Source of the DNA: a virus
Length of the DNA stretch: 53,248 bases
Direction: 5' to 3' (one strand)
IMG/VR virus record: IMGVR_UViG_3300049489_000151
Span: 1-53,248 of that record
Positions 1 through 53,248 of the stretch are shown here, in pieces. A program made the position numbers and the translations under genes. Position 1 is the first letter of the stretch. Every line of letters starts with the position of its first letter. Under the pieces are notes generated by a model, which was not told where the DNA came from, ran no database searches, and worked only from the letters and a program-made list of their open reading frames with translations.

Positions 1-49
1 TGATGAGCCTTGTGGCCCGGTAATCAGCCGGATTGGATCAGGGGTCCCC

Positions 50-124
50 TGGTACCCCCGGTGGGAATCGAACCCACGTCAGCTGGTTAAGAGCCAGCTG
101 CTACAACCACTCAGCTACGGAGGC
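50..124 (-). tRNA. tRNA-Lys (CTT)
   Basis: A complete cloverleaf reads on the minus strand. The acceptor is GCCTCCG with CGGGGGT, the anticodon loop is CTCTTAA on a GCTGG/CCAGC stem, and the T-arm is GTGGG-TTCGATT-CCCAC. The 3' CCA is encoded at 50-52. It is the last complete tRNA before the left edge of the window. Confidence 0.95.
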
Positions 125-205
125 ATGTGGGAGAGTTACGGTCCCCCCGCCGCCACACAAGCCGGTACCAGCTTGCACGGTGGAGACCAGAAGTCTCCAT
201 CTCAG

Positions 206-288
206 TCCTGCGGGAGCGAATCGAACACTCATTGCCATAACGACGGCTGTTTTACAGACAGCTTCCAGGACCACCCAGAATCCGCAGG
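206..288 (-). tRNA. tRNA-Tyr (GTA)
   Basis: The acceptor stem CCTGCGG/CCGCAGG is perfect. The anticodon loop is CTGTAAA, giving GTA. A long variable arm of about 17 bases fits the class II shape expected of bacterial tRNA-Tyr. CCA is not encoded. Confidence 0.92.
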
Positions 289-359
289 TTGAGAAGGGCT
301 GCAGTCACCTGCTTTGGATAGGGTGCCCTTCATACCCCACCTGGCTTTAGGGACCAGAG

Positions 360-438
360 CGGAAGGTGGAGGAATCGAACCCCCGCCCAAAGACGTAGCT
401 AGCTAGCAACCAGCTTGTGCGCCATGCACACACCTTCC
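360..438 (-). tRNA. tRNA-Ser (GCT)
   Basis: The acceptor GGAAGGT/ACCTTCC is perfect. The anticodon loop TTGCTAG gives GCT. A long variable arm and discriminator G73 are the expected serine identity features. CCA is not encoded. Confidence 0.92.
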
Positions 439-440
439 AT

Positions 441-560
441 TTACCCCTTACGGGATCTAATGACGTTCTGCCCCCCAGATCTGGGGGCGAACTTCACTGT
501 TGACTCGTACTTCTTGTATTTCTTGATGGTGGGGTGCGTCTTGTAGACCTTGCCCCCCAT
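441..560 (-). CDS. Possible small basic protein between tRNA genes
   Basis: A 39-codon reading frame starts at ATG 558-560 and fills the gap between tRNA-Glu and tRNA-Ser. The product would be lysine- and arginine-rich (it contains KKYKKYE and ends RSRKG). AGGT lies nine bases before the ATG as a weak ribosome site. A longer version starts at 587, but that ATG is only two bases from the end of tRNA-Glu. I recognise no family. The protein-like composition and the lack of other content make it plausible, not certain. Confidence 0.35.
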   Translation of the reverse strand: MGGKVYKTHPTIKKYKKYESTVKFAPRSGGQNVIRSRKG

Positions 561-589
561 TGCTGTACCTACGTGTCCTTTGTTCATAG

Positions 590-661
590 TACCCCCACGG
601 AGAGTCGAACTCCGTCCCAGAGCTTGAAAGGCTCTTATCCTAACCGATAGACGATGGGGGC
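590..661 (-). tRNA. tRNA-Glu (TTC)
   Basis: The acceptor GCCCCCA/TGGGGGT pairs throughout. The anticodon loop CTTTCAA sits on AGAGC/GCTCT, and the T-arm is CGGAG-TTCGACT-CTCCG. CCA is not encoded. Confidence 0.94.
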
Positions 662-881
662 ATGCAGCTTGGCCAACCACCAGTTCAATACACCGGCAGT
701 AACGTTGTCGAGAAATAGCTCTACTGACGCTAGCTGGCTTGACGAGCGCTGTGACCCGATCCTTCCGGTGGAGGGGGCGGATGGCCCCCGCATGCTTGGC
801 CCTGTCGTCCCTGCTGTAAGTGAGGGACTGTCTACCTGAGACTTCGCTCCTTGGAATATGCCCTGGATGGCGTGGTCTTTG

Positions 882-955
882 CGCTCCCACGGGGAATTGA
901 ACCCACGTCTACATCCTTGACAGGGATGCGTGCTAAACCTTCACACTCTGAGAGC
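882..955 (-). tRNA. tRNA-Asp (GTC)
   Basis: The acceptor is GCTCTCA/TGGGAGC and the anticodon loop CTGTCAA sits on CATCC/GGATG. Discriminator G73 fits aspartate. The T-stem (GTGGG against CCCCG) has two mismatches, so the T-arm is weaker than in its neighbours. About 220 bases of untranslated sequence follow before tRNA-Glu; they contain a GGGGGC hairpin but no gene I can support. Confidence 0.88.
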
Positions 956-1052
956 ATGTCTCCCGTTTCGAGACCACGGTGGGAGTGACCGAGTCGCTAC
1001 AACAGAGCAGCAGCACAGCATTACCTGTTGGCCCCTGGTGTCCATCTCTTAG

Positions 1053-1124
1053 AGGATCGTGTGGGAATTGAACCCACGTAGCAGCTTTTGCAGAGCTGTG
1101 CCTGAGCCACTCGGCCAACGATCC
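1053..1124 (-). tRNA. tRNA-Cys (GCA)
   Basis: The acceptor GGATCGT/ACGATCC is perfect. The anticodon loop CTGCAAA sits on CAGCT/AGCTG. Discriminator T73 is the cysteine ident element. T-arm: GTGGG-TTCAATT-CCCAC. Confidence 0.95.
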
Positions 1125-1209
1125 ATGAATGCCCCATTTACCAATTCTTGACGTAGCCATCTGCTTACCCGGCGACATCACCAGGTGGATTGGAGGTGGG
1201 GCCCTCCTG

Positions 1210-1284
1210 TGGTGGTTCCCTGCGGGTTCGAACCGCATCCTTGAGGATTTCAAGCTCATGTGCTTCCAGTTACACCTGAGAACC
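1210..1284 (-). tRNA. tRNA-Phe (GAA)
   Basis: The acceptor GGTTCTC/GGGAACC is followed by an encoded ACCA. The anticodon loop TTGAAAT gives GAA; the innermost pair of its stem is a C-C mismatch. The T-arm TGCGG-TTCGAAC-CCGCA is perfect. Its 5' end abuts the 5' half of the permuted tRNA at 1285-1366, with no base between them. Confidence 0.88.
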
Positions 1285-1366
1285 ATAGCGACCAGCGCTC
1301 TGCCGTTAAGCTACTCCCCCGCTTGCGTCGGGGGAGGCGGGATTCGAACCCGCACCTCTGATCTCG
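1285..1366 (-). tRNA. Candidate circularly permuted tRNA 1 (3' half before 5' half)
   Basis: Reading the minus strand, bases 1366-1329 form a tRNA 3' half: anticodon-stem strand ATCAG, variable AGGT, T-arm GCGGG-TTCGAAT-CCCGC, acceptor CTCCCCC and G73. After an 8-base linker, bases 1320-1285 form a 5' half: acceptor GGGGGAG, TA, D-arm GCTT-AACGGCA-GAGC, G26 and anticodon-stem strand CTGGT. GGGGGAG pairs with CTCCCCC over 7 of 7 positions. CTGGT pairs with ATCAG over 5 of 5 (one G-T), with a sixth C-G possible. No ordinary partner exists for either half. The halves abut tRNA-Pro upstream and tRNA-Phe downstream, so processing of those tRNAs would free both broken ends in the anticodon loop. 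The joined loop would be 10 bases, so the anticodon is not certain. Confidence 0.65.
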
Positions 1367-1437
1367 TCGGGGTGGGGAGAATCGAACTCCCATCCCGTGG
1401 TCCCAAACCACGTGTTATTCCATTTCACTACACCCCG
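1367..1437 (-). tRNA. tRNA-Pro (TGG)
   Basis: The acceptor CGGGGTG/CACCCCG is perfect. The anticodon loop TTTGGGA sits on CGTGG/CCACG. T-arm: TGGGAG with TTCGATT. Discriminator A73, no CCA. Its 3' end touches the first base of the permuted tRNA 3' half. Confidence 0.93.
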
Positions 1438-1442
1438 TAGTG

Positions 1443-1469
1443 GCTGGTTGTTTTACCGGCACAACCAGC
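1443..1469. terminator. Perfect 9-bp hairpin between tRNA-Ala and tRNA-Pro
   Basis: GCTGGTTGT and ACAACCAGC form a perfect stem around a 9-base loop. There is no T-run on either side, so it may be an RNA-processing or stability element and not a classical intrinsic terminator. A second short hairpin (GCC-TTTTA-GGC) follows at once. Confidence 0.4.
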
Positions 1470-1516
1470 AAAGCCTTTTAGGCGGACCCCTCAAATGTGC
1501 ACTATCGGGACCCGTG

Positions 1517-1589
1517 TGGAGTACCTGGGAGTCGAACCCAGATCTACTGATTGCAAGTCAGTCGTGTTAGCCACTGTCACCAGTACCCC
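1517..1589 (-). tRNA. tRNA-Ala (TGC)
   Basis: The acceptor GGGGTAC/GTACTCC pairs with one G-T. The anticodon loop CTTGCAA sits on ACTGA/TCAGT. The T-arm CTGGG-TTCGACT-CCCAG is perfect. Its 5' end directly follows the 5' half of permuted tRNA 2. Confidence 0.92.
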
Positions 1590-1671
1590 ATGCCCCAATA
1601 GCTCTGCCGTTGAGCTTACCTCGCCCCTTCCGGGACTGGGGGAGGATTCGAACCTCCATCCATTGGGTTAG
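1590..1671 (-). tRNA. Candidate circularly permuted tRNA 2 (3' half before 5' half)
   Basis: Minus-strand bases 1671-1633 form a 3' half: anticodon-stem strand CCAAT, variable GGAT, T-arm GGAGG-TTCGAAT-CCTCC and acceptor CCCAGTC. A short linker follows. Bases 1625-1590 form a 5' half: acceptor GGCGAGG, D-arm GCTC-AACGGCA-GAGC and anticodon-stem strand ATTGG. ATTGG/CCAAT pairs 5 of 5, with a sixth G-C. The acceptor pairs at 5 of 7 positions (A-C and G-A mismatches in the middle). The arrangement matches candidate 1: tRNA-Val ends one base before the 3' half, tRNA-Ala starts one base after the 5' half, and the joined loop would again be 10 bases. The acceptor mismatches make it a weaker case than candidate 1. 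Confidence 0.55.
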
Positions 1672-1743
1672 TGCGTGTGACAGGATTCGAACCTGCATCA
1701 CAAAGGGTGTAAACCTTCCGCTCAGCCGTTGAGCTACACACGC
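1672..1743 (-). tRNA. tRNA-Val (TAC)
   Basis: The acceptor GCGTGTG/CACACGC is perfect. D-arm GCTC-AACGGCT-GAGC. The anticodon loop TTTACAC sits on GAAGG/CCTTT. T-arm GCAGG-TTCGAAT-CCTGT. Confidence 0.94.
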
Positions 1744-1747
1744 ATGT

Positions 1748-1856
1748 GACAGAGTCTCGCAGGAGAGGCGAAAGACGACGACGTCTTATATAGATTGGAC
1801 TGCATCACCGAACTACACGCACACCCGAAAGGAATCCGAAGGGGGCGCTCTGTCAT
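1748..1856 (-). ncRNA. Possible structured RNA or degenerate tRNA between tRNA-Arg and tRNA-Val
   Basis: The 8-base arms TGACAGAG and CTCTGTCA close a region of about 105 bases. Inside, near the 3' side, TTCGC-CTCTCCT-GCGAG makes a 5+7+5 hairpin placed like a T-arm but lacking the TTCNA loop. I cannot find an anticodon arm, so it is either a decayed tRNA or a different small RNA. Confidence 0.25.
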
Positions 1857-1866
1857 GTGTAGTTTA

Positions 1867-1938
1867 TGGTGCCCCCGGAAAGAGTCGAACTCTCTGCTCA
1901 AGGTTCGTAGCCTCGATACCCAATCCCTGGGCGGGGGC
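1867..1938 (-). tRNA. tRNA-Arg (ACG)
   Basis: The acceptor GCCCCCG/CGGGGGC is perfect with encoded ACCA. The anticodon loop CTACGAA sits on CGAGG/CCTTG. T-arm AGAG-TTCGACT-CTTT. Confidence 0.93.
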
Positions 1939-1946
1939 ATGTTGAG

Positions 1947-2021
1947 TGCTTCTCGTGGGATTCGAACCCACACTGACTGCGTTTTGAATGCAGTTCCTCT
2001 GCCTAGTTGGGATAGAGAAGC
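1947..2021 (-). tRNA. tRNA, anticodon probably CAA (Leu)
   Basis: The acceptor GCTTCTC/GAGAAGC is perfect and the T-arm is GTGGG-TTCGAAT-CCCAC. The anticodon arm is ACTGC/GCAGT around a 9-base loop ATTCAAAAC; treating the A-C as a mispair leaves TTCAAAA and anticodon CAA. The variable region is only about 5 bases, unlike a normal class II leucine tRNA. Isotype is therefore uncertain. Confidence 0.75.
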
Positions 2022-2027
2022 ATGAAG

Positions 2028-2101
2028 TGCCCCCCCTGGGATTCGAACCCAGACTGCCGTGGGCCTAAACCACGTGCCTCCTGCCTTTGGGCTAGAGGGG
2101 C
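2028..2101 (-). tRNA. tRNA-Leu (TAG), short variable arm
   Basis: The acceptor GCCCCTC/GGGGGGC pairs with one G-T. The anticodon loop TTTAGGC sits on CGTGG/CCACG. The variable region is the five bases GCAGT, so a leucine anticodon sits in a class I body. Confidence 0.85.
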
Positions 2102-2235
2102 AAAGACCCCCGGCCGGAAAGACCGGGGGCATCCCATGTTGACGCTTCACCAAGGTTGCGACCCTTAGTGCTCAACTAGCCGAACCCGTGACCCGTAGGT
2201 CACGTGAACGACACATCCCTAGGGGGAGGGACCGG

Positions 2236-2308
2236 TGCGCCCACTGGGATTCGAACCCAGACTGAGCAGGGTTTAAACCCGCTGCCTCTACCGTTGGACT
2301 ATGGGCGC
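2236..2308 (-). tRNA. tRNA-Leu (TAA), short variable arm
   Basis: The acceptor GCGCCCA/TGGGCGC is perfect. The anticodon loop TTTAAAC sits on GCGGG/CCTGC. T-arm CTGGG-TTCGAAT-CCCAG. The variable region is again short, as in the other two leucine-anticodon tRNAs of this cluster. Confidence 0.86.
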
Positions 2309-2314
2309 ATGTCA

Positions 2315-2385
2315 TGGTCCCGGCACGAGGTTTCGAACCTCGCTGGAATCCGTATGAGAGATACGTGGTCACCAGACCTACCGGG
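2315..2385 (-). tRNA. tRNA, isotype unclear (TCT or CTC)
   Basis: The acceptor CCCGGTA/TGCCGGG is followed by encoded ACCA, and the T-arm CGAGG-TTCGAAA-CCTCG is perfect. The anticodon hairpin CGTAT-CTCTC-ATACG closes too tightly; opening one pair gives TCT (Arg), while keeping T33 gives CTC (Glu). The D-arm is short. It may be a diverging tRNA. Confidence 0.65.
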
Positions 2386-2556
2386 TTATTGCCAGGCTTT
2401 GAGTAGCTAACTCTTCGTGAGGAGGACTAGCTAAGTCCCCTGGCTGCCTCACACACGAACCTTCCCCTTAACCGTGCTGGGTACCCGACACTCGTCTGCC
2501 GGGTGGGCCTGACTACTTAGTCCCAGTCAGGATTGGACTCTGGTAGCTAACCCAGA

Positions 2557-2648
2557 TGGAGGCGGGGGCTGGAATCGAACCAGCGTGTCCTAACGGACCT
2601 GAGGCTTATGAGACCTAGGAGGGAGCACCAACGCCCTTCGTCCCCGAC
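2557..2648 (-). tRNA. tRNA with CAT anticodon and long variable arm
   Basis: The acceptor GTCGGGG/CCCCGCC has one mismatch (T2-C71) and is followed by encoded TCCA. The anticodon loop CTCATAA gives CAT. The T-arm GCTGG-TTCGATT-CCAGC is perfect. Unlike any methionine or isoleucine tRNA, it has a 16-base variable arm with a GTCC-GTTA-GGAC hairpin, which is a serine/leucine/tyrosine feature. The charged amino acid is therefore open. Confidence 0.75.
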
Positions 2649-2694
2649 ATGAGTTTTGAGAGCTACAAGAGGCGCTAACGTGCGCAAACTCGCT

Positions 2695-2785
2695 GACTTG
2701 TCGCCGCTTGAAAGGCAGCCGCTGGGCCAAACAGCTTTACCCCACTCATCTCAGGCGGGGTCGGGGAGTTGAACCCCAGTGTCAT
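2695..2785 (-). tRNA. Possible third rearranged tRNA next to the HNH gene
   Basis: On the minus strand a T-arm TGGGG-TTCAACT-CCCCG with acceptor ACCCCGC (2778-2755) comes first. A 9-base linker follows, and then acceptor GTGGGGT (2745-2739), D-arm GCTG-TTTGGCC-CAGC and a full anticodon arm GCTGC-CTTTCAA-GCGGC (anticodon TTC). The two acceptor strands pair 7 of 7 and no other partner is nearby. Here the break would lie after the anticodon arm, not inside its loop. The HNH gene ends about 60 bases upstream. Confidence 0.4.
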
Positions 2786-2844
2786 GCTAATTGATGCACC
2801 ATTTCCTTGGCGCTCTCAGCACACTCCCGACGTAATGAGCGTCG

Positions 2845-3324
2845 TCACCTCAATAGGTGCGGAGCGTATGTACGCAGTATCGTTTCGGCGTACTCGATCT
2901 TGTCTTCGACTCGCTGTCCTCTGGGCTGCCAACGAGACCACAGCTCTAGGTTCTCAATGCGGTTGTCATTCCTTATACCGTTTTTGTGATGTACTGACTC
3001 GTGCTCGGTAAGGGGGCGACCTAGGTACTGCTCCATCATCCAACGATGTTGGGATACCGTTCTCTTCCTCCAGTTGGCTACTAGGTAGCCGTCTTTGGAC
3101 ACGTACCAAGACGGTTCAGAGGGGACCCTACATGCGGAGCATTGAGAGCTTGTCTTTAGCTTAGGAGTTCCGCAGGTGCAGGTGTCTTTGCGTAGGTGGT
3201 AGTTCTGCTTTCTTCTAGTCGTCCAACAGTCTTTGCACGTACTTGCAAGCCCGTTCTTCTTTCTCGGGTCTTTCCAGAAGTCTTCTTCTGGTTTATCGGT
3301 CAGGCAGTTCTTACAAGTCGTCAT
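2845..3324 (-). CDS. HNH homing-type endonuclease inside the tRNA cluster
   Basis: This is probably a free-standing HNH nuclease of about 159 residues. The N-terminus has a CKNC...CKDC zinc pair and CTCG...CSAC makes a second one. The catalytic part carries HRWMMEQ, then ESVHHKNGIRNDNRIENLEL, the usual HH...N...N core of phage homing endonucleases. I chose the ATG at 3324 because a TACACT -10 box ends 7 bases before it, as in the other leaderless genes here. The gene sits between tRNA-Trp and the rearranged tRNA at 2695-2785. Homing nucleases often target tRNA genes, so it may have caused or spread the rearrangements; that link is inference. Confidence 0.85.
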   Translation of the reverse strand: MTTCKNCLTDKPEEDFWKDPRKKNGLASTCKDCWTTRRKQNYHLRKDTCTCGTPKLKTSSQCSACRVPSEPSWYVSKDGYLVANWRKRTVSQHRWMMEQYLGRPLTEHESVHHKNGIRNDNRIENLELWSRWQPRGQRVEDKIEYAETILRTYAPHLLR

Positions 3325-3331
3325 GGAGACG

Positions 3332-3337
3332 AGTGTA
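3332..3337 (-). promoter_or_regulatory. -10 box for the HNH gene
   Basis: TACACT lies 7 bases before the ATG at 3324. The -35 region is poor (TGCGT at the 17-base position). It lies in the spacer after tRNA-Trp. Confidence 0.4.
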
Positions 3338-3357
3338 ACACTTTCCAAGCCAATACG

Positions 3358-3425
3358 CACCGGTGTCAGGACTCGAACCCGAGTTCATGGTTTTGGAGAC
3401 CAATCAGCTTCCTAAGCGCACCGGT
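3358..3425 (-). tRNA. tRNA-Trp (CCA)
   Basis: The acceptor ACCGGTG/CACCGGT is perfect. The anticodon loop CTCCAAA gives CCA and G73 fits tryptophan. The D-arm is unusually small (GCTT-AGG-AAGC). Confidence 0.9.
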
Positions 3426-3574
3426 ATGTACTAGAGGTTCACGTTCTTGCCTCTAGTGCCAGACATTGCGACCTGGTCTCCTGGTTAGGGAGAGGTAGCC
3501 TGGCTATTTTACATGCCTTCACCACACGTAAGGTACGAACCACCCCCGAAGGGGCCGGGTGTCAATCGTAGTCG

Positions 3575-3655
3575 AGGAGGGTGGAGGAGTCGAACCCCTA
3601 CCGTTAGGTACCCTAGGGTTCAAACCTAGTTGCTCACCTCTGAGCGGCACCCTCC
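3575..3655 (-). tRNA. tRNA-Ser (TGA)
   Basis: The acceptor GGAGGGT/ACCCTCC is perfect. The anticodon loop TTTGAAC sits on CTAGG/CCTAG and a 14-base variable arm is present. Discriminator is T, not the usual G of serine tRNAs. It is the first tRNA of the cluster in transcription order. Confidence 0.92.
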
Positions 3656-3677
3656 GTGCATTTCATTTACTTTGTAC

Positions 3678-3706
3678 ACAGTAACAGAGTGAGTTACTAT
3701 GTGCAA
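3678..3706 (-). promoter_or_regulatory. Possible promoter for the tRNA cluster
   Basis: TTGCAC, a 17-base spacer and TACTGT lie 22 bases upstream of tRNA-Ser. The -35 matches consensus at three positions only. The spacer contains a GTAAC/GTTAC hairpin. Confidence 0.4.
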
Positions 3707-3750
3707 CCCTTTCTTGCACTTTCCTGAAAGATGGCCATCTACCAGGCGTT

Positions 3751-3948
3751 TCAGTCGTCAATGACCCCTAGATTCGTAGACCAGTCCTCTGCATCGGCCC
3801 CCAACTCGTTCACGATGTCGTACATAGCTCTCTGGTCAATGAGCCTTACGATGTCATCGATCGGCAGCGGTTGTAAGTGGTTGATGGTGATGACGATGTT
3901 CGTCTGGTTCTTCGATGTCTTGGCGACGGTGGGGGAGATGGTGAGCAT
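3751..3948 (-). CDS. Hypothetical protein, 65 residues
   Basis: I do not recognise this protein. It is a small soluble sequence with a valine/isoleucine-rich strand (NIVITI) followed by a probable helix and an acidic C-terminus ending GVIDD. Its ATG overlaps the stop of the upstream gene by one base (TGATG), which fixes the start and shows translational coupling. It is the last protein gene of the operon before the tRNA cluster. Confidence 0.7.
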   Translation of the reverse strand: MLTISPTVAKTSKNQTNIVITINHLQPLPIDDIVRLIDQRAMYDIVNELGADAEDWSTNLGVIDD

Positions 3949-4169
3949 CAGTTGACCCTCGGCTTTCCGAACTCTGGTTCCAATACGTTGTGTTGGGGGG
4001 CGCCCCACTCGGCCTCGTACCAAGACATGGTACGACCTTGAGAGCCACAGTTATTGCAGTACCCGGTAGTACTGGAGCTGCCCCAGGTTAGCGAGTGGCA
4101 CTTTACTTCGTAGTTGCAGACACAACAACGAAGTACCCCTTCTACGCCCCAGTACTCGCTGTACGTCAT
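3948..4169 (-). CDS. Small zinc-ribbon protein
   Basis: The 73-residue product has CCVC near residue 16 and CNNC near residue 39, the two knuckles of a zinc ribbon of the kind found in small phage regulators or nucleic-acid-binding proteins. The start at 4169 overlaps the upstream stop as ATGA and GGGAGA precedes it. Between the knuckles lie a serine-rich loop and an aromatic C-terminal part. Function unknown. Confidence 0.7.
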   Translation of the reverse strand: MTYSEYWGVEGVLRCCVCNYEVKCHSLTWGSSSTTGYCNNCGSQGRTMSWYEAEWGAPQHNVLEPEFGKPRVN

Positions 4170-4339
4170 TTCAATCTCCCGTCGAAGTTCCGCTGAGCCT
4201 CGTGGGTGCGTTCCAACACTGGACGTTCCCACTCGTCGGAGGATGGGCCCCCGAATCTCTTGGGCGGCACCGACTTGGCTTTGAGTACGTTTCCGTCCCT
4301 AAAGGCTTGCTTGTCCTGATCTGACCACTTGTTCTTCAC
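4166..4339 (-). CDS. Hypothetical protein, 57 residues
   Basis: The gene starts at a GTG that overlaps the upstream stop (GTGA), so an earlier in-frame start inside the membrane-protein gene is unlikely. The product is charged, with lysine/arginine in the first half and EWERPVLERTHEAQRN near the end. It resembles no family I know. It is coupled on both sides in the operon. Confidence 0.65.
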   Translation of the reverse strand: MKNKWSDQDKQAFRDGNVLKAKSVPPKRFGGPSSDEWERPVLERTHEAQRNFDGRLK

Positions 4340-4635
4340 AGCTTGTCCCCAAAGTATCGCTTGAGATCCTTGTTGTACATGAAGTACAAAGGAGACATGA
4401 GCAGAGCCCACAGCCACAAGACAATGGCGATAGCTTGTCCGAAGCCTGGAGCTGGCCAAGTGACAAAGAGAATGCTTCCCAGCACGGACAGGGTCACGCA
4501 AATTGCCCCCGTGCGGTCACGGTAGTTGCGCAGGTGACGATACCACTGGTCCTCTGTCTGGAGATGACTTGTCCCTAGCCATCGGCTAGGTGTTGGGAGC
4601 GGTCTGCCTGTCGTGGAGTCATAGTACTGTGCCAT
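4336..4635 (-). CDS. Two-helix membrane protein
   Basis: This 99-residue protein has a soluble N-terminus and two adjacent membrane helices (about residues 48-64 and 68-88) with a PAPGFG turn between them. It ends in a short basic tail. The ATG at 4635 lies 7 bases after a TACAGT -10 box with a TTGACA -35, so the mRNA should be leaderless. A GTG three codons upstream is less likely. Small phage membrane proteins of this type are often involved in host interference, but nothing in the sequence assigns a role. Confidence 0.8.
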   Translation of the reverse strand: MAQYYDSTTGRPLPTPSRWLGTSHLQTEDQWYRHLRNYRDRTGAICVTLSVLGSILFVTWPAPGFGQAIAIVLWLWALLMSPLYFMYNKDLKRYFGDKL

Positions 4636-4642
4636 AGGCAGC

Positions 4643-4672
4643 ACTGTACTCCACTACGGTAGCAATTGTCAA
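4643..4672 (-). promoter_or_regulatory. Promoter TTGACA-18-TACAGT, leaderless start
   Basis: TTGACA (4667-4672), an 18-base spacer and TACAGT (4643-4648) end 7 bases before the ATG at 4635. It sits exactly between the end of the reductase gene and the membrane-protein gene. Confidence 0.8.
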
Positions 4673-5740
4673 TCAAAAGTCTTCATCGAAGGACACGTCG
4701 CCAGAGATACCTGTTTGATAGTTAGATACGGTGCGTTCGAAGAAGTTGCTGAGGCTCTGCACGTCTTGGAGTTCCATGAAGTCAAATGGGTTCTTTGACC
4801 CGAACTGTGCTTCCAGACCCAACTGCTCACAACGCTGGTCGGCAACTGCTTCCAGATAGGTACGCATATCAGCAACGCTCATGCCGTTGACACCGTCTCC
4901 CAGCACGTCACGTGCGAACTGGTATTCGACCTCAACAGCTTCCCACAGCATCTGTCTGATGTCATTGTTCAACTGCTCATCGAACAGCTCTGGCTCTTCC
5001 TTCTTGACCACGTTGATCACTTCGAAGGCAAAGTTCATGTGCATGGACTCGTCCCTGAACACCCAGTTCGTGCCGTCAGCCAGCCCCGGCAGCAGCCCCT
5101 TGGAGCGCAGGAAGTACACGTAGGCGAACGCCCCGTAGAAGAACAGCCCTTCGATGCACGTGGCGAAGCAGATCAGGTTGAGTAGGAACTGACGTCGCTC
5201 GTCTTGGTTCTTCAAGTCGGTGATCCCGTGGATCTGGTCCATCCACTTGTAAGCGAAGTCTGCCTTCATCTTTACAGACGGGATGTTGTCCACGGCAGCG
5301 AACGCTGCTTCACGCTCTGACTCGTCTGGGATGTAGCTGTCCAGTAGCGTGAGGTAGAACTGTATGTGGAGGGCCTCTTCGTAGAGCTGTCTGCTCAGGT
5401 ACATCCGTGCCTCGGGGGCGTTGATGTGCTGATACAGGTTGAGCACGAGGTTGTTCGACACGATCGTGTCGCCGGTGGCGAAGAACGCCACGAGACGTGA
5501 CACCATGTGCTTCTCAGCCGGTGTCAGCTTTAAGTCCAAGTGGTTGAGGTCAAGCTGGAAGTTGATCTCGTCAACCGTCCACGTGTTCTTGATGGCGTTG
5601 AGGTACATCTCGTAGAACTGTGGGTACCGCATCGGCCTTAGGGTCAGGTCGTAGCCTGGGTCGAGGATGTTAGCAAAGACGTGCTCAGCGTGCTGTGACT
5701 CCGTCACTTCCTCTTCAATGAGGGCGAGCACGGCGCTCAC
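4673..5740 (-). CDS. nrdB: Ribonucleotide reductase class I small subunit (R2)
   Basis: R2 holds the di-metal centre and tyrosyl radical that class I ribonucleotide reductase uses to make dNTPs. The 355-residue length is normal. I can place the metal ligands D91, E122, H125 (in EEALH), E197 (CIEGLF), E231 and H234 (DESMH), and the radical tyrosine at H+4 (Y129). The acidic tail ending FDEDF fits the peptide that docks on the large subunit. The start is a GTG overlapping the stop of a 35-residue gene that resembles the C-terminal redox tail of the large subunit. The large subunit itself is not in the window, so it is elsewhere in the phage genome or comes from the host. Confidence 0.93.
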   Translation of the reverse strand: MSAVLALIEEEVTESQHAEHVFANILDPGYDLTLRPMRYPQFYEMYLNAIKNTWTVDEINFQLDLNHLDLKLTPAEKHMVSRLVAFFATGDTIVSNNLVLNLYQHINAPEARMYLSRQLYEEALHIQFYLTLLDSYIPDESEREAAFAAVDNIPSVKMKADFAYKWMDQIHGITDLKNQDERRQFLLNLICFATCIEGLFFYGAFAYVYFLRSKGLLPGLADGTNWVFRDESMHMNFAFEVINVVKKEEPELFDEQLNNDIRQMLWEAVEVEYQFARDVLGDGVNGMSVADMRTYLEAVADQRCEQLGLEAQFGSKNPFDFMELQDVQSLSNFFERTVSNYQTGISGDVSFDEDF

Positions 5741-5844
5741 TGACAGGACTCGCAGTAGTCTGGGTTCGACAAGTCACAGCTTGCCACCACCTCTGCCTCT
5801 GCGTCGTCTCCCCAGTCGATCGTGTCTTCAAACTCATCTTCCAT
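5737..5844 (-). CDS. 35-residue CxxC peptide resembling the NrdA C-terminal tail
   Basis: The short acidic product ends SNPDYCESCQ after an upstream SC. This strongly resembles the last residues of class Ia reductase large subunits, where a C-terminal CxxC pair re-reduces the active site. Here it is a free-standing gene with its own ATG at 5844 and AAAGG upstream, translationally coupled (GTGA) to nrdB. No NrdA body precedes it: the next gene upstream is ParB-like and a palindrome lies between. It is either the stub left when nrdA was lost or moved, or a working in-trans redox tail. Confidence 0.65.
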   Translation of the reverse strand: MEDEFEDTIDWGDDAEAEVVASCDLSNPDYCESCQ

Positions 5845-5948
5845 GGTGTCACAAGCCTTTCGGTACTCCGCATGCGGGCCTTCCGCACGGGGTGAAGATA
5901 CCATCTTACTCGTCCCCTCTCCAAGTCCTATTGCTGCCTCTCACCGTA

Positions 5949-5969
5949 ATGAGGTAAGATTTACCTCAT
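5949..5969. promoter_or_regulatory. Perfect 9-3-9 palindrome upstream of the nrd genes
   Basis: ATGAGGTAA-GAT-TTACCTCAT is a perfect inverted repeat in the spacer before the CxxC peptide and nrdB. Its symmetry suggests a binding site for a dimeric regulator; as RNA it could also be a hairpin. No other copy was noticed in the window. Confidence 0.5.
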
Positions 5970-5984
5970 GGCGCTGAACCCACA

Positions 5985-6383
5985 CTACGACGACTGACGT
6001 GGGGCTCTGGCCTTGCGGCCAGCGGACGTGTTGTCTACATAGTTCGTAGGGATGTACACGGGGGTGCCTGTGTCCCTCTCAATGGCAGCGGCAGCGGCTA
6101 CTCGGTGGTGGCCTTCGGACTGCACCTTCCTCACAGACTTGCCGTTGGGGGCGTCCTCCAGGATGATGGTGGGAGGAGAGTCTGTGTCCTGCTGGTAGCC
6201 ATAGCGCTCAATGGAGCTGCGGACGCCTGTACCGTGGCCCCCCGTGTTTGGGGAAGAAGCCCTGGCTTCCTTCTCAGACCACAAGGTGGAGATCGGCCCA
6301 TCAGTAGAGTGGGTCACCTGAGACTGCCACTCTTGGCCAGTCATGAACAGCTTGAACTGGTTGGGGTCGCTCTTAATGGCCAT
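5985..6383 (-). CDS. ParB-like (GHHR) domain protein, paralogue 1
   Basis: This 132-residue protein belongs to a family with five members in the window. It has QFKLFM near residue 10, a GTGVRSSIERYG segment, and the ParB/sulfiredoxin-like core GHHRVAAAAAIE followed by a strand (TPVYIPTNYV) and a basic tail. ParB-like domains bind nucleotides and some act as nucleases; phage versions are poorly understood. A TATCAT box lies 8 bases before the ATG at 6383. An earlier in-frame start would overlap the upstream gene. Confidence 0.75.
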   Translation of the reverse strand: MAIKSDPNQFKLFMTGQEWQSQVTHSTDGPISTLWSEKEARASSPNTGGHGTGVRSSIERYGYQQDTDSPPTIILEDAPNGKSVRKVQSEGHHRVAAAAAIERDTGTPVYIPTNYVDNTSAGRKARAPRQSS

Positions 6384-6397
6384 ACCCCTACATGATA

Positions 6398-6607
6398 TCA
6401 GTCCCAACCACACCCATGGTCCAGACACCGCTCGTTGTACTCGGCGTCATTCCTGATGCTGGCGGCTGTCCACTTGATGGCCTTGTCGAAGTCACCATCG
6501 GCCATCTTGATGAACGTGTTGAACTTGGACTTGGCTCGGGGGGCCATAAGGCTCGCCCCCTCTGCCTCCAGTGCTACTGACAGTTGGTGCTCAGTATGGG
6601 TAGTCAC
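6398..6607 (-). CDS. Hypothetical protein, 69 residues
   Basis: The start is a GTG overlapping the upstream stop (GTGA) with AAGGAG 7 bases before it. The product is mostly helical by composition, with KFNTFIKMADGDFDKAIK in the middle, and ends CLDHGCGWD, where two cysteines and a histidine could hold a metal. No family recognised. Confidence 0.7.
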   Translation of the reverse strand: MTTHTEHQLSVALEAEGASLMAPRAKSKFNTFIKMADGDFDKAIKWTAASIRNDAEYNERCLDHGCGWD

Positions 6608-7005
6608 ATTACACTCCTTCGTAGTTCGGATAGATCGATTTCAATGTTGAGAGAGTTGCCAAGCCAGTACTCGATATGGGACATGATTTCAGGACCGGCA
6701 TACTCTCCTTCTAAGACACGTGACGTGATGTGCTCTTTTGTGATGGGCTCTTTTGCTGTATCAAGTTTAGGGTGCCTACGCCACAGTAAGTCCCATACTT
6801 CTTCGCTATCGCCAAACCGTTGTACTGGTATAGATGTCATCCTACCGTTCTTGAAGAAGCCAAACCTGATCGACAGCTCAGGTGCCCGCATCTCGAACAC
6901 TATCTTGTCGATTACAGGTATAGGTGTGTACCCACATCCGACGAAGCACAGGTCGGCTACAGGTAGGTCGGCTATCTCTATCGGATCTGGCACGTAGTGA
7001 ATCAC
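6604..7005 (-). CDS. Hypothetical protein with VPDP N-terminus
   Basis: The 133-residue product starts MIHYVPDPIEI, one of several unrelated small proteins here that share a VPDP N-terminus. The remainder has alternating strands and helices (VIDKIVFEMRAPELSIRFG) and a C-terminal part rich in acidic and hydrophobic residues. The GTG start overlaps the stop of the HNH gene. No family recognised. Confidence 0.7.
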   Translation of the reverse strand: MIHYVPDPIEIADLPVADLCFVGCGYTPIPVIDKIVFEMRAPELSIRFGFFKNGRMTSIPVQRFGDSEEVWDLLWRRHPKLDTAKEPITKEHITSRVLEGEYAGPEIMSHIEYWLGNSLNIEIDLSELRRSVM

Positions 7006-7472
7006 AGCTTGCCCTCCTTGATGAGGCGCTTGACAATCTCCTTGCGCTCCTTGCGGAGCTTCTTCTTCATCTTGCGTCGTGAGTAGTTGTTGACGAACAC
7101 AAGGGTCGTAGGGGACCCTACGTTGTCGTTTAAGCGACCTGGGGGCGTGTAGGGTAGCCCTAGGGCCAAGATTGGCATACCGGCCTCCTGAGGGGTCATG
7201 TTGGCCTTCCGCTGGTTGCACTTGAGGCACGCCGACACAAGGTTGGCCTTCTTGGAAGGGTGGCCCCCACGAGAAGTAGGAATGACATGGTCGATGGTCA
7301 ATTCGTCCCCACCTGACTTACCGCAGAACCTACAGCGGTAGCCGTCTCTTCTGAGTATCTGCTTCTTGAGTGCTACCTTCATGTCTGTCCCGTGTCTTGT
7401 GGGGGTCGCCCCCAGTACGGCTGTTACCATAGCAGCTACTACTAGGGCTGTAAACACCGCCAACGGCCTCAT
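7002..7472 (-). CDS. HNH endonuclease with N-terminal hydrophobic segment
   Basis: This 156-residue HNH protein has CRFC and CLKC zinc pairs flanking DHVIPTSRGG, the standard McrA/HNH arrangement. Two features stand out. The first 22 residues (VFTALVVAAMVTAVLGA) look like a signal peptide or membrane helix, and the C-terminus is very basic (KKKLRKERKEIVKRL). The start is fixed by an ATGA overlap with the upstream gene. A nuclease carrying an export-like segment would be unusual; the segment could instead be a membrane tether. Confidence 0.85.
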   Translation of the reverse strand: MRPLAVFTALVVAAMVTAVLGATPTRHGTDMKVALKKQILRRDGYRCRFCGKSGGDELTIDHVIPTSRGGHPSKKANLVSACLKCNQRKANMTPQEAGMPILALGLPYTPPGRLNDNVGSPTTLVFVNNYSRRKMKKKLRKERKEIVKRLIKEGKL

Positions 7473-8104
7473 GGCCTCAAGTTGTGCTCTAGGTCCTCTA
7501 TGCGGTCGTCAAGACCTTTGATGATGGACCCGAACGCAACTAGTGCCTTCCGCTGAGCCTCTTCGGCGTCGTCCCCGCTATCCATGGCCATATCTAACCT
7601 GTTTGAAAGGTCCTGCAGTTTGTGTGCCAGGTCGGCCACCTGTAGCACCAGGGCGTCGTAGTCGTCAGAAGTGCTGAATGCTGGGGTCTGTCGAAACGGT
7701 ATGCTGGGCGTTGACATTACATATCTTCCTATAGGTACTGTGCCCAAAGGCACTCTGGGCTTTACAAGATAGTTGGCCGTTGATCGTAGCACGACGGGCA
7801 GCCTGTCGATGCGCTTCTGTTGCTTCTTGAACTCAGCCATATCCTTTAAGTACTCAGAGTACTCGGGGTGGCTACTCAGAAGGTCATACTCCCACTTGAA
7901 ATTGGGGTCTAGCCCGTACAGGATTGGATACTTCTCTCCCTTCTTCCTGAGCTTGTCAACGGCGTGCTTAGCCCCCGACTTGGTACGGTGCGTTACTTTG
8001 GGCTTCCCGTAAGGCCTATCATGACTAAACCCCAGACTCTCCCCCACGTACTGGTGGATGGAAGAGTCATTCTTGTGCACTTGGAGCAGTAGGTACTTAC
8101 TCAT
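7469..8104 (-). CDS. Hypothetical protein with coiled-coil C-terminus
   Basis: The 211-residue product has a basic N-terminal half containing KKQQKRIDRLPVVLR and a C-terminal half (from about residue 145) with heptad-like repeats of valine, leucine and alanine typical of a coiled coil. The gene upstream also ends in a coiled coil, so the two may form a hetero-oligomer. ATGA overlap fixes the start at 8104. Function unknown. Confidence 0.75.
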   Translation of the reverse strand: MSKYLLLQVHKNDSSIHQYVGESLGFSHDRPYGKPKVTHRTKSGAKHAVDKLRKKGEKYPILYGLDPNFKWEYDLLSSHPEYSEYLKDMAEFKKQQKRIDRLPVVLRSTANYLVKPRVPLGTVPIGRYVMSTPSIPFRQTPAFSTSDDYDALVLQVADLAHKLQDLSNRLDMAMDSGDDAEEAQRKALVAFGSIIKGLDDRIEDLEHNLRP

Positions 8105-8508
8105 GGCTCTATACCGTACCACTCAAGGTCGGTGACTCTCTTAGAGAGTCTCTTGTTCTGATCCACCAGTGCCACTACGAGCGCCTCAAGGGTCTTGAGC
8201 TGCGTAAGGATTGATGTATCTCTATCCTCTAACACCTTACTGAAGGTGTATACCTTATTTCCAAGGTCGGAAACCATACGCTCTAACTTATGCATGCTCT
8301 CCTGTGTAGGTGGTAGGCCTTGGCTGTACACCCCACCACCACCTCCAGCGCTCCCAAGCCGATATGGCGAATACCCCGACTCTGGCGTAGCAGCTGTCGT
8401 CTTCATCAGACGAGACCTCATTAGCTGCTTCTCGTCGTACGCACTTTGGCTGGGTGAAGAGAAGACCATGTCTTCAATGTCTTTGTTAGTTGGGGTTTCT
8501 GGCGGCAT
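8101..8508 (-). CDS. Hypothetical coiled-coil protein
   Basis: This protein of about 135 residues has a polar, low-complexity first half with a glycine run (GGGGG) and a C-terminal coiled coil from about residue 72 (KLERMVSDLGNKVYTF). The ATG at 8508 follows a perfect TTGACA and a TAAGGT box by 7 bases, so it is likely leaderless and heads its own transcription unit. It is coupled by ATGA to another coiled-coil protein. Confidence 0.75.
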   Translation of the reverse strand: MPPETPTNKDIEDMVFSSPSQSAYDEKQLMRSRLMKTTAATPESGYSPYRLGSAGGGGGVYSQGLPPTQESMHKLERMVSDLGNKVYTFSKVLEDRDTSILTQLKTLEALVVALVDQNKRLSKRVTDLEWYGIEP

Positions 8509-8515
8509 GGCGAGC

Positions 8516-8545
8516 ACCTTACTCCCATGGAGCAGCTCGTGTCAA
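8516..8545 (-). promoter_or_regulatory. Promoter TTGACA-18-TAAGGT, leaderless start
   Basis: TTGACA (8540-8545), 18 bases, then TAAGGT (8516-8521), ending 7 bases before the ATG at 8508. It occupies the gap after the ParB-like gene. Confidence 0.8.
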
Positions 8546-8581
8546 CCCACGGGCCCGAGAAGTTCTCCCAGAAATAGCAGC

Positions 8582-8995
8582 TCAATCGTACGACTTGTAC
8601 GCACGGTCCCCTGTCGGGTCCTTTTGCTGGTCCACATCGCCCCTGAACGGCGCTGAGAAGTTGGCGTCCTTGCCATCCCAGTGGGATACCGGTATCAAGC
8701 GGTCTGGGTCAATGGAGGACTGCACTGAGAGCCTGTGGTGTCCGTTGATGAACTCTGAGCCCCCATCGGAACGGCGACCGTGCTCAATGGCTACTGGGTG
8801 CTTCACACCATCTCTGGCGATGGAGTCGTACATCCCTGACTGCTTGGAGTTCATCAACTTGAAGCCTGGTCCTTTGGGCTGTTCGTGGGGCAGGCCCCCC
8901 ATGTTGGGGCCGAAGTCACCATAGGCAGAGACAGACTCACCAATCTCACGAGGAGTCATGAACATCTTGAGCTGCTCGCCCTTTTCCCCGAGCAT
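8582..8995 (-). CDS. ParB-like (GHHR) domain protein, paralogue 2
   Basis: The 137-residue member of the repeated family starts MLGEKGEQLKMFMTPREI, then has GMYDSIARDGVKHPVAIEHG and GHHRLSVQSSID, followed by IPVSHWDG. QLKMFM resembles the QLxLF motif that binds the beta sliding clamp, which would place it at replicating DNA; that is inference. The ATG overlaps the upstream TAA by one base. Confidence 0.8.
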   Translation of the reverse strand: MLGEKGEQLKMFMTPREIGESVSAYGDFGPNMGGLPHEQPKGPGFKLMNSKQSGMYDSIARDGVKHPVAIEHGRRSDGGSEFINGHHRLSVQSSIDPDRLIPVSHWDGKDANFSAPFRGDVDQQKDPTGDRAYKSYD

Positions 8996-9153
8996 TAGTA
9001 TCCGTTCTGACCGTCTGGACGATGGGCACGCTCCAAGGCACGCTCAGTCCAGCCAGGCTGGATCTTGTCCATCTCCTCGCCAGTCAGGCGCTTTGGGCGA
9101 AGCTGGCCCCCCTCGTTGGGTGGTGGTGTAGTGAACTGAGGTCCTAGATCCAT
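8995..9153 (-). CDS. Hypothetical protein, 52 residues
   Basis: A short charged product with a proline-rich start (TTPPPNEG) and a basic helix-like end (TERALERAHRPDGQNGY). A TAAGAT -10 box ends 7 bases before the ATG at 9153, matching the leaderless pattern, although the -35 is poor. It is coupled to the ParB-like gene downstream (TAATG). No family recognised. Confidence 0.6.
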   Translation of the reverse strand: MDLGPQFTTPPPNEGGQLRPKRLTGEEMDKIQPGWTERALERAHRPDGQNGY

Positions 9154-9163
9154 ACCCACTATC

Positions 9164-9454
9164 TTAGCGCACACTCTTTCTGGCTCGGCGCAAGTACTGC
9201 TCTTCTGACGCTTTGTCCCCCTCTTTCTTGAAGACCCACCAACGCTTCCCACGTGGGTCCTCTAGACCGTAGCAAGGTTTGCCCCTGTCCTCTTCGACTA
9301 CTGAGTAGTTGTCTTCCTTAAAGTGGGGCGGAGGGTACTCTCCTACGTAGTAGACCGTGTAAGGCTCCACAGGATTACTGAATATCTCTAGGTCGAGCAC
9401 GTCCCCCACCGCCATGGAGTAGTCCAAGGGTAGGGGGTCTGGCACGTAGATCAT
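9164..9454 (-). CDS. Hypothetical protein with VPDP N-terminus
   Basis: The 96-residue product starts MIYVPDPLPL, part of the shared VPDP set. The middle is rich in tyrosine and acidic residues (YTVYYVGEYPPPHFKED) and may be a small beta fold. The C-terminus is basic. AGGAG five bases upstream and an ATGA overlap place the start at 9454. Confidence 0.75.
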   Translation of the reverse strand: MIYVPDPLPLDYSMAVGDVLDLEIFSNPVEPYTVYYVGEYPPPHFKEDNYSVVEEDRGKPCYGLEDPRGKRWWVFKKEGDKASEEQYLRRARKSVR

Positions 9455-9726
9455 GTCCACTCCTGTTTCGACCAGCTCAGATCGATCCCAAGCGTTTTCT
9501 TGAAAGCCCGAAGAATGGCCTCGTGAATCACATCGATATGCTGGTCGTCCAGCCTTCTGGGAAGTCTCTTCGGCTCAGCGTCTGGGTCGTCGTTGGTGAA
9601 GTCGTAGAACCAATGCGGGCCGAACACGCCCCCCTCTCCTTCACTATTCAACTCATAGTCATGATGTTCCCTTGTCCGCTTGGGACGTATGTCGTAGAGG
9701 TACCAATGACCATTCCAGCCGCTCAT
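9451..9726 (-). CDS. Hypothetical protein, 91 residues
   Basis: Aromatic- and charge-rich small protein (WNGHWYLYDIRPKRTRE at the start, HWFYDFTNDD in the middle) with a C-terminal helix (IHEAILRAFKKTLGI). Start fixed by ATGA overlap with the upstream gene. No family recognised. Confidence 0.75.
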   Translation of the reverse strand: MSGWNGHWYLYDIRPKRTREHHDYELNSEGEGGVFGPHWFYDFTNDDPDAEPKRLPRRLDDQHIDVIHEAILRAFKKTLGIDLSWSKQEWT

Positions 9727-10028
9727 TCCTTCCTCCTCTGTACATACCCTTCACCCTCTACCCACTGGTACTCAACGGTGATGACGTTGACGTACTTGGT
9801 CTTGAGAATGGCCTCTACTGCTGGCTGCAACTCCCCGAAGGTGACATCTGCAGGGAGTGGCTGCATGACAGGCTCTAGGATCTGCCCCAAACCCTTCTCG
9901 TTAGCAGATTGGGCGCACAGTCCATGGTTACGCCCCCCATCACTGTACAAGGTAATGATGTCATCCACCTTCTCAGGACTGGTCTTGCTACAAAAGAAGT
10001 CTGTTGCGTACTTCCATGCGTCATTCAT
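9723..10028 (-). CDS. Hypothetical protein, 101 residues
   Basis: Mixed alpha/beta small protein beginning MNDAWKYATDFFCSKTSPE and ending in a strand (NVITVEYQWVEGE) and an RRKE tail. The start at 10028 overlaps the upstream stop as ATGA; a longer upstream extension would overlap the whole winged-helix gene and is rejected. No family recognised. Confidence 0.72.
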   Translation of the reverse strand: MNDAWKYATDFFCSKTSPEKVDDIITLYSDGGRNHGLCAQSANEKGLGQILEPVMQPLPADVTFGELQPAVEAILKTKYVNVITVEYQWVEGEGYVQRRKE

Positions 10029-10279
10029 GACTGCTCCTTGGGCCGTGTGATTGTGCGCTGGATGAGCCGGTACTCGTACTTGCCCCCCGGTACCTTGGTG
10101 CACGAGATCTTGTACCCATGCTTCCTGCGAAGGTCACGCACACGGCTCGTACCGGCCGTACCGAACCGGCCCGTAGTCAAGTCGTCCGTAGTCAACGGGC
10201 CCTCCCTCAGCGCTTCCAGCACTTCTCGCTCCTTGTTGGCCTGGTCGTCCTGTTCTTCTGGTGACATCCCTGGGTGCAT
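10025..10279 (-). CDS. Winged-helix DNA-binding protein
   Basis: The 84-residue product looks like a single winged-helix domain: REVLEALREGPLTTDDL gives the first helices, SRVRDLRRKHGYKI the recognition helix, and GGKYEYRL the wing. Such proteins in phages are usually small transcription regulators. A TTGACA-17-TAGAGT promoter ends 7 bases before the ATG at 10279, so the message is leaderless. It lies next to the large control region at 10690-12138. Confidence 0.8.
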   Translation of the reverse strand: MHPGMSPEEQDDQANKEREVLEALREGPLTTDDLTTGRFGTAGTSRVRDLRRKHGYKISCTKVPGGKYEYRLIQRTITRPKEQS

Positions 10280-10286
10280 GGCGGGC

Positions 10287-10315
10287 ACTCTAGTACGTCC
10301 CTCTGTTCCTGTCAA
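10287..10315 (-). promoter_or_regulatory. Promoter TTGACA-17-TAGAGT, leaderless start
   Basis: TTGACA (10310-10315), 17 bases, TAGAGT (10287-10292), then 7 bases to the ATG at 10279. It overlaps the last codons of the upstream gene. Confidence 0.8.
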
Positions 10316-10652
10316 CCTTTAACCGATTGACTCCGTTATCAGCGATGCACTTCCAGATGTCCTCTGTCGTCCACCTGGTAGCGCGCTCTTTCCCATCGGT
10401 ACTGTAACTACGTAGTGTCAACCGTAGGTCGGGGAAGACTTGCAGAAGCGCACTCGCCACGTACGCCACAGCCAGGGCGTATCCATACCCTTTGGTCAGT
10501 TCCGGGTTCAGGGGGCCCAGATCCTTTCCAGATGCGCTGGTGAGCCAGAACACGAACTGTCTCACTACGTCTTCGTTCTGGGGGTCGATCTGCTGCATAG
10601 ACAAAACTGTCTCGCCCTGGCTGGTGAAGTCGATCGTGGTGGCCACTCGCAT
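10290..10652 (-). CDS. Hypothetical protein, 120 residues, first gene of the leftward block
   Basis: The product begins MRVATTIDFTSQGETVLSMQ and looks alpha/beta with a central hydrophobic helix (YALAVAYVASALLQVF). I placed the start at the ATG at 10652 because a TTGACA-17-TATGCT promoter ends 7 bases upstream; the ATG at 10664 lies inside the -10 box. It is the first gene left of the candidate origin region. No family recognised. Confidence 0.72.
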   Translation of the reverse strand: MRVATTIDFTSQGETVLSMQQIDPQNEDVVRQFVFWLTSASGKDLGPLNPELTKGYGYALAVAYVASALLQVFPDLRLTLRSYSTDGKERATRWTTEDIWKCIADNGVNRLKVDRNRGTY

Positions 10653-10659
10653 ATTGGGG

Positions 10660-10688
10660 AGCATAGTGTGCCTATCGATTCGTGTCAA
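10660..10688 (-). promoter_or_regulatory. Promoter TTGACA-17-TATGCT, leaderless start
   Basis: TTGACA (10683-10688), 17 bases, TATGCT (10660-10665), then 7 bases to the ATG at 10652. It drives leftward transcription away from the non-coding control region. Confidence 0.82.
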
Positions 10689-10811
10689 CCATCGGGGGGC
10701 CATTTTCAGAATGGGCCTATAGAGCAAGGTGGAGTTGCTCTCGGCTCTGAATACCTACCCCCTCACTCTCCGTGGCATCCGACTTAAGGGAGGGGGGTCT
10801 AATCTCACGCT

Positions 10812-11250
10812 GAGTGATGTGACGTTTGCCACAGCAATACCAGAACTGGAGTTCCTGTGACGTTTGTCATAGCTGTGGATAACTGCTGTGACGTTTGTCA
10901 TAGTTGTGTGGTTATCCACACACTGTGGACAGTTATCCCACTATGAGTGGTGATATGGGGATATGACTACTCACAGTGGTCACTGTGACGTTTGCCACAC
11001 GCGCCCATTGCCCCCTATATGGCCATATGCGCCATTTGCCCCCCATTACGCACCAACCATGCCAACCCCCCTGTGGATTACGTCTTCTAGCCCCTGTGTA
11101 TAACTCATTCTCATTGGGGGCGAGGCCCCCAAACCCTTATGCCATATGGGCCCCCCACTGGTAATGAGACTCAATGAGAATAGAACTGAGAATAGACGTT
11201 ATCCACAGGAGTCGTAGGGGGCCATATCATCTGTGCCAAACGTCACAGCC
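10812..11250. other. Candidate replication origin: DnaA boxes and TGTGACGTTTGYCA repeats
   Basis: No gene lies here. Perfect TTATCCACA boxes occur at 10912-10920 and 11199-11207, and in reverse at 10874-10882. One-mismatch versions lie at 10933, 11072 and 11095. The 16-base repeat TGTGACGTTTGYCAYA occurs at 10818, 10856, 10887 and 10984, with an inverted copy at 11232-11247. Short inverted words (CTCATTCTCATT and AATGAGACTCAATGAG) and several GCCATAT copies fill the rest. Clustered DnaA boxes with iterons at a divergent transcription point are typical of origins that recruit host DnaA. The repeats also resemble CRP-family sites (TGTGA-N6-TCACA), so a regulatory role is possible as well. Confidence 0.65.
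10818..10833 (+). repeat. TGTGACGTTTGYCA repeat, copy 1
   Basis: TGTGACGTTTGCCACA. The further copies are at 10856-10871, 10887-10902 and 10984-10999, and inverted at 11232-11247. The outer bases TGTG...CACA are self-complementary. Confidence 0.85.
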
Positions 11251-12120
11251 CTAGTGTTGGCCCTACTGTGCGTGAGGGGTTGACCACTTGGCGTAAGCGG
11301 GTAGGAAACGGAGGTGTTGCACCCATTGTGTCAGTTGCTACCGAGGAGACGCAGGTGTTGTGACCCATGGGATATCAATTCACCCACCATCGGAGAGCTG
11401 GGAGCAGGCATGTAGATCCGAGCCTGGATCTCGTCGTGCTCACCACCAGAAGCAGGTCTGTTCCTACATCTCTTGTCTCTCTCTCTACTGTGTTGTCATC
11501 CCCGTGGGGGGCGAGGTTGGGGGCGCCCTGTCATCGCAGAATCACGTGAGCAGGCCCCAGGAGAGCCCAGGAGGCTCGCAGGCGGATACAGAGCTATGAC
11601 GGGCTTAGAAACGTGGAGATCGCCATACATGGGTACGAACATTACAGTTTGGTTACATCTCCCTGTATGACGTTGTCTGCCCGTTGGGGGCCAGTATGGT
11701 TCCTCTTGCCGCCCCGCATATCGGGCGGCGAGGGAGAATCCCCTCCGCACTACCGGCGCAGACGTTGCGCTTGCGGACATGGGAGCCAAGTCACCCGAAA
11801 GGGGGCGATCGTCCCGTCGAGACTCAGGGGGACCGCTGGCACGCTGTAGGGCGTGGGCCAGTCTTCCTGAGATCCAGCACGCTTATCACGTCGCTCGGGG
11901 GGAGATCCGAGAGCATCTAGTCCTAGTCCACTGGGAGCAGGCTCCGGGAGCACACAAGGTTGCTCAGTCGTTTCATCCTTCTCACCCGCAAGGGTTCGGC
12001 ACTGGCGTCCGTACAGCAACCTCCCGTGATTGGGTTGTGCTCGCTCTCATCCACTCTGAACACGCCCCTCGCAGGCCCTAGTAGAGAGTGGATGGGGGCG
12101 AGGACAATCCGGTCCACACT
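11251..12120. other. Non-coding stretch between divergent operons
   Basis: About 870 bases without a convincing gene on either strand. Reading frames exist but lack ribosome sites, have random-looking composition and overlap one another. The region has repeated GGGGGCGAG words and a weak rightward TTGACC-16-TAGGAA at 11280. It has no further perfect DnaA box. It probably holds the rightward promoter and leader of the operon starting at 12139, but I cannot point to a strong promoter. Confidence 0.5.
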
Positions 12121-12122
12121 GA

Positions 12123-12141
12123 ACATTGGAGACACACAATG
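12123..12141 (+). repeat. Repeated translation-initiation leader ACATTGGAGACACACAATG
   Basis: The same 19 bases, ending in the start codon, occur before the gene at 12139 and again at 13170-13188. A variant (CATCGGAGACAGACATG) precedes the SNF2 gene at 14082. GGAG is the ribosome site. The long identity suggests recent duplication or a shared regulatory target. Confidence 0.7.
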
Positions 12142-12357
12142 AGCATTGACCTGGTAATCAAGGCCGAGACCGAGGGACTCGACACCGAGGAAGAGGTGAT
12201 CGAGCTGGCCATATTCGTACTCGATACCAAGCTGTATCGCTCCCAGGGGTCATGGGGGCGATTCCTTGCCAACCTGCAAGAGACGGACTTGTGGGCAGCA
12301 GTTGAGGCCCACTACGGCGTGACGACTCCTGCCATGGACGACAACCCGATCAGCTGA
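12139..12357 (+). CDS. Hypothetical acidic protein, first gene of the rightward operon
   Basis: The 72-residue acidic product (LDTEEEVIELAIFVLDTK near the start) looks like a compact helical domain. GGAG lies nine bases before the ATG within a leader repeated upstream of two later genes. A hairpin with a conserved AA bulge follows the stop codon. No family recognised. Confidence 0.78.
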   Translation: MSIDLVIKAETEGLDTEEEVIELAIFVLDTKLYRSQGSWGRFLANLQETDLWAAVEAHYGVTTPAMDDNPIS

Positions 12358-12362
12358 ACATG

Positions 12363-12384
12363 CCGAAACCCCTTCGGGGGTCGG
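12363..12384 (+). terminator. Conserved bulged hairpin, copy 1
   Basis: CCGA-AA-CCCC-TTCG-GGGG-TCGG folds perfectly with a two-base AA bulge and a UUCG tetraloop. Two relatives follow the next operon genes at 13104 and 13994. There is no T-run, so attenuation or RNA stability is as likely as termination. Confidence 0.65.
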
Positions 12385-12448
12385 TGGGGGGTGCTTCCCC
12401 CACCCTGACGATGGCAGGCACCACGACACAAGCAAGGGAGACATCACC

Positions 12449-12757
12449 ATGCGTTCCACCACCTACTCACAGCGACTCGACAAGAACGACAAGCGTCCTG
12501 ACCTCACAGTGCAGACCTCACAGGGTCTCGACAACGACATGGTCATCGTCACGGTTGGTCCCATTGGGGGCCCGTTCCAGACGGTGTACCTCTCGCCCGC
12601 CCAGGCACGTGCCCAGGGTGCGGCCATGATCGAAATGGCCGACGAGGTGGAGCCTCGCCAGCAAACGTGCCCCACTTGCGGCCACGTCGCAGATCACAAC
12701 GGGTGGTTCTGCGGTAACGGTTCCTTCCACACTCTCGACAAGGAAGTGCAGTCATGA
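12449..12757 (+). CDS. Small protein with C-terminal zinc knuckle
   Basis: The 102-residue product has a beta-rich first half (MVIVTVGPIGGPFQTVYL) and ends with CPTCGHVADHNGWFCGNG, a CxxC...C pattern that probably binds zinc. GGGAG precedes the ATG. The stop overlaps the next start (ATGA). Similar CxxCGH segments occur in the protein at 13186, suggesting related substrates. Function unknown. Confidence 0.8.
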   Translation: MRSTTYSQRLDKNDKRPDLTVQTSQGLDNDMVIVTVGPIGGPFQTVYLSPAQARAQGAAMIEMADEVEPRQQTCPTCGHVADHNGWFCGNGSFHTLDKEVQS

Positions 12758-13101
12758 GCGACCGAGGAGACTTCGAACAGCGGTCACGTGTCCTGAGCGC
12801 CACGTACGACTTCGTGGACTGGATCAACAGTCTGGGCCACCTTTCACGCCTGTCAGGGGGGGCCACTATCCCGAACGGCTACCACTACAGCGTGGACACT
12901 CCTGGCAAGAGGTTCGTCCGCATCGTGATGCACACGCCTTCCCGCAGCGTCCACGCCTTCGTGGACCTCACCACGGGTGACCTCCTCAAGGCTGCAGGCT
13001 GGAAGGAACCGGCCAAGGGTGCCCGTGGTAACCTCCTGACCGGTCAGGACGAGGTGCGCCAGCGCTTCGACTGGAGTGGTCACTACTTATACAAGCGATG
13101 A
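12754..13101 (+). CDS. Hypothetical protein, 115 residues
   Basis: Alpha/beta protein with strands around residues 38-75 (RFVRIVMHTPSRSVHAFVDL), then a conserved-looking basic stretch GWKEPAKGARGNLLTG. The latter resembles a segment found in other actinophage proteins of unknown role; I cite that from memory only. Coupled to the upstream gene by ATGA and followed by the second bulged hairpin. Confidence 0.75.
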   Translation: MSDRGDFEQRSRVLSATYDFVDWINSLGHLSRLSGGATIPNGYHYSVDTPGKRFVRIVMHTPSRSVHAFVDLTTGDLLKAAGWKEPAKGARGNLLTGQDEVRQRFDWSGHYLYKR

Positions 13102-13103
13102 GC

Positions 13104-13125
13104 CGAAACGCCCGCAAGGGCGTCC
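13104..13125 (+). terminator. Conserved bulged hairpin, copy 2
   Basis: CCGA-AA-CGCCC-GCAA-GGGCG-TC uses the same AA bulge with a GCAA tetraloop; the outermost pair is lost. It begins three bases after the stop at 13101. Confidence 0.6.
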
Positions 13126-13185
13126 ACCAGGAATGATCTCCTGGTGCTGACGAGGCAGATCCCGACATCACATTGGAGACACACA

Positions 13186-13827
13186 ATGGCCAGCGAGAAG
13201 CAGATTGGCTTCATCACGAAGCTCATCAATCAGAAATACGTACCGGAGCAGGCAGGCCCCATGCTGGAGGCAATGCCCTGGGATCAACTCGACAATCGAC
13301 AGGCGTCGGCAGTCATTGAGAAGCTGATGAAACAGGCTGACCTCCCAGACCCGGCAGTGCCCGACGTGGTCTCTGCTGAGGCTCGCCACGGCGTCAATAG
13401 CTCGCAGGGAGCATGCGCCACGTGTGGCCACGTAGTAGCTGCTAACGCAGGATACTACTACGGGCCATTCCCCACGGGGAGCCGGTGGCAGACTCACCAC
13501 CGAGTCGGTGAGTGCAGCACCGAGCCCGCCCCCACGCCGGTCACGGTGGAAGAGGGTTGGTACGTGGTGGGAGATACGATCTTTCAGGTGTACACAACCC
13601 GCAACGGTCGGCTCGCTGGTAAGCGAGCCGATGAGCACACGGGCAAGATGGTCTACGCACCTGGGGCTGTCACCACCGCATCCACGGGCACCAAGCTCAC
13701 CGTGGCGGAAGCAGCAGCGTTCGGCCACCGCACCGGTCGTTGCCTCATCTGCTCACGTGAGCTGACCGACCCCGTGAGCATTGAGCAAGGCATCGGCCCC
13801 GTGTGTATCACGAAGATCGGAGCCTGA
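13186..13827 (+). CDS. DUF6011-like zinc protein
   Basis: The 213-residue protein starts MASEKQIGFITKLINQK. It has a CATCGH...CS zinc segment near residue 70 and ends with CLICSRELTDPVSIEQGIGP, then VCITK, the CxxC-R-L...G-I-G-P-VC pattern I associate with the DUF6011 zinc domain of phage and helicase-associated proteins. The N-terminal KQIGFI part often accompanies it. The start is the ATG at the end of the repeated leader, not the earlier in-frame codon at 13144. Probably a nucleic-acid-binding accessory protein. Confidence 0.8.
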   Translation: MASEKQIGFITKLINQKYVPEQAGPMLEAMPWDQLDNRQASAVIEKLMKQADLPDPAVPDVVSAEARHGVNSSQGACATCGHVVAANAGYYYGPFPTGSRWQTHHRVGECSTEPAPTPVTVEEGWYVVGDTIFQVYTTRNGRLAGKRADEHTGKMVYAPGAVTTASTGTKLTVAEAAAFGHRTGRCLICSRELTDPVSIEQGIGPVCITKIGA

Positions 13828-13829
13828 CC

Positions 13830-13991
13830 ATGATGGAGCACTTCACAGCTATCAAGAGCGCCATCATCCTGGGGCTGGATGTGGAGGCCGACGACCCCGC
13901 CATGAGAGACTTCCTCCCTCCCCTGACGCCCGATCAGATCGACTGGCTGGCTTCATGGTTGGTTTCGGAAGGTATCGGTAAGCGAAAGTGA
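13830..13991 (+). CDS. Hypothetical protein, 53 residues
   Basis: Small helical protein starting with a double ATG, with GGAG eight bases upstream. It contains FLPPLTPDQIDWLASWLVSE, which could be a short helix-turn-helix or a protein-protein interface. Followed by the third bulged hairpin. No family recognised. Confidence 0.7.
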   Translation: MMEHFTAIKSAIILGLDVEADDPAMRDFLPPLTPDQIDWLASWLVSEGIGKRK

Positions 13992-13993
13992 GT

Positions 13994-14017
13994 CGAAACG
14001 GGGCTTGTGCCCCGTCG
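13994..14017 (+). terminator. Conserved bulged hairpin, copy 3
   Basis: CGA-AA-CGGGGC-TTGT-GCCCCG-TCG is perfectly paired around the same AA bulge. It lies just after the stop at 13991 and about 65 bases before the SNF2 gene. Confidence 0.65.
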
Positions 14018-14081
14018 TTGTAGTGTGAGAGACTACGGCCTGACGAGACATCTCATCCACCCTTCACCATCGGAGACAGAC

Positions 14082-15617
14082 ATGGCGAATCCACTTGACG
14101 ACCTTCTGGGGGGCATCGTTGCGCCCTCAATAATCCACCCGCAGGACCAGCTCCTGCCGGTCACACGGGTGCCCCTGGCCCTACCTCTCTACGACTTCCA
14201 AGAGGAGGCCGTTGACCACGCTCTTCGTGGCTCCAGCATGTGTAAAGGCACTCCCGGCACGGCCGTGAGTGTGACATCGTTCGGCCCCGGCCATTCGTAC
14301 GTGGCACTCGACATGGGCCTGGGTAAGACTCCGGTGGGCATTACGCTCGCAGCGTCGGCCGCAGCTGTTCGTGACACTCCGGTGCTGGTGGTCGTTCCCC
14401 CTTCGCTCCGCTTCAATTGGCGACGAGAGTTCGCCAAGTTCGCCCCTACACTCTCAGTAGAGACCCTGGAGGGGGCCACGTGCCCCAACCTTGAGACGTG
14501 GGTAGCTCCTGAGGTGGACGTACTTCTCATGGGAGACTCGCAGCTCGCAGGATGGCACGAGGCCCTGACCGGCAAGGTGCGGGACTTCATCGTGGACGAA
14601 GCTCACAGGCTCAAGAACAAGAGTGGGCGCACCAAGGCCATGCTGGCGATCAGTGAGGCGTGCGACGGGCTCCGAGTGCTCATGAGTGGCACACCGATCC
14701 CCAACGGTCGCCATACCGAGCTTGACATGCAGCTCAACATCCTGGGCCCCGCTGCATGGCGGGACATCGGGGGCAAGGGCAAGTTCTACACTCATTACGC
14801 ACCGATCGTGGACTCTCGCTACGGGTCACGGTCATCACAGAATGGTGACGAGCTTCACCGTGACCTCACCCGCACGTTCTTCTTCCGCCGTCGTCGTGAC
14901 GAGGTGCTGGAGATGCCCGCCAAGGGGCGCACGGCGATCAGCATCGAAGCTGAGGGCAAGCCGAAGCGTGACTACGTGCGAGCAGAGGATGACCTCATCC
15001 AGTGGCTCGCTGAGGAGGGCCTGAACTTCAAGGGGGCGCAGCGTGCTGAGGCTCTCGTGCGGCTCACCACCCTCCGCAAGCTGGCCGGTGCCAGCAAGGT
15101 CAAGGGCATCGTGGAGCACGTCAAGGAGATCCTGGACAACGCTCCTGGAGGTGTGTTCGTGGTCGCTGAGCACAAGGACACAATCGACCAGATCATGGCA
15201 GGGCTGGCCAAGTACAACCCTGTAGCCGTGCGAGGTGGCATGACCGACAAGCAGAAGCAGATGAACGTCGATGACTTCTGCGACGGTACGTCACGAGTGA
15301 TGGTCGGCCAGATCGTGGCCGCTGGCGTGGGGCTCACGCTCCACGGTGGTGGGCTCAATCACCGAGTGGTCATCGCTCAGCTCCCCTGGACTCCTGCTGA
15401 CCTTCGGCAAGCCGAGGATCGTCTCCACCGCATCGGGCAGACGCACGACGTCGAAGTGGAGGTGTGCATGGCGAGCATCGATGGTCGGTGGACGATCGAT
15501 GAGCGACTGTGGGGGCAGCTCGAATCCAAGGCGTTCGCTGCCGGTGAAATCACCGATGGTGAGGGCGAGGTACTGCTGGAGGAGATTGTCGGGGGCGTTC
15601 TCGACAGCTACCGATGA
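14082..15617 (+). CDS. SNF2-family DEAH helicase/translocase
   Basis: The 511-residue ATPase moves along or remodels DNA-protein complexes. I see Walker A MGLGKT near residue 80, Walker B DEAH with HRLKN, motif III SGTPIPNG, and motif VI QAEDRLHRIGQ. It has no obvious accessory domain, so it resembles the minimal SNF2 enzymes of phages and of SMARCAL1-like annealing helicases. A second, diverged SNF2 protein lies in the replication block (45958). The ATG at 14082 follows CGGAGACAGAC. A 15-bp hairpin closes the unit. Confidence 0.93.
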   Translation: MANPLDDLLGGIVAPSIIHPQDQLLPVTRVPLALPLYDFQEEAVDHALRGSSMCKGTPGTAVSVTSFGPGHSYVALDMGLGKTPVGITLAASAAAVRDTPVLVVVPPSLRFNWRREFAKFAPTLSVETLEGATCPNLETWVAPEVDVLLMGDSQLAGWHEALTGKVRDFIVDEAHRLKNKSGRTKAMLAISEACDGLRVLMSGTPIPNGRHTELDMQLNILGPAAWRDIGGKGKFYTHYAPIVDSRYGSRSSQNGDELHRDLTRTFFFRRRRDEVLEMPAKGRTAISIEAEGKPKRDYVRAEDDLIQWLAEEGLNFKGAQRAEALVRLTTLRKLAGASKVKGIVEHVKEILDNAPGGVFVVAEHKDTIDQIMAGLAKYNPVAVRGGMTDKQKQMNVDDFCDGTSRVMVGQIVAAGVGLTLHGGGLNHRVVIAQLPWTPADLRQAEDRLHRIGQTHDVEVEVCMASIDGRWTIDERLWGQLESKAFAAGEITDGEGEVLLEEIVGGVLDSYR

Positions 15618-15622
15618 GTAAC

Positions 15623-15658
15623 ACAGGAGGGTGTCACGACTCTGTGACACCCTCCTGT
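15623..15658 (+). terminator. Perfect 15-bp hairpin after the SNF2 gene
   Basis: ACAGGAGGGTGTCAC and its exact complement flank a six-base loop. The stem is stable but is followed by TTAGGG and no T-run; it may be an RNase III site or a Rho-independent element of a weak type. Confidence 0.7.
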
Positions 15659-15696
15659 TAGGGTGCTAACCAACCGAACGAGACAAGGAGTCAGAC

Positions 15697-16071
15697 ATGA
15701 AGATCACACAGTACGAGGGGGGAATCCCCTACCAGACAGAAGTACCGGACCCCAACCCTGCCACGCTGGCATCGTTCGAACGGTTCCTGGATACTATTCC
15801 CTGCTCATGCAGAGGAGAGGCCCACGATGAGTGCAGGCGTTGCGCAGAGTGCGATGAGCAAGGTGCCATGAACGACGTGGTGGACGACCCGGACGGGGGA
15901 GTCATGTGGCTCTGTGATGACTGCTACGAGGCAGCAGTCATAGCTGAGGAGGACGAATACAACCGCCAACGTGCTGAGTACGAAGCACTCGACATCGATG
16001 CCATCCGTGAGGACCACGAAGCCATGAAGTTCGACGCCTGGTGGCAAGAGCAGAAGGAGAACCGATCATGA
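15697..16071 (+). CDS. Zinc-finger protein with internal VPDP motif
   Basis: The 124-residue product has several cysteines: CSCRGEAHDECRRCAEC and later CDDC, enough for two zinc sites of a RING- or DksA-like arrangement. The C-terminal third is highly acidic and helical. EVPDPNPA near residue 16 repeats the VPDP motif found at the N-termini of other small genes. AAGGAG precedes the ATG. DksA-type zinc proteins act on RNA polymerase; that is only a suggestion. Confidence 0.8.
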   Translation: MKITQYEGGIPYQTEVPDPNPATLASFERFLDTIPCSCRGEAHDECRRCAECDEQGAMNDVVDDPDGGVMWLCDDCYEAAVIAEEDEYNRQRAEYEALDIDAIREDHEAMKFDAWWQEQKENRS

Positions 16072-16280
16072 GCGGCAGCACCGACAACGAGTGGTGGTGG
16101 ATGATACCAATCATGCTCGTCATCGTAATCGTAACCCTCATTCTGGGGGCTACGGGTGTCATCGGCCCTATGTACGAGGAGTGCGAAGAGTACGGCACCG
16201 TGCTGGTCACGGTGGACGGAGATCAACGGTGCGTCCCCTGGGAACAAGCACCTGACCTGCAAGACTTCCCCCAACCCTGA
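16068..16280 (+). CDS. Single-pass membrane protein
   Basis: The 70-residue protein has a membrane helix at about residues 10-33 (MIPIMLVIVIVTLILGATGV) and a soluble tail with two cysteines (EECEEYG and QRCVPW) that could form a disulfide outside the membrane. ATGA overlap with the zinc-finger gene fixes the start. It precedes rIIA, and the rII proteins of T4 are also membrane-linked. Confidence 0.8.
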   Translation: MSGSTDNEWWWMIPIMLVIVIVTLILGATGVIGPMYEECEEYGTVLVTVDGDQRCVPWEQAPDLQDFPQP

Positions 16281-16324
16281 CCAATCCATTGACAACCATT
16301 CGACACAAGGAGTAGAAAGACATC

Positions 16325-18352
16325 ATGAAGACACGTACCCAGACCCGCAACGTAACTACCCACGGCTTGGGCGACATCACGTCGTTCAGCATCGCCACGA
16401 ACGGCAAGGCCTTCCGGTCGCTGATCGACTCGGTGTACACCGACAAGGTCACCACTCCCATTCGTGAGCTGATGACCAACGCCTTCGACTCGCACTCTGC
16501 TGCTGGTAAGGGGGACGAGCCATTCACAGTGTTTGTCCCCACCGGTCGTGACCTGCGGTTCGCAGTGAGAGACTACGGCACTGGCATGGACCACGATACG
16601 GTGACCAACCTCTACACCACGCTCTTCGCTTCCTCCAAGGAGGATACGAACGACGAGGTGGGCCAGCTTGGTCTTGGTTCCAAGAGCCCGTTCGCTTACA
16701 CCGACACGTTCACCGTGACGGCGTTCGATGGTGCTAGCAAGAGGGTCTACACGGCCTTCATGGCATCGGACCTGCCCCAGCTTGCACTGCTCCATGAGGG
16801 AGAGAGCACCGAGCCTCAGGGCATCCTGGTGGAGTTCCCGGTCAAGTACCAGGACGTGGGAGACTTTCAGAAGAAGGTGGGCTTCGTGGCACTCGGGTTC
16901 GATGTCAAGCCTGTCATCTCTGGAGGGTCTATCGACATCGCCCGACCGCTGTCCAGTGGGGACGGCTGGAAGCTGTACAAGGCTGGCTATCACGGTAGCT
17001 CTCCATTCCGGGGGCAGGAGGTGTACGTGCGCCAGGGGTGCGTCATCTACCCGGTCCCCAGTCGTGCAGCGATCGACTTCCCCATCGACTACGACACTGC
17101 GGTCGTCATCGACGTGCCGATTGGCACGGCTGAGGTGACCCTCTCTCGTGAGGCACTCCAGTGGGACGACGTGACCCGTGAGGGTGTCGTCTCGTACGCA
17201 GACAAGGCGTGGAAGGACGCATGCAAGTCCCACCAGGAAGCGTACGACGCTCTCCCACGTCTCGTGGACAAGCTGCGGTACCGCAACAAGAACATCCCTC
17301 GCAATTGGTGGGGGCACATGAAGATCTCCCAGCAGAGCGGCATCAGCCTGCTCGGTGACATCGGCGGTGAGGATCTCAAGAAGGCTGTCGCCGCAGCGGT
17401 CCCCGGCACCATGGCTCTACTGGCCACTCCCACCACCAGCTACGGTGTCAAGACATCGGTGTGCTACTACCAGGACGTGAACGAGCTGGGCAGTGTGAGC
17501 GTGGTGCTCATGGACGACTCGACACCTCGCCGGGTATCACGTGTTCGTCAGTGGGGGCGTTCTGGGGGCGCTGGTAGCTCTCGATACACCAGCAGCAAGT
17601 ACCTGTACCTCCCTGTCGAAGGACAGGCCAAGGCCAAGGCACGTATCCAAGAGGTGTGGGGGCTCAAGGATGAGCAATTCATCCCCGTGTCTGATCTCCC
17701 AGACATCGACCGTGAGGTGGCCGCCAAGATCAACCCAACCGCCAAGACCGTACTGCAGGAGCTGCAAGACAAGCTGGACGACGGTGCGATCTGGGTGGGT
17801 ACACACTCACGGCGTCATGAGTACCTGACGCTGACCAACGCTCTGAGCGACCCTACGAGTCGTAGGGGATGGGAGACCTACATCACCAAGTTGGAAGATG
17901 CGTTCCCCTATCTCTACTCCAGGGTGACGGGGGGAGAGGAGGTGCTGTACCTCAGCCGTGCCCAGCGGGAGACTCTCACGGTCAATGCGGACCGTGAGCT
18001 GTCGAACGTCATGAGTGGGTACATCAAGACTCACGTCCAGGAATACATCGATATCTACACTGCCAACGAGGTCAGGTCCTCAGTGTCCTCTATCATCCGC
18101 TACGAAGCTCGTAGCGCAGTGCTCCAGGCTCTCAATCTCACAGTAACGGGAAGTGTGGGTAACCTGGGGCACGAGCTGGTACGTGGGGCAAACCTGCTCG
18201 GTATCGACACATCGGTAGACCAGGACAAGGTGCAGGGGGCAATCGACCTGGTGCGCAAGACCTTCCCGCTCCTCTTCCCGCTTGACGGGCCAGAGATGCT
18301 GGAGTACATTCAGAAGCAAGCAGCAACACTCAACCAAGGAGATCAGTCATGA
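16325..18352 (+). CDS. rIIA: rIIA-like GHKL ATPase
   Basis: The 675-residue protein has the ATP-binding Bergerat fold: N-box PIRELMTNAFDSH (E48, N52), G1 box VRDYGTGMD and G2 box GQLGLGSKSPFAY. This is the signature of T4-like rIIA proteins, which together with rIIB protect infection against exclusion systems such as RexAB. The next gene is rIIB-like and overlaps by ATGA, confirming the pair. A TTGACA at 16288 with TAGAAA 18 bases later may add a local promoter; AAGGAG is 14 bases from the ATG. Confidence 0.9.
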   Translation: MKTRTQTRNVTTHGLGDITSFSIATNGKAFRSLIDSVYTDKVTTPIRELMTNAFDSHSAAGKGDEPFTVFVPTGRDLRFAVRDYGTGMDHDTVTNLYTTLFASSKEDTNDEVGQLGLGSKSPFAYTDTFTVTAFDGASKRVYTAFMASDLPQLALLHEGESTEPQGILVEFPVKYQDVGDFQKKVGFVALGFDVKPVISGGSIDIARPLSSGDGWKLYKAGYHGSSPFRGQEVYVRQGCVIYPVPSRAAIDFPIDYDTAVVIDVPIGTAEVTLSREALQWDDVTREGVVSYADKAWKDACKSHQEAYDALPRLVDKLRYRNKNIPRNWWGHMKISQQSGISLLGDIGGEDLKKAVAAAVPGTMALLATPTTSYGVKTSVCYYQDVNELGSVSVVLMDDSTPRRVSRVRQWGRSGGAGSSRYTSSKYLYLPVEGQAKAKARIQEVWGLKDEQFIPVSDLPDIDREVAAKINPTAKTVLQELQDKLDDGAIWVGTHSRRHEYLTLTNALSDPTSRRGWETYITKLEDAFPYLYSRVTGGEEVLYLSRAQRETLTVNADRELSNVMSGYIKTHVQEYIDIYTANEVRSSVSSIIRYEARSAVLQALNLTVTGSVGNLGHELVRGANLLGIDTSVDQDKVQGAIDLVRKTFPLLFPLDGPEMLEYIQKQAATLNQGDQS

Positions 18353-19299
18353 GCAGCTACCCGTACATCATCAGTGAGAATAGTCTCACTGTCTTCCTCC
18401 AGGGCGAGGCGTTCACCGTGGACGCCACCGCCCCCAACTACCAGGCCATCGAATCGGCCTTGGCAGACGGGGTCATGGATGAAGACTATCTGCGGAGCCT
18501 CTTCGGCGGCTACGACACCAGTGCAGCGATGCTCTTCGATGACTCCGCCAACAACGGACTGGTCAAGGTCACTCGCAACGGTGTGACCTACGCCGGTCAT
18601 GTGGTCAACAGTGTGCTGGCTGACCGCATGGTGGACATCGCTGATAAAGGGCTCCCTTTGGAGCCGTGGGTCAACTTCCTCAACAAGGTCATGGCCAACC
18701 CTGAGCCATTCGCTCAGGAGGAGCTGTACCTGTGGCTGGCCAAGAGTGACCTGCCCATCACCGATGACGGTGACTTCCTGGCGTACAAGAAGGTCAACGA
18801 CGACTTCACCGACATCTACTCGGGGACGATCGACAACAGCCCCGGCCAGACTGTGGTCATGCCGGGTGGCCGGTCGGAGGTTGACAACGACCGTGACAAT
18901 CTCTGCTCCATCGGTCTTCATTTCTGCTCCAAGAGCTATCTGCCACAGTTCGGCAGGCAGGACGGTGACCGGGTGGTGCTGGTCAAGGTCAACCCGACCG
19001 ACGTGGTGTCGATCCCAGCCGACTACCAGAACGCCAAGGGGCGCACGTGGAAGTACGAGGTGGTCCAGGAGATCACCGGCCTCGACCCGCACGAGATCAA
19101 CCTGCCCCCGGTGGTCCACGTCGAAGACAGCGACATCTACACCGACTTCGTCTGGTCCCCAGAGGATGACGACTGGGACGACGACTTCGATGACGACTGG
19201 GACGCCCTCATCGATGAGGACGACAACCCGTGGTCGGCACCGGCTCCCCAGCAGGTCAAGGGTTTCTGGAAGACCATCTGGCAGAAAGTGACCGCATGA
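18349..19299 (+). CDS. rIIB: rIIB-like protein
   Basis: The 316-residue product matches the conserved rIIB core: GDFLAYKKV, then YSGTIDNSPGQTVVMPGG, and CSIGLHFCSKSYLPQFG. It ends in an acidic region with repeated DDDWDDDF-like runs before a short hydrophobic tail. T4 rIIB acts with rIIA at the membrane during exclusion escape and lysis timing. The start overlaps rIIA (ATGA). The acidic C-terminus may mimic DNA or bind metal; that is inference. Confidence 0.9.
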   Translation: MSSYPYIISENSLTVFLQGEAFTVDATAPNYQAIESALADGVMDEDYLRSLFGGYDTSAAMLFDDSANNGLVKVTRNGVTYAGHVVNSVLADRMVDIADKGLPLEPWVNFLNKVMANPEPFAQEELYLWLAKSDLPITDDGDFLAYKKVNDDFTDIYSGTIDNSPGQTVVMPGGRSEVDNDRDNLCSIGLHFCSKSYLPQFGRQDGDRVVLVKVNPTDVVSIPADYQNAKGRTWKYEVVQEITGLDPHEINLPPVVHVEDSDIYTDFVWSPEDDDWDDDFDDDWDALIDEDDNPWSAPAPQQVKGFWKTIWQKVTA

Positions 19300-19312
19300 C
19301 AGGAGGTGACAC

Positions 19313-19423
19313 ATGCAGGAAGCAATCCGGTTCAACAGCCGTGAGGTAACCATTCGGTTCTTCACCGTTGGGGTCCACGAGATGGACCTCAAAGACATCC
19401 TTGACGCCCTCAAGAGGCGCTGA
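19313..19423 (+). CDS. Hypothetical protein, 36 residues
   Basis: A short gene with an excellent ribosome site (AGGAGGTG, seven bases from ATG). The product has alternating strands (REVTIRFFTVGVHEMDL) and a final helix (KDILDALKRR). It ends just before a strong hairpin and so closes the rII unit. Too short for family recognition. Confidence 0.7.
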   Translation: MQEAIRFNSREVTIRFFTVGVHEMDLKDILDALKRR

Positions 19424-19430
19424 GAGGGGT

Positions 19431-19462
19431 AAGAGGGAGGGGTATCAATACCCCTCCCTCTT
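19431..19462 (+). terminator. Perfect 15-bp hairpin ending in TT
   Basis: AAGAGGGAGGGGTAT and ATACCCCTCCCTCTT pair completely around CA. The right arm ends CTTT, giving a modest T-run. It separates the rII unit from the genes at 19501 onward. Confidence 0.75.
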
Positions 19463-19500
19463 TCCATGTACGCTCGCACCCAACAGAAAGGAGGCCCCCA

Positions 19501-19758
19501 ATGCCAGAGCTAACAGAAGCAGAACGAACCATGATTGCAGCGCTAGCCCAAGTGGTCATCGTAGACAGGTTGAAGCGTGCCGTGGAAGTTGGCACCACGT
19601 CGAAGGGGCGTATCATCTGCGAGTTCGTAGGTGAGCCATCCGAAGCCGAGAAGAAGTGGGAAGAGATCAGGGCTAGGTTCGCCCCTCCCCCTTCGGTTAT
19701 CAAGGGGGGGCCACACAAGGCCCCCGTCACGCACGAAGAGGCATGGAAGGAAGACTGA
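19501..19758 (+). CDS. Hypothetical protein, 85 residues
   Basis: Charged, probably helical at the start (ELTEAERTMIAALAQVVIVD) and proline-rich at the end (FAPPPSVIKGGPHKAPVT). AAAGGAGG lies before the ATG. No family recognised. Confidence 0.78.
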   Translation: MPELTEAERTMIAALAQVVIVDRLKRAVEVGTTSKGRIICEFVGEPSEAEKKWEEIRARFAPPPSVIKGGPHKAPVTHEEAWKED

Positions 19759-19760
19759 CC

Positions 19761-20222
19761 GTGAGACAGAGCTACGAGTTCCGCACTGAGATCTCAAACA
19801 TGCTGCACAGGAAGGAGAAGATCCAAGCCGTCAAGTCAGTCAAAGACTTCTATGGCATCGGCCTCATGGAGGCCAAGGACCTGGTGGACAGTATCAGCAC
19901 CAGCCAGGTGTATAACAACCTCTGCTACGACGTTGACACCACGTTCGACCTGTACGAGGCTGGCTGTGCTTTCAGCAGCAAGCCGACAAGCGACCGCAAG
20001 ACCGGGGATGTCGAGAAGCTGGCAGAAACGCTGGCTGCCATGGTGTGGGCCAAACTGGAAGACAAGATCGACCAAGCCTTTACAGAACCGTTGGCGTGGG
20101 ATATCCAACAGCTACGCAACGACCTCACTCTCATCTCCAACCAACTCTACGACACCGACGCCAGAGTGTTAGAGGTTCGCAAGGACATCGCTGTCACTCG
20201 GCAACAGATCAGGATGAAATGA
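19761..20222 (+). CDS. Protein with ribosomal L7/L12 C-terminal-like domain
   Basis: Residues about 18-47 read KEKIQAVKSVKDFYGIGLME then AKDLVDSI, close to the factor-binding C-terminal domain of ribosomal protein L7/L12 (KVAVIKAVR...GLGLKEAKDLVE). In L7/L12 this helix pair recruits elongation factors. The remainder is a long coiled coil (KLEDKIDQAF onward) ending in a basic tail. The start is a GTG at 19761 right after the previous stop. A phage copy could contact EF-Tu/EF-G or a proteolysis adaptor; that is inference. Confidence 0.75.
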   Translation: MRQSYEFRTEISNMLHRKEKIQAVKSVKDFYGIGLMEAKDLVDSISTSQVYNNLCYDVDTTFDLYEAGCAFSSKPTSDRKTGDVEKLAETLAAMVWAKLEDKIDQAFTEPLAWDIQQLRNDLTLISNQLYDTDARVLEVRKDIAVTRQQIRMK

Positions 20223-20353
20223 TGGACAACGACATCTCACTCGACACCAACGAGACCAACTGGCTCGTCAACTTCACGCTCTCCGTCATTGCGGGGGGCG
20301 TGCTACTCACAGTGACTTCGGTCACAGCCGCACTATATGTCTTGCTTTCGTAG
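20222..20353 (+). CDS. Small single-pass membrane protein
   Basis: The 43-residue product has an acidic N-terminus and one membrane helix (FTLSVIAGGVLLTVTSVTAA). TGATG overlap couples it to the L7/L12-like gene. Function unknown. Confidence 0.75.
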   Translation: MDNDISLDTNETNWLVNFTLSVIAGGVLLTVTSVTAALYVLLS

Positions 20354-20410
20354 AATCCATACCCTACTATGACCCAGTACCCGCAAACACACGCCCAAGG
20401 AGCACACAAC

Positions 20411-21751
20411 ATGGTTGCCACCAAGTCACTCAACGCAGGAACTCCCGTCACGGTCTCGGCCGGTCCCCTGGAGGGGGCGACGGGGTTCGTCGTCAACCCG
20501 ATCGCCGTACCAGACGGTGAGATCAATGCACGAAAGGTTCTCGTGAACCTGGATGGGGACGACGTGTACATTCTCCCCCGCATGCTGGACTTCGACTTCG
20601 CCCAGAAGTCAGATGCTCCTGTCACGGTGGCGCAGGTCGCCGCCAAGGTTTCCCACCACCGTTCACAAGAGGAGAGCACCATGATCACCGACCCCATGGA
20701 CCCAGCACTCGACCAGTTCCGACCCAACTCCAACATCGTTCGTGAGTACGTCTCTCGCATCGTGTGCAAGGGGGACAACTTCAAGGGCTACCGTGACACC
20801 GACTACTTCCTCCACCTGAGGGACATGCGGGACAGCAACGGCTACAGCCCGAACATCGCCCTGGTGGGGGACACTCAGTCGGGCAAGACCATGCTGGTCA
20901 ACGTGCTGGCAGTGCTGGCAGCCGAGCGTGACGGACACCCGAAGCCGTACCCCGTGTTCACGATCAACGGCTCGTCTGGTATCTCGTCGTTCGACCTCTA
21001 CGGCATGACCACTGCAGTCCGTGAGGATGGCCAGGAGGTGCTGGTCTGGATGGATGGCATCGTGCACATGGCAGCCGCTTGCGGTGGCATCCTCTACCTG
21101 GACGAGTGGAACGCCGTTCCCCCATCGCAGGCAGTCGCCATCCACCCGCTGCTGGACGATCGTCGCCAGTTCACCAACACCCAGAAGGCGGTCCCCAACG
21201 GTCACGGTGGGTACAACCCGGAAGTGGTCAAGGCCAACACCAACATGTGGGTCATCTCTACGGTGAACCCTGGCTACAAGGGGACGCAGCTGGTCGCAGA
21301 GGCCACCAGCAACCGCTTCCGTTGGGTGCCGTGGAACTACGACCCGAAGACTGAGCGCAAGCTGGTCAAGAGCAAGGGTGTGCTGGGATTCGGCAACGCT
21401 CTTCGTGACCTCTACGCCGGTCACGAGATCACGGTCCCGGTTGGTACCTCGGCGCTCGTCCGGTTCGCTCAGGACGCAGCACACCTCGGTGTGGAGGCTG
21501 CTCTCAGCAACTTCGTGGGTATGTTCCCCCCTCGGGAGCAGAGCGTGGTGCAGGCAGTGTTCACGTCGGACAACTTCGACGTGACGATCGCCAAGGAATA
21601 CCCCAACCCCACGTTCCAGCGCACCGGTGATGAGATCATCGAAGATGCCACCCCCGCAGAGGTGGAGCCGGAGGACAACGACCCCCACGTGTCAGACGTT
21701 GATCAGGCAGTCGAAGACGCTCTCCAGAGCCTCCTCAACGGCAACAGCTGA
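20411..21751 (+). CDS. MoxR/CobS-type AAA+ ATPase
   Basis: The 446-residue ATPase has Walker A GDTQSGKT (about residue 153) and Walker B GILYLDEWN, with the MoxR-type insert. Its partner is the VWA protein immediately downstream. MoxR-VWA pairs act as chaperone-like machines that insert metals or remodel complexes (for example CobS/CobT). The N-terminal 100 residues are a separate beta-rich domain. I start at the ATG at 20411, which has AAGGAG nine bases upstream; an in-frame ATG at 20369 has none. A 16-bp hairpin follows. Confidence 0.9.
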   Translation: MVATKSLNAGTPVTVSAGPLEGATGFVVNPIAVPDGEINARKVLVNLDGDDVYILPRMLDFDFAQKSDAPVTVAQVAAKVSHHRSQEESTMITDPMDPALDQFRPNSNIVREYVSRIVCKGDNFKGYRDTDYFLHLRDMRDSNGYSPNIALVGDTQSGKTMLVNVLAVLAAERDGHPKPYPVFTINGSSGISSFDLYGMTTAVREDGQEVLVWMDGIVHMAAACGGILYLDEWNAVPPSQAVAIHPLLDDRRQFTNTQKAVPNGHGGYNPEVVKANTNMWVISTVNPGYKGTQLVAEATSNRFRWVPWNYDPKTERKLVKSKGVLGFGNALRDLYAGHEITVPVGTSALVRFAQDAAHLGVEAALSNFVGMFPPREQSVVQAVFTSDNFDVTIAKEYPNPTFQRTGDEIIEDATPAEVEPEDNDPHVSDVDQAVEDALQSLLNGNS

Positions 21752-21758
21752 CCACCAT

Positions 21759-21798
21759 GGTGTCACAACAGTACTGGTGACGGTACTGTTGTGACACC
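21759..21798 (+). terminator. Perfect 16-bp hairpin between MoxR and VWA genes
   Basis: GGTGTCACAACAGTAC and its exact complement flank an eight-base loop and are followed by TTTCTC. Its place between two partner genes suggests it tunes their ratio. Confidence 0.75.
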
Positions 21799-21849
21799 TT
21801 TCTCATTCACCCCCTTGACATTCCATTTCAACTAAGGAAGACTGACATC

Positions 21850-23931
21850 ATGGCATCAGGACAGAAGACCTACATCGAAAAGCAAGCAGAGCAAGCCAAC
21901 CGTGAGCGGGCAGCTAAGGCTGCAGCCCTCAAGAAGGCGGCAGACGCCGACGTGCTGCAACGAATCAAGACCGCACGCAACCGTGCTGCGCAGGAACGCA
22001 CTGTCGATTCCGCCAAGATCCAGGAGCGGTTCGCTAGTCGTGCAGTGTCACGCATCGGCAAGGACTTCAACGGTCTCATCAAGAGCCGTCGTATCCACGC
22101 TGCTGGTCGTGACGCCATCCATTGGGGGCGCAAAGGTGCTACACCTTTGGGTCGTGCACGTGTCGAGCTGGAGCGTCACGCTCTTCGCCAGGCCAACGGA
22201 GATACACCGGAGCTGCGTGCGTACACAGACTTCTCGACAGCTTACTGCTTCGTCAACGCTGACAAGGTGCCCAAGTACACGCAGCGTGAGGATGTCAAGC
22301 GATGGGTGGCCCGCATCAGGGGGGCCATGTACCACGAGCTGGGGCACATGCAGTTCTCCATTCCGTCCCGCATGGTCATCGAACGTGCTGACTTCACCCT
22401 GGACGAGGTCAAGGCCATACAGCCTGATCTCAAGCTGATCACTGAGAAGATGGTGACCAACTCGTGGAAGGGCTCCATGAAGGTCATGCACGACAACTTC
22501 GGTGAGGTACACCAGGCATGGAACATGCTTGAGGACCAGCGCATGGAGACGGCGGTTGTGCGTGACTACCCGTACGCCCCCAACTACCTGACCCCTCTGA
22601 TCACCAAGCTGATCATTCTCGACAGCCCCAATAGGGAGCTGAGCTGGACCCTCATCGGGGGTCGTAAGTACCTTCCTGTAGAGATCCGTGACGCCTCTCG
22701 TGACCGCTTCAACGAGTGGTTCGACACCCAGGCCCAAGACGTCAAGGATCTGCTCCACACCGACCCCACGGTGACACCAGCCGACCAGTGGTTGGAGATC
22801 GTGGACTCGTACAAGCAGGCGACCACCTGCGTGGACATGTTCGTCGCCATGTGTGCTGCACAGCTATGGTTGGAGCAGCTCAACCTGCCGTCGAGCGACG
22901 ACTCGCACGACAGCGCTCAGTACGAGCCCATGGACGCAGCGGAGATGGGCCGTCGTGAGAAGGGTGGTGCTACTGCCCCTGGACAGGAGCGTTCCAACGT
23001 GCGAGCTAGCGGCGGAGATGACGATGGAGACGGTGAGGGAGAGGAGGGTGGAGACGGCAAGTCCACCACCTCATCCAAGAGCGCCAGTAACGACAAGGCA
23101 CCGGAGACTTTCGGTACTCTGGAAGAGATCGCTACGGAAGTGCTGGATGACGCCCTGAACGATCTCCCAGCCGACAGCACCATCGGTGAGTCGCTGCGTG
23201 AGGCTGAGGGGGACGGACTGCTCCCCTACGACCGTCAGACAGAGGATCTCCCCAGCGAATGGGTGGACAAGGCCAACACGGTCTCTGTGGGCATTGAGAG
23301 GGCGCTGCAAGCGTTCGTAACCGCCAACGAGCCCATCTGGAAGGCACGCCAGCAGGTCGGTGTTCTTGACCCCCTGGCGTACCGCACACGAGAGACAGGG
23401 GCCATCGATTACCGCAGGTTCTTGGACGACAGTGGTCGTGAGGGTATGGACGTTCACGTGTCCATGCTCTGTGACAACAGCGGTTCGATGGGTGGCAGCA
23501 TGGGGGCGCTCTCCGCAGCGCTCTTGGCCATGGCTACGGCTTGTGAGCGAGTAGGGGCAGGGTACGACATTGTGCTCTGGTCCACCGAGTACTACCGTGT
23601 CGAAGAGCCGACCGTTCCAACGCTGTACCCCCACCTTGGGGGTACGGAAGTGGTGCCAGCCCTTGAGGATCTCAAGAACGCACCCGTTGGGCAGCACGTC
23701 AAGAACCATCTGGTGCTGCTGTTCACGGACGGAGCGTGGTACGATCACCCAGATCTGACCAAGTACCGTGAGAATGACATGCACATCAACCGCAAGTTCG
23801 TCCTTGCTAAGTACGGATCGGCTGGCTCTGCTGACTACGGAGCTGATAAGGTCGTACAGCTAACCGACATCCTTGATTTCCCCCAGCTACTGGAAGCTGG
23901 ACTCAGGGAACTGGCCGGTGGAAGGAACTGA
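21850..23931 (+). CDS. VWA-domain protein with HExxH motif (CobT-like)
   Basis: The 693-residue protein starts with a basic coiled coil. YHELGHMQF (about residue 163) is an HExxH-type zinc-peptidase motif. An acidic linker (about residues 390-410) leads to a C-terminal von Willebrand A domain with the MIDAS motif DNSGSMGGS and a later FTDG. VWA plus MoxR neighbours recall CobT/CobS. The peptidase motif suggests an extra proteolytic or metal role. The strong hairpin upstream may keep its level below that of the ATPase. AAGGAAG precedes the ATG. Confidence 0.85.
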   Translation: MASGQKTYIEKQAEQANRERAAKAAALKKAADADVLQRIKTARNRAAQERTVDSAKIQERFASRAVSRIGKDFNGLIKSRRIHAAGRDAIHWGRKGATPLGRARVELERHALRQANGDTPELRAYTDFSTAYCFVNADKVPKYTQREDVKRWVARIRGAMYHELGHMQFSIPSRMVIERADFTLDEVKAIQPDLKLITEKMVTNSWKGSMKVMHDNFGEVHQAWNMLEDQRMETAVVRDYPYAPNYLTPLITKLIILDSPNRELSWTLIGGRKYLPVEIRDASRDRFNEWFDTQAQDVKDLLHTDPTVTPADQWLEIVDSYKQATTCVDMFVAMCAAQLWLEQLNLPSSDDSHDSAQYEPMDAAEMGRREKGGATAPGQERSNVRASGGDDDGDGEGEEGGDGKSTTSSKSASNDKAPETFGTLEEIATEVLDDALNDLPADSTIGESLREAEGDGLLPYDRQTEDLPSEWVDKANTVSVGIERALQAFVTANEPIWKARQQVGVLDPLAYRTRETGAIDYRRFLDDSGREGMDVHVSMLCDNSGSMGGSMGALSAALLAMATACERVGAGYDIVLWSTEYYRVEEPTVPTLYPHLGGTEVVPALEDLKNAPVGQHVKNHLVLLFTDGAWYDHPDLTKYRENDMHINRKFVLAKYGSAGSADYGADKVVQLTDILDFPQLLEAGLRELAGGRN

Positions 23932-24134
23932 TGGACAACTACTCATACGAATGCCCTAGGTGTGGAACATCAGTGGGGGCCAACGTGGTCCCCATTGGTG
24001 GTCCCCCTACATGTTCAAACTACAGCGGACACCACAGCAAGAAGTCGTTTGACATGGTGTACGTGCCTAGCAAGAGCAAGAAGGAAGAACCCAACCCATA
24101 CCCCAAGAGCAAGAAGAAAGTCATCTACACATGA
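23931..24134 (+). CDS. Small zinc-ribbon protein
   Basis: The 67-residue product has CPRC at residue 9 and a later C and H residues (TCSNYSGHH), then a very basic tail (KSKKEEPNPYPKSKKK). The ATG overlaps the stop of the VWA gene by one base. Probably nucleic-acid binding. Confidence 0.75.
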   Translation: MDNYSYECPRCGTSVGANVVPIGGPPTCSNYSGHHSKKSFDMVYVPSKSKKEEPNPYPKSKKKVIYT

Positions 24135-24523
24135 GAGCACGACCAGAAGAAGTAGCAAACTACATCGACAACATCATGAAAGCAGTGGGGTCAATGCGTC
24201 AAGGGGACGTGCTGAGCCTGGCCATGGAGGTTGCTATCCACTTAGCAACCGACGACCTTCGTCAGCACGTCCAATTGACCCCAACGACGGTCCACGAGCA
24301 GCGGCTGGACTCTCCATCGATCAAAGCCTTGGCTAAGGCTCTTCATGACGTGGGTATCGCTACCCCCGGACTGGGGAGTACCGAGACCCCGCCGTATAGT
24401 GATGAGGACGTAGAGGCCCTCCTGAATGATCTAGGCATCGGATACGACGATGGCCCCATTCCGTACACCACAGTCTTCATGGACGATGATGAAGAGCTGC
24501 ACTTCCCCATGAAGGATGACTGA
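24131..24523 (+). CDS. Hypothetical protein, 130 residues
   Basis: Helical first half (VANYIDNIMKAVGSMRQGDV) and an acidic second half ending DDDEELHFPMKDD. Coupled on both sides (ATGA upstream, TGATG downstream to the WhiB gene). No family recognised. Confidence 0.75.
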   Translation: MRARPEEVANYIDNIMKAVGSMRQGDVLSLAMEVAIHLATDDLRQHVQLTPTTVHEQRLDSPSIKALAKALHDVGIATPGLGSTETPPYSDEDVEALLNDLGIGYDDGPIPYTTVFMDDDEELHFPMKDD

Positions 24524-24864
24524 TGCCCACCATGAGGAAAGAACCGAACCTGGCTGTCACTCTGGTGACAGCGGAGAGGGACTACAAGGTCCCCCCGTGT
24601 AGGAACCCAGTCAAGCCACGAGTAGATCTGCCAGAGCTATTTACTGACCAGGACCCGTCATGGAGAGCAGAAGCAGCGTGCGTTGGGAGCACACTGAACT
24701 TCCTGCCCAACTGGGCGAACACCAGCATGATCAACGCCTGTAAGAAGGTGTGTGCTACCTGTCCAGTTACAGAAGAATGTCTCCAGATGGCTCTGGAGAC
24801 GGAAGACAAGTTCTCTATATGCGGTGGTTACACCTATAAGGAACGGCTGGCTCTCAAGCGCTAA
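24523..24864 (+). CDS. WhiB-family iron-sulfur regulator 1
   Basis: WhiB proteins are actinobacterial [4Fe-4S] regulators that bind the sigma factor. This 113-residue copy has the four cysteines (AAC, then VCATCPVTEEC). The usual G[VI]WGG turn is altered to CGGYTYKERL. The last residues are basic. Phage WhiB proteins can act as dominant inhibitors of host WhiB2. It is the last gene of the rightward operon, and its end overlaps the converging gene by 11 bases. Confidence 0.9.
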   Translation: MPTMRKEPNLAVTLVTAERDYKVPPCRNPVKPRVDLPELFTDQDPSWRAEAACVGSTLNFLPNWANTSMINACKKVCATCPVTEECLQMALETEDKFSICGGYTYKERLALKR

Positions 24865-25057
24865 CCAAAGAGCCCCTGCGCCTCCACGAATGCTTAAACT
24901 CCTCAATGAGACGCAAGTCCCAGATAGGAGTGGCAGCCAAGAGGCACAGGGGCTGGGGGAAGTCTCCTCGTTTGCGTAGCGAGTAGATCTGTTGGGGCGA
25001 GCACCCCAACGCTTCGGCTACTTCGGAGGTCCCTCCGAGACAGTCAGTGGGTATCAT
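24854..25057 (-). CDS. Small helix-turn-helix protein
   Basis: The 67-residue product has EVAEALGCSPQQIYSLRKRG and then FPQPLCLLA...PIWDLRLIEEF, the pattern of MerR/excisionase-type winged helices. I chose the ATG at 25057 over a TTG two codons earlier. It lies between the two WhiB genes at the convergence point, so it probably regulates there. Confidence 0.8.
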   Translation of the reverse strand: MIPTDCLGGTSEVAEALGCSPQQIYSLRKRGDFPQPLCLLAATPIWDLRLIEEFKHSWRRRGSLVSA

Positions 25058-25059
25058 AG

Positions 25060-25422
25060 TCAAGACCTGTATGTCTTTCTGAGTCGTAGGCTTACTGCTT
25101 TGAGGTCTTCCTTGACGTATTGAATGCCCAACGGTGTCCGTGTATTAGGTTCTGGAAGAACTGCCAGGTGTTCAGGGCTAAGTCCAAGCGTGGGCTCCTT
25201 GCGGATTCCCTTGTTCCGTTCACGTGGTGTCCAGCCTCCCCACATGCCGTACTCTTCGTCCCTGCCTTCCTCTGCGCACTCTTCCAAGAGGGGGCAGAGG
25301 AAGCACACGGCCTTGGCAACAGCATAGTAATCGGACTCTTTGCCATCACGCTCATCTGCAAACGGTGGGTACCAGAAGTCTGAGTGGTAGTCCTTGCAGA
25401 GTGCCTTAGCCCTGTCCATCAT
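25060..25422 (-). CDS. WhiB-family iron-sulfur regulator 2
   Basis: This 120-residue WhiB protein is more typical than its neighbour: one cysteine in KALCKDYH, then VCFLCPLLEEC, the turn GMWGGWTPRERN and a basic segment. The C-terminal 50 residues extend beyond the usual WhiB end. The double ATG overlaps the upstream stop. Together with WhiB 1 it suggests the phage rewires host iron-sulfur-dependent transcription. Confidence 0.9.
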   Translation of the reverse strand: MMDRAKALCKDYHSDFWYPPFADERDGKESDYYAVAKAVCFLCPLLEECAEEGRDEEYGMWGGWTPRERNKGIRKEPTLGLSPEHLAVLPEPNTRTPLGIQYVKEDLKAVSLRLRKTYRS

Positions 25423-26000
25423 CCAACCTTCAACTGGAAGTCACGCCAGAGGGAGTGGAACATGCCCTGGAACATGTCTAGGGCTTGGACAGGGGTAAGT
25501 GACCCACCGGGGGACGGTCGCTCAGATCGCTCCATCTTGTAAACGGCGTAGTCAGCCTCCTTGACCAGTGCCCAGTCCTCTTCCCAAGAGCTGTCCACGA
25601 ACAGGTCAAAAGCGTTCATGATGGAGATGTTGAGACTGTCTTCGAAGTCGATGACTGACTCACCACCCTCCTTGAATTGGAGAGTGTGCTTGAGGGGGCG
25701 AGTGATATCACCAATGAACGCTTCTGTAGCATCATGCAACAGACCCATAAGGACTACACGGGTGGACGCCCCCTCCTTTCGAAGCCAGTCTGCTACACGG
25801 ACGCTGTGCTCAGCTACTGAGTAGAAGTTGACGTGCCCCCCGAACCTACAGATGTTGCTCAGTGACTTACCAATGACGTCAATGTCGAACACCCACGTGG
25901 AGGGGTCGAACACGTCGAACGGGGTGTTGTCCCAGATGACGATGGAGGTGTTACCTTTGTTCTTGTCCAGTTCGATAGAGACTGCCTCAGCAGGGCTCAT
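25419..26000 (-). CDS. HD-domain phosphohydrolase (YfbR-like nucleotidase)
   Basis: The 193-residue protein carries H (VAEHSV), HD (LLHDATEAF), and D (IGDITRPLK) in the order seen in YfbR-type 5'-deoxynucleotidases, followed by a later D. These enzymes dephosphorylate dNMPs and help to balance nucleotide pools in phage infection. The start context is ATGA-coupled to the gene upstream. Confidence 0.85.
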   Translation of the reverse strand: MSPAEAVSIELDKNKGNTSIVIWDNTPFDVFDPSTWVFDIDVIGKSLSNICRFGGHVNFYSVAEHSVRVADWLRKEGASTRVVLMGLLHDATEAFIGDITRPLKHTLQFKEGGESVIDFEDSLNISIMNAFDLFVDSSWEEDWALVKEADYAVYKMERSERPSPGGSLTPVQALDMFQGMFHSLWRDFQLKVG

Positions 26001-26434
26001 GACTGATGACCGTTCATGAAGACATCAACACACTCAGCGCCGCAAGCTGCGTACCCAGCGGTGTCAATCCAATGGTCTTCCTTAGTCGGAGACCACGACA
26101 GCCTGCTGATCTTAAGTAGGTTCATCATGATGGCTACGTCCCAGGTGTCGATGAGGTCTTCTAGAGCCCACCTAAGAGACGGGTCTAGGTCATCGATGTT
26201 GCCCCCCATCTTACGGGATAGGACACCCATCAAGTGGGTGTTCCAGTACTTAGCGGTGCGCTTGAAGTCTTCTGTAGGGTCACCGTACGATACGTTACGG
26301 TCCCCATTGACCAAAGAGTCTGCGCTAGTCAGTACCCTCTCTCTGACGTTGTCTCTTTTAGAGACGAGCTTCTGCTCTGCTTGTGCTTCTTTCTTAACAA
26401 GTGTGCTGTAGTCGTTTGCTGCTGACATTACCAT
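25997..26434 (-). CDS. DUF6378-like phage protein
   Basis: The 145-residue product has RERVLTSADSLVNGDRNVSY, then a long helix, IMMNLLKISRLSWSPTKEDH and GYAACGAECVDVF. I know this pattern from a widespread phage family (DUF6378) of unknown function. GGAG lies five bases before the ATG at 26434. The neighbouring HD enzyme may indicate a nucleotide-related role. Confidence 0.78.
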   Translation of the reverse strand: MVMSAANDYSTLVKKEAQAEQKLVSKRDNVRERVLTSADSLVNGDRNVSYGDPTEDFKRTAKYWNTHLMGVLSRKMGGNIDDLDPSLRWALEDLIDTWDVAIMMNLLKISRLSWSPTKEDHWIDTAGYAACGAECVDVFMNGHQS

Positions 26435-27909
26435 TACTTCTCCTCTACTACTTCGGCATCAACAATGTCACTAGTCATAGATGACATAATCTCAGCTGCC
26501 GAGTTGCTACTGATGGGTTGCGATAGTTCACGTGCCTTTTCTCCAGCACCCTTACCAAAGATACGGGAGAGTACACCTGCACTACCTCTTGCTTCCATCT
26601 CCACACGTAGAACATCACGTGTATCGGAGATGTCTTTGAATCGTCCAATCATATTGATAAGGCGATCCATTTCCTTGGAAAGCTGAGGGTCCATGCCCTG
26701 TCCTTCCAGTTCTTCCGCAAACGCAGCGAACATGACTCTGCTGCTTTGCATCTCTAACATGGCACGAATGAGCGCCATGAGCTGATCCTTGGTCTTGAGT
26801 TCCACGGGGATCTCGTACGCACATTCTGCTCCCCCCCTCATTGCAGGGCAACGGGGGGCAAGGTAGCAATTATCACAGTTACGCAGTTTGCCACCCTTGT
26901 AGACGACATTGGTGGACCTCTTTGGGTCCACTTCTATGCCGTCATCAGGGTTTTCAGGGTGGGTGTCCCCCTTTGTGACTACCTGTTCGATACCTATAAC
27001 CGGTAGCAATCGAACCTCATCAGAATTGCGAGGCTCAGGGGTGGTGATAGCAATAGCTGCACTACTGTTTTGAGAGTTAGAGCTTCTAGCCGTATTGTCA
27101 AGGTAGTTGCTACCTTGAGCCTCTGACGGCACTTCTTGCTCGTCGTCTAGGTACGAATCTGGCGCTTGCTGAGGGTCATAGGCAGTCTCTGGTGATGTTC
27201 CGTAGTTGCTCATTTCCCATTCAAGCCAAGAGCGGATAGCCAGTTTTGACACTTCATCGATGTTGTCTTCCATGACCTCATCGTAATCAACACCCATGCG
27301 AGCAATAGCTGCTCTGTTAGAGCGTCTAGCGCTCTCTTTCTGTTGCGCTGGGTACCTTCGAAGGCCGTGCCCATCCCATATCTGGGTCTCTCCGTAGCGG
27401 ACGACAGATGTCCATGATGAGACGATAACGATGTCCCAATCCACAGCTTCGATCATGTCAGTCTTACTGGTTAGCCCTATAAGGGTGCTGCCCCAGCGCT
27501 GCTGTAGCTGCTTAATACGTGGGATAGTTGTCTTGTTTAATGCCTTGTCTGATATGGCGACACGGCCCACCTTTTCACATAAATAAGCGAGCCGTTCTAG
27601 GTCTTCTCCGTCGTTCCAGACTGGTACGTACTTCTCACCGATCCAGTCGCCGTTGTATCCGGGCATACCAATGATCAGCTCTAGGCTATCAAGATGCTCA
27701 CGAACGAACGTGTCGAACCTATCAGTGTCTTCGTCAGTCTCTGACGTGTACAAGTACAGTAGAGCATCTTGGAACTTCTCTTTGAGATCCAACTCTTTAC
27801 GCTTAGGAATGGATAGCTGCGTCAGGTTGACACCAATACGTCGTACACCGTTCGACAACAGAACTGAGCGATAAGAGCCTCGTTCTCCTCCACTCAACAC
27901 AATCCTCAT
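26434..27909 (-). CDS. Large unrecognised protein with cysteine cluster
   Basis: The 491-residue protein starts MRIVLSGGERGSYRSVLLSN and its first 200 residues look like an alpha/beta fold of the TIM-barrel kind. A disordered serine/glutamine-rich linker follows. Then comes a cysteine cluster (CDNCYLAPRCPAMRGGAEC) that could bind zinc or iron-sulfur, and a helical C-terminus. I cannot assign a function. Its size and position between nucleotide enzymes make it worth a structure prediction. The start is fixed by an ATGA overlap. Confidence 0.8.
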   Translation of the reverse strand: MRIVLSGGERGSYRSVLLSNGVRRIGVNLTQLSIPKRKELDLKEKFQDALLYLYTSETDEDTDRFDTFVREHLDSLELIIGMPGYNGDWIGEKYVPVWNDGEDLERLAYLCEKVGRVAISDKALNKTTIPRIKQLQQRWGSTLIGLTSKTDMIEAVDWDIVIVSSWTSVVRYGETQIWDGHGLRRYPAQQKESARRSNRAAIARMGVDYDEVMEDNIDEVSKLAIRSWLEWEMSNYGTSPETAYDPQQAPDSYLDDEQEVPSEAQGSNYLDNTARSSNSQNSSAAIAITTPEPRNSDEVRLLPVIGIEQVVTKGDTHPENPDDGIEVDPKRSTNVVYKGGKLRNCDNCYLAPRCPAMRGGAECAYEIPVELKTKDQLMALIRAMLEMQSSRVMFAAFAEELEGQGMDPQLSKEMDRLINMIGRFKDISDTRDVLRVEMEARGSAGVLSRIFGKGAGEKARELSQPISSNSAAEIMSSMTSDIVDAEVVEEK

Positions 27910-28394
27910 GACAGCGGCTGCTCCATCTCATTCCACGTCTTACGGTTGCGTAGCTCATCCTGGCGCTCGATCTCTGATACCAGCTCTCCCCATGGTTGGA
28001 TGTCACGGGGGGCGACCCACTCGGGGCGAATGATGTACGGATTAGCCACCATAAGCGTCGGAATGCCCTTCTCCAGCGTCCTAGCACATGTCCTTGGATC
28101 ATTGTCCACGTACCAGTTTGTGCGCCCCAGAGAGGCACTGAGCTGGTGTACACGATCAGCTTTGAGTACTGGGTCCTTGGTGTCCAAGATCTCGTACTGG
28201 AAGGCCTTGAAGCCCTCACGAATCAGCCACGTCTCAAGATGCTCAGGCTTGTCTGCCTCATCCACGATAAGGAAGAGGCGCCCCATTAGCTCACGGTGGA
28301 ACATAGTCCACAGGGCTCGCCCCTCTGGGTCTGGGATACGGTGGGCTACGGTGTCAGCCGGTCGGGCGATTACGTTGAAGTTGAAGAACATCAT
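27906..28394 (-). CDS. Possible HAD-like protein
   Basis: The 162-residue product has LFLIVDEADKP, a helix-rich cap, KADRVHQL and WYVDNDPRTCARTLEKGIPT followed by MVANPYI. The order of an aspartate-bearing strand, a lysine and a second DND strand recalls HAD phosphatases, but the first catalytic motif is atypical (DEAD). ATGA overlaps both neighbours. Confidence 0.65.
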   Translation of the reverse strand: MMFFNFNVIARPADTVAHRIPDPEGRALWTMFHRELMGRLFLIVDEADKPEHLETWLIREGFKAFQYEILDTKDPVLKADRVHQLSASLGRTNWYVDNDPRTCARTLEKGIPTLMVANPYIIRPEWVAPRDIQPWGELVSEIERQDELRNRKTWNEMEQPLS

Positions 28395-28645
28395 TAGTCA
28401 GTCACCAGCTTCGCCCAGGCCCCCCTAGTGGACATATAAAGCTCCTCTGAGCAGCGCCAGCATGGCCCATGGTGGTCGTTGACCTGCATACACCACACGT
28501 CATTGTGATTACTGTTAGCGCAAGCATGGGCGTCTACGAGCACATAGCTGCCACGTAGCTCCAAAGGCTCAGTGAGCTTGACCAGCTTTCCTCTTACTAC
28601 CGATTGAAAGCTGGGGCAGACTACATCGGGCAGATCGTAGATCAC
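28394..28645 (-). CDS. Hypothetical protein, 83 residues
   Basis: Starts at a GTG overlapping the upstream stop. The product has several cysteines and histidines late in the sequence (HACANSNHNDVWCMQVNDHH, then CWRC), so it may bind zinc. An apparent longer frame into the upstream gene is a shadow. No family recognised. Confidence 0.7.
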   Translation of the reverse strand: MIYDLPDVVCPSFQSVVRGKLVKLTEPLELRGSYVLVDAHACANSNHNDVWCMQVNDHHGPCWRCSEELYMSTRGAWAKLVTD

Positions 28646-29109
28646 TTGTACAGCCCAGCCTCCATACGCATGACTGTAGCTACGTGTGTAGCCACCGGGC
28701 AGAAGTAGCAAAGGTATTGCTTGTCCTCCTTAGCCTTGCCGACAGTCACACCAATAGCACGGTTGTCCTGGCACCAGTCGATACAGCCCCCCTTGGGACG
28801 ACCATGAAGGTTGAAGCAGCGCATGGCGTCTTCCTTGTAGTTCTCACGGTTATCACGCAGAAAGCGCTCTAGCTCGTCGTCGTGGACAGCCTTAGCAAGC
28901 TGGTCGGGATCGATGAGGTCTAGCTCCCTGTCAGGGATATCAGCGAGGATAGAGGGGTGAAGGTTGGGGTCGCTACCGTACCTACGTAGGTGAGCGTCCA
29001 CAGCATCCTGCAGCGCGTAGTCGTACTTAGCCTCTAGATCAGCGTCCCGGTTATAGTCGGGAAGACGATCGACGGTCTTACAGCGGTTGCATATCAAAAG
29101 TCTAGCCAT
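28642..29109 (-). CDS. Zinc-finger protein, 155 residues
   Basis: CNRC at residue 7 and, at the other end, CFNLHGRPKGGCIDWC and CYFC make it likely to bind one or two metals. The centre is acidic and helical. AGGAG lies six bases before the ATG. Function unknown. Confidence 0.75.
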   Translation of the reverse strand: MARLLICNRCKTVDRLPDYNRDADLEAKYDYALQDAVDAHLRRYGSDPNLHPSILADIPDRELDLIDPDQLAKAVHDDELERFLRDNRENYKEDAMRCFNLHGRPKGGCIDWCQDNRAIGVTVGKAKEDKQYLCYFCPVATHVATVMRMEAGLYK

Positions 29110-29137
29110 ATGGTGCTCCTAGTGTGTTTGCGGGTAT

Positions 29138-29368
29138 TCAGTATGCTCGCTGGCCTGAACGCTTGACCCCGTTGAGGTTGTACACCCTGCTAGACACCTC
29201 AGGAACATAGCCGTCACCATCATAGTTACCGTGCTGTTCGTTGTTCCAGTACTGGGCGTCTGGCACCTCGGGGGCACCTCCACGATCGGGGGTGCGCTTA
29301 ATGACAATGCCGTCCGTAAGACCTTCCTTGAGGTCTACGTTCAATGAGCGTGATTCGTTAACAGCCAT
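29138..29368 (-). CDS. Hypothetical protein, 76 residues
   Basis: Polar protein with a short strand-rich start (SRSLNVDLKEGLTDGIVI) and a disordered, aspartate/glycine/tyrosine-rich remainder. AGGATATACAC precedes the ATG. It is the last member of a group of disordered or ParB-like proteins encoded from 33217 leftward. Confidence 0.7.
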   Translation of the reverse strand: MAVNESRSLNVDLKEGLTDGIVIKRTPDRGGAPEVPDAQYWNNEQHGNYDGDGYVPEVSSRVYNLNGVKRSGQRAY

Positions 29369-29404
29369 GTGTATATCCTACCATTCTAGAGGTTTGTGGG
29401 GGCG

Positions 29405-29420
29405 TGACGCAAGCGTCACT
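29405..29420 (-). terminator. Hairpin GTGACGC-TT-GCGTCAC
   Basis: A perfect seven-base-pair stem with a two-base loop lies a few bases after the stop at 29422. No T-run follows. Confidence 0.45.
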
Positions 29421-29421
29421 G

Positions 29422-30108
29422 TCAGTATTTCGACCAATCTATGCCGCTGAGGGTCTCATCCTGCTTGCCTGAGCGCCTCTGTATGCGTGTCTGAGGCCTC
29501 TGAGTGGGTTCAGCGGGGGCAGATGGCCCAGGACCCAAAGCAAGCGGCTCAGGGCGCTTGTAGGTGGCCTGAATGGGCTCTGAGCGCTGCACCCCTGCGG
29601 GACCAGCACTGAGAGCGTCCTGGGCAGAGATAGCTTCTGGCCCACGATACATGCGGGGGCGAGGTGCTGGAAGGTTGTCGTTCAATGCGGGCTGGTACCC
29701 AGCACGAGAAGGGAGAGGACCGGCGCTACCGGAAGACGGACGGCTACGGGCAGCTATCTTGTCAAACCATTCTCGACCGGTAGTCTCATGCCGTAGGAAC
29801 TCCCCAGTGGGGCCATCTGAGGCACGTAAGTGGTCAGCAGGGGAGCCCAAGCTGCTGTGGGGGTGGACGTGCTCCTCTACGATCTCCTCCACCCCACGCT
29901 CCACAGCCATGGCACCAGCAAAGCGCTGAGCTGTGCGGGAAACACCCTGTAGGAGGCCGGAAGCCTCTGGGTAGTTGTCCACAATGGGGGCGTAGCTGCG
30001 GTTAGAAGCAGTATGAAACTGGGGGGGCTGTGTGTTGTCTGGCTTGCCGTAGACCAGGCCTACCGTAGGTCCGTTTTGTGCGGGGGGTACCTTCACATAG
30101 TCTCTCAT
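29422..30108 (-). CDS. Proline/arginine-rich, largely disordered protein
   Basis: The 228-residue product is low in hydrophobic residues, with many P, R, S and Q (for example PPAQNGPTVG and SAPAEPTQRPQTRIQRRS). One more ordered stretch is AQRFAGAMAVERGVEEIVEE. ATGA overlap fixes the start at 30108. It may be a scaffold or virion-associated protein; nothing proves it. Confidence 0.7.
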   Translation of the reverse strand: MRDYVKVPPAQNGPTVGLVYGKPDNTQPPQFHTASNRSYAPIVDNYPEASGLLQGVSRTAQRFAGAMAVERGVEEIVEEHVHPHSSLGSPADHLRASDGPTGEFLRHETTGREWFDKIAARSRPSSGSAGPLPSRAGYQPALNDNLPAPRPRMYRGPEAISAQDALSAGPAGVQRSEPIQATYKRPEPLALGPGPSAPAEPTQRPQTRIQRRSGKQDETLSGIDWSKY

Positions 30109-30437
30109 GACCACATAGCTCCCATGCTGTAACGGCTACCGGCCTGGGTGCCATCATCAGCAAGCATGCTCTTCTGAGCTGGCATGCCAGATACCCAAGA
30201 GCGGTAGCTCGGAGTCTGACGGTCAATGTTCATGACCTCTTGGATGGTCCACTCCTGCTTGGAGAAGCCCAGACGCTCTGGAAACGGGTTCTGCACACCG
30301 GCTACAGGACGCATGTTGCGGATCTCGTCATCAGTACCAGCAGTAGCCCTCATCAGGGCGTCGTCTACTAGGTACTCAGTGCGAGACTGCCAGGGCTTGG
30401 GGGCCCTTCTCGTAGGATTAGCATCTGATAGGTTCAT
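30105..30437 (-). CDS. Hypothetical protein, 110 residues
   Basis: Polar and methionine-rich (GSRYSMGAMWS at the end, MNIDRQTPSYRSWVSGMP in the middle). It resembles its downstream partner in composition. AAGGAT lies immediately before the ATG. No family recognised. Confidence 0.7.
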   Translation of the reverse strand: MNLSDANPTRRAPKPWQSRTEYLVDDALMRATAGTDDEIRNMRPVAGVQNPFPERLGFSKQEWTIQEVMNIDRQTPSYRSWVSGMPAQKSMLADDGTQAGSRYSMGAMWS

Positions 30438-30452
30438 ATCCTTATCAGTCTA

Positions 30453-30935
30453 TCAGTACTGGGGTCCACGATAGTAAGCCCCGGTGTTCTTGGTGAACTC
30501 TCCCATATCCTTCATAGCAGCACGTCTTACATCCGGTTCGAAGGTATCAGAGCCACGAACATCAGTGTGAACGACAGGTAGGAACTGGTCTTTCTTGTTA
30601 AGCCCAGCATCGAAGTCAGCAGCAGCTGCTCGATGGTGACCCTGGCCCATCATGAGGTCGTTGTCCCCGTGAATGAGCTGTACTGGGTTCAACACGCCCT
30701 TCTCCTGCACAGAGGAGAACACTCCTGACCCGTGTTGACCCTCTTGGCGGGGGCGCATAGAGTCAGTCAGCTTGATATCAAACACCTCTTCAACCGAGTT
30801 GAATGGTAAGTCAGCAGTAGCGGTAAGGCTGTCACGTAGCTCCTGAGCAGGCATAAACATGGGCAGCTGAACGGGCTTGCTCATATCGTCTGCAGACAGT
30901 GTGAACTGGCCCCCCTTGGGCTTTAAAGTTCCCAC
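30453..30935 (-). CDS. ParB-like (GHHR) domain protein, paralogue 3
   Basis: The 160-residue family member has QLPMFMPAQELRDSL, FDIKLTDSMRPRQ, GSGVFSSVQEKGVLNPVQLI and GHHRAAAADFDAG, then PVVHTD. The GTG start at 30935 has GGGAG seven bases upstream and overlaps the next paralogue by 13 bases. An internal ATG at the start of MSKPVQLPMF is an alternative that would align the N-termini better. Confidence 0.78.
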   Translation of the reverse strand: MGTLKPKGGQFTLSADDMSKPVQLPMFMPAQELRDSLTATADLPFNSVEEVFDIKLTDSMRPRQEGQHGSGVFSSVQEKGVLNPVQLIHGDNDLMMGQGHHRAAAADFDAGLNKKDQFLPVVHTDVRGSDTFEPDVRRAAMKDMGEFTKNTGAYYRGPQY

Positions 30936-31345
30936 GTCTGCACTCCCTTGGCTGCTGCGAGCTTCTTTCTAGTCTGGTGGGACACGTTGTCGCTATGAGC
31001 GTCTGAGTGGGACACAGGAACCTCCAGGCCCAAGTCGGCTGCTGCTGCTAGCCGGTGGTGCCCATCGTGTAGGCGTAGGCCGTCGTGGCGATCCTCACTG
31101 CCCTTGAAGTCGCCGTGGCGCACCTCCAGTGGCTCTCCCTGGTAGCCACGGCTGGCCAGGGAGTCGTAGACACCGGCACCTCGGCCCCCGTTGTCCACCT
31201 TCTCCTTGGACTCAGTCAGCTTGCGGTCCCACATCTGAGGCAAGTCCTCTTGGTGGTCGGTGTCGTACGACAGACCGATACGACCCTTAAGCTCTCTAGC
31301 TGGCATCAGCATTTGGAGCTGCTCTCCCTTATCGCCCTTCATCAT
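30923..31345 (-). CDS. ParB-like (GHHR) domain protein, paralogue 4
   Basis: The 140-residue paralogue begins MMKGDKGEQLQMLMPAREL and continues WDRKLTESKEK, GAGVYDSLASRGYQGEPLEV, GHHRLAAAADLGLEVPVSHS. It has the clearest ParB/Srx core of the family. ATGA couples it to paralogue 5. Confidence 0.8.
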   Translation of the reverse strand: MMKGDKGEQLQMLMPARELKGRIGLSYDTDHQEDLPQMWDRKLTESKEKVDNGGRGAGVYDSLASRGYQGEPLEVRHGDFKGSEDRHDGLRLHDGHHRLAAAADLGLEVPVSHSDAHSDNVSHQTRKKLAAAKGVQTWEL

Positions 31346-32094
31346 CTGTAACCAAACCCTGCTTTGCGATTTGAATCAGATCTGGCGTCTGATAGGTCGT
31401 TGTGGTGCAGTACCGGAATGGGCTGGTCGGGGGCGATGTCTAGGGCAGCGGCGACCCGGTGGTGCCCCCCAACGACCTCTGGCTTGCCAGATGATCCGAA
31501 CTGGGAGCCCAGGTGGACTGGGAACTGCACTCCTTCTTCTCGGATAGAGTCGTAGAGCGTGCTGCTGTTCTCCTTATTGAAGTTGTATTCAGCCTGCTTG
31601 ATACCTTTGTATTCGTCACGGTCGTCGTACAAGTCGTCGTAATTGGTACCGGTGTAGTCCTCGCTCTTTGGGTAGCTAGCACGGGCTGCCAGCGAGCCGG
31701 TGTTGTTGAAGTAGTCTTTTGAGCCTGTGCTTTCATCCAATCCACGAGCGTCGTTGTACTCAGACGTGGTCATCTGGGATTCATATAGCTTGCGGTCCCA
31801 CACGTCCTGGTCTGACTCCGTACCGGAATGGTAGAAGTACGGCCTGCCCTTGTGTTCCTCGGTGTTCAGGGGCCGCATACCGCCGTCACGGTTGAATCGC
31901 CTAGGGGTGTTAGTGCCTCCCTGGGTGTTGCGGGGGCGCGCAGTGAACTCACCCCATGGGTTGTCTGTCTGGCCCCCACGGTTGTCATCCCACCTACGGT
32001 CCTCACGGTCACCGTCCAGAGGCTGGTACTGTTCGGTGATCTCCCGTGGGGTCATGAACATCTGTAGCTGCTGAGTCTTACCTGACTTAATCAC
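31342..32094 (-). CDS. ParB-like (GHHR) domain protein, paralogue 5, long form
   Basis: The 250-residue member has the same N-terminus (QLQMFMTPREITEQY) and C-terminal core (WDRKLYES, STLYDSIREEGVQFPVHL, GHHRVAAALDIAPDQPIPVL). Between them lie about 100 extra residues of polar, tyrosine/aspartate-rich sequence. GTG start overlapping the upstream stop (GTGA). The insertion makes it twice the size of its sisters and may be a target-binding region. Confidence 0.8.
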   Translation of the reverse strand: MIKSGKTQQLQMFMTPREITEQYQPLDGDREDRRWDDNRGGQTDNPWGEFTARPRNTQGGTNTPRRFNRDGGMRPLNTEEHKGRPYFYHSGTESDQDVWDRKLYESQMTTSEYNDARGLDESTGSKDYFNNTGSLAARASYPKSEDYTGTNYDDLYDDRDEYKGIKQAEYNFNKENSSTLYDSIREEGVQFPVHLGSQFGSSGKPEVVGGHHRVAAALDIAPDQPIPVLHHNDLSDARSDSNRKAGFGYR

Positions 32095-32594
32095 TTGTAC
32101 CTCGGTAGCAGGCTCTTGAGCATAGACTGACGCTGATAGTCAATGATCTCTTGCTGGGGGCGCTCTAGGGTGCTAGGAGTACCACGTGGGCCAGCCTTAC
32201 CGTCGTTGGTAAGGCGCACAGGCTCGGCCCCCACGGGGGCGTAGCGCTCAGTACCTGCCATCTGGCGCTCTAAGCCGGTGTTGAGATTGAACTCATCCGG
32301 CCAGAGGTAGTCGCCTGGGTTGATACGCTCGCCTTTGTGAACACCACGAGAGTAGCTACGGTGGTTCTGGCGGTGGACAGAGTCAAGCAGCTTGTCAGAC
32401 CGCCTAGTGGTAGCTGGCTCGGTGCCTAGGTAACCATCAGGGTGCTGAACGTCAGGGGACGAGCCCCAAGCAGCTAGCCTGCGGTCCTTGAGGTCTCTGA
32501 AAGCGGGAGTAGGGCCAAGAAGGTTCTGAGACTGGGCGTCGTGGACCCCAGTACCCTGCCAGTCTGTGAATGACTGCTGGTGGTTACCACTCAT
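32091..32594 (-). CDS. Hypothetical polar protein, 167 residues
   Basis: Arginine-, glutamine- and histidine-rich, with DLKDRRLAAWGSSPD and KLLDSVHRQNHRSYSRG. It lacks the GHHR core but the KLxxS element and its position suggest it belongs with the ParB-like cluster. ATGA overlaps on both sides. Confidence 0.72.
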   Translation of the reverse strand: MSGNHQQSFTDWQGTGVHDAQSQNLLGPTPAFRDLKDRRLAAWGSSPDVQHPDGYLGTEPATTRRSDKLLDSVHRQNHRSYSRGVHKGERINPGDYLWPDEFNLNTGLERQMAGTERYAPVGAEPVRLTNDGKAGPRGTPSTLERPQQEIIDYQRQSMLKSLLPRYK

Positions 32595-32758
32595 GATCGG
32601 ATACTCCCAGTAGCCTCAGTAAATGCGATGAGACTTCCACCACGGCCCCCACCAAGATTAGAAACAGGGCGCACACCACTAGCAGAGCTAGCTTTATCCT
32701 GCTGCTCCTGTCGCTTGCGTTCTGCCATCCATGCTGGAGTGCGATAAACCATTGGCAT
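32591..32758 (-). CDS. Hypothetical protein, 55 residues
   Basis: The product begins MPMVYRTPAWMAERKRQEQQ and has a glycine-rich stretch (NLGGGRGGSLI). A longer overlapping frame over the same bases is less likely, because this frame links both neighbours with minimal gaps. ATGA overlap downstream. No family recognised. Confidence 0.65.
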   Translation of the reverse strand: MPMVYRTPAWMAERKRQEQQDKASSASGVRPVSNLGGGRGGSLIAFTEATGSIRS

Positions 32759-32761
32759 TCG

Positions 32762-32917
32762 TCAGTCCCATCCTGGTATCCACGGTCGGCGGTGCTTCTC
32801 AGTCTTAGCGTCTTCGTCAACGAACTCACGGTATCTGGAAGGTACCTTGGCAAGGAACTCATCCTCGACCAGGTCGTCAGGGTCAACGAGGGTAAATAGG
32901 TCTGGATGAAGTTCCAC
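32762..32917 (-). CDS. Hypothetical acidic protein, 51 residues
   Basis: GTG start six bases after a TAAGAT box. The product MELHPDLFTLVDPDDLVEDE has a VDPDD segment recalling the VPDP motif, then a basic end (EKHRRPWIPGWD). Another frame across this region gives a poor product and is rejected. Confidence 0.6.
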   Translation of the reverse strand: MELHPDLFTLVDPDDLVEDEFLAKVPSRYREFVDEDAKTEKHRRPWIPGWD

Positions 32918-32932
32918 TCACCCATCTTACCA

Positions 32933-33217
32933 TCACTTGCGAATGACAGGCTTGAAAGACATAGCAGAAATGGTGTCCCCGCTATCCCCTTCAATGTCAT
33001 CGAATCCTGGCATGAAGAGAAGGTCGATACCACGGGGGGCGACGAACCCACGAGCGATAGCTAGAGCCTTGCACGCCTGGTTGACGGCATTGGCCCCGAT
33101 CGCACGGATCTTGGGGGCCTCACCACGGATGACCGCACGAGCGATGATGCTCCCTACGGACTGTGGATTGCTGGTTCCAGACACCTTAATCAGGTCATCG
33201 GCTAGTTCTTCGGACAT
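32933..33217 (-). CDS. SpoVS-like protein (Alba superfamily)
   Basis: The 94-residue product matches the SpoVS family along its length: KVSGTSNPQSVGSIIARAV, IRAIGANAVNQACKALAIAR, GFVAPRGIDLLFMPGFDDIE. SpoVS proteins affect sporulation and division in Bacillus and Streptomyces relatives and have an Alba-like nucleic-acid-binding fold. A phage copy could alter host development or bind nucleic acid. TAGGAG lies seven bases before the ATG, within a long hairpin region. Confidence 0.9.
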   Translation of the reverse strand: MSEELADDLIKVSGTSNPQSVGSIIARAVIRGEAPKIRAIGANAVNQACKALAIARGFVAPRGIDLLFMPGFDDIEGDSGDTISAMSFKPVIRK

Positions 33218-33227
33218 GGGTTACTCC

Positions 33228-33259
33228 TAATAGACGGGTTGTTTACAACCCCTCTATTC
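33228..33259. promoter_or_regulatory. Inverted repeat before the SpoVS-like gene
   Basis: AATAGACGGGTTGT-TT-ACAACCCCTCTATT folds into a stem of about 13 pairs with one mismatch zone. On the minus strand it precedes the SpoVS ribosome site by a few bases, so it could end transcription from the tRNA-like gene or mask translation. Confidence 0.55.
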
Positions 33260-33275
33260 TAACCTATGTATGCAG

Positions 33276-33357
33276 TGGCCAGAGGAGGAATCGAACCCCC
33301 AAGCGTTACTCAGGTCATTAGCTAGTGTCGTGCCTACCGGTTAAGACCGAGGAACTA
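33276..33357 (-). tRNA. Isolated tRNA-like gene, isotype not readable
   Basis: A perfect T-arm (GGGGG-TTCGATT-CCTCC) is followed by an acceptor-like TCTGGCC and A73. A D-arm-like hairpin (CGGT-CTTA-ACCG) lies 50 bases upstream. I cannot find the matching 5' acceptor strand or a normal anticodon arm. It is either a decayed tRNA or another rearranged one, far from the main cluster. Confidence 0.4.
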
Positions 33358-33369
33358 GCAGGATATGCC

Positions 33370-33666
33370 CTACCTAAGACGCACACCCACCGGGCTGGCC
33401 GGGTGTTTGTATTTCATATGCGAAACCAAGGCATCCTTGGCTTGTTTCCGTGTAAGAAGAGGGTTGTGACTTAGCCACACAGAAGGACCGGTACGCCCCT
33501 TCTTAAGGTGGTGTTTCTTGGTTACTTTCCGCTTACCTTCGCACCCGCACACAGGACATCGGTACTGCCATTGCTTTCGGGACATAGGGATCTTGAAGAT
33601 GGGGTTCTGTCTAGCATTAGGTGACTCTGGCTCCACGTCAACGGGGTCAGGAACCTGCAGAGTCAC
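33370..33666 (-). CDS. Zinc-finger protein with VPDP N-terminus
   Basis: The 98-residue product begins MTLQVPDPVDVEPES and has CPVCGC at residue 37 with histidines later (KKHHLKK and SHMKYKH), a C2H2-like arrangement. The GTG start overlaps the upstream stop. The rest is basic, consistent with nucleic-acid binding. Confidence 0.78.
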   Translation of the reverse strand: MTLQVPDPVDVEPESPNARQNPIFKIPMSRKQWQYRCPVCGCEGKRKVTKKHHLKKGRTGPSVWLSHNPLLTRKQAKDALVSHMKYKHPASPVGVRLR

Positions 33667-34085
33667 GAGTACCCAGCCTCCTTGAGGAGGGTTACGAACT
33701 CACCGAAGGTCATGAGTACGTACTGTTCCCCCATGCGGGTAAACCCAAAGCCAGGGCGCTTAAACACGACGGCAGGAACAGCGGGAGCCCCAACCTCCCA
33801 CTCTTCCGTTTCACTATTGTAGCTGTGGGGGCGAACTTCATCCTGAAACGCTTGCTCTTCTGCCCCTTTCAACCACTCAGACAGCTTGAACGTCTTGGCG
33901 TTCTTGTTCTGAATGATGACCTGTCTACGCCCCCGGTCGAAGCCGTTGTCGATGCCGTTGATATCACCGGTGTCGTACTTGCCCTTGGTAGCGGGGCGGT
34001 ACACGTTTCGGAACCCACGCCCACGTAGGTACTTGATAGTGGCCGTCTCAAAGGCGGTGCCTCTGGCTTTGTTGCGGTTACTCAC
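33663..34085 (-). CDS. Holliday-junction-resolvase-like nuclease
   Basis: The 140-residue protein looks like a PD-(D/E)XK nuclease of the Hjc/VRR type: RGTAFETATIKYLRGRGF (E), KYDTGDINGI (D) and VIIQNKNAKTFKLSEWL (QxK in place of ExK). It could resolve recombination or replication junctions together with the RecA-like protein. Coupled by ATGA to the secreted protein upstream. Confidence 0.75.
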   Translation of the reverse strand: MSNRNKARGTAFETATIKYLRGRGFRNVYRPATKGKYDTGDINGIDNGFDRGRRQVIIQNKNAKTFKLSEWLKGAEEQAFQDEVRPHSYNSETEEWEVGAPAVPAVVFKRPGFGFTRMGEQYVLMTFGEFVTLLKEAGYS

Positions 34086-34660
34086 AACCTAGGAGCCCCA
34101 GAAACAGCAGCCTCAACAATAGAGATGACGTCAAGCTGAGACAGTTCTACTTCTGACGGTACGGCCTCAGGAGTTACGACTGGTGATACCGCTGAGGATG
34201 CCACGGTGACGGGGGAACCGACTGGGTAGCCGCATGGTGTGCCCCCCACAGAATGGGAGCCAATCGATCCAGGCTCCGTACGAGTGTTATACGTGACGAA
34301 CTCTCCTTGCGGAATAGGAGTGTTAGGGTTGTCGTCAATCCAGCATTCATGCGAGGCCATCCATGCGTCCCCTGCTGCTTTCAGCTCAGCTGCGGTCTGT
34401 ACGGTTGAGTCGTACATGACAATGGGAGCGCCCTGGAATGTCCACGACGGATCTGGTGTCCAACCTGTAGGCATACACACTTCGATAGGTGCGCCCTGGT
34501 AGTCGCCCAAGTAGCAATTAGTCGGGTCCGGTTCAACCGGGGGGCACAGTTCCAGGGGCGCCCCTTGGTAGTCCACTGTCGTGCACTCCTCGGCGTTCCC
34601 GACGCTCGGTACGGCGATAGCCGCAGCGAGCAGAGTAATGGCAGCAATTAGTGTCTTCAT
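34082..34660 (-). CDS. Secreted protein with YQGAP repeats
   Basis: The first 23 residues are a signal peptide (LIAAITLLAAAIAVPSVGNA). Three copies of [YF]QGAPxE with nearby cysteines follow (DYQGAPLELC, DYQGAPIEVC, TFQGAPIVMY). The C-terminus is alanine/valine/serine-rich. AAGGAG lies eight bases before the ATG. A phage protein exported through the host Sec pathway may alter the surface or block superinfection; that is inference. Confidence 0.82.
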   Translation of the reverse strand: MKTLIAAITLLAAAIAVPSVGNAEECTTVDYQGAPLELCPPVEPDPTNCYLGDYQGAPIEVCMPTGWTPDPSWTFQGAPIVMYDSTVQTAAELKAAGDAWMASHECWIDDNPNTPIPQGEFVTYNTRTEPGSIGSHSVGGTPCGYPVGSPVTVASSAVSPVVTPEAVPSEVELSQLDVISIVEAAVSGAPRL

Positions 34661-34827
34661 GGTGTGTCTCCTTGTGGGTTTGTGGTGGCTTGCTTCATTA
34701 GCTCGTACAAGGATATACCACCCTGCACGGTAAACAACAGCTGGGCATTATGGAACACAAGCAACTGATCCCCATCCCCTTGGGGGACGACGAAGATGCT
34801 TTCAGCGTTACGCTTCTTGAGTTTCAT
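34657..34827 (-). CDS. Hypothetical protein, 56 residues
   Basis: Begins [20 protein letters not shown] and has a strand-rich middle (QLLVFHNAQLLFTVQGG). Coupled by ATGA to genes on both sides, which fixes both ends. No family recognised. Confidence 0.75.
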   Translation of the reverse strand: MKLKKRNAESIFVVPQGDGDQLLVFHNAQLLFTVQGGISLYELMKQATTNPQGDTP

Positions 34828-34952
34828 AGCGCCTCAGCTCCTCTGCTTGTCGTTCTACCTTGATGATCATACGCATCAGGCGCTCCTGGGCGGGCCGGTA
34901 GAGTCTCCGGTACGTGGACCGTAACGGGAAGAGGGTCAGGTACGACTATCAT
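34824..34952 (-). CDS. Small protein with VPDP N-terminus
   Basis: The 42-residue product starts [20 protein letters not shown] and is otherwise proline-, alanine- and arginine-rich. It is one of the clearest members of the VPDP group. ATGA overlaps at both ends support it in spite of its length. Confidence 0.72.
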
Positions 34953-35374
34953 GTCTTAGTCCTAATCCATCTAGATATTGTGGCCTGAGGAAACCCAACG
35001 GCGTCACCTATCTCAGCCTGGGTACAACCCACAGCGTATAGGGCAGCTACTAGAGCCACTAGCTCAGGGGTAGACGTTTTCCAAGCAGCTCTCCCCTTGC
35101 CATCCCTGTCGGCTACGTTGTCTTGAGGAGTGCCTAGGAACAGGTGAGATGGCTCTACGCAGGGTGGGTTGTCGCACGTATGACACACCATGAGGCCGTC
35201 TGGTATAGGGCCGAATGACTCGGCCCAAGCCCACCGGCTAGCTACATAATACTTGGTGCCGTCTACCCTACGGACACACTTGCCGTAACCCTCTGGAAAG
35301 CGTGCTCCCCCCCACTCAAGACACCCGGTAGGCGTACGAGTAAGGGGGACGGTGCGAGGTGCCATAGCGATCAC
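34949..35374 (-). CDS. HNH endonuclease with C-terminal helix-turn-helix
   Basis: The 141-residue protein has [20 protein letters not shown], the His/Cys core of HNH_3 homing endonucleases, followed by a C-terminal helix-turn-helix ([20 protein letters not shown]). The start is a GTG overlapping the upstream stop; an ATG three codons later is possible. It sits inside a tightly coupled operon without disrupting it. Confidence 0.88.
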
Positions 35375-35661
35375 TTAGCCGTGAACGGCCATTCTGTAAT
35401 AGTTCCATTTTGAAGCAGGATGTACATTCCAAGGATAAAGCCCTCAAGCATGAGGATCAGCTCGGTTAGCTGCTCTGACTCCAGTTCCTTCCAGGAGCCG
35501 GTCATCCTGTCTCTGTCGAACGAGGGGCACATCTCTGCGAATGCGTAGCGATCCTCATTGGACATGCCTAGCTCCTTAGCCACAGACATGGCTCGGAGGA
35601 ATTGTGCATGCCTATCAACTGGCGGCTCTTGGGGGGCCCCCCTGGTCACGGTGCGAGTCAC
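35371..35661 (-). CDS. Hypothetical protein, 96 residues
   Basis: GTG start overlapping the upstream stop. The first 20 residues are basic/proline-rich; the rest is helical ([21 protein letters not shown]) and ends with a hydrophobic tract that may touch a membrane. No family recognised. Confidence 0.72.
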
Positions 35662-35852
35662 TGCAACTGCTCCTTGGCTTGCTTTACGACGCCTTCCAGA
35701 GCCTCCTGGACTGTCGAGGCGTAGTGGATAAGAGCCTGCTTGTCTAGACGGGCATCCCATGCCTCCGCCTCCACGTTGCCGTCCATGTCGGAGCCCACTA
35801 CCCAGTCGTAGTTGTTCCTGTCTAGCCAAGCGACCATCTCTTGAATGTCCAT
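35658..35852 (-). CDS. Hypothetical protein, 64 residues
   Basis: Small acidic helical protein (MDIQEMVAWLDRNNYDWVVG at the start, [17 protein letters not shown] at the end). GGAGGAG precedes the ATG and TGATG couples it to the upstream gene. No family recognised. Confidence 0.75.
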   Translation of the reverse strand: MDIQEMVAWLDRNNYDWVVGSDMDGNVEAEAWDARLDKQALIHYASTVQEALEGVVKQAKEQLQ

Positions 35853-36076
35853 CAGGACTCCTCCAGTGGGTCTCCGTGCATGTCTACCTCTACGTAGGTA
35901 ACAGTGACCTTGTAGGCTCTTGCTTCCTTGCCTCCGCACTGGCGCATGGCCTGCTTGGCAGAGCCGTAGAAGACCCCCTGGTTGGGGTACGCAAACTGAT
36001 CTGAGTACCAGCTGGAGGACGACGGGTACTGGCCGACGAACCCTTCGGTGATTGGCTTGGGTGAATGTTGACTCAT
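35852..36076 (-). CDS. Hypothetical protein, 74 residues
   Basis: Tyrosine/serine-rich first half (GQYPSSSSWYSDQFAYPNQG), then a short strand (YKVTVTYVEVDM). Coupled by ATGA to the Cas4-like gene upstream. No family recognised. Confidence 0.75.
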   Translation of the reverse strand: MSQHSPKPITEGFVGQYPSSSSWYSDQFAYPNQGVFYGSAKQAMRQCGGKEARAYKVTVTYVEVDMHGDPLEES

Positions 36077-36981
36077 GCGGTGAACCCTACACTGACTGGC
36101 GAGTCAAAGCAAGTGCTTTTATAGGAACAGAACACGCAAGGCATCTTGCTCTTCATGGCGTTGTCGATCCTGGGGGGCAGGGTGCCAGCGTCCAGGTGGT
36201 CAATGAGGTCGTCAGCCTTGTCCAGCATCTCATCTACGATGAGGGGGTCGAACTTGATCTGGAACTCCTTGACCTCTTGGGTGGGCTTCCACTCGTAGAT
36301 CACCACGGCGTCGTGGATACCGGTGCAGTGCATGTACAGGTTGATCTGACGGAGGTGTGTAGTGAGGGGGCGCTTGATGCGCTTCCACAGTTCGTCCAGG
36401 TCAGCAGATCCGTTCTCGTACAGCTCGTACATCTTGGGGGCGTCCCATCGAATGGTACCTAGGCCCACGCTCTTGATCTCAATGAGAGCCTTGCCACGGT
36501 CATCGATGATCATGCCGTCTGCATGACCGATGATGCGGTGCTCCTTATCCTCCACTGCTACCTCTGCGTAGCGGATGAGGTGGCCGTCAGCCTCGCACTC
36601 TGGGCATATAACGGGAGACGAGTCAGACCACCACTTGTGGTGACAGATGAGGCACTTCCAATTGCCAGCGAGGATGCCAGCACGCCTCATCCAGTTCTGC
36701 CACTTGTCGTGGATGTTGTTCCCCTCGGCCAAGATGTTGATACGACGGAGGTTGAGGTTCTCAGGGTTGGACTCGGAGTAGTCATTGATCTTGTACCACG
36801 TCTGTCTGATACACCACTTATCCTTGGACATCTCCGATGGATGTAAGTGCTCGGTGTCACGGTGGCTGTTGTGGAGGATCATGTCTTCACGCATGGTCTC
36901 CTCAATGGGGCCGAGCACACGACGGTTCTGCCCCTTGAGATTAGACTTGTACGACTGCTCGTACCACTTGGGGGCGCTCAC
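36073..36981 (-). CDS. Cas4/RecB-like exonuclease
   Basis: The 302-residue protein carries the PD-(D/E)XK core GHADGMIIDDRGKALIEIKS and a QxxxY helix (RQINLYMHC). Cysteines consist of one at about residue 57 (WCIRQ) and a C-terminal CVFCSYKSTC, the [4Fe-4S] arrangement of Cas4 and AddB-type nucleases. An extra CxxC pair (CLICHHK, CPEC) in the middle may bind zinc. No cas genes or CRISPR repeats are near, so it probably works in recombination or end processing. Confidence 0.88.
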   Translation of the reverse strand: MSAPKWYEQSYKSNLKGQNRRVLGPIEETMREDMILHNSHRDTEHLHPSEMSKDKWCIRQTWYKINDYSESNPENLNLRRINILAEGNNIHDKWQNWMRRAGILAGNWKCLICHHKWWSDSSPVICPECEADGHLIRYAEVAVEDKEHRIIGHADGMIIDDRGKALIEIKSVGLGTIRWDAPKMYELYENGSADLDELWKRIKRPLTTHLRQINLYMHCTGIHDAVVIYEWKPTQEVKEFQIKFDPLIVDEMLDKADDLIDHLDAGTLPPRIDNAMKSKMPCVFCSYKSTCFDSPVSVGFTA

Positions 36982-37178
36982 TTAAGACTCCCAGTCTTGA
37001 TGAAGTGCTGCTGCCACTCCACCAGGGAGGGCCCCAACAGCAGGTGCCGCACCTTCTCGTAGTCTTCCATAGTCATACGAGCAACGATGTCAGCAGCCCG
37101 ATCTGGGGTGAGTTTGGTGACCTTCACCTCGTCAATCAATTCAGTCAATGGTTGGGGGTCTGGTACTTCGTGAATCAT
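36978..37178 (-). CDS. Small protein with VPDP N-terminus
   Basis: The 66-residue product begins MIHEVPDPQPLTELIDEVKV and continues as a helical bundle-like sequence (RAADIVARMTMEDYEKVRHL). ATGA overlaps at both ends. Function unknown. Confidence 0.75.
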   Translation of the reverse strand: MIHEVPDPQPLTELIDEVKVTKLTPDRAADIVARMTMEDYEKVRHLLLGPSLVEWQQHFIKTGSLK

Positions 37179-37393
37179 GCGTACTCCCAGGTTCCGTCAG
37201 GATTGATGACAACCATTGTGCTGATACCACCCGGCTGGTAGTCCACGTCAGGGTAGAGGTGTAGCTGCACCTTCTGAGGTGTTATGAACCACCTACGGAA
37301 GGTGTCCTGCTTCTTTAGGTCCACCATGGTCAGCAGCTCTTGGAGGGTGTAGTCGGTGGGCGGGTTGTCGGTCTTCTTGTTCTTTCGTTTCAT
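37175..37393 (-). CDS. Hypothetical protein, 72 residues
   Basis: Basic N-terminus (MKRKNKKTDNPP), then YTLQELLTMVDLKKQDTFRR, which could be a helix-turn-helix, and a strand-rich end. Coupled both sides by ATGA. No family recognised. Confidence 0.72.
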   Translation of the reverse strand: MKRKNKKTDNPPTDYTLQELLTMVDLKKQDTFRRWFITPQKVQLHLYPDVDYQPGGISTMVVINPDGTWEYA

Positions 37394-37710
37394 TCTATGC
37401 CTGCTATCTCTAGGAAGTCGTCTTCGTTTAGTGTGACGTAGCGTCTGCCGTTGATATCAACTTGCCATACGGGGATACGACCCTCTAGCACAGCACGCTT
37501 GGTCAGGTCTTGCATGTCCTTGTCTTTGACGCTGAATGACTTGGCGTTGGGGAGCGTCTTGGCCTTGTTCTCAATGAGGAAGTCATGTGCACGTACGTCA
37601 GCCTTCCTGACCCACCCGGCACCTGACATGGCGTTACGAGATCCTTTGTAGGTGTCAGCCGTGCGCTTCTCTTGCCGGTCGGATACCTTCTGAACTGCGG
37701 TCCTACTCAT
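37390..37710 (-). CDS. Small PD-(D/E)XK-like nuclease
   Basis: The 106-residue product has GSRNAMSGAGWVRKADVRAH then DFLIENKAKTLPNAKSFSVK, a D...ExK-type active site, and ends GRRYVTLNEDDFLEI. I associate this pattern with small phage Holliday-junction or recombination endonucleases. It lies next to recA, which fits. The start overlaps nothing but is preceded by a short gap after the stop upstream. Confidence 0.7.
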   Translation of the reverse strand: MSRTAVQKVSDRQEKRTADTYKGSRNAMSGAGWVRKADVRAHDFLIENKAKTLPNAKSFSVKDKDMQDLTKRAVLEGRIPVWQVDINGRRYVTLNEDDFLEIAGIE

Positions 37711-37711
37711 A

Positions 37712-38008
37712 TCAGAGTCGTCCCCAGTCTTCGTTCCTCATCATCTCCATGATCCCAGCTTCCGTATTCTGGATGTAGTCATTCATGGCGTTCCTCATCA
37801 TCTCCATGATCTCAGCTTCCGTATTCTGGATGTAGTCATTCATGTGCATCAAGTTGTACGAGTACTTGCAGCAGCCGTCGTTCATGTAGAAGTCGGGGCC
37901 CCCACATCCGGGACATAGATCCTCTGGGGAGGGTTCTTCGTAGACCTCTAAGATCGGGTCACCTGGGTCGTCAACCAGGTCAACCTCTGGGTCAGGGACG
38001 ATGATCAT
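37712..38008 (-). CDS. VPDP protein with internal tandem repeat
   Basis: The product starts MIIVPDPEVDLVDDPGD, has a small zinc-like cluster (CPGCGG, CC) and then two copies of a 19-residue unit (NDYIQNTEAEIMEMMRN). The unit is encoded by a 57-base direct repeat with one difference in about 55 bases, so the duplication is recent. ATG at 38008 chosen over TTG four codons earlier. Function unknown. Confidence 0.75.
   Translation of the reverse strand: MIIVPDPEVDLVDDPGDPILEVYEEPSPEDLCPGCGGPDFYMNDGCCKYSYNLMHMNDYIQNTEAEIMEMMRNAMNDYIQNTEAGIMEMMRNEDWGRL
37733..37845. repeat. 57-base tandem direct repeat
   Basis: Copies begin at 37733 and 37790 and differ at one base (CCC versus CTC). The period is 19 codons, so copy number can change without a frameshift. 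Confidence 0.92.
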
Positions 38009-38375
38009 GGTCAAGCTCAATGCCAGCAGCAGCCAGATGAGCCTCCACAGCAGCGAACACGATGTCCCTAGTGCCCTCTAGATCTCCTAAGTGGTCGTAG
38101 GCAAGGTAAGGGTCTCCTGGGGAGGGAGGAGACAGGGGGCCACCGGTAACTGGCCGAGTACGCTTATGGGCTGGAACTGTGCCACCACCAAGGCGAATAG
38201 CGGGGAGGTGCTGGTCTGCCCAGGACTCTTTGCCAGCAAGGATCTCGTCGGAGCGCTGTGCCCACACAAAAGCGGCGAGCTGCAGTGCTGACATATCTCC
38301 AGCGTGTACGGCAGTAGCCATGTATTCCAAGGCCAGCACGCACTGGGTGTAAGGGTCTGGGCGCATGGAAGTCAT
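37992..38375 (-). CDS. Hypothetical protein, 127 residues
   Basis: Helical protein with ALEYMATAVHAGDMSALQLA and a C-terminal helix that ends in a histidine/aspartate-rich tail (ELDHDHRP). The middle is proline/glycine-rich. It follows recA with an ATGA overlap. No family recognised. Confidence 0.75.
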   Translation of the reverse strand: MTSMRPDPYTQCVLALEYMATAVHAGDMSALQLAAFVWAQRSDEILAGKESWADQHLPAIRLGGGTVPAHKRTRPVTGGPLSPPSPGDPYLAYDHLGDLEGTRDIVFAAVEAHLAAAGIELDHDHRP

Positions 38376-39460
38376 GCTACTTCGGTTTCGACTGCGCTGT
38401 CAAGTTCTTCTTCCACGCCTATCTGCAGACCGAACGAAGGGGGCCCCCCACCCAGGACAGCGTCCATGGCAGCAGTTCGAAGCTCGTCCTGCAGATCAAG
38501 GTCGGCACGAACGTCATCAAAGATAGGAGCCTTACCGTTCCACTTGTAATCACCGTACGAGTACCAAGCACCCTTGCGATCAATGACACCAATAGCCAGA
38601 CACACGTAGACAATGTCCTTGACAAGGTCAAAGTCGCCAGCCTGGAAGCCGTTACCATCAGCAAAGTACACGTCAACCGTGGCCACTTGCTGTGGTCGGT
38701 AGGTCTTGTTCTTCATGACACGACACTTGATGGACTGACCGATGCGATCTTCAATCTTGCTACCATCTGTCAACCACTCGTCCCTGCGAACTTCCATACG
38801 AGTGAAGAAGTAGTAGTTCTTCGCCTTGCCACCGGGAGTTGTGCGGGGGTCTCCATAGGTAACGCCGATCTGGTCACGCCACTGGTTGATAGCGATCATG
38901 GTGCAGGTGCGCTCGTCCTCAGTAAGGGACCGGCGCTGGGCCTTGGCACACTTCTTGAAGAAACGAGAGAGGATCTGTGCCCCCGTAGCAACGGAAGCCT
39001 CATCCATCTTCTTGCTCACCTCGGTAGAGGTGACTAGAGCTGGGAGTGAGTCGATGATCAAGCAGTCTACTGCTCGCTGCTCAATAGCCTTGAGAGCTAG
39101 CTCCAGAGCGGGCTCCATCTCGTTGGTCTCCAACACCCAGAGACGATCCAGGTCTACACCAAACGACGCAGCGTAGGAAGGAACGTACTCCTCTGCTGCG
39201 ATCCACATGCACGTCCAGTCGGGGTCCAAAGACTGGTTGGCAGCTACAGTGCGGTAGCACAGAGCAGTCTTACCAGACGACTCTTCTCCAACGACCTCAT
39301 TCCACTGGTTAGCTGCCCAGCCACCACCCAGAGCTAGGTCGTAAGCGAGGATACCGGTAGTGGTGCGGGGAATCTCTTGGCGGGCGGCGCTGCCCTTGAG
39401 CAGTACTTCTGTGCCGAACTTCTTGTTGATCTCTGCTGCTAGAACGTCTAGTGTTGACAT
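38372..39460 (-). CDS. recA: RecA-like recombinase
   Basis: The 362-residue protein has Walker A GEESSGKTA (near residue 58), Walker B CLIIDSLPALV, and the RecA-type core with a loop around INQWRDQIGVTYGDPRTTPG. It catalyses homologous strand exchange for phage recombination and replication restart. It lies beside a resolvase-like and a Cas4-like nuclease, forming a recombination group. Its leader has AAGACAAAGAA, also found before the SSB-like gene. Confidence 0.92.
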   Translation of the reverse strand: MSTLDVLAAEINKKFGTEVLLKGSAARQEIPRTTTGILAYDLALGGGWAANQWNEVVGEESSGKTALCYRTVAANQSLDPDWTCMWIAAEEYVPSYAASFGVDLDRLWVLETNEMEPALELALKAIEQRAVDCLIIDSLPALVTSTEVSKKMDEASVATGAQILSRFFKKCAKAQRRSLTEDERTCTMIAINQWRDQIGVTYGDPRTTPGGKAKNYYFFTRMEVRRDEWLTDGSKIEDRIGQSIKCRVMKNKTYRPQQVATVDVYFADGNGFQAGDFDLVKDIVYVCLAIGVIDRKGAWYSYGDYKWNGKAPIFDDVRADLDLQDELRTAAMDAVLGGGPPSFGLQIGVEEELDSAVETEVA

Positions 39461-39492
39461 GTCTTCTTCTTTGTCTTAGGTGTTTGGTTTGA

Positions 39493-39879
39493 TTAGGAAG
39501 TAGCCCAGGTGGACTGGTCTGCTTGAGCAAACCGTCCATTCCACCCGCATTCAAAGCACTTGGGGCTGGGTGACACCATAGTGCCGTCGTTCTTCATGAT
39601 GGCCTGTCCAGCCTGAGAGAACAGGTTACCGCTACCACAGTTAGGGCAGCGACGATCACCGTCCGTCCTCCTAGCGTCACCACCCTTGGAAGAATTGCTA
39701 CTAAGGAATGCAGAAAGGTTAGGTGGAGGTGGTTCTTGTACTGTAGTTGCAGCGGGTGGGGGAGTCGATGGATAGGGCTGCGGAGCGGGGGTGGAGGGAA
39801 CTGCTTGGGGGCCTACCGAGATCCCACGTGCAGGGGGGGTAGTTACCCCCAGACGCCTTGCGTACCAGTCACTGCTCAT
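39493..39879 (-). CDS. Proline-rich protein with zinc ribbon
   Basis: The 128-residue product begins MSSDWYARRLGV, continues with a long proline-rich linker and ends in a zinc ribbon (CPNCGSGNLF ... CFECGWNG). The ATG lies inside the end of the upstream gene (11-base overlap). A tail-type zinc ribbon next to recA and polA suggests a replisome adaptor. Confidence 0.75.
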   Translation of the reverse strand: MSSDWYARRLGVTTPPARGISVGPQAVPSTPAPQPYPSTPPPAATTVQEPPPPNLSAFLSSNSSKGGDARRTDGDRRCPNCGSGNLFSQAGQAIMKNDGTMVSPSPKCFECGWNGRFAQADQSTWATS

Positions 39880-40441
39880 CGTCAGACTCCTCCACAGGAG
39901 CAGGTGCGGGGTCGTCGTCGTGCATAGGATCGGGTCCCATAGTTGGAGGGGGCCAAGCGGCGGCAGGCTCAGCAACCATGCGGTTGTCCTGGAGTAGGAC
40001 CTCGTACTCAGCCATGGTGTCTGCGTAGTTATCTGGAGCCTTGATAGGGAGCATTGTCTTTGGGTTGACGTGCACCTCTTCGATCTCTACAGCGTCTAGG
40101 TCGTTGATGGTGATGAGACCAGAGCGATGGAGCGCCTGCAACGCCGCAATCGTGAACGTCATGAGGGTAGCCTGGTGCTGGAGCTTGAACATGTCGGGAA
40201 ACTCGTGACCAACCATCTTCTCCATGGCCCCAACGAACCACTCAGTCTGCTGCTCTACCTGCTCCCCTACACCAAGTACCCTGAGCTTAGCCCAGCTACG
40301 CATAACGTTCTTTGTCTCGGAGAACCGAACGTCCTTGCCAGTGGGAACGAACCCAGCGCTCTCAGCGATCTCCTGCCCGTTCATGGGGTCAAGAGATAGC
40401 AGAAACATACGCTCTTCGTTCTTGAGGCGGTCAATTGTCAT
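39869..40441 (-). CDS. Hypothetical replication-block protein
   Basis: The 190-residue product has a helical N-terminal domain (MTIDRLKNEERMFLLSL), a hydrophobic middle (FTIAALQALHRSG) and an acidic proline-rich tail ending VEESDDEQ. AAGG lies nine bases before the ATG at 40441; an ATG at 40465 would overlap polA. Position between polA and recA implies a replication role. Confidence 0.75.
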   Translation of the reverse strand: MTIDRLKNEERMFLLSLDPMNGQEIAESAGFVPTGKDVRFSETKNVMRSWAKLRVLGVGEQVEQQTEWFVGAMEKMVGHEFPDMFKLQHQATLMTFTIAALQALHRSGLITINDLDAVEIEEVHVNPKTMLPIKAPDNYADTMAEYEVLLQDNRMVAEPAAAWPPPTMGPDPMHDDDPAPAPVEESDDEQ

Positions 40442-40451
40442 GATGTCATCC

Positions 40452-42539
40452 TTACTTAGCGTCATACCAAGACCCTGCTGAATCGGCGTTGACTTCGATA
40501 GGTATACCCATGATAACAGCTCCATTTCCCATAGCGTTCGCTAGCTCTGACTTCCAGAGTGGTGCATCTTCTGCTGGCACGGATATTACCAGCTCGTCGT
40601 GCACTTGCACAAGCATCTTGCAAGATGGGTACGGCAGCATCTTGTGTACCTTGACCATGGCTGCCTTACAGATCTCTGACGCAGTGCCCTGTACTACGTG
40701 GTTGACCGCCTGCCTCTCGGCTCGGTACACATCGTAGATGTTAGAAGATTGCAGCTCCGGTAGCCTACGACGACGACCTCCTAGAGTCTCTGAGTACCCA
40801 AGGCGGTGAGCAGATTTAGCTACCTCCTTCTTCCAAGCAGTGAGCTGCGAGAAGGTGGAGTCGTACCCTTCGATGACGCTCTCAGCGTGCGCTAATGGGA
40901 TGCCTGCCTTCTCTGCGAGCAGCTTAGCGGTGCCCCCGTACCCGATGAGGAAGTTAGGCATCTTCCCGTAGAGCTGTCGTTCATCTGGGGTGATGTCTTC
41001 GGGGGCCTTGCTGAGGATGGCAGCTGCCGTAGCTGTGTGCAGGTCGTACTGATTCTCAATGAAGATCTGGGACATGGCGGGGTCCTCAGAGAACATGCAC
41101 ATGACTCGCAGTTCGATCTGTGAGTAGTCAGCTACGATGAGTAGGTCGGACGGCTCTGCCACGAACAAGCTACGCACCTTGCCATCACGAGGGATGTTCT
41201 GGAGGTTGGGGTTGCTGGAAGACAACCTTCCAGTTGCAGCCCGGTGTAGGTGGAACTGTGGGTGCAGCCTACTCTTGTTCAGCTGGGGGCGGAGTCCGTC
41301 AACGTACGTGGACTTCATCTTCTTGACCTCCTGCCAACGGAGCATCAGACCAATCAGTGGGTGCTCACCCTTCAACTTCTCCAGTACGGAAGAGTCAGTA
41401 GATGGCTCACCTCCTGGTGTCTTCTTGGTTGGCTTGAGCCCCAGACCTCCCTCGCTCTTCTTGTTGAAGAGCAGGGCACGCTTGTCCACAGTGGAGTCAG
41501 GGTTAAACCCCAAAGGGGCACCCTCATTAGCCATGTCGAGAAGGATCTGGTTCAGCTCCAGCTCCAGCTCCTGGCCTAGCTTCTTCATAGCACGCTGGTT
41601 GACCTGGATGCCGTTCATCTCCATCTGTGCGAGCACAGGGAGCGTGGCCTGGTCAGCAAACGTAGCCTTGAGCAGCTTGGGAACACGACTGATCTTGCGC
41701 CAGAGACGACGGTACATCATCCACGTCCATCGAACGTCAAGGTGTACGTACTCACACGCCAGGCTGAACGGCTCGTAGTTGATGGTCTTGCCCAGCTTGC
41801 CGTGCCTGTGGTATGGGTCGTACTTGTCGAACTCATGAGCGATGATCCCCTGGAGGGAGTACTTCATGAGGTTCTCGTCCATAATGTGCTCAAGGAGCTG
41901 GGTATCTACATATGAACCCTTGGGTAGGCCCCCCAAGTACTTAGCAATCGACTTGCAGTCAAACTTGATGTTGTGTCCGATCTTGACGATCGTCTCGTCC
42001 AAGAAGATAGGTCCTAGTACTTCAAACACCTGTTCCTGAGTGAGCTGAGAGGGAGGGGGAGCAAACACAGGGGGGACGAAGTACTTAGCCTTAGCCATGG
42101 ACTCGTTGCCGTTAGCTAGGATCTTACGGTAGCCCTCGGGGGGCGTAGTGCTACCGTCTCCTATCTCTGCTGGTAGGAGCATCTCACCATTGAGATGCCC
42201 CATTGGTATAGCCCATGACATGTGGTCAACAGCGATGCCTATCCAGAACACCTCGTTACGTAGGGTGTCCACCGCCAGCTCGTCTGTCCAGCGGTCTTCG
42301 ATCGCCTTACGTGAGCGCTCTACAACCTGCGGGTTGTGGGACTTGAGGGTGGCTTTCTTCTCTTCCCACTCCTCATCGATCATGTCAAGCACGTCGCTAT
42401 GTCGTGAGATGTGCCCACGTGTCTCGACGTCGAACACAAACTCACCTGAGTTACGGATAGCTTCGGCTACCTCTTGTAGACCTTCTAGTGTGACGACACA
42501 CGGGGTCGAGAGACCCCGTGTGCCTGCGTAGCTTGTCAC
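40452..42539 (-). CDS. polA: DNA polymerase I family A with proofreading domain
   Basis: The 695-residue enzyme has a 3'-5' exonuclease domain with motifs FDVET (D37, E39), GHNIKFDCKS and YVHLDVRWTW. The polymerase domain has motif A DYSQIELRV, O-helix ERQLYGKMPNFLIGYGG and motif C VQVHDELVIS. There is no 5' nuclease domain. It is the likely replicative polymerase of the phage. GTG start with GAGG nine bases upstream. Confidence 0.95.
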   Translation of the reverse strand: MTSYAGTRGLSTPCVVTLEGLQEVAEAIRNSGEFVFDVETRGHISRHSDVLDMIDEEWEEKKATLKSHNPQVVERSRKAIEDRWTDELAVDTLRNEVFWIGIAVDHMSWAIPMGHLNGEMLLPAEIGDGSTTPPEGYRKILANGNESMAKAKYFVPPVFAPPPSQLTQEQVFEVLGPIFLDETIVKIGHNIKFDCKSIAKYLGGLPKGSYVDTQLLEHIMDENLMKYSLQGIIAHEFDKYDPYHRHGKLGKTINYEPFSLACEYVHLDVRWTWMMYRRLWRKISRVPKLLKATFADQATLPVLAQMEMNGIQVNQRAMKKLGQELELELNQILLDMANEGAPLGFNPDSTVDKRALLFNKKSEGGLGLKPTKKTPGGEPSTDSSVLEKLKGEHPLIGLMLRWQEVKKMKSTYVDGLRPQLNKSRLHPQFHLHRAATGRLSSSNPNLQNIPRDGKVRSLFVAEPSDLLIVADYSQIELRVMCMFSEDPAMSQIFIENQYDLHTATAAAILSKAPEDITPDERQLYGKMPNFLIGYGGTAKLLAEKAGIPLAHAESVIEGYDSTFSQLTAWKKEVAKSAHRLGYSETLGGRRRRLPELQSSNIYDVYRAERQAVNHVVQGTASEICKAAMVKVHKMLPYPSCKMLVQVHDELVISVPAEDAPLWKSELANAMGNGAVIMGIPIEVNADSAGSWYDAK

Positions 42540-42549
42540 TCAGTTGACC

Positions 42550-43236
42550 TCAGGAAAGGTCTTCTGCTGCAACGTCCACCAGCGTCTTGCGCTGAGGGAT
42601 GGGGACGATGCTCTCGTCGTACAGCTTGCCCATCAGGTCACGCATCTCGTCCTCATCGATGGGGGCCATGCGATAGTCCTCTGCGAGGTCACGCTCACGC
42701 ACCATGTTGAAGTTGGTCTGGGACGACGTGCCGGTACCAGAGCGAGAGACCGCCCAGTAGTGCTTGTCGATGGGGCCAGTGGTCTGGTTGATGTGGAAGT
42801 TCTTGAGCTGGTCCATGACACGGACGCCAGCCTCCAAGGACTTGATGATGGGCTCACCAGCGCTGTCAAGCAGCGCCACGTTGAACGCAAACCGAGCCTG
42901 CGGGCGGTCCCCAGCCTGGCAAAGCGGGCAGCCCTTAGGGTCCAGCTTGTCGATGCAGGTAAAGGACTTCTGGCCCTGGCGCTCAATCCAGTGAACGTGG
43001 AACGAGGTGTAAGGCTCTGACTCCAGGAACTTGATGACCTGGATGTCGTTGCTGATCTTGAGCCGGTCAGCAAACGGAGAGTCCTTCTGGCGTGTCTCCT
43101 CTGCGTTACCCCAGCCACGGCGAATAGCCTTACGGCTGATCTGTCTGGCAGCGGGGGCCGACTCCTCTACTTCGGGAGCCTCTTCGGCTGCGTCCTTGGT
43201 GAGTGTGTCGGTGTCTTCGTAGTCGTACTTACCCAT
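42550..43236 (-). CDS. Single-stranded DNA-binding protein-like (gp32 type)
   Basis: The 228-residue product has an acidic N-terminus, then a core with KFLESEPYTSFHVHWIER and GCPLCQAGDRPQARFAFNVA, with cysteines C-x2-C and an earlier C that can hold zinc as in T4 gp32. It lies directly upstream of polA, a usual place for SSB. The assignment rests on pattern and context; its C-terminus is not as acidic as in typical SSBs. Confidence 0.7.
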   Translation of the reverse strand: MGKYDYEDTDTLTKDAAEEAPEVEESAPAARQISRKAIRRGWGNAEETRQKDSPFADRLKISNDIQVIKFLESEPYTSFHVHWIERQGQKSFTCIDKLDPKGCPLCQAGDRPQARFAFNVALLDSAGEPIIKSLEAGVRVMDQLKNFHINQTTGPIDKHYWAVSRSGTGTSSQTNFNMVRERDLAEDYRMAPIDEDEMRDLMGKLYDESIVPIPQRKTLVDVAAEDLS

Positions 43237-43280
43237 GGGGTGGTACCTATCTTTCTTTGTCTTGTCTTGGATGGAGTGTC

Positions 43281-43745
43281 TTAGTCTTGAGGGTAATTCT
43301 GCATGTGACGGCGGAAACCGTCCCAGTCTCCCGCTGTGTAGTCCCGTAAACAGAACCGCTCAGCGGCAGCTACTAAGTATAGCACCTGCTCACGGCTGTA
43401 AAGCCGTTTACCCTTAGCAGGTTTCCCAGGGATCTGCTCCCCAGATGGTTTGGGAGTACGGTACTTGGGGGCGGGTAGCCACCCTTTCGACTCCCAGGAT
43501 CTTAAGGTGATAGCACTTCGGCCTACTGCCTTGGCGACCTCACCGATGGTATAGAACTCACGAGTCTTTCCCCCGATAGCCCAAGTCGTAGACTTTAGCT
43601 CATTGATGTCGAACCCGTCAACCTTCTCTGGCTTATTACCAGCATTCTTGAGAGGCTTCTTACCGGGAACAGTTGGAGCATCATCAGTAGGAGGAGCAGG
43701 CTTGTCAAACTTCGACAGGATGTCGTCCCAGTTCTGCTTAGCCAT
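43281..43745 (-). CDS. MerR-type helix-turn-helix protein
   Basis: The 154-residue product has a disordered, lysine/proline-rich first part and then FYTIGEVAKAVGRSAITLRS with WESKGWLP, the classical MerR DNA-binding domain. It ends LYSREQVLYLVAAAERFCL. It could regulate the replication operon. The upstream membrane gene overlaps its start by eight bases. Confidence 0.88.
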   Translation of the reverse strand: MAKQNWDDILSKFDKPAPPTDDAPTVPGKKPLKNAGNKPEKVDGFDINELKSTTWAIGGKTREFYTIGEVAKAVGRSAITLRSWESKGWLPAPKYRTPKPSGEQIPGKPAKGKRLYSREQVLYLVAAAERFCLRDYTAGDWDGFRRHMQNYPQD

Positions 43746-43887
43746 TGCGCTCCTCTATCAGAAGTCCAAGCCAACCAGTGGCTGCTAGCCACCCAAACGT
43801 AGCCGATAGATTACCTGTGGTAACGGCGGTGATGGCATTAAGCACTGAGACAAACAATACGATGTAGAAGAACCAGTTGGGTAGCAT
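43738..43887 (-). CDS. Small two-helix membrane protein
   Basis: The 49-residue product has two hydrophobic segments (NWFFYIVLFVSVLNAITA and FGWLAATGWLGLLI). TGATG couples it to the DnaQ-like gene. Function unknown. Confidence 0.75.
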   Translation of the reverse strand: MLPNWFFYIVLFVSVLNAITAVTTGNLSATFGWLAATGWLGLLIEERNG

Positions 43888-44555
43888 CACGCCACCGGTT
43901 CGTTCTCGTAGTAGGGCTCGTCCAACGGGTCGAGTTGGCCACCCTTACCAAGCAGCGTGATGAGATCCTGTGCCTGTGCGTAGGCATCTGACAGGGGATG
44001 GTGCGGGTGACGGGGCCGGTGGGCTCGTAAGTGGTTAGCGTGCCAGTCAGAACTAGATGCGGCCCCGAACGCCATGCTCCTCAAGCACAGGGTGCGATAG
44101 TGAAACGGGTTGGGGACACCGGAGCGATTGAACATGTCCAACGTCCAAGCAAAGTCAAAGCTGACCGGGTTAGCTACGAAGATACGATCTTCCCAACCGG
44201 AGCCATACTGAGAGACCCACGCCTCAAAGCGCTCAGCCACCAAGGGTAGTCCGTAGCGTGACAGATGCCTGTCTGCGTAGGCCTCCCCCGCTACGAATGG
44301 GTCGATGGCTTCGACTCCTTTCCAGAACTTAAGGGTAGAGTTTGGCAGAAGTGCTTGAATGATGGGGTCACTAGGTGGAAGCTGCCACAAAGTGGGAAGG
44401 GGGGGCGTCCTGACACGTTCATAGAACGTGTCAACGATCCAGCCGTCATAGGATACTGCGACGGCCCCAATACTGAGCAAGTGGGAGTGCGAGTCACCGG
44501 GCACTAGACCGGAAGTCTCTACGTCTACTGAGAAGTAGGTTAGGTCAGTACTCAA
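43887..44555 (-). CDS. DnaQ-like DEDDh 3'-5' exonuclease
   Basis: The 222-residue protein has FSVDVETSG (DxE), a later NPVSFDFAWTLD and HHPLSDAYAQAQD (HxxxxD), the DEDDh order. It may proofread or trim DNA or RNA beside the family A polymerase. The start is a TTG with AGGAGGAG close before it, and the upstream gene ends 11 bases inside this one. TTG starts are rare in the window. Confidence 0.88.
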   Translation of the reverse strand: MSTDLTYFSVDVETSGLVPGDSHSHLLSIGAVAVSYDGWIVDTFYERVRTPPLPTLWQLPPSDPIIQALLPNSTLKFWKGVEAIDPFVAGEAYADRHLSRYGLPLVAERFEAWVSQYGSGWEDRIFVANPVSFDFAWTLDMFNRSGVPNPFHYRTLCLRSMAFGAASSSDWHANHLRAHRPRHPHHPLSDAYAQAQDLITLLGKGGQLDPLDEPYYENEPVA

Positions 44556-44997
44556 CTTGCTCCTCCTGTGTTACTTTGACAGCCCAACTTGTAGAGACAT
44601 CAAAGAAGTCTTCGATGGTGGGCCCCCCTTCTTCTGCGTGCTCAAACATGTAGCCAGAGAATGAGTCTTCTGTTAGCTCTCTGTGCTCGGGGACCATGGT
44701 AGTACCCTTCTCCCAAGCATCAGCATCCCTGGACTTGAGGTACTCCTCTGCCCTCTCTGAGTTGAAGCGCACAGTCTTGCGAGCTTCGTGCTTGATCATG
44801 TAGTCGTGGCCAGGTAGCCACACGTGACCGTTCTCGTCACGCTGACCAAAGTCTTCCAACATGCTCTTGATCATCTGCTTGAGCTGCTCTTCACGCTCTT
44901 GCGAAGTCTTCGTCATGTGCTTCTGGTCTGTGAACGACTTGGCTATGCGATCCAGCCTATCTGGATCGACACCCTCCGGTTCAGGTACTTCGTACAT
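44545..44997 (-). CDS. Hypothetical protein with VPEP N-terminus
   Basis: The 150-residue product begins MYEVPEPEGVDPDRLDRIAK, a variant of the VPDP motif, followed by a coiled-coil helix (REEQLKQMIKSMLEDF) and an acidic C-terminal half. I use the ATG at 44997; a longer frame would overlap the lipoprotein gene. No family recognised. Confidence 0.75.
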   Translation of the reverse strand: MYEVPEPEGVDPDRLDRIAKSFTDQKHMTKTSQEREEQLKQMIKSMLEDFGQRDENGHVWLPGHDYMIKHEARKTVRFNSERAEEYLKSRDADAWEKGTTMVPEHRELTEDSFSGYMFEHAEEGGPTIEDFFDVSTSWAVKVTQEEQVEY

Positions 44998-45004
44998 CCG
45001 TGTA

Positions 45005-45568
45005 TCACTCTTCACCGGTGCTGAACTCAGCGGTGGGGGCACCAGTCAGCACGACTTGCTTGGAGGTGGCGTCCCACTCGGCTGGACCTGCCAGTGTGGA
45101 AACAAAGCCCTCCCAGTAGCTGGCGTATCCCTTTCCGTCCTCATCCACACAGATGACAGTGGTACCGGTAGTGTCAGCGGTGTAGAGACCGTTGGCCTCC
45201 AGCTGTGGCAGGGTGATGGTCCCCTCGTGCTTCGTGATGATCTTCTGAGGGTTGGTGAGCTGCCACGAGCCTGGAATGGGGAACCCAATCGAAGGACACT
45301 GGTGGATCGGGTCAGTGACCCCCTGGTTGAAGAAGAACGACGTCGTGACGGTGGCATTCGCCTGCGCCGTCTGGATGTCAATCATGTTCTGACGAAGCTG
45401 TGACGAGTTGAACACGGGAACCGGCTGGGACTGGAGGTACTGGTCGAGCTGGTCGTCCCCAACCTGCTCCTCCTTTTCCGTCCCACCACCCCCACTCTCC
45501 ACCCCACAGGCAGAGAGGGCGAGGATGGCAGCGACGGCAGCAGCGGTGATCTTGGTAGCGGTTCTCAT
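45005..45568 (-). CDS. Lipoprotein, possible superinfection-exclusion factor
   Basis: The 187-residue product has a signal peptide ending in the lipobox LSAC (C21), so it should be lipidated and anchored on the outer face of the membrane. Behind it is a disordered glycine/glutamate-rich linker and a domain with two cysteines (QCPSIG and VICVDED). Actinophage lipoproteins can block re-infection; that role is inferred. It forms a pair with the membrane protein upstream under its own promoter. Confidence 0.85.
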   Translation of the reverse strand: MRTATKITAAAVAAILALSACGVESGGGGTEKEEQVGDDQLDQYLQSQPVPVFNSSQLRQNMIDIQTAQANATVTTSFFFNQGVTDPIHQCPSIGFPIPGSWQLTNPQKIITKHEGTITLPQLEANGLYTADTTGTTVICVDEDGKGYASYWEGFVSTLAGPAEWDATSKQVVLTGAPTAEFSTGEE

Positions 45569-45888
45569 GAGCAGTTCTCCTGTACGAATTGTTGTGCGTT
45601 GAATGGTAGTTGAATGGTATCGGTCAGCTTGGCTGCCGAATCGCAGATGCCATCGATGATGGCAACTCTCTGGTTGGCCGGGATGTTACCCTCTGCCTCA
45701 CCGATGTCGTCCAAGATCTGCTCCACGAGGGCGTTCTGACGCCCGTAAGTGTCTTGCAGAATCTGAGCGTTGCGGTTGGTGCTGTACTCCTTGATGGCAA
45801 AGCCGAGGAAGAACAGTCCTACCACTATCGACAGGACTAGCAAGACGGAGAGGATGATCCCCGCAGTGGTTGCGAATAGCCGTTTCAT
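45565..45888 (-). CDS. Membrane-anchored protein upstream of the lipoprotein
   Basis: The 107-residue product has one N-terminal membrane helix (IILSVLLVLSIVVGLFFLGF) and a soluble part with two cysteines (GICDSAA and ENCS at the end) that could form a disulfide. I use the ATG at 45888; AAGGAG is 12 bases upstream. It is coupled to the lipoprotein by ATGA, so the two probably act together at the cell surface. Confidence 0.82.
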   Translation of the reverse strand: MKRLFATTAGIILSVLLVLSIVVGLFFLGFAIKEYSTNRNAQILQDTYGRQNALVEQILDDIGEAEGNIPANQRVAIIDGICDSAAKLTDTIQLPFNAQQFVQENCS

Positions 45889-45926
45889 AACGTGGTTGTT
45901 CTCCTTGGTAGAGGGTTGATGGGGGC

Positions 45927-45956
45927 ACCTTAGCAGCACCGTATGGAAGAAGTCAA
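45927..45956 (-). promoter_or_regulatory. Promoter TTGACT-18-TAAGGT for the lipoprotein pair
   Basis: TTGACT (45951-45956), 18 bases, TAAGGT (45927-45932). A leader of about 30 bases with AAGGAG follows, unlike the leaderless cases. It allows the surface pair to be transcribed apart from the replication operon. Confidence 0.7.
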
Positions 45957-45957
45957 G

Positions 45958-47502
45958 TCAAACTTGAGATTCCTGGAGGAATGTTGTGAGAGTGGAGACG
46001 TCGATCTCCATGCCCCGCTCCTGGTCGTGGTGCTGCCCATCAATGAACGCCTCATTGGTCTTCTTTTTTAACTGCAGCATCTCGTACTGTCTCTCCTCTA
46101 GAGAGCCCGCCATCACAAAGGAGGTAATGGTGACGTGCGGAAACTCGGATGAGAGACGAATGATACGGGCTTCACGCTGTTCCAGTTTACCGCTAGACCA
46201 GGGTAAGTCATACGAGATGAGGTAGTTGGCCACCGGAAGGTCAACTCCGTATCCACCGGCATCCGACGACAAGAAGACCTTGACGTGGGGGTCGGTACTG
46301 AACTTCTCTTTAGCGTTGTTCTTCTCGGCATCGCTCATTCCTCCCATGAATAGTACGCTGGATATTCCCATTGCGGACAGGTTTGCTTTGATAGTACGAA
46401 GGTTGTCCTTGAAGAATGAGAACAGAACAACCTTGTTCTCCTCACTCTCGCTGAGGACCTCTTGGATGTAGTCAAGGCACACGTCCAGCTTGGGGGTGGC
46501 GTCTACCCCAGTCATCCAGCCAGCCTTGACGATCTCAGATGCGTACTGAGACCCAGATGTCACACGTGGGTTGTCGTAGTCAGCAGCTGAGTTCTTAACC
46601 AACGACGGGTTGTCACACAGCATACGGAGAGCAGTCATACGGGTCATGATCTGACCTTGTGCCTCGCCCCCCTCGTTGCTGTTGTAATGAGCCCAAAGGT
46701 TAAAGCCAGACCCACCCTCTTTGATAGCCTCGTAGAGCTTAGCGAGGAGGTCCTGTGAGATCTTACGGTACACAGCAGCACCCTTGGGGTCGAAGGGGAC
46801 GGGGATGACCTGGTGGATGATGTCAGGGAGCTGGTCCTTGATGTCGTCACGAGTCTTGCGGATCATACAGTCCTGCATGCTACGGTGCATGACGTCCAGG
46901 TTTCTGTAGCGGGTGGCCTTGCCCCAGTTGTCACGGATGATGAACGTCGTGTCGAAACGCTTGAAGTCACCGAGCACCGACTTGTCTACGAACTCCATGA
47001 TAGAGAACAGCTCCTCGGGGCGATTCTCAATGGGCTGTCCGGTGAGAGCAAAGCGGTAGGGTATGGCCTTACCAATCTTCTTGATGAGACGTGACCTCTT
47101 GGCTATTCGGTTCTTGATGATGGTGGCCTCGTCTACCACGATGCACTGGAAGCTCCCCATGAGAGTGTGGTCGTTGAGTAGAGTCTCTGCGTTGACGATC
47201 ACGTACTTGTGGAGTGATGCCATGCGCCACTGACGCTGGCGCTGTGCCTTGGTACCACTGATGACAATGGCACGTGCGTCGGTGAACTTCTTGATCTCCT
47301 TGAGCCACTGGTACTTGAGGGAGGCGGGGACGACCACGAGACAGCGGTCTACCTCTCCCATGTCGTCCAGCTCCTCCACTGCAGCCAGTGCTGTGGGAGT
47401 CTTACCTGCACCCATGACCATACCCAGGAGCATCTGCCCCCGGTCTACCATCTTCTCGACAGCTTCGGCCTGGTAGTCGTACAAGGTACCTTTGAACGTC
47501 AC
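45958..47502 (-). CDS. SNF2-family helicase, diverged
   Basis: The 514-residue protein has Walker A GAGKTP, Walker B VVDEAT (not DEAH), motif III TGQPIENRPEEL, and a motif VI with REARIIRLSSE. It is a second, distinct SNF2 enzyme, encoded within the replication block beside primase and helicase, so it may assist fork movement or restart. The GTG start at 47502 overlaps the stop of a 50-residue gene; the longer frame upstream is rejected. Confidence 0.9.
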   Translation of the reverse strand: MTFKGTLYDYQAEAVEKMVDRGQMLLGMVMGAGKTPTALAAVEELDDMGEVDRCLVVVPASLKYQWLKEIKKFTDARAIVISGTKAQRQRQWRMASLHKYVIVNAETLLNDHTLMGSFQCIVVDEATIIKNRIAKRSRLIKKIGKAIPYRFALTGQPIENRPEELFSIMEFVDKSVLGDFKRFDTTFIIRDNWGKATRYRNLDVMHRSMQDCMIRKTRDDIKDQLPDIIHQVIPVPFDPKGAAVYRKISQDLLAKLYEAIKEGGSGFNLWAHYNSNEGGEAQGQIMTRMTALRMLCDNPSLVKNSAADYDNPRVTSGSQYASEIVKAGWMTGVDATPKLDVCLDYIQEVLSESEENKVVLFSFFKDNLRTIKANLSAMGISSVLFMGGMSDAEKNNAKEKFSTDPHVKVFLSSDAGGYGVDLPVANYLISYDLPWSSGKLEQREARIIRLSSEFPHVTITSFVMAGSLEERQYEMLQLKKKTNEAFIDGQHHDQERGMEIDVSTLTTFLQESQV

Positions 47503-47651
47503 GAGACAGGCTCTTCCACGTGCACTAGATCCGCTGCCCACGAACGGTGGCGGGGGCATACAAGGTACACTACCTCACCGTCGTCATAAGAGTACGCAGG
47601 CTCCAACAGGCAGTCTGGGTAGTCGCAATCTACGGTGTCTTTGACTCTCAT
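47499..47651 (-). CDS. Hypothetical protein, 50 residues
   Basis: Begins MRVKDTVDCDYPDCLLEPAY and contains VCPRHRSWAAD; three cysteines and a histidine suggest a small zinc knuckle. ATGA overlaps the primase stop and GTGA overlaps the SNF2 start, so both ends are well supported. Confidence 0.78.
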   Translation of the reverse strand: MRVKDTVDCDYPDCLLEPAYSYDDGEVVYLVCPRHRSWAADLVHVEEPVS

Positions 47652-48586
47652 GGTGTCACTTTCAGTCTGGCTAGTCCGTCGAGGATCTCTGCGTCGGTCA
47701 TGTCTCCCATGTCCTTGACGCTGAGACCATCATAGTTCCAGAACCTAACACCTTTACGGAAGGATGGCAACTGCCTATGCTGAGTGTGCTTCTTGGACCC
47801 CCTGCCCACCAGGCGGTTGGTCTCTCTGATACCCTCGTGGTCATTGTCCAGTGCCAACACCAGGCGGTCGAAGCGGTCCACCAAGAGGTTGATCTGCAGC
47901 TGACTCATGTCAGCACCGAAGCTGGCTACCGCTGAGTACTCATCTCCCTTGTAGACAGTGTGGAACCTGGCTACGTCGAAGGGGGACTCTAGCAGAATGG
48001 CAGTGGGGGCCGACGCACGTTCGATACCGAACAGAGTAGAGCCCTTGTGCATACCAGATGGCTTGTTGAGTACTAAGCCTACCTTCTTCTCTTGCCAGCC
48101 CAGTAGTACTCCTTTGGGGGAGATGACAGGGAGAACAGACGTTCGATCAACTTGGTTCCACTTGATGCCAAACCGCTTGGCGATATCGGCTGTTATCATG
48201 CGACGGTCGAGTATGGCCTGGGGTAGCTGTTCGAACGACACGTACAGCGCCCAGTCGGCGTCGGGCTCAAGCTGGTCGTCCTCGTACTCCTCGGTGCGGA
48301 GCCTTTCGATACCTTTAGATGCAAGGTACCGCTGGACGGTGGCTACATGTTGTGTGTCCCCGGTCAGCTGGGACACAAGATACGGGAGGTTACCTCTGGC
48401 TCCGCACGTGAAGCAGTGCCATAGCCCAGTATCGATGTTCATGTACCAGGAGTGTCGTGAAGACTCACGCCCCTTGTAAAGGTGGTGCACCGGGCACCGG
48501 GCGTTGATCTCGTCCCCGGTCTGCTTATGGACGTCCACGCCCATATCTTCCAGCACCTCAATGATGTCGTCGCTCTTGCTAGTCAT
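47648..48586 (-). CDS. DnaG-like primase
   Basis: The 312-residue protein has an N-terminal zinc finger (CPVHHL ... CFTCGARG) and a Toprim domain with ILLESPFDVA (E), then SFGAD and VLALDNDHEG (DxD). It synthesises RNA primers for the phage fork. The ATG at 48586 overlaps the helicase stop by eight bases, linking primase and helicase expression. Confidence 0.92.
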   Translation of the reverse strand: MTSKSDDIIEVLEDMGVDVHKQTGDEINARCPVHHLYKGRESSRHSWYMNIDTGLWHCFTCGARGNLPYLVSQLTGDTQHVATVQRYLASKGIERLRTEEYEDDQLEPDADWALYVSFEQLPQAILDRRMITADIAKRFGIKWNQVDRTSVLPVISPKGVLLGWQEKKVGLVLNKPSGMHKGSTLFGIERASAPTAILLESPFDVARFHTVYKGDEYSAVASFGADMSQLQINLLVDRFDRLVLALDNDHEGIRETNRLVGRGSKKHTQHRQLPSFRKGVRFWNYDGLSVKDMGDMTDAEILDGLARLKVTP

Positions 48587-49835
48587 AGCTTGGGTTGCTC
48601 TCGTCGTCACTCTCGTGTACTTCTTCGAACTCCATGGTAGACCAGTCCCATTTCACGTGCACTGGCTGGTTGGCACCAACCGTACGACCCTCCACCACCC
48701 TGATGATCGACTGATTATCGATGTCAGGGTTGCGCTCCACGCCGAGCAAGAGGTCAGCGTCCTGTGCCCACGATGAGGTGTAGCCGAGAGAGTCAGAGGT
48801 GACCTCACGGGTACGGGAGTTACGCAGCTTGCTGGGAAGCACCTGTGTGCTGCCTACCACTGGGATGTCGTTGTGCTGTGCCATCCTCTTGCTGCCACGA
48901 GTGAGATTGGTGAGTGCCTGGGGGGACCCTCTGTCTTCCCCTTCCTCATCGTCCATCATGTACATACCGTCGATGAACACCACGTCAGGCTTGTGCTCCT
49001 GAATGAGTCCGTCCACGGCGGAGAGGGTGGTCATCCGTGAGGAGTCTTCGGACATGATGAACTCGTGCTGGTTCTTGAGTAGGTTCATGTGCGCCTTGAT
49101 CCTCTGCATCTCATCGTTACTCAGGTTCCCAGACAGGATGTTGTCATAGGGGACGTGCGCACGGAGAGCGTCGAACCTGGCCTGCTGTTCCTCGTTGCTC
49201 ATCTCAAACGAGAGGAACAGGGGGCGGAGGCCGTGGGCGTGGGCAGCCATGGCCATGATGAGCATGAAGAGGCTCTTTCCTCTCTTGGGCTCACCTGCTA
49301 GGACGATGAACTGCTGGGGACGAAGTCCGTGGGTGATACGATCCAGACCGTAGAACCCAGTCGGGATACCTCTGATGGCGTTGGGCATTGTTCTCATCTC
49401 CTCGTACCTGTTGTAGCGCTCTTCCCACGTCTGCGTGATATCCACGTCACGGAGACGGCTCGTCTCAATGGTGGCCTTGCGGAGCCCTGCGTGCAGGATC
49501 TCAGTGGCCTTGTCAATGTCATCCTTCTCCAGGAGAGCTACAGCATCTGCCACTGCGTCGGTAACCTCCCGCTGACGGTAGCTGTCCATCAGTTCACGAG
49601 CCAGACCGTTCATCGTCTCGGAGCTGACGTCCGGTAGTGACACGTCGCTGTATCTCTTGAGGAAAGCACGCTCGGATGGAGTCTGCCCGGACTGACGGTA
49701 CTCCGTCAGCATCCACTCGTAGATCTTCTCCCACTCACCTGTGAAATGCGTGGGGCGCAAGCCGTGGCGGATTGCTTCTTCTAGTGAGCGGTCTTCGATG
49801 GATCGTGCGATGACCAGTGCTTCTACGCTGGCCAC
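48579..49835 (-). CDS. DnaB-like replicative helicase
   Basis: The 418-residue protein has the N-terminal helical domain and the RecA-like ATPase with Walker A GEPKRGKSL, Walker B DVVFIDGMY and the downstream VVGSTQVLPSKLRNSRT segment of DnaB. It should unwind DNA ahead of the fork. The loader gene lies upstream and the primase downstream. Confidence 0.93.
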   Translation of the reverse strand: MASVEALVIARSIEDRSLEEAIRHGLRPTHFTGEWEKIYEWMLTEYRQSGQTPSERAFLKRYSDVSLPDVSSETMNGLARELMDSYRQREVTDAVADAVALLEKDDIDKATEILHAGLRKATIETSRLRDVDITQTWEERYNRYEEMRTMPNAIRGIPTGFYGLDRITHGLRPQQFIVLAGEPKRGKSLFMLIMAMAAHAHGLRPLFLSFEMSNEEQQARFDALRAHVPYDNILSGNLSNDEMQRIKAHMNLLKNQHEFIMSEDSSRMTTLSAVDGLIQEHKPDVVFIDGMYMMDDEEGEDRGSPQALTNLTRGSKRMAQHNDIPVVGSTQVLPSKLRNSRTREVTSDSLGYTSSWAQDADLLLGVERNPDIDNQSIIRVVEGRTVGANQPVHVKWDWSTMEFEEVHESDDESNPSYD

Positions 49836-50273
49836 TCAGAACCCCCACGTCTGTGTCGGAAGTACCACGGTGGCACGCACGCCGAAGTACTGAGCGTCGT
49901 GCTCAGAGGTGGTGTAGAACTGGTGGATGTCCCTGTCGAACTTAATGATCTCAGCTAGATCCATGTAGTCGTAGGCTGGGTGCACCGTGCAGATAGCTCC
50001 ACGCCTGGCCAGGAACGCTTCGATGTCATCAAGAAGCTCCTCCTCCATGTAGGTGTACACCTCCACACGCACCTGCAGCTTGGTGGTGAGATGGATGAGC
50101 GCTTTCATGGGCATCTCGTTCACCTGCCAGCGGCGTGCTGTCCTGATACTTTTGCGACGGCGTGGGAATATCCCACGCTTCTCCTCTTCTTCCTCGGGGA
50201 CAGTCACAAGCAGCCCTTCGAACATGCACCCAAGAGTGAGCACAGTGTCAGCTGCAATGTCGTTATCTTCCAT
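49836..50273 (-). CDS. Hypothetical protein between helicase and loader
   Basis: The 145-residue product has an acidic run (PEEEEEKRG), a basic patch (PRRRKSIRTARRW) and a repeated alpha/beta pattern. The ATG at 50273 overlaps the loader stop region by 11 bases. Position suggests a helicase-associated function; none is recognisable. Confidence 0.75.
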   Translation of the reverse strand: MEDNDIAADTVLTLGCMFEGLLVTVPEEEEEKRGIFPRRRKSIRTARRWQVNEMPMKALIHLTTKLQVRVEVYTYMEEELLDDIEAFLARRGAICTVHPAYDYMDLAEIIKFDRDIHQFYTTSEHDAQYFGVRATVVLPTQTWGF

Positions 50274-50841
50274 GATAGATCTCCGTGTACTCGTTGAGGG
50301 GGCCAGCCACTCGCTGGCCGTACTTTGTGATGATGTCCGTCGAGGGGATATCAGATGTAATGATGGTGCTAAGTCCCATCTCAAAGCGGCGACGAATCAA
50401 ACTACCCAGTTCGTGGCGAGCAAACTCAGTCAAGCGCTCCTGTCCCACACCGTCAAGGATGACGATATCAAACACCCCCTTGATGTACTTGACCAGATGG
50501 GGGGAGGACCACATCTCTGGCAGGTCCCCTGAGTTGTCGAACGTGTCCTTGATCATCTCCACGTACTCGTCAGCAGACACGAAGCGAGCAGATAGCTGGT
50601 GCCTACGCACCGCCTCCATGGCAGTCTTGACAGCTAGCGTGGTCTTCCCAGTGCCTGACTTGCCAACGATGAAGTAGTTGCCTCCCTCTTCGAAAGGGAA
50701 AGTGGCTGTGTGGGGGTCCTCTACGTAGCGCTTGGGGGCCTTGATGAAATACTCTCTGTGCTCTGGGGGCCTGTTCCTCCACCACTTAGCACTCTGCCAG
50801 GTGGTTGGCATGATGGGGGGCGTCACAGAAGGAACGCCCAT
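50263..50841 (-). CDS. DnaC-like AAA+ helicase loader
   Basis: The 192-residue protein has Walker A GKSGTGKTT, Walker B FDIVILDGVG and a sensor-like STIITSDIPS. It is a short DnaC/IstB-type ATPase and should load the DnaB-like helicase on the origin. It lies just upstream of the helicase. A 32-residue membrane peptide overlaps its start. Confidence 0.9.
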   Translation of the reverse strand: MGVPSVTPPIMPTTWQSAKWWRNRPPEHREYFIKAPKRYVEDPHTATFPFEEGGNYFIVGKSGTGKTTLAVKTAMEAVRRHQLSARFVSADEYVEMIKDTFDNSGDLPEMWSSPHLVKYIKGVFDIVILDGVGQERLTEFARHELGSLIRRRFEMGLSTIITSDIPSTDIITKYGQRVAGPLNEYTEIYHGR

Positions 50842-50921
50842 GCTACGGCAGAGATGAGCGCAAGAAGCGCAACAAACTCAGCTACGGCAAGAAGGGACTC
50901 CTTGATGACGAACCTGATCAT
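50823..50921 (-). CDS. 32-residue membrane peptide
   Basis: The product is almost entirely a membrane helix (LLAVAEFVALLALISAVAWA) after a short basic start. It overlaps the loader gene by 19 bases and the gene upstream by ATGA. Small, but well placed. Confidence 0.65.
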   Translation of the reverse strand: MIRFVIKESLLAVAEFVALLALISAVAWAFLL

Positions 50922-51037
50922 AGCTTTGTCACCACCCATACAACGAACGCCAGTACTAACAGGGAGGTGACGCCGACTACTCCCAAGGCAATCTGCTCAG
51001 CCACCTCTCCTGCTGCTGTTTCTACGGCTACTAACAT
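50918..51037 (-). CDS. 39-residue membrane protein
   Basis: Has a short acidic N-terminus and one membrane helix (ALGVVGVTSLLVLAFVVWVV). AAGGAG lies nine bases before the ATG at 51037. Paired with the membrane peptide downstream. Confidence 0.75.
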   Translation of the reverse strand: MLVAVETAAGEVAEQIALGVVGVTSLLVLAFVVWVVTKL

Positions 51038-51041
51038 GTGA

Positions 51042-51845
51042 TTATGCTCCTTGTGCAATGGCGATGGCATCGGACAACGATGCCTGTTTGGTCCTTGCCT
51101 TACCACGCTTCATGATCTCGGCAGGGACAGTGGGCACTAGTTCTAGCAGACGGGTTGACTGTGTGTCAACTGTCTTCCAGTTCCAGTGAAGCTGCTCCGT
51201 GAACTCACGGATAGCGTCGGTCGGGTCCTCGTGAAGGGTGAGGATGTCAGCAACCACCTCTGGGTAGCTATACAAGGCGTCAAGTCCTTCGATCATGACA
51301 AGCCTCTTGTAGTCAGCTGCCACGACATCGTCCCAAGGAAGGTCGTCACGGGGGGCGAAGCTGTCAGCTATCCACTGCAACACAGAGTTGGAGGTCTTGA
51401 CAAACGTTCCTGCTAGTAGCTGCCTTTGAAAGGCCTTATTGCAGAACGGAAGAACGGGAGTACCAGAACGTTGAGCGGCTGGGGTGTCCCAATAGCGGTC
51501 GATCATACGTTCCAGGTCCGACATCTCGTAACCACTCTCCAGCAGTTTGCTGAACTGCCGACCAAGGATGGAGCGGTGGGTGTCATCCATGATAGAGCAC
51601 ATGGTCTGCTTGTGGTGGACTCGAAAGAGCCAGATCAAGTGCTCCACGGGGTGACGTGGATTGGGGGACCAGCCTGGACCATTCGTGGCCTTGCCTCCCT
51701 TCGTTACGTACCCAGCGGTAGAGTTGCCGATCAGCCACTCCAGGTCAGGGTTCTCCTTGGTCGTGTTCTCGTCTGGGTCTGCGCCTAGTGTCACCATGGG
51801 ATCATCCACCCTATCACGTTGTGCCGGTCTACTGATTACTCTCAT
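51042..51845 (-). CDS. Hypothetical protein in the replication block
   Basis: The 267-residue product has no motif that I recognise. It is mostly helical, with YEMSDLERMIDRYWDTPAAQ and LPWDDVVAADYKRLVMIEGL. It precedes the loader, helicase and primase and is a candidate origin-binding or primosome protein. ATGA overlap with the upstream gene and GAGGAG fix the start at 51845. Confidence 0.78.
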   Translation of the reverse strand: MRVISRPAQRDRVDDPMVTLGADPDENTTKENPDLEWLIGNSTAGYVTKGGKATNGPGWSPNPRHPVEHLIWLFRVHHKQTMCSIMDDTHRSILGRQFSKLLESGYEMSDLERMIDRYWDTPAAQRSGTPVLPFCNKAFQRQLLAGTFVKTSNSVLQWIADSFAPRDDLPWDDVVAADYKRLVMIEGLDALYSYPEVVADILTLHEDPTDAIREFTEQLHWNWKTVDTQSTRLLELVPTVPAEIMKRGKARTKQASLSDAIAIAQGA

Positions 51846-52186
51846 ACTCTCCTCGTACGGTATTCCCACTCGACCTCCGCCATGCGTTGGCCGGTCTCGT
51901 CATCGGTCCACTCCTTGACGTGGCCCCTCTTCTCAGTGATGGTCATACCGAGGTAGGGGGACGACTTCGAAAGAGTGGGGCCGGTGAATATACCACGGTC
52001 GTTGTTGTATGTGTGGTGATAAGTGGGATACGTGTCCTCTTTTACTGAGTGCTCCACCCAGTAGGTAGTCCACTCTCGTGGTTCGAACCAGTCGATGATA
52101 CGGTAACTGGGAGCTGTGACGTGGTGAGTGACCCCCTCCTCTAGGGGGCCTGCGACCAGGGGCTCATCGAAGATGATCTTCTTCAT
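51842..52186 (-). CDS. Hypothetical protein, 114 residues
   Basis: Strand-rich product (APSYRIIDWFEPREWTTYWV) with a basic end. ATGA overlaps the upstream stop. No family recognised. Confidence 0.75.
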   Translation of the reverse strand: MKKIIFDEPLVAGPLEEGVTHHVTAPSYRIIDWFEPREWTTYWVEHSVKEDTYPTYHHTYNNDRGIFTGPTLSKSSPYLGMTITEKRGHVKEWTDDETGQRMAEVEWEYRTRRV

Positions 52187-52665
52187 GACGCCATCTTGAC
52201 GAGCACGGCCCACATGCCGGGACGGGCGTCGGGTGGGAGAGTGATGGATTCTCGGGCTTCCAGTCCGTCCCAGAGCCAAGTGCGAACAACGCTTCCGCCC
52301 AGACCTGATTGGACGTTGTACGTGACGACTCGCCCAGGGATGTCCTTGCTGCCCGCTTCCTCCACGATCGGCAGTACCATGCCGGGGACGACCGAGACAC
52401 GGTGAGTGATCGGAACGAATGGAAGATTGAACGCATCGGCCAGTTCAGCGTTAAATGGTTCCACTTCCACGGTGAACGTGTGTCGGCCGTCGATGCAGTC
52501 GGTGCAGTCGCCCTCTGGTTCAGCGAGGTCAAGGTCGCCGCCGCAGGTGTCGCACGGGCGGTCGAGAGCCATCCACCACGGCCAGCCACCCATCTTGGCG
52601 TGGTTGGCCAGCACGCACCACGCTGTGCCGTCGTCATTCAGTTGGAACGATGTCGCCGGTATCAT
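52183..52665 (-). CDS. Protein with central zinc site
   Basis: The 160-residue product has CDTCGG and CTDC about 15 residues apart, a DnaJ-like or zinc-ribbon pair, in an otherwise strand-rich chain. The start at 52665 overlaps the upstream stop (ATGA). Function unknown. Confidence 0.78.
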   Translation of the reverse strand: MIPATSFQLNDDGTAWCVLANHAKMGGWPWWMALDRPCDTCGGDLDLAEPEGDCTDCIDGRHTFTVEVEPFNAELADAFNLPFVPITHRVSVVPGMVLPIVEEAGSKDIPGRVVTYNVQSGLGGSVVRTWLWDGLEARESITLPPDARPGMWAVLVKMAS

Positions 52666-52994
52666 AGCACTACCTCCTTGTAGGCACCCCAGGACTGGCA
52701 GTCCCAGCCGGTGTAGTCACAGCCACCAACGATCACAATGATGCGTCCACTGGCTAGAGTTACCTTCCAGTGCCAGTCACGCTCATCGTTGGTACCAATC
52801 TGGAGGCACTCAACGTCAGAGAAGTTGGCGAACATCAACTCATCGATGTTGTAGGCGATGCAGGTGGCAAGGTCGTAACCCTCCTCGCCAGGAAAGGTCC
52901 GCTCTAGGAACGCCCCCCAGTCGTAGCTGTTGGTCCACTTCTGGTCCACGTCCAGTCCTTCTAGGCGTACGATCTTGTTGATGTCCTTGCTCAT
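52662..52994 (-). CDS. Hypothetical protein, 110 residues
   Basis: Begins MSKDINKIVRLEGLDVDQKW and has FGANFSD-like and IIVIVGGCDYTGW strands. A TTGCGT-17-TAGGGT promoter ends eight bases before the ATG, so it may be the first gene of the replication operon and leaderless. No family recognised. Confidence 0.75.
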   Translation of the reverse strand: MSKDINKIVRLEGLDVDQKWTNSYDWGAFLERTFPGEEGYDLATCIAYNIDELMFANFSDVECLQIGTNDERDWHWKVTLASGRIIVIVGGCDYTGWDCQSWGAYKEVVL

Positions 52995-53002
52995 GGGGAC
53001 GA

Positions 53003-53031
53003 ACCCTACAGCATGAAGAGAAGGGACGCAA
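53003..53031 (-). promoter_or_regulatory. Promoter TTGCGT-17-TAGGGT
   Basis: TTGCGT (53026-53031), 17 bases, TAGGGT (53003-53008), then eight bases to the ATG at 52994. It would start the long leftward replication operon. The 217 bases to the right edge hold no gene I can support. Confidence 0.6.
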
Positions 53032-53248
53032 GTGGTTGTGACCATGGTCACAACAAGGGTCCTCACAGAGACATAGGTCTCGCCAGACTTCGGACACTCG
53101 GACTCGCTCCGCTCGTCCTGTTTCTCTTGGTGGGTTACCAGTCTTTGAGAGCTGGTACTTGTAGTTGAACCATTGTTCGTTTGGTAGTTCTAAACCCCAT
53201 GAGTGTCCTCACGTCCGTCTATTCTAGTAGCGTTGTCAAGTGCCCTGG

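What the first reader, a model, noticed from the sequence alone, without database searches (positions are those of the whole stretch)
1285..1366. Circularly permuted tRNA gene (candidate 1)
The minus strand carries a complete tRNA 3' half followed by a complete 5' half, in reversed order. The acceptor strands GGGGGAG/CTCCCCC pair at 7 of 7 positions and the anticodon-stem strands CTGGT/ATCAG at 5 of 5, although they lie in opposite order to a normal tRNA. Both halves are tightly enclosed by tRNA-Pro and tRNA-Phe, so RNase P and 3'-end cleavage of those neighbours would free the anticodon-loop ends. Permuted tRNAs are established in some red and green algae and archaea; I know of no accepted case in a tailed phage. 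A tRNA nicked in its anticodon loop would need a ligase. It could relate to escape from host anticodon nucleases; that last point is inference.
Basis: partly seen in the sequence, partly recalled or inferred. Interest (0 to 1): 0.92.

Follow-up and report, generated by a model that had tools for sequence, protein, structure and literature searches.

The report
Closed tRNA-mimic RNA in phage tRNA-array
The backwards tRNA found in this phage is real and conserved, but it looks like a relative of the known bacterial 'Y RNAs' (RNAs shaped like a tRNA whose halves are swapped and whose ends are sealed) tucked between ordinary tRNA genes without the usual Ro60 partner signal, rather than a gene for a working tRNA.

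Summary
Window 1285-1366(-) encodes T-arm, acceptor hairpin, D-arm and a basal (anticodon-type) stem in permuted order. Acceptor strands pair 7/7 and basal strands 5/5 (6/6 with one more pair). None of 974 real tandem tRNA pairs does this. The element is conserved: every Beephvirinae Streptomyces phage found carries it, unannotated, between tRNA-Pro and tRNA-Gly, and array elements in other phages match. Both split stems covary (55 compensatory cells, 0/500 shuffles).

The permutation is that of YrlA-type bacterial Y RNAs, already known in phages and known to be circular permutations of tRNA. The joined molecule has G, not U, at position 33. Several relatives have bulged acceptor stems, and no RNA ligase or RtcB was found in the window or the complete relatives. 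A decoding tRNA is therefore unlikely.

It differs from ordinary phage Y RNAs. It abuts a tRNA's discriminator base, has only a 6-bp basal stem, lacks the GGTTA motif of Ro-adjacent Y RNAs (0/15 versus 13/24), and occurs in complete genomes without TROVE/Ro60. One phage has both a Ro-adjacent Y RNA and a separate in-array element. Best reading: a Ro-independent variant of the YrlA tRNA-mimic module. Its function is inferred.

The parts
1285..1366 (-). Element c1: closed, circularly permuted tRNA-like RNA
   Evidence: (77.4 bits with model R1)
1358..1363 (-). basal (anticodon-type) stem, 5' strand GATCAG
   Evidence: covaries in relatives
1290..1295 (-). basal stem, 3' strand CTGGTC
   Evidence: covaries
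1337..1353 (-). T-arm GCGGG-TTCGAAT-CCCGC
1330..1336 (-). acceptor-type stem, 3'-half strand CTCCCCC
   Evidence: covaries at 6 of 7 pairs
1321..1329 (-). loop GACGCAAGC that closes the acceptor stem (no CCA)
1314..1320 (-). acceptor-type stem, 5'-half strand GGGGGAG
1297..1311 (-). D-arm GCTT-AACGGCA-GAGC with the GG of the D-loop
1364..1366 (-). CGA between the tRNA-Pro discriminator base and the basal stem; the same CGA stands there in 12 of 13 aligned elements (three of these were found with a pattern that required it)
1367..1437 (-). tRNA-Pro(TGG), upstream neighbour
1213..1284 (-). tRNA-Phe(GAA), downstream neighbour, with TAT in place of the CAT leader seen before most tRNAs of this array
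1590..1670 (-). Element c2: second, weaker permuted module (basal stem CCCAAT/ATTGGG, acceptor hairpin with an internal loop and a GGAA cap) between tRNA-Val and tRNA-Ala
   Evidence: (32.8 bits, within the range of ordinary tandem tRNAs)

Best explanation
The locus encodes a small structured RNA of the YrlA kind: T-arm, capped acceptor-like hairpin and D-arm closed by a 5-6 bp basal stem, a tRNA mimic with its ends in the anticodon arm. It is transcribed with the tRNA array and probably freed by the enzymes that trim the 3' end of tRNA-Pro and the 5' end of tRNA-Phe (inferred). It lacks the Ro60-linked upstream part of phage Y RNAs and is kept by phages in which no Ro60 was found, so it most likely works without Ro60, as a stable tRNA mimic that occupies host proteins recognising the tRNA elbow: PNPase (known partner of the YrlA tRNA-like domain), tRNA-modifying enzymes, or tRNA-attacking defence nucleases (inferred; which one is not known). 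Shown: anatomy, conservation, covariation, tRNA-array context, absence of the Ro motif, and absence of TROVE, DUF2828, RNA ligase and RtcB matches in the complete relatives tested. Inferred: processing, binding partner and benefit to the phage.
For: Same order of modules as Rfam YrlA; model R1, built from these elements alone, finds the known Ro-adjacent phage Y RNAs. Unannotated, same place between tRNA-Pro and tRNA-Gly in Beephvirinae isolates. In-array elements after other tRNAs in other phages: tRNA-Val (L096), tRNA-Gly (L215), tRNA-Pro (L199, L204), tRNA-Met in an actinobacterial MAG (L228). Covariation: 14 pairs with changes on both sides, 55 cells, 0/500 shuffles for the covariation score, sliding control fails. 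GGTTA upstream in 13/24 modules of TROVE-bearing loci, 0/15 in-array ones, background 4%. No TROVE in four complete Beephvirinae genomes, no DUF2828 in five. Phage G035 has a Ro-adjacent Y RNA at 158072 with CGGTTACC and TROVE at 158401, plus a separate in-array element at 150742.
Against: No expression data. Rfam YrlA score 28.0 is far below the gathering score 69, although Ro-adjacent phage Y RNAs (28.9-45) also fall below it. The window is a 53-kb fragment, so a Ro60 gene elsewhere in its genome is not excluded. TROVE genes occur in 42 of 297 Actinomycetes genomes, mostly large ones, so a host Ro60 could bind it. Divergent Ro-like proteins could escape the profiles. Alignments A4/A5 were normalised by hand.
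Confidence: 0.62

Rival explanations
1. An ordinary Y RNA that binds a Ro60 protein, either the host's or one encoded on the missing part of this phage's genome; the Ro-binding part is cryptic or short.
For: Same tRNA-like module; Ro-like genes in 42/297 Actinomycetes genomes, mostly 8-11 Mb; some phages with in-array elements also encode TROVE (L199/G035).
Against: The GGTTA motif seen upstream of Ro-adjacent Y RNAs, also beside two actinomycete TROVE genes (one exact, one CGGTTTTC), is absent in 15/15 in-array elements, whose upstream sequence is a tRNA gene. G035 keeps a separate Ro-adjacent Y RNA besides the in-array one.
Confidence: 0.2
2. A true permuted tRNA gene: ends freed by RNase P and 3'-processing, joined in the anticodon loop, acceptor loop then cut, giving a tRNA.
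For: Both split stems pair and covary. If 3' trimming stopped at CG(U/C), joining to CGAG would give a 7-nt loop with anticodon NCG in most members. Known permuted tRNAs can have intervening sequences of 1-74 bp (PMC3978253), so the short acceptor loop does not exclude it.
Against: Position 33 would be G; A20 not conserved; bulges in the acceptor stems of Abafar, FlowerPower, L204, L096, L199. No RNA ligase or RtcB found in the window or five complete phages. Known maturation uses bulge-helix-bulge splicing enzymes of eukaryotes and archaea (PMC3978253). GNRA- and UUCG-type caps in some members suggest a sealed hairpin.
Confidence: 0.05
3. A chance or decaying juxtaposition: two tRNA genes that lost their outer halves.
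For: Tandem arrays put 3' and 5' halves next to each other (one search uses this as its null); duplicated tRNAs could give matching stems.
Against: 0 of 974 tandem pairs give 7/7 plus 5/5; conserved place and compensatory changes in both split stems across phages.
Confidence: 0.03
4. A cis-acting spacer hairpin that helps processing of the tRNA precursor and has no function once cut out.
For: Always sits between two tRNAs or right after one; leader CAT/TAT before the next tRNA in the window.
Against: Many neighbouring tRNAs in the same arrays stand 0-5 nt apart without such an element; conserved D/T loops (GG and TTCRA) suggest selection for a tRNA-like elbow.
Confidence: 0.1

Closest known systems
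YrlA-type bacterial Y RNA (Rfam RF02553; structure PDB 6CU1)
   Same: T-arm, capped acceptor-like hairpin, D-arm in circularly permuted order; tRNA elbow sequences conserved; found in phages
   Different: no Ro-linked upstream part or GGTTA motif; basal stem only 5-6 bp; embedded between tRNA genes; present in complete genomes without a detected Ro60
Circularly permuted tRNA genes of algae and Thermofilum (34 genes, PMC3978253)
   Same: 3' half before 5' half with a short intervening sequence
   Different: no U33, bulge-helix-bulge splicing not known in bacteria, bulged acceptors in several members, no ligase found
Phage YrlA beside 'Ro-like RNA binding protein' (Mycobacterium phages Sparky, prophiGD43A-5; Streptomyces phage Frankenweenie)
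   Same: homologous tRNA-like core by BLAST and covariance model
   Different: those are next to a Ro gene and carry GGTTA; this one is not and does not

Membership tests
YrlA-type bacterial Y RNA | tRNA-like module in permuted order with a capped acceptor stem | tested here: met
   permutation described in PMC11472068
YrlA-type bacterial Y RNA | Rfam RF02553 gathering score (69 bits) | tested here: not met
   28.0 bits; Ro-adjacent phage Y RNAs also miss it at 28.9-45 bits, so it does not discriminate here
YrlA-type bacterial Y RNA | long basal stem of the 5' and 3' ends that tethers Ro60/Rsr (PMC8394870) | tested here: not met
   only 6 bp before the neighbouring tRNAs begin; no GGTTA motif; the motif itself is an empirical marker found here
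YrlA-type bacterial Y RNA | Ro60 (TROVE) gene in the same genome | tested here: not met
   none in the window (fragment) nor in four complete Beephvirinae genomes
YrlA-type bacterial Y RNA | binds Ro60 and PNPase | not testable with these tools
   needs biochemistry
Circularly permuted tRNA gene | 3' half precedes 5' half; all four stems form | tested here: met
Circularly permuted tRNA gene | functional anticodon loop with U33 after joining | tested here: not met
   G33 in c1; U33 in 1 of 13 (alignment)
Circularly permuted tRNA gene | circular intermediate and mature, charged tRNA | not testable with these tools
   no RNA data; no RNA ligase PF09414 or RtcB in window or relatives, host enzymes not tested

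The most novel reading that the evidence does not exclude
The freed RNA is sealed into a circle, or matured into a tRNA-like molecule with a CG(U/C)CGAG loop, making it the first permuted tRNA or circular tRNA mimic of bacteria and phages.
Probability: 0.05. Interest if true: 0.92.

Novelty: new variant of a known kind. Interest (0 to 1): 0.57.

Why it matters
It shows that the tRNA-mimic core of Y RNAs is kept by phages on its own, inside tRNA arrays and in complete genomes without a detected Ro60. That makes it testable what the tRNA-like half does by itself, including whether it helps phages resist defences that attack tRNAs. It also explains conserved unannotated gaps in many phage tRNA arrays that standard tRNA finders skip.

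Tried and rejected
Shuffled-sequence null alone (too easy; replaced by a null from real tandem tRNAs). Acceptor loop length as evidence against a permuted tRNA (dropped, because known intervening sequences are 1-74 bp). Rfam gathering threshold as a membership test (uninformative, since Ro-adjacent phage Y RNAs fail it too). R1 scores under about 50 bits as evidence (dropped, since ordinary tandem tRNAs reach 49 bits), so c2, L228 and L199 rest on structure and context. Tail sequence CGCTAT as an element-specific motif (its end is the leader CAT/TAT seen before most tRNAs of the array). Arthrobacter phage Kepler and Streptomyces phage Wofford hits (T-arm only). Window relatives by DNA polymerase: no TROVE and no R1 hit in the nine records searched.

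Full report
What is there. The minus strand of 1285-1366 reads CGA, basal strand GATCAG, AGGT, a T-arm (GCGGG-TTCGAAT-CCCGC), CTCCCCC, the loop GACGCAAGC, GGGGGAG, TA, a D-arm (GCTT-AACGGCA-GAGC), G, CTGGTC and GCTAT. RNA folding gives this structure. tRNA-Pro ends directly before it and tRNA-Phe begins right after it. In 974 real tandem tRNA pairs of the fetched loci, none has upstream and downstream halves that match at 7/7 and 5/5, and 0.08% of random combinations do.

Relatives. BLAST joins tRNA-Pro and the element to Streptomyces phages Abafar and JXY1. In Beephvirinae isolates the gap between tRNA-Pro and tRNA-Gly holds the same element, never annotated in the records read. IMG/VR adds L005-L010 and L204. 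Elements of the same build directly after other tRNAs were found in L096 (tRNA-Val), L215 (tRNA-Gly), L133, L199 (tRNA-Pro) and in an actinobacterial MAG, L228 (tRNA-Met).

Covariation. On 13 elements 95.8% of cells are standard pairs, 14 pairs have changes on both sides in 55 cells, no shuffle of 500 reaches the covariation score, and sliding the partners destroys the pairing. The basal helix covaries at 5 of 6 pairs and the acceptor helix at 6 of 7. Caveats: acceptor loops were replaced by N, single bulged bases were dropped in Abafar, FlowerPower and L228, the L199 T-arm was adjusted, and acceptor strands of three members were masked. L199, L204 and L228 were found with a pattern that required ACGA.

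What kind of thing. Rfam gives a weak YrlA match (28.0 bits), and BLAST of the element leads to modules beside 'Ro-like RNA binding protein' genes. The Rfam YrlA consensus has the order T-arm, capped acceptor, D-arm. The literature describes the Y RNA as a circular permutation of tRNA (PMC11472068), its basal stem as the Rsr tether and its tRNA-like domain as the PNPase binder (PMC8394870). Y RNAs are already reported in mycobacteriophages (cited in PMC12282133).

How it differs. TROVE is absent from the window (a fragment) and from four complete Beephvirinae genomes. DUF2828, RNA ligase PF09414 and RtcB are absent from the window and five complete Beephvirinae genomes. Thirteen of 24 modules in TROVE-bearing loci carry GGTTA in the 75 nt before the T-loop, and several others a similar sequence; 0 of 15 in-array elements do, against 4% background. 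In the 190-kb phage record G035, TROVE at 158401 has its own Y RNA at 158072 with CGGTTACC, while a separate in-array element lies at 150742 between two tRNA-Pro genes. This is the best evidence that the in-array form is a variant of its own.

Why not a tRNA. If 3' trimming stopped at CG(U/C), joining to CGAG would give a 7-nt loop with anticodon NCG, which looks tempting. But position 33 is then G, the Arg identity base A20 (own knowledge of tRNA-Arg identity) is not conserved, and several relatives have bulged acceptors. Known permuted tRNAs mature through bulge-helix-bulge splicing (PMC3978253), and no ligase was found in these phages. I put this at 5%.

Mechanism. Most likely the tRNA-processing enzymes of the host release a sealed tRNA mimic, which then acts without Ro60 on proteins that hold the tRNA elbow. 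The release and the partner are inference. A host Ro60 as partner stays possible: 42 of 297 Actinomycetes genomes have TROVE.

Noticed in passing
window 1590-1670 (-): Second permuted module between tRNA-Val and tRNA-Ala with a GGAA-capped, internally looped acceptor hairpin; 32.8 bits with R1, within the range of ordinary tandem tRNAs.
   Followed up: partly
L016 1992-2076 (Pseudoalteromonas phage J2-1): YrlA-like module (51.4 bits with R1, 45 bits with Rfam) directly upstream of a DUF2828 (PF11443) gene and no TROVE, suggesting DUF2828 as another Ro-like partner; similar CAGCAA upstream sequences in L084, L099, L165.
   Followed up: partly
L013 1989-2072 and 2144-2220 (Gordonia phage GodonK): Two permuted modules in a complete phage genome in which neither TROVE nor DUF2828 was found.
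   Followed up: partly
L117 5187-5259 and 5328-5410: Two permuted modules about 150 bases apart in a 64-kb viral contig without a TROVE match.
   Followed up: no
window 50-3655 (-): Most tRNA genes of the array are preceded by CAT at -3 to -1, a possible shared processing signal.
   Followed up: no
window 1866-1940 (-): Apparent tRNA-Arg(ACG) with an unusual D-arm that neither ARAGORN nor Rfam calls; read by eye.
   Followed up: no
window 26434-27909 (-): Protein matching the PHROG for queuine tRNA-ribosyltransferase (E 7e-36), a possible tRNA or DNA base-modification gene.
   Followed up: no
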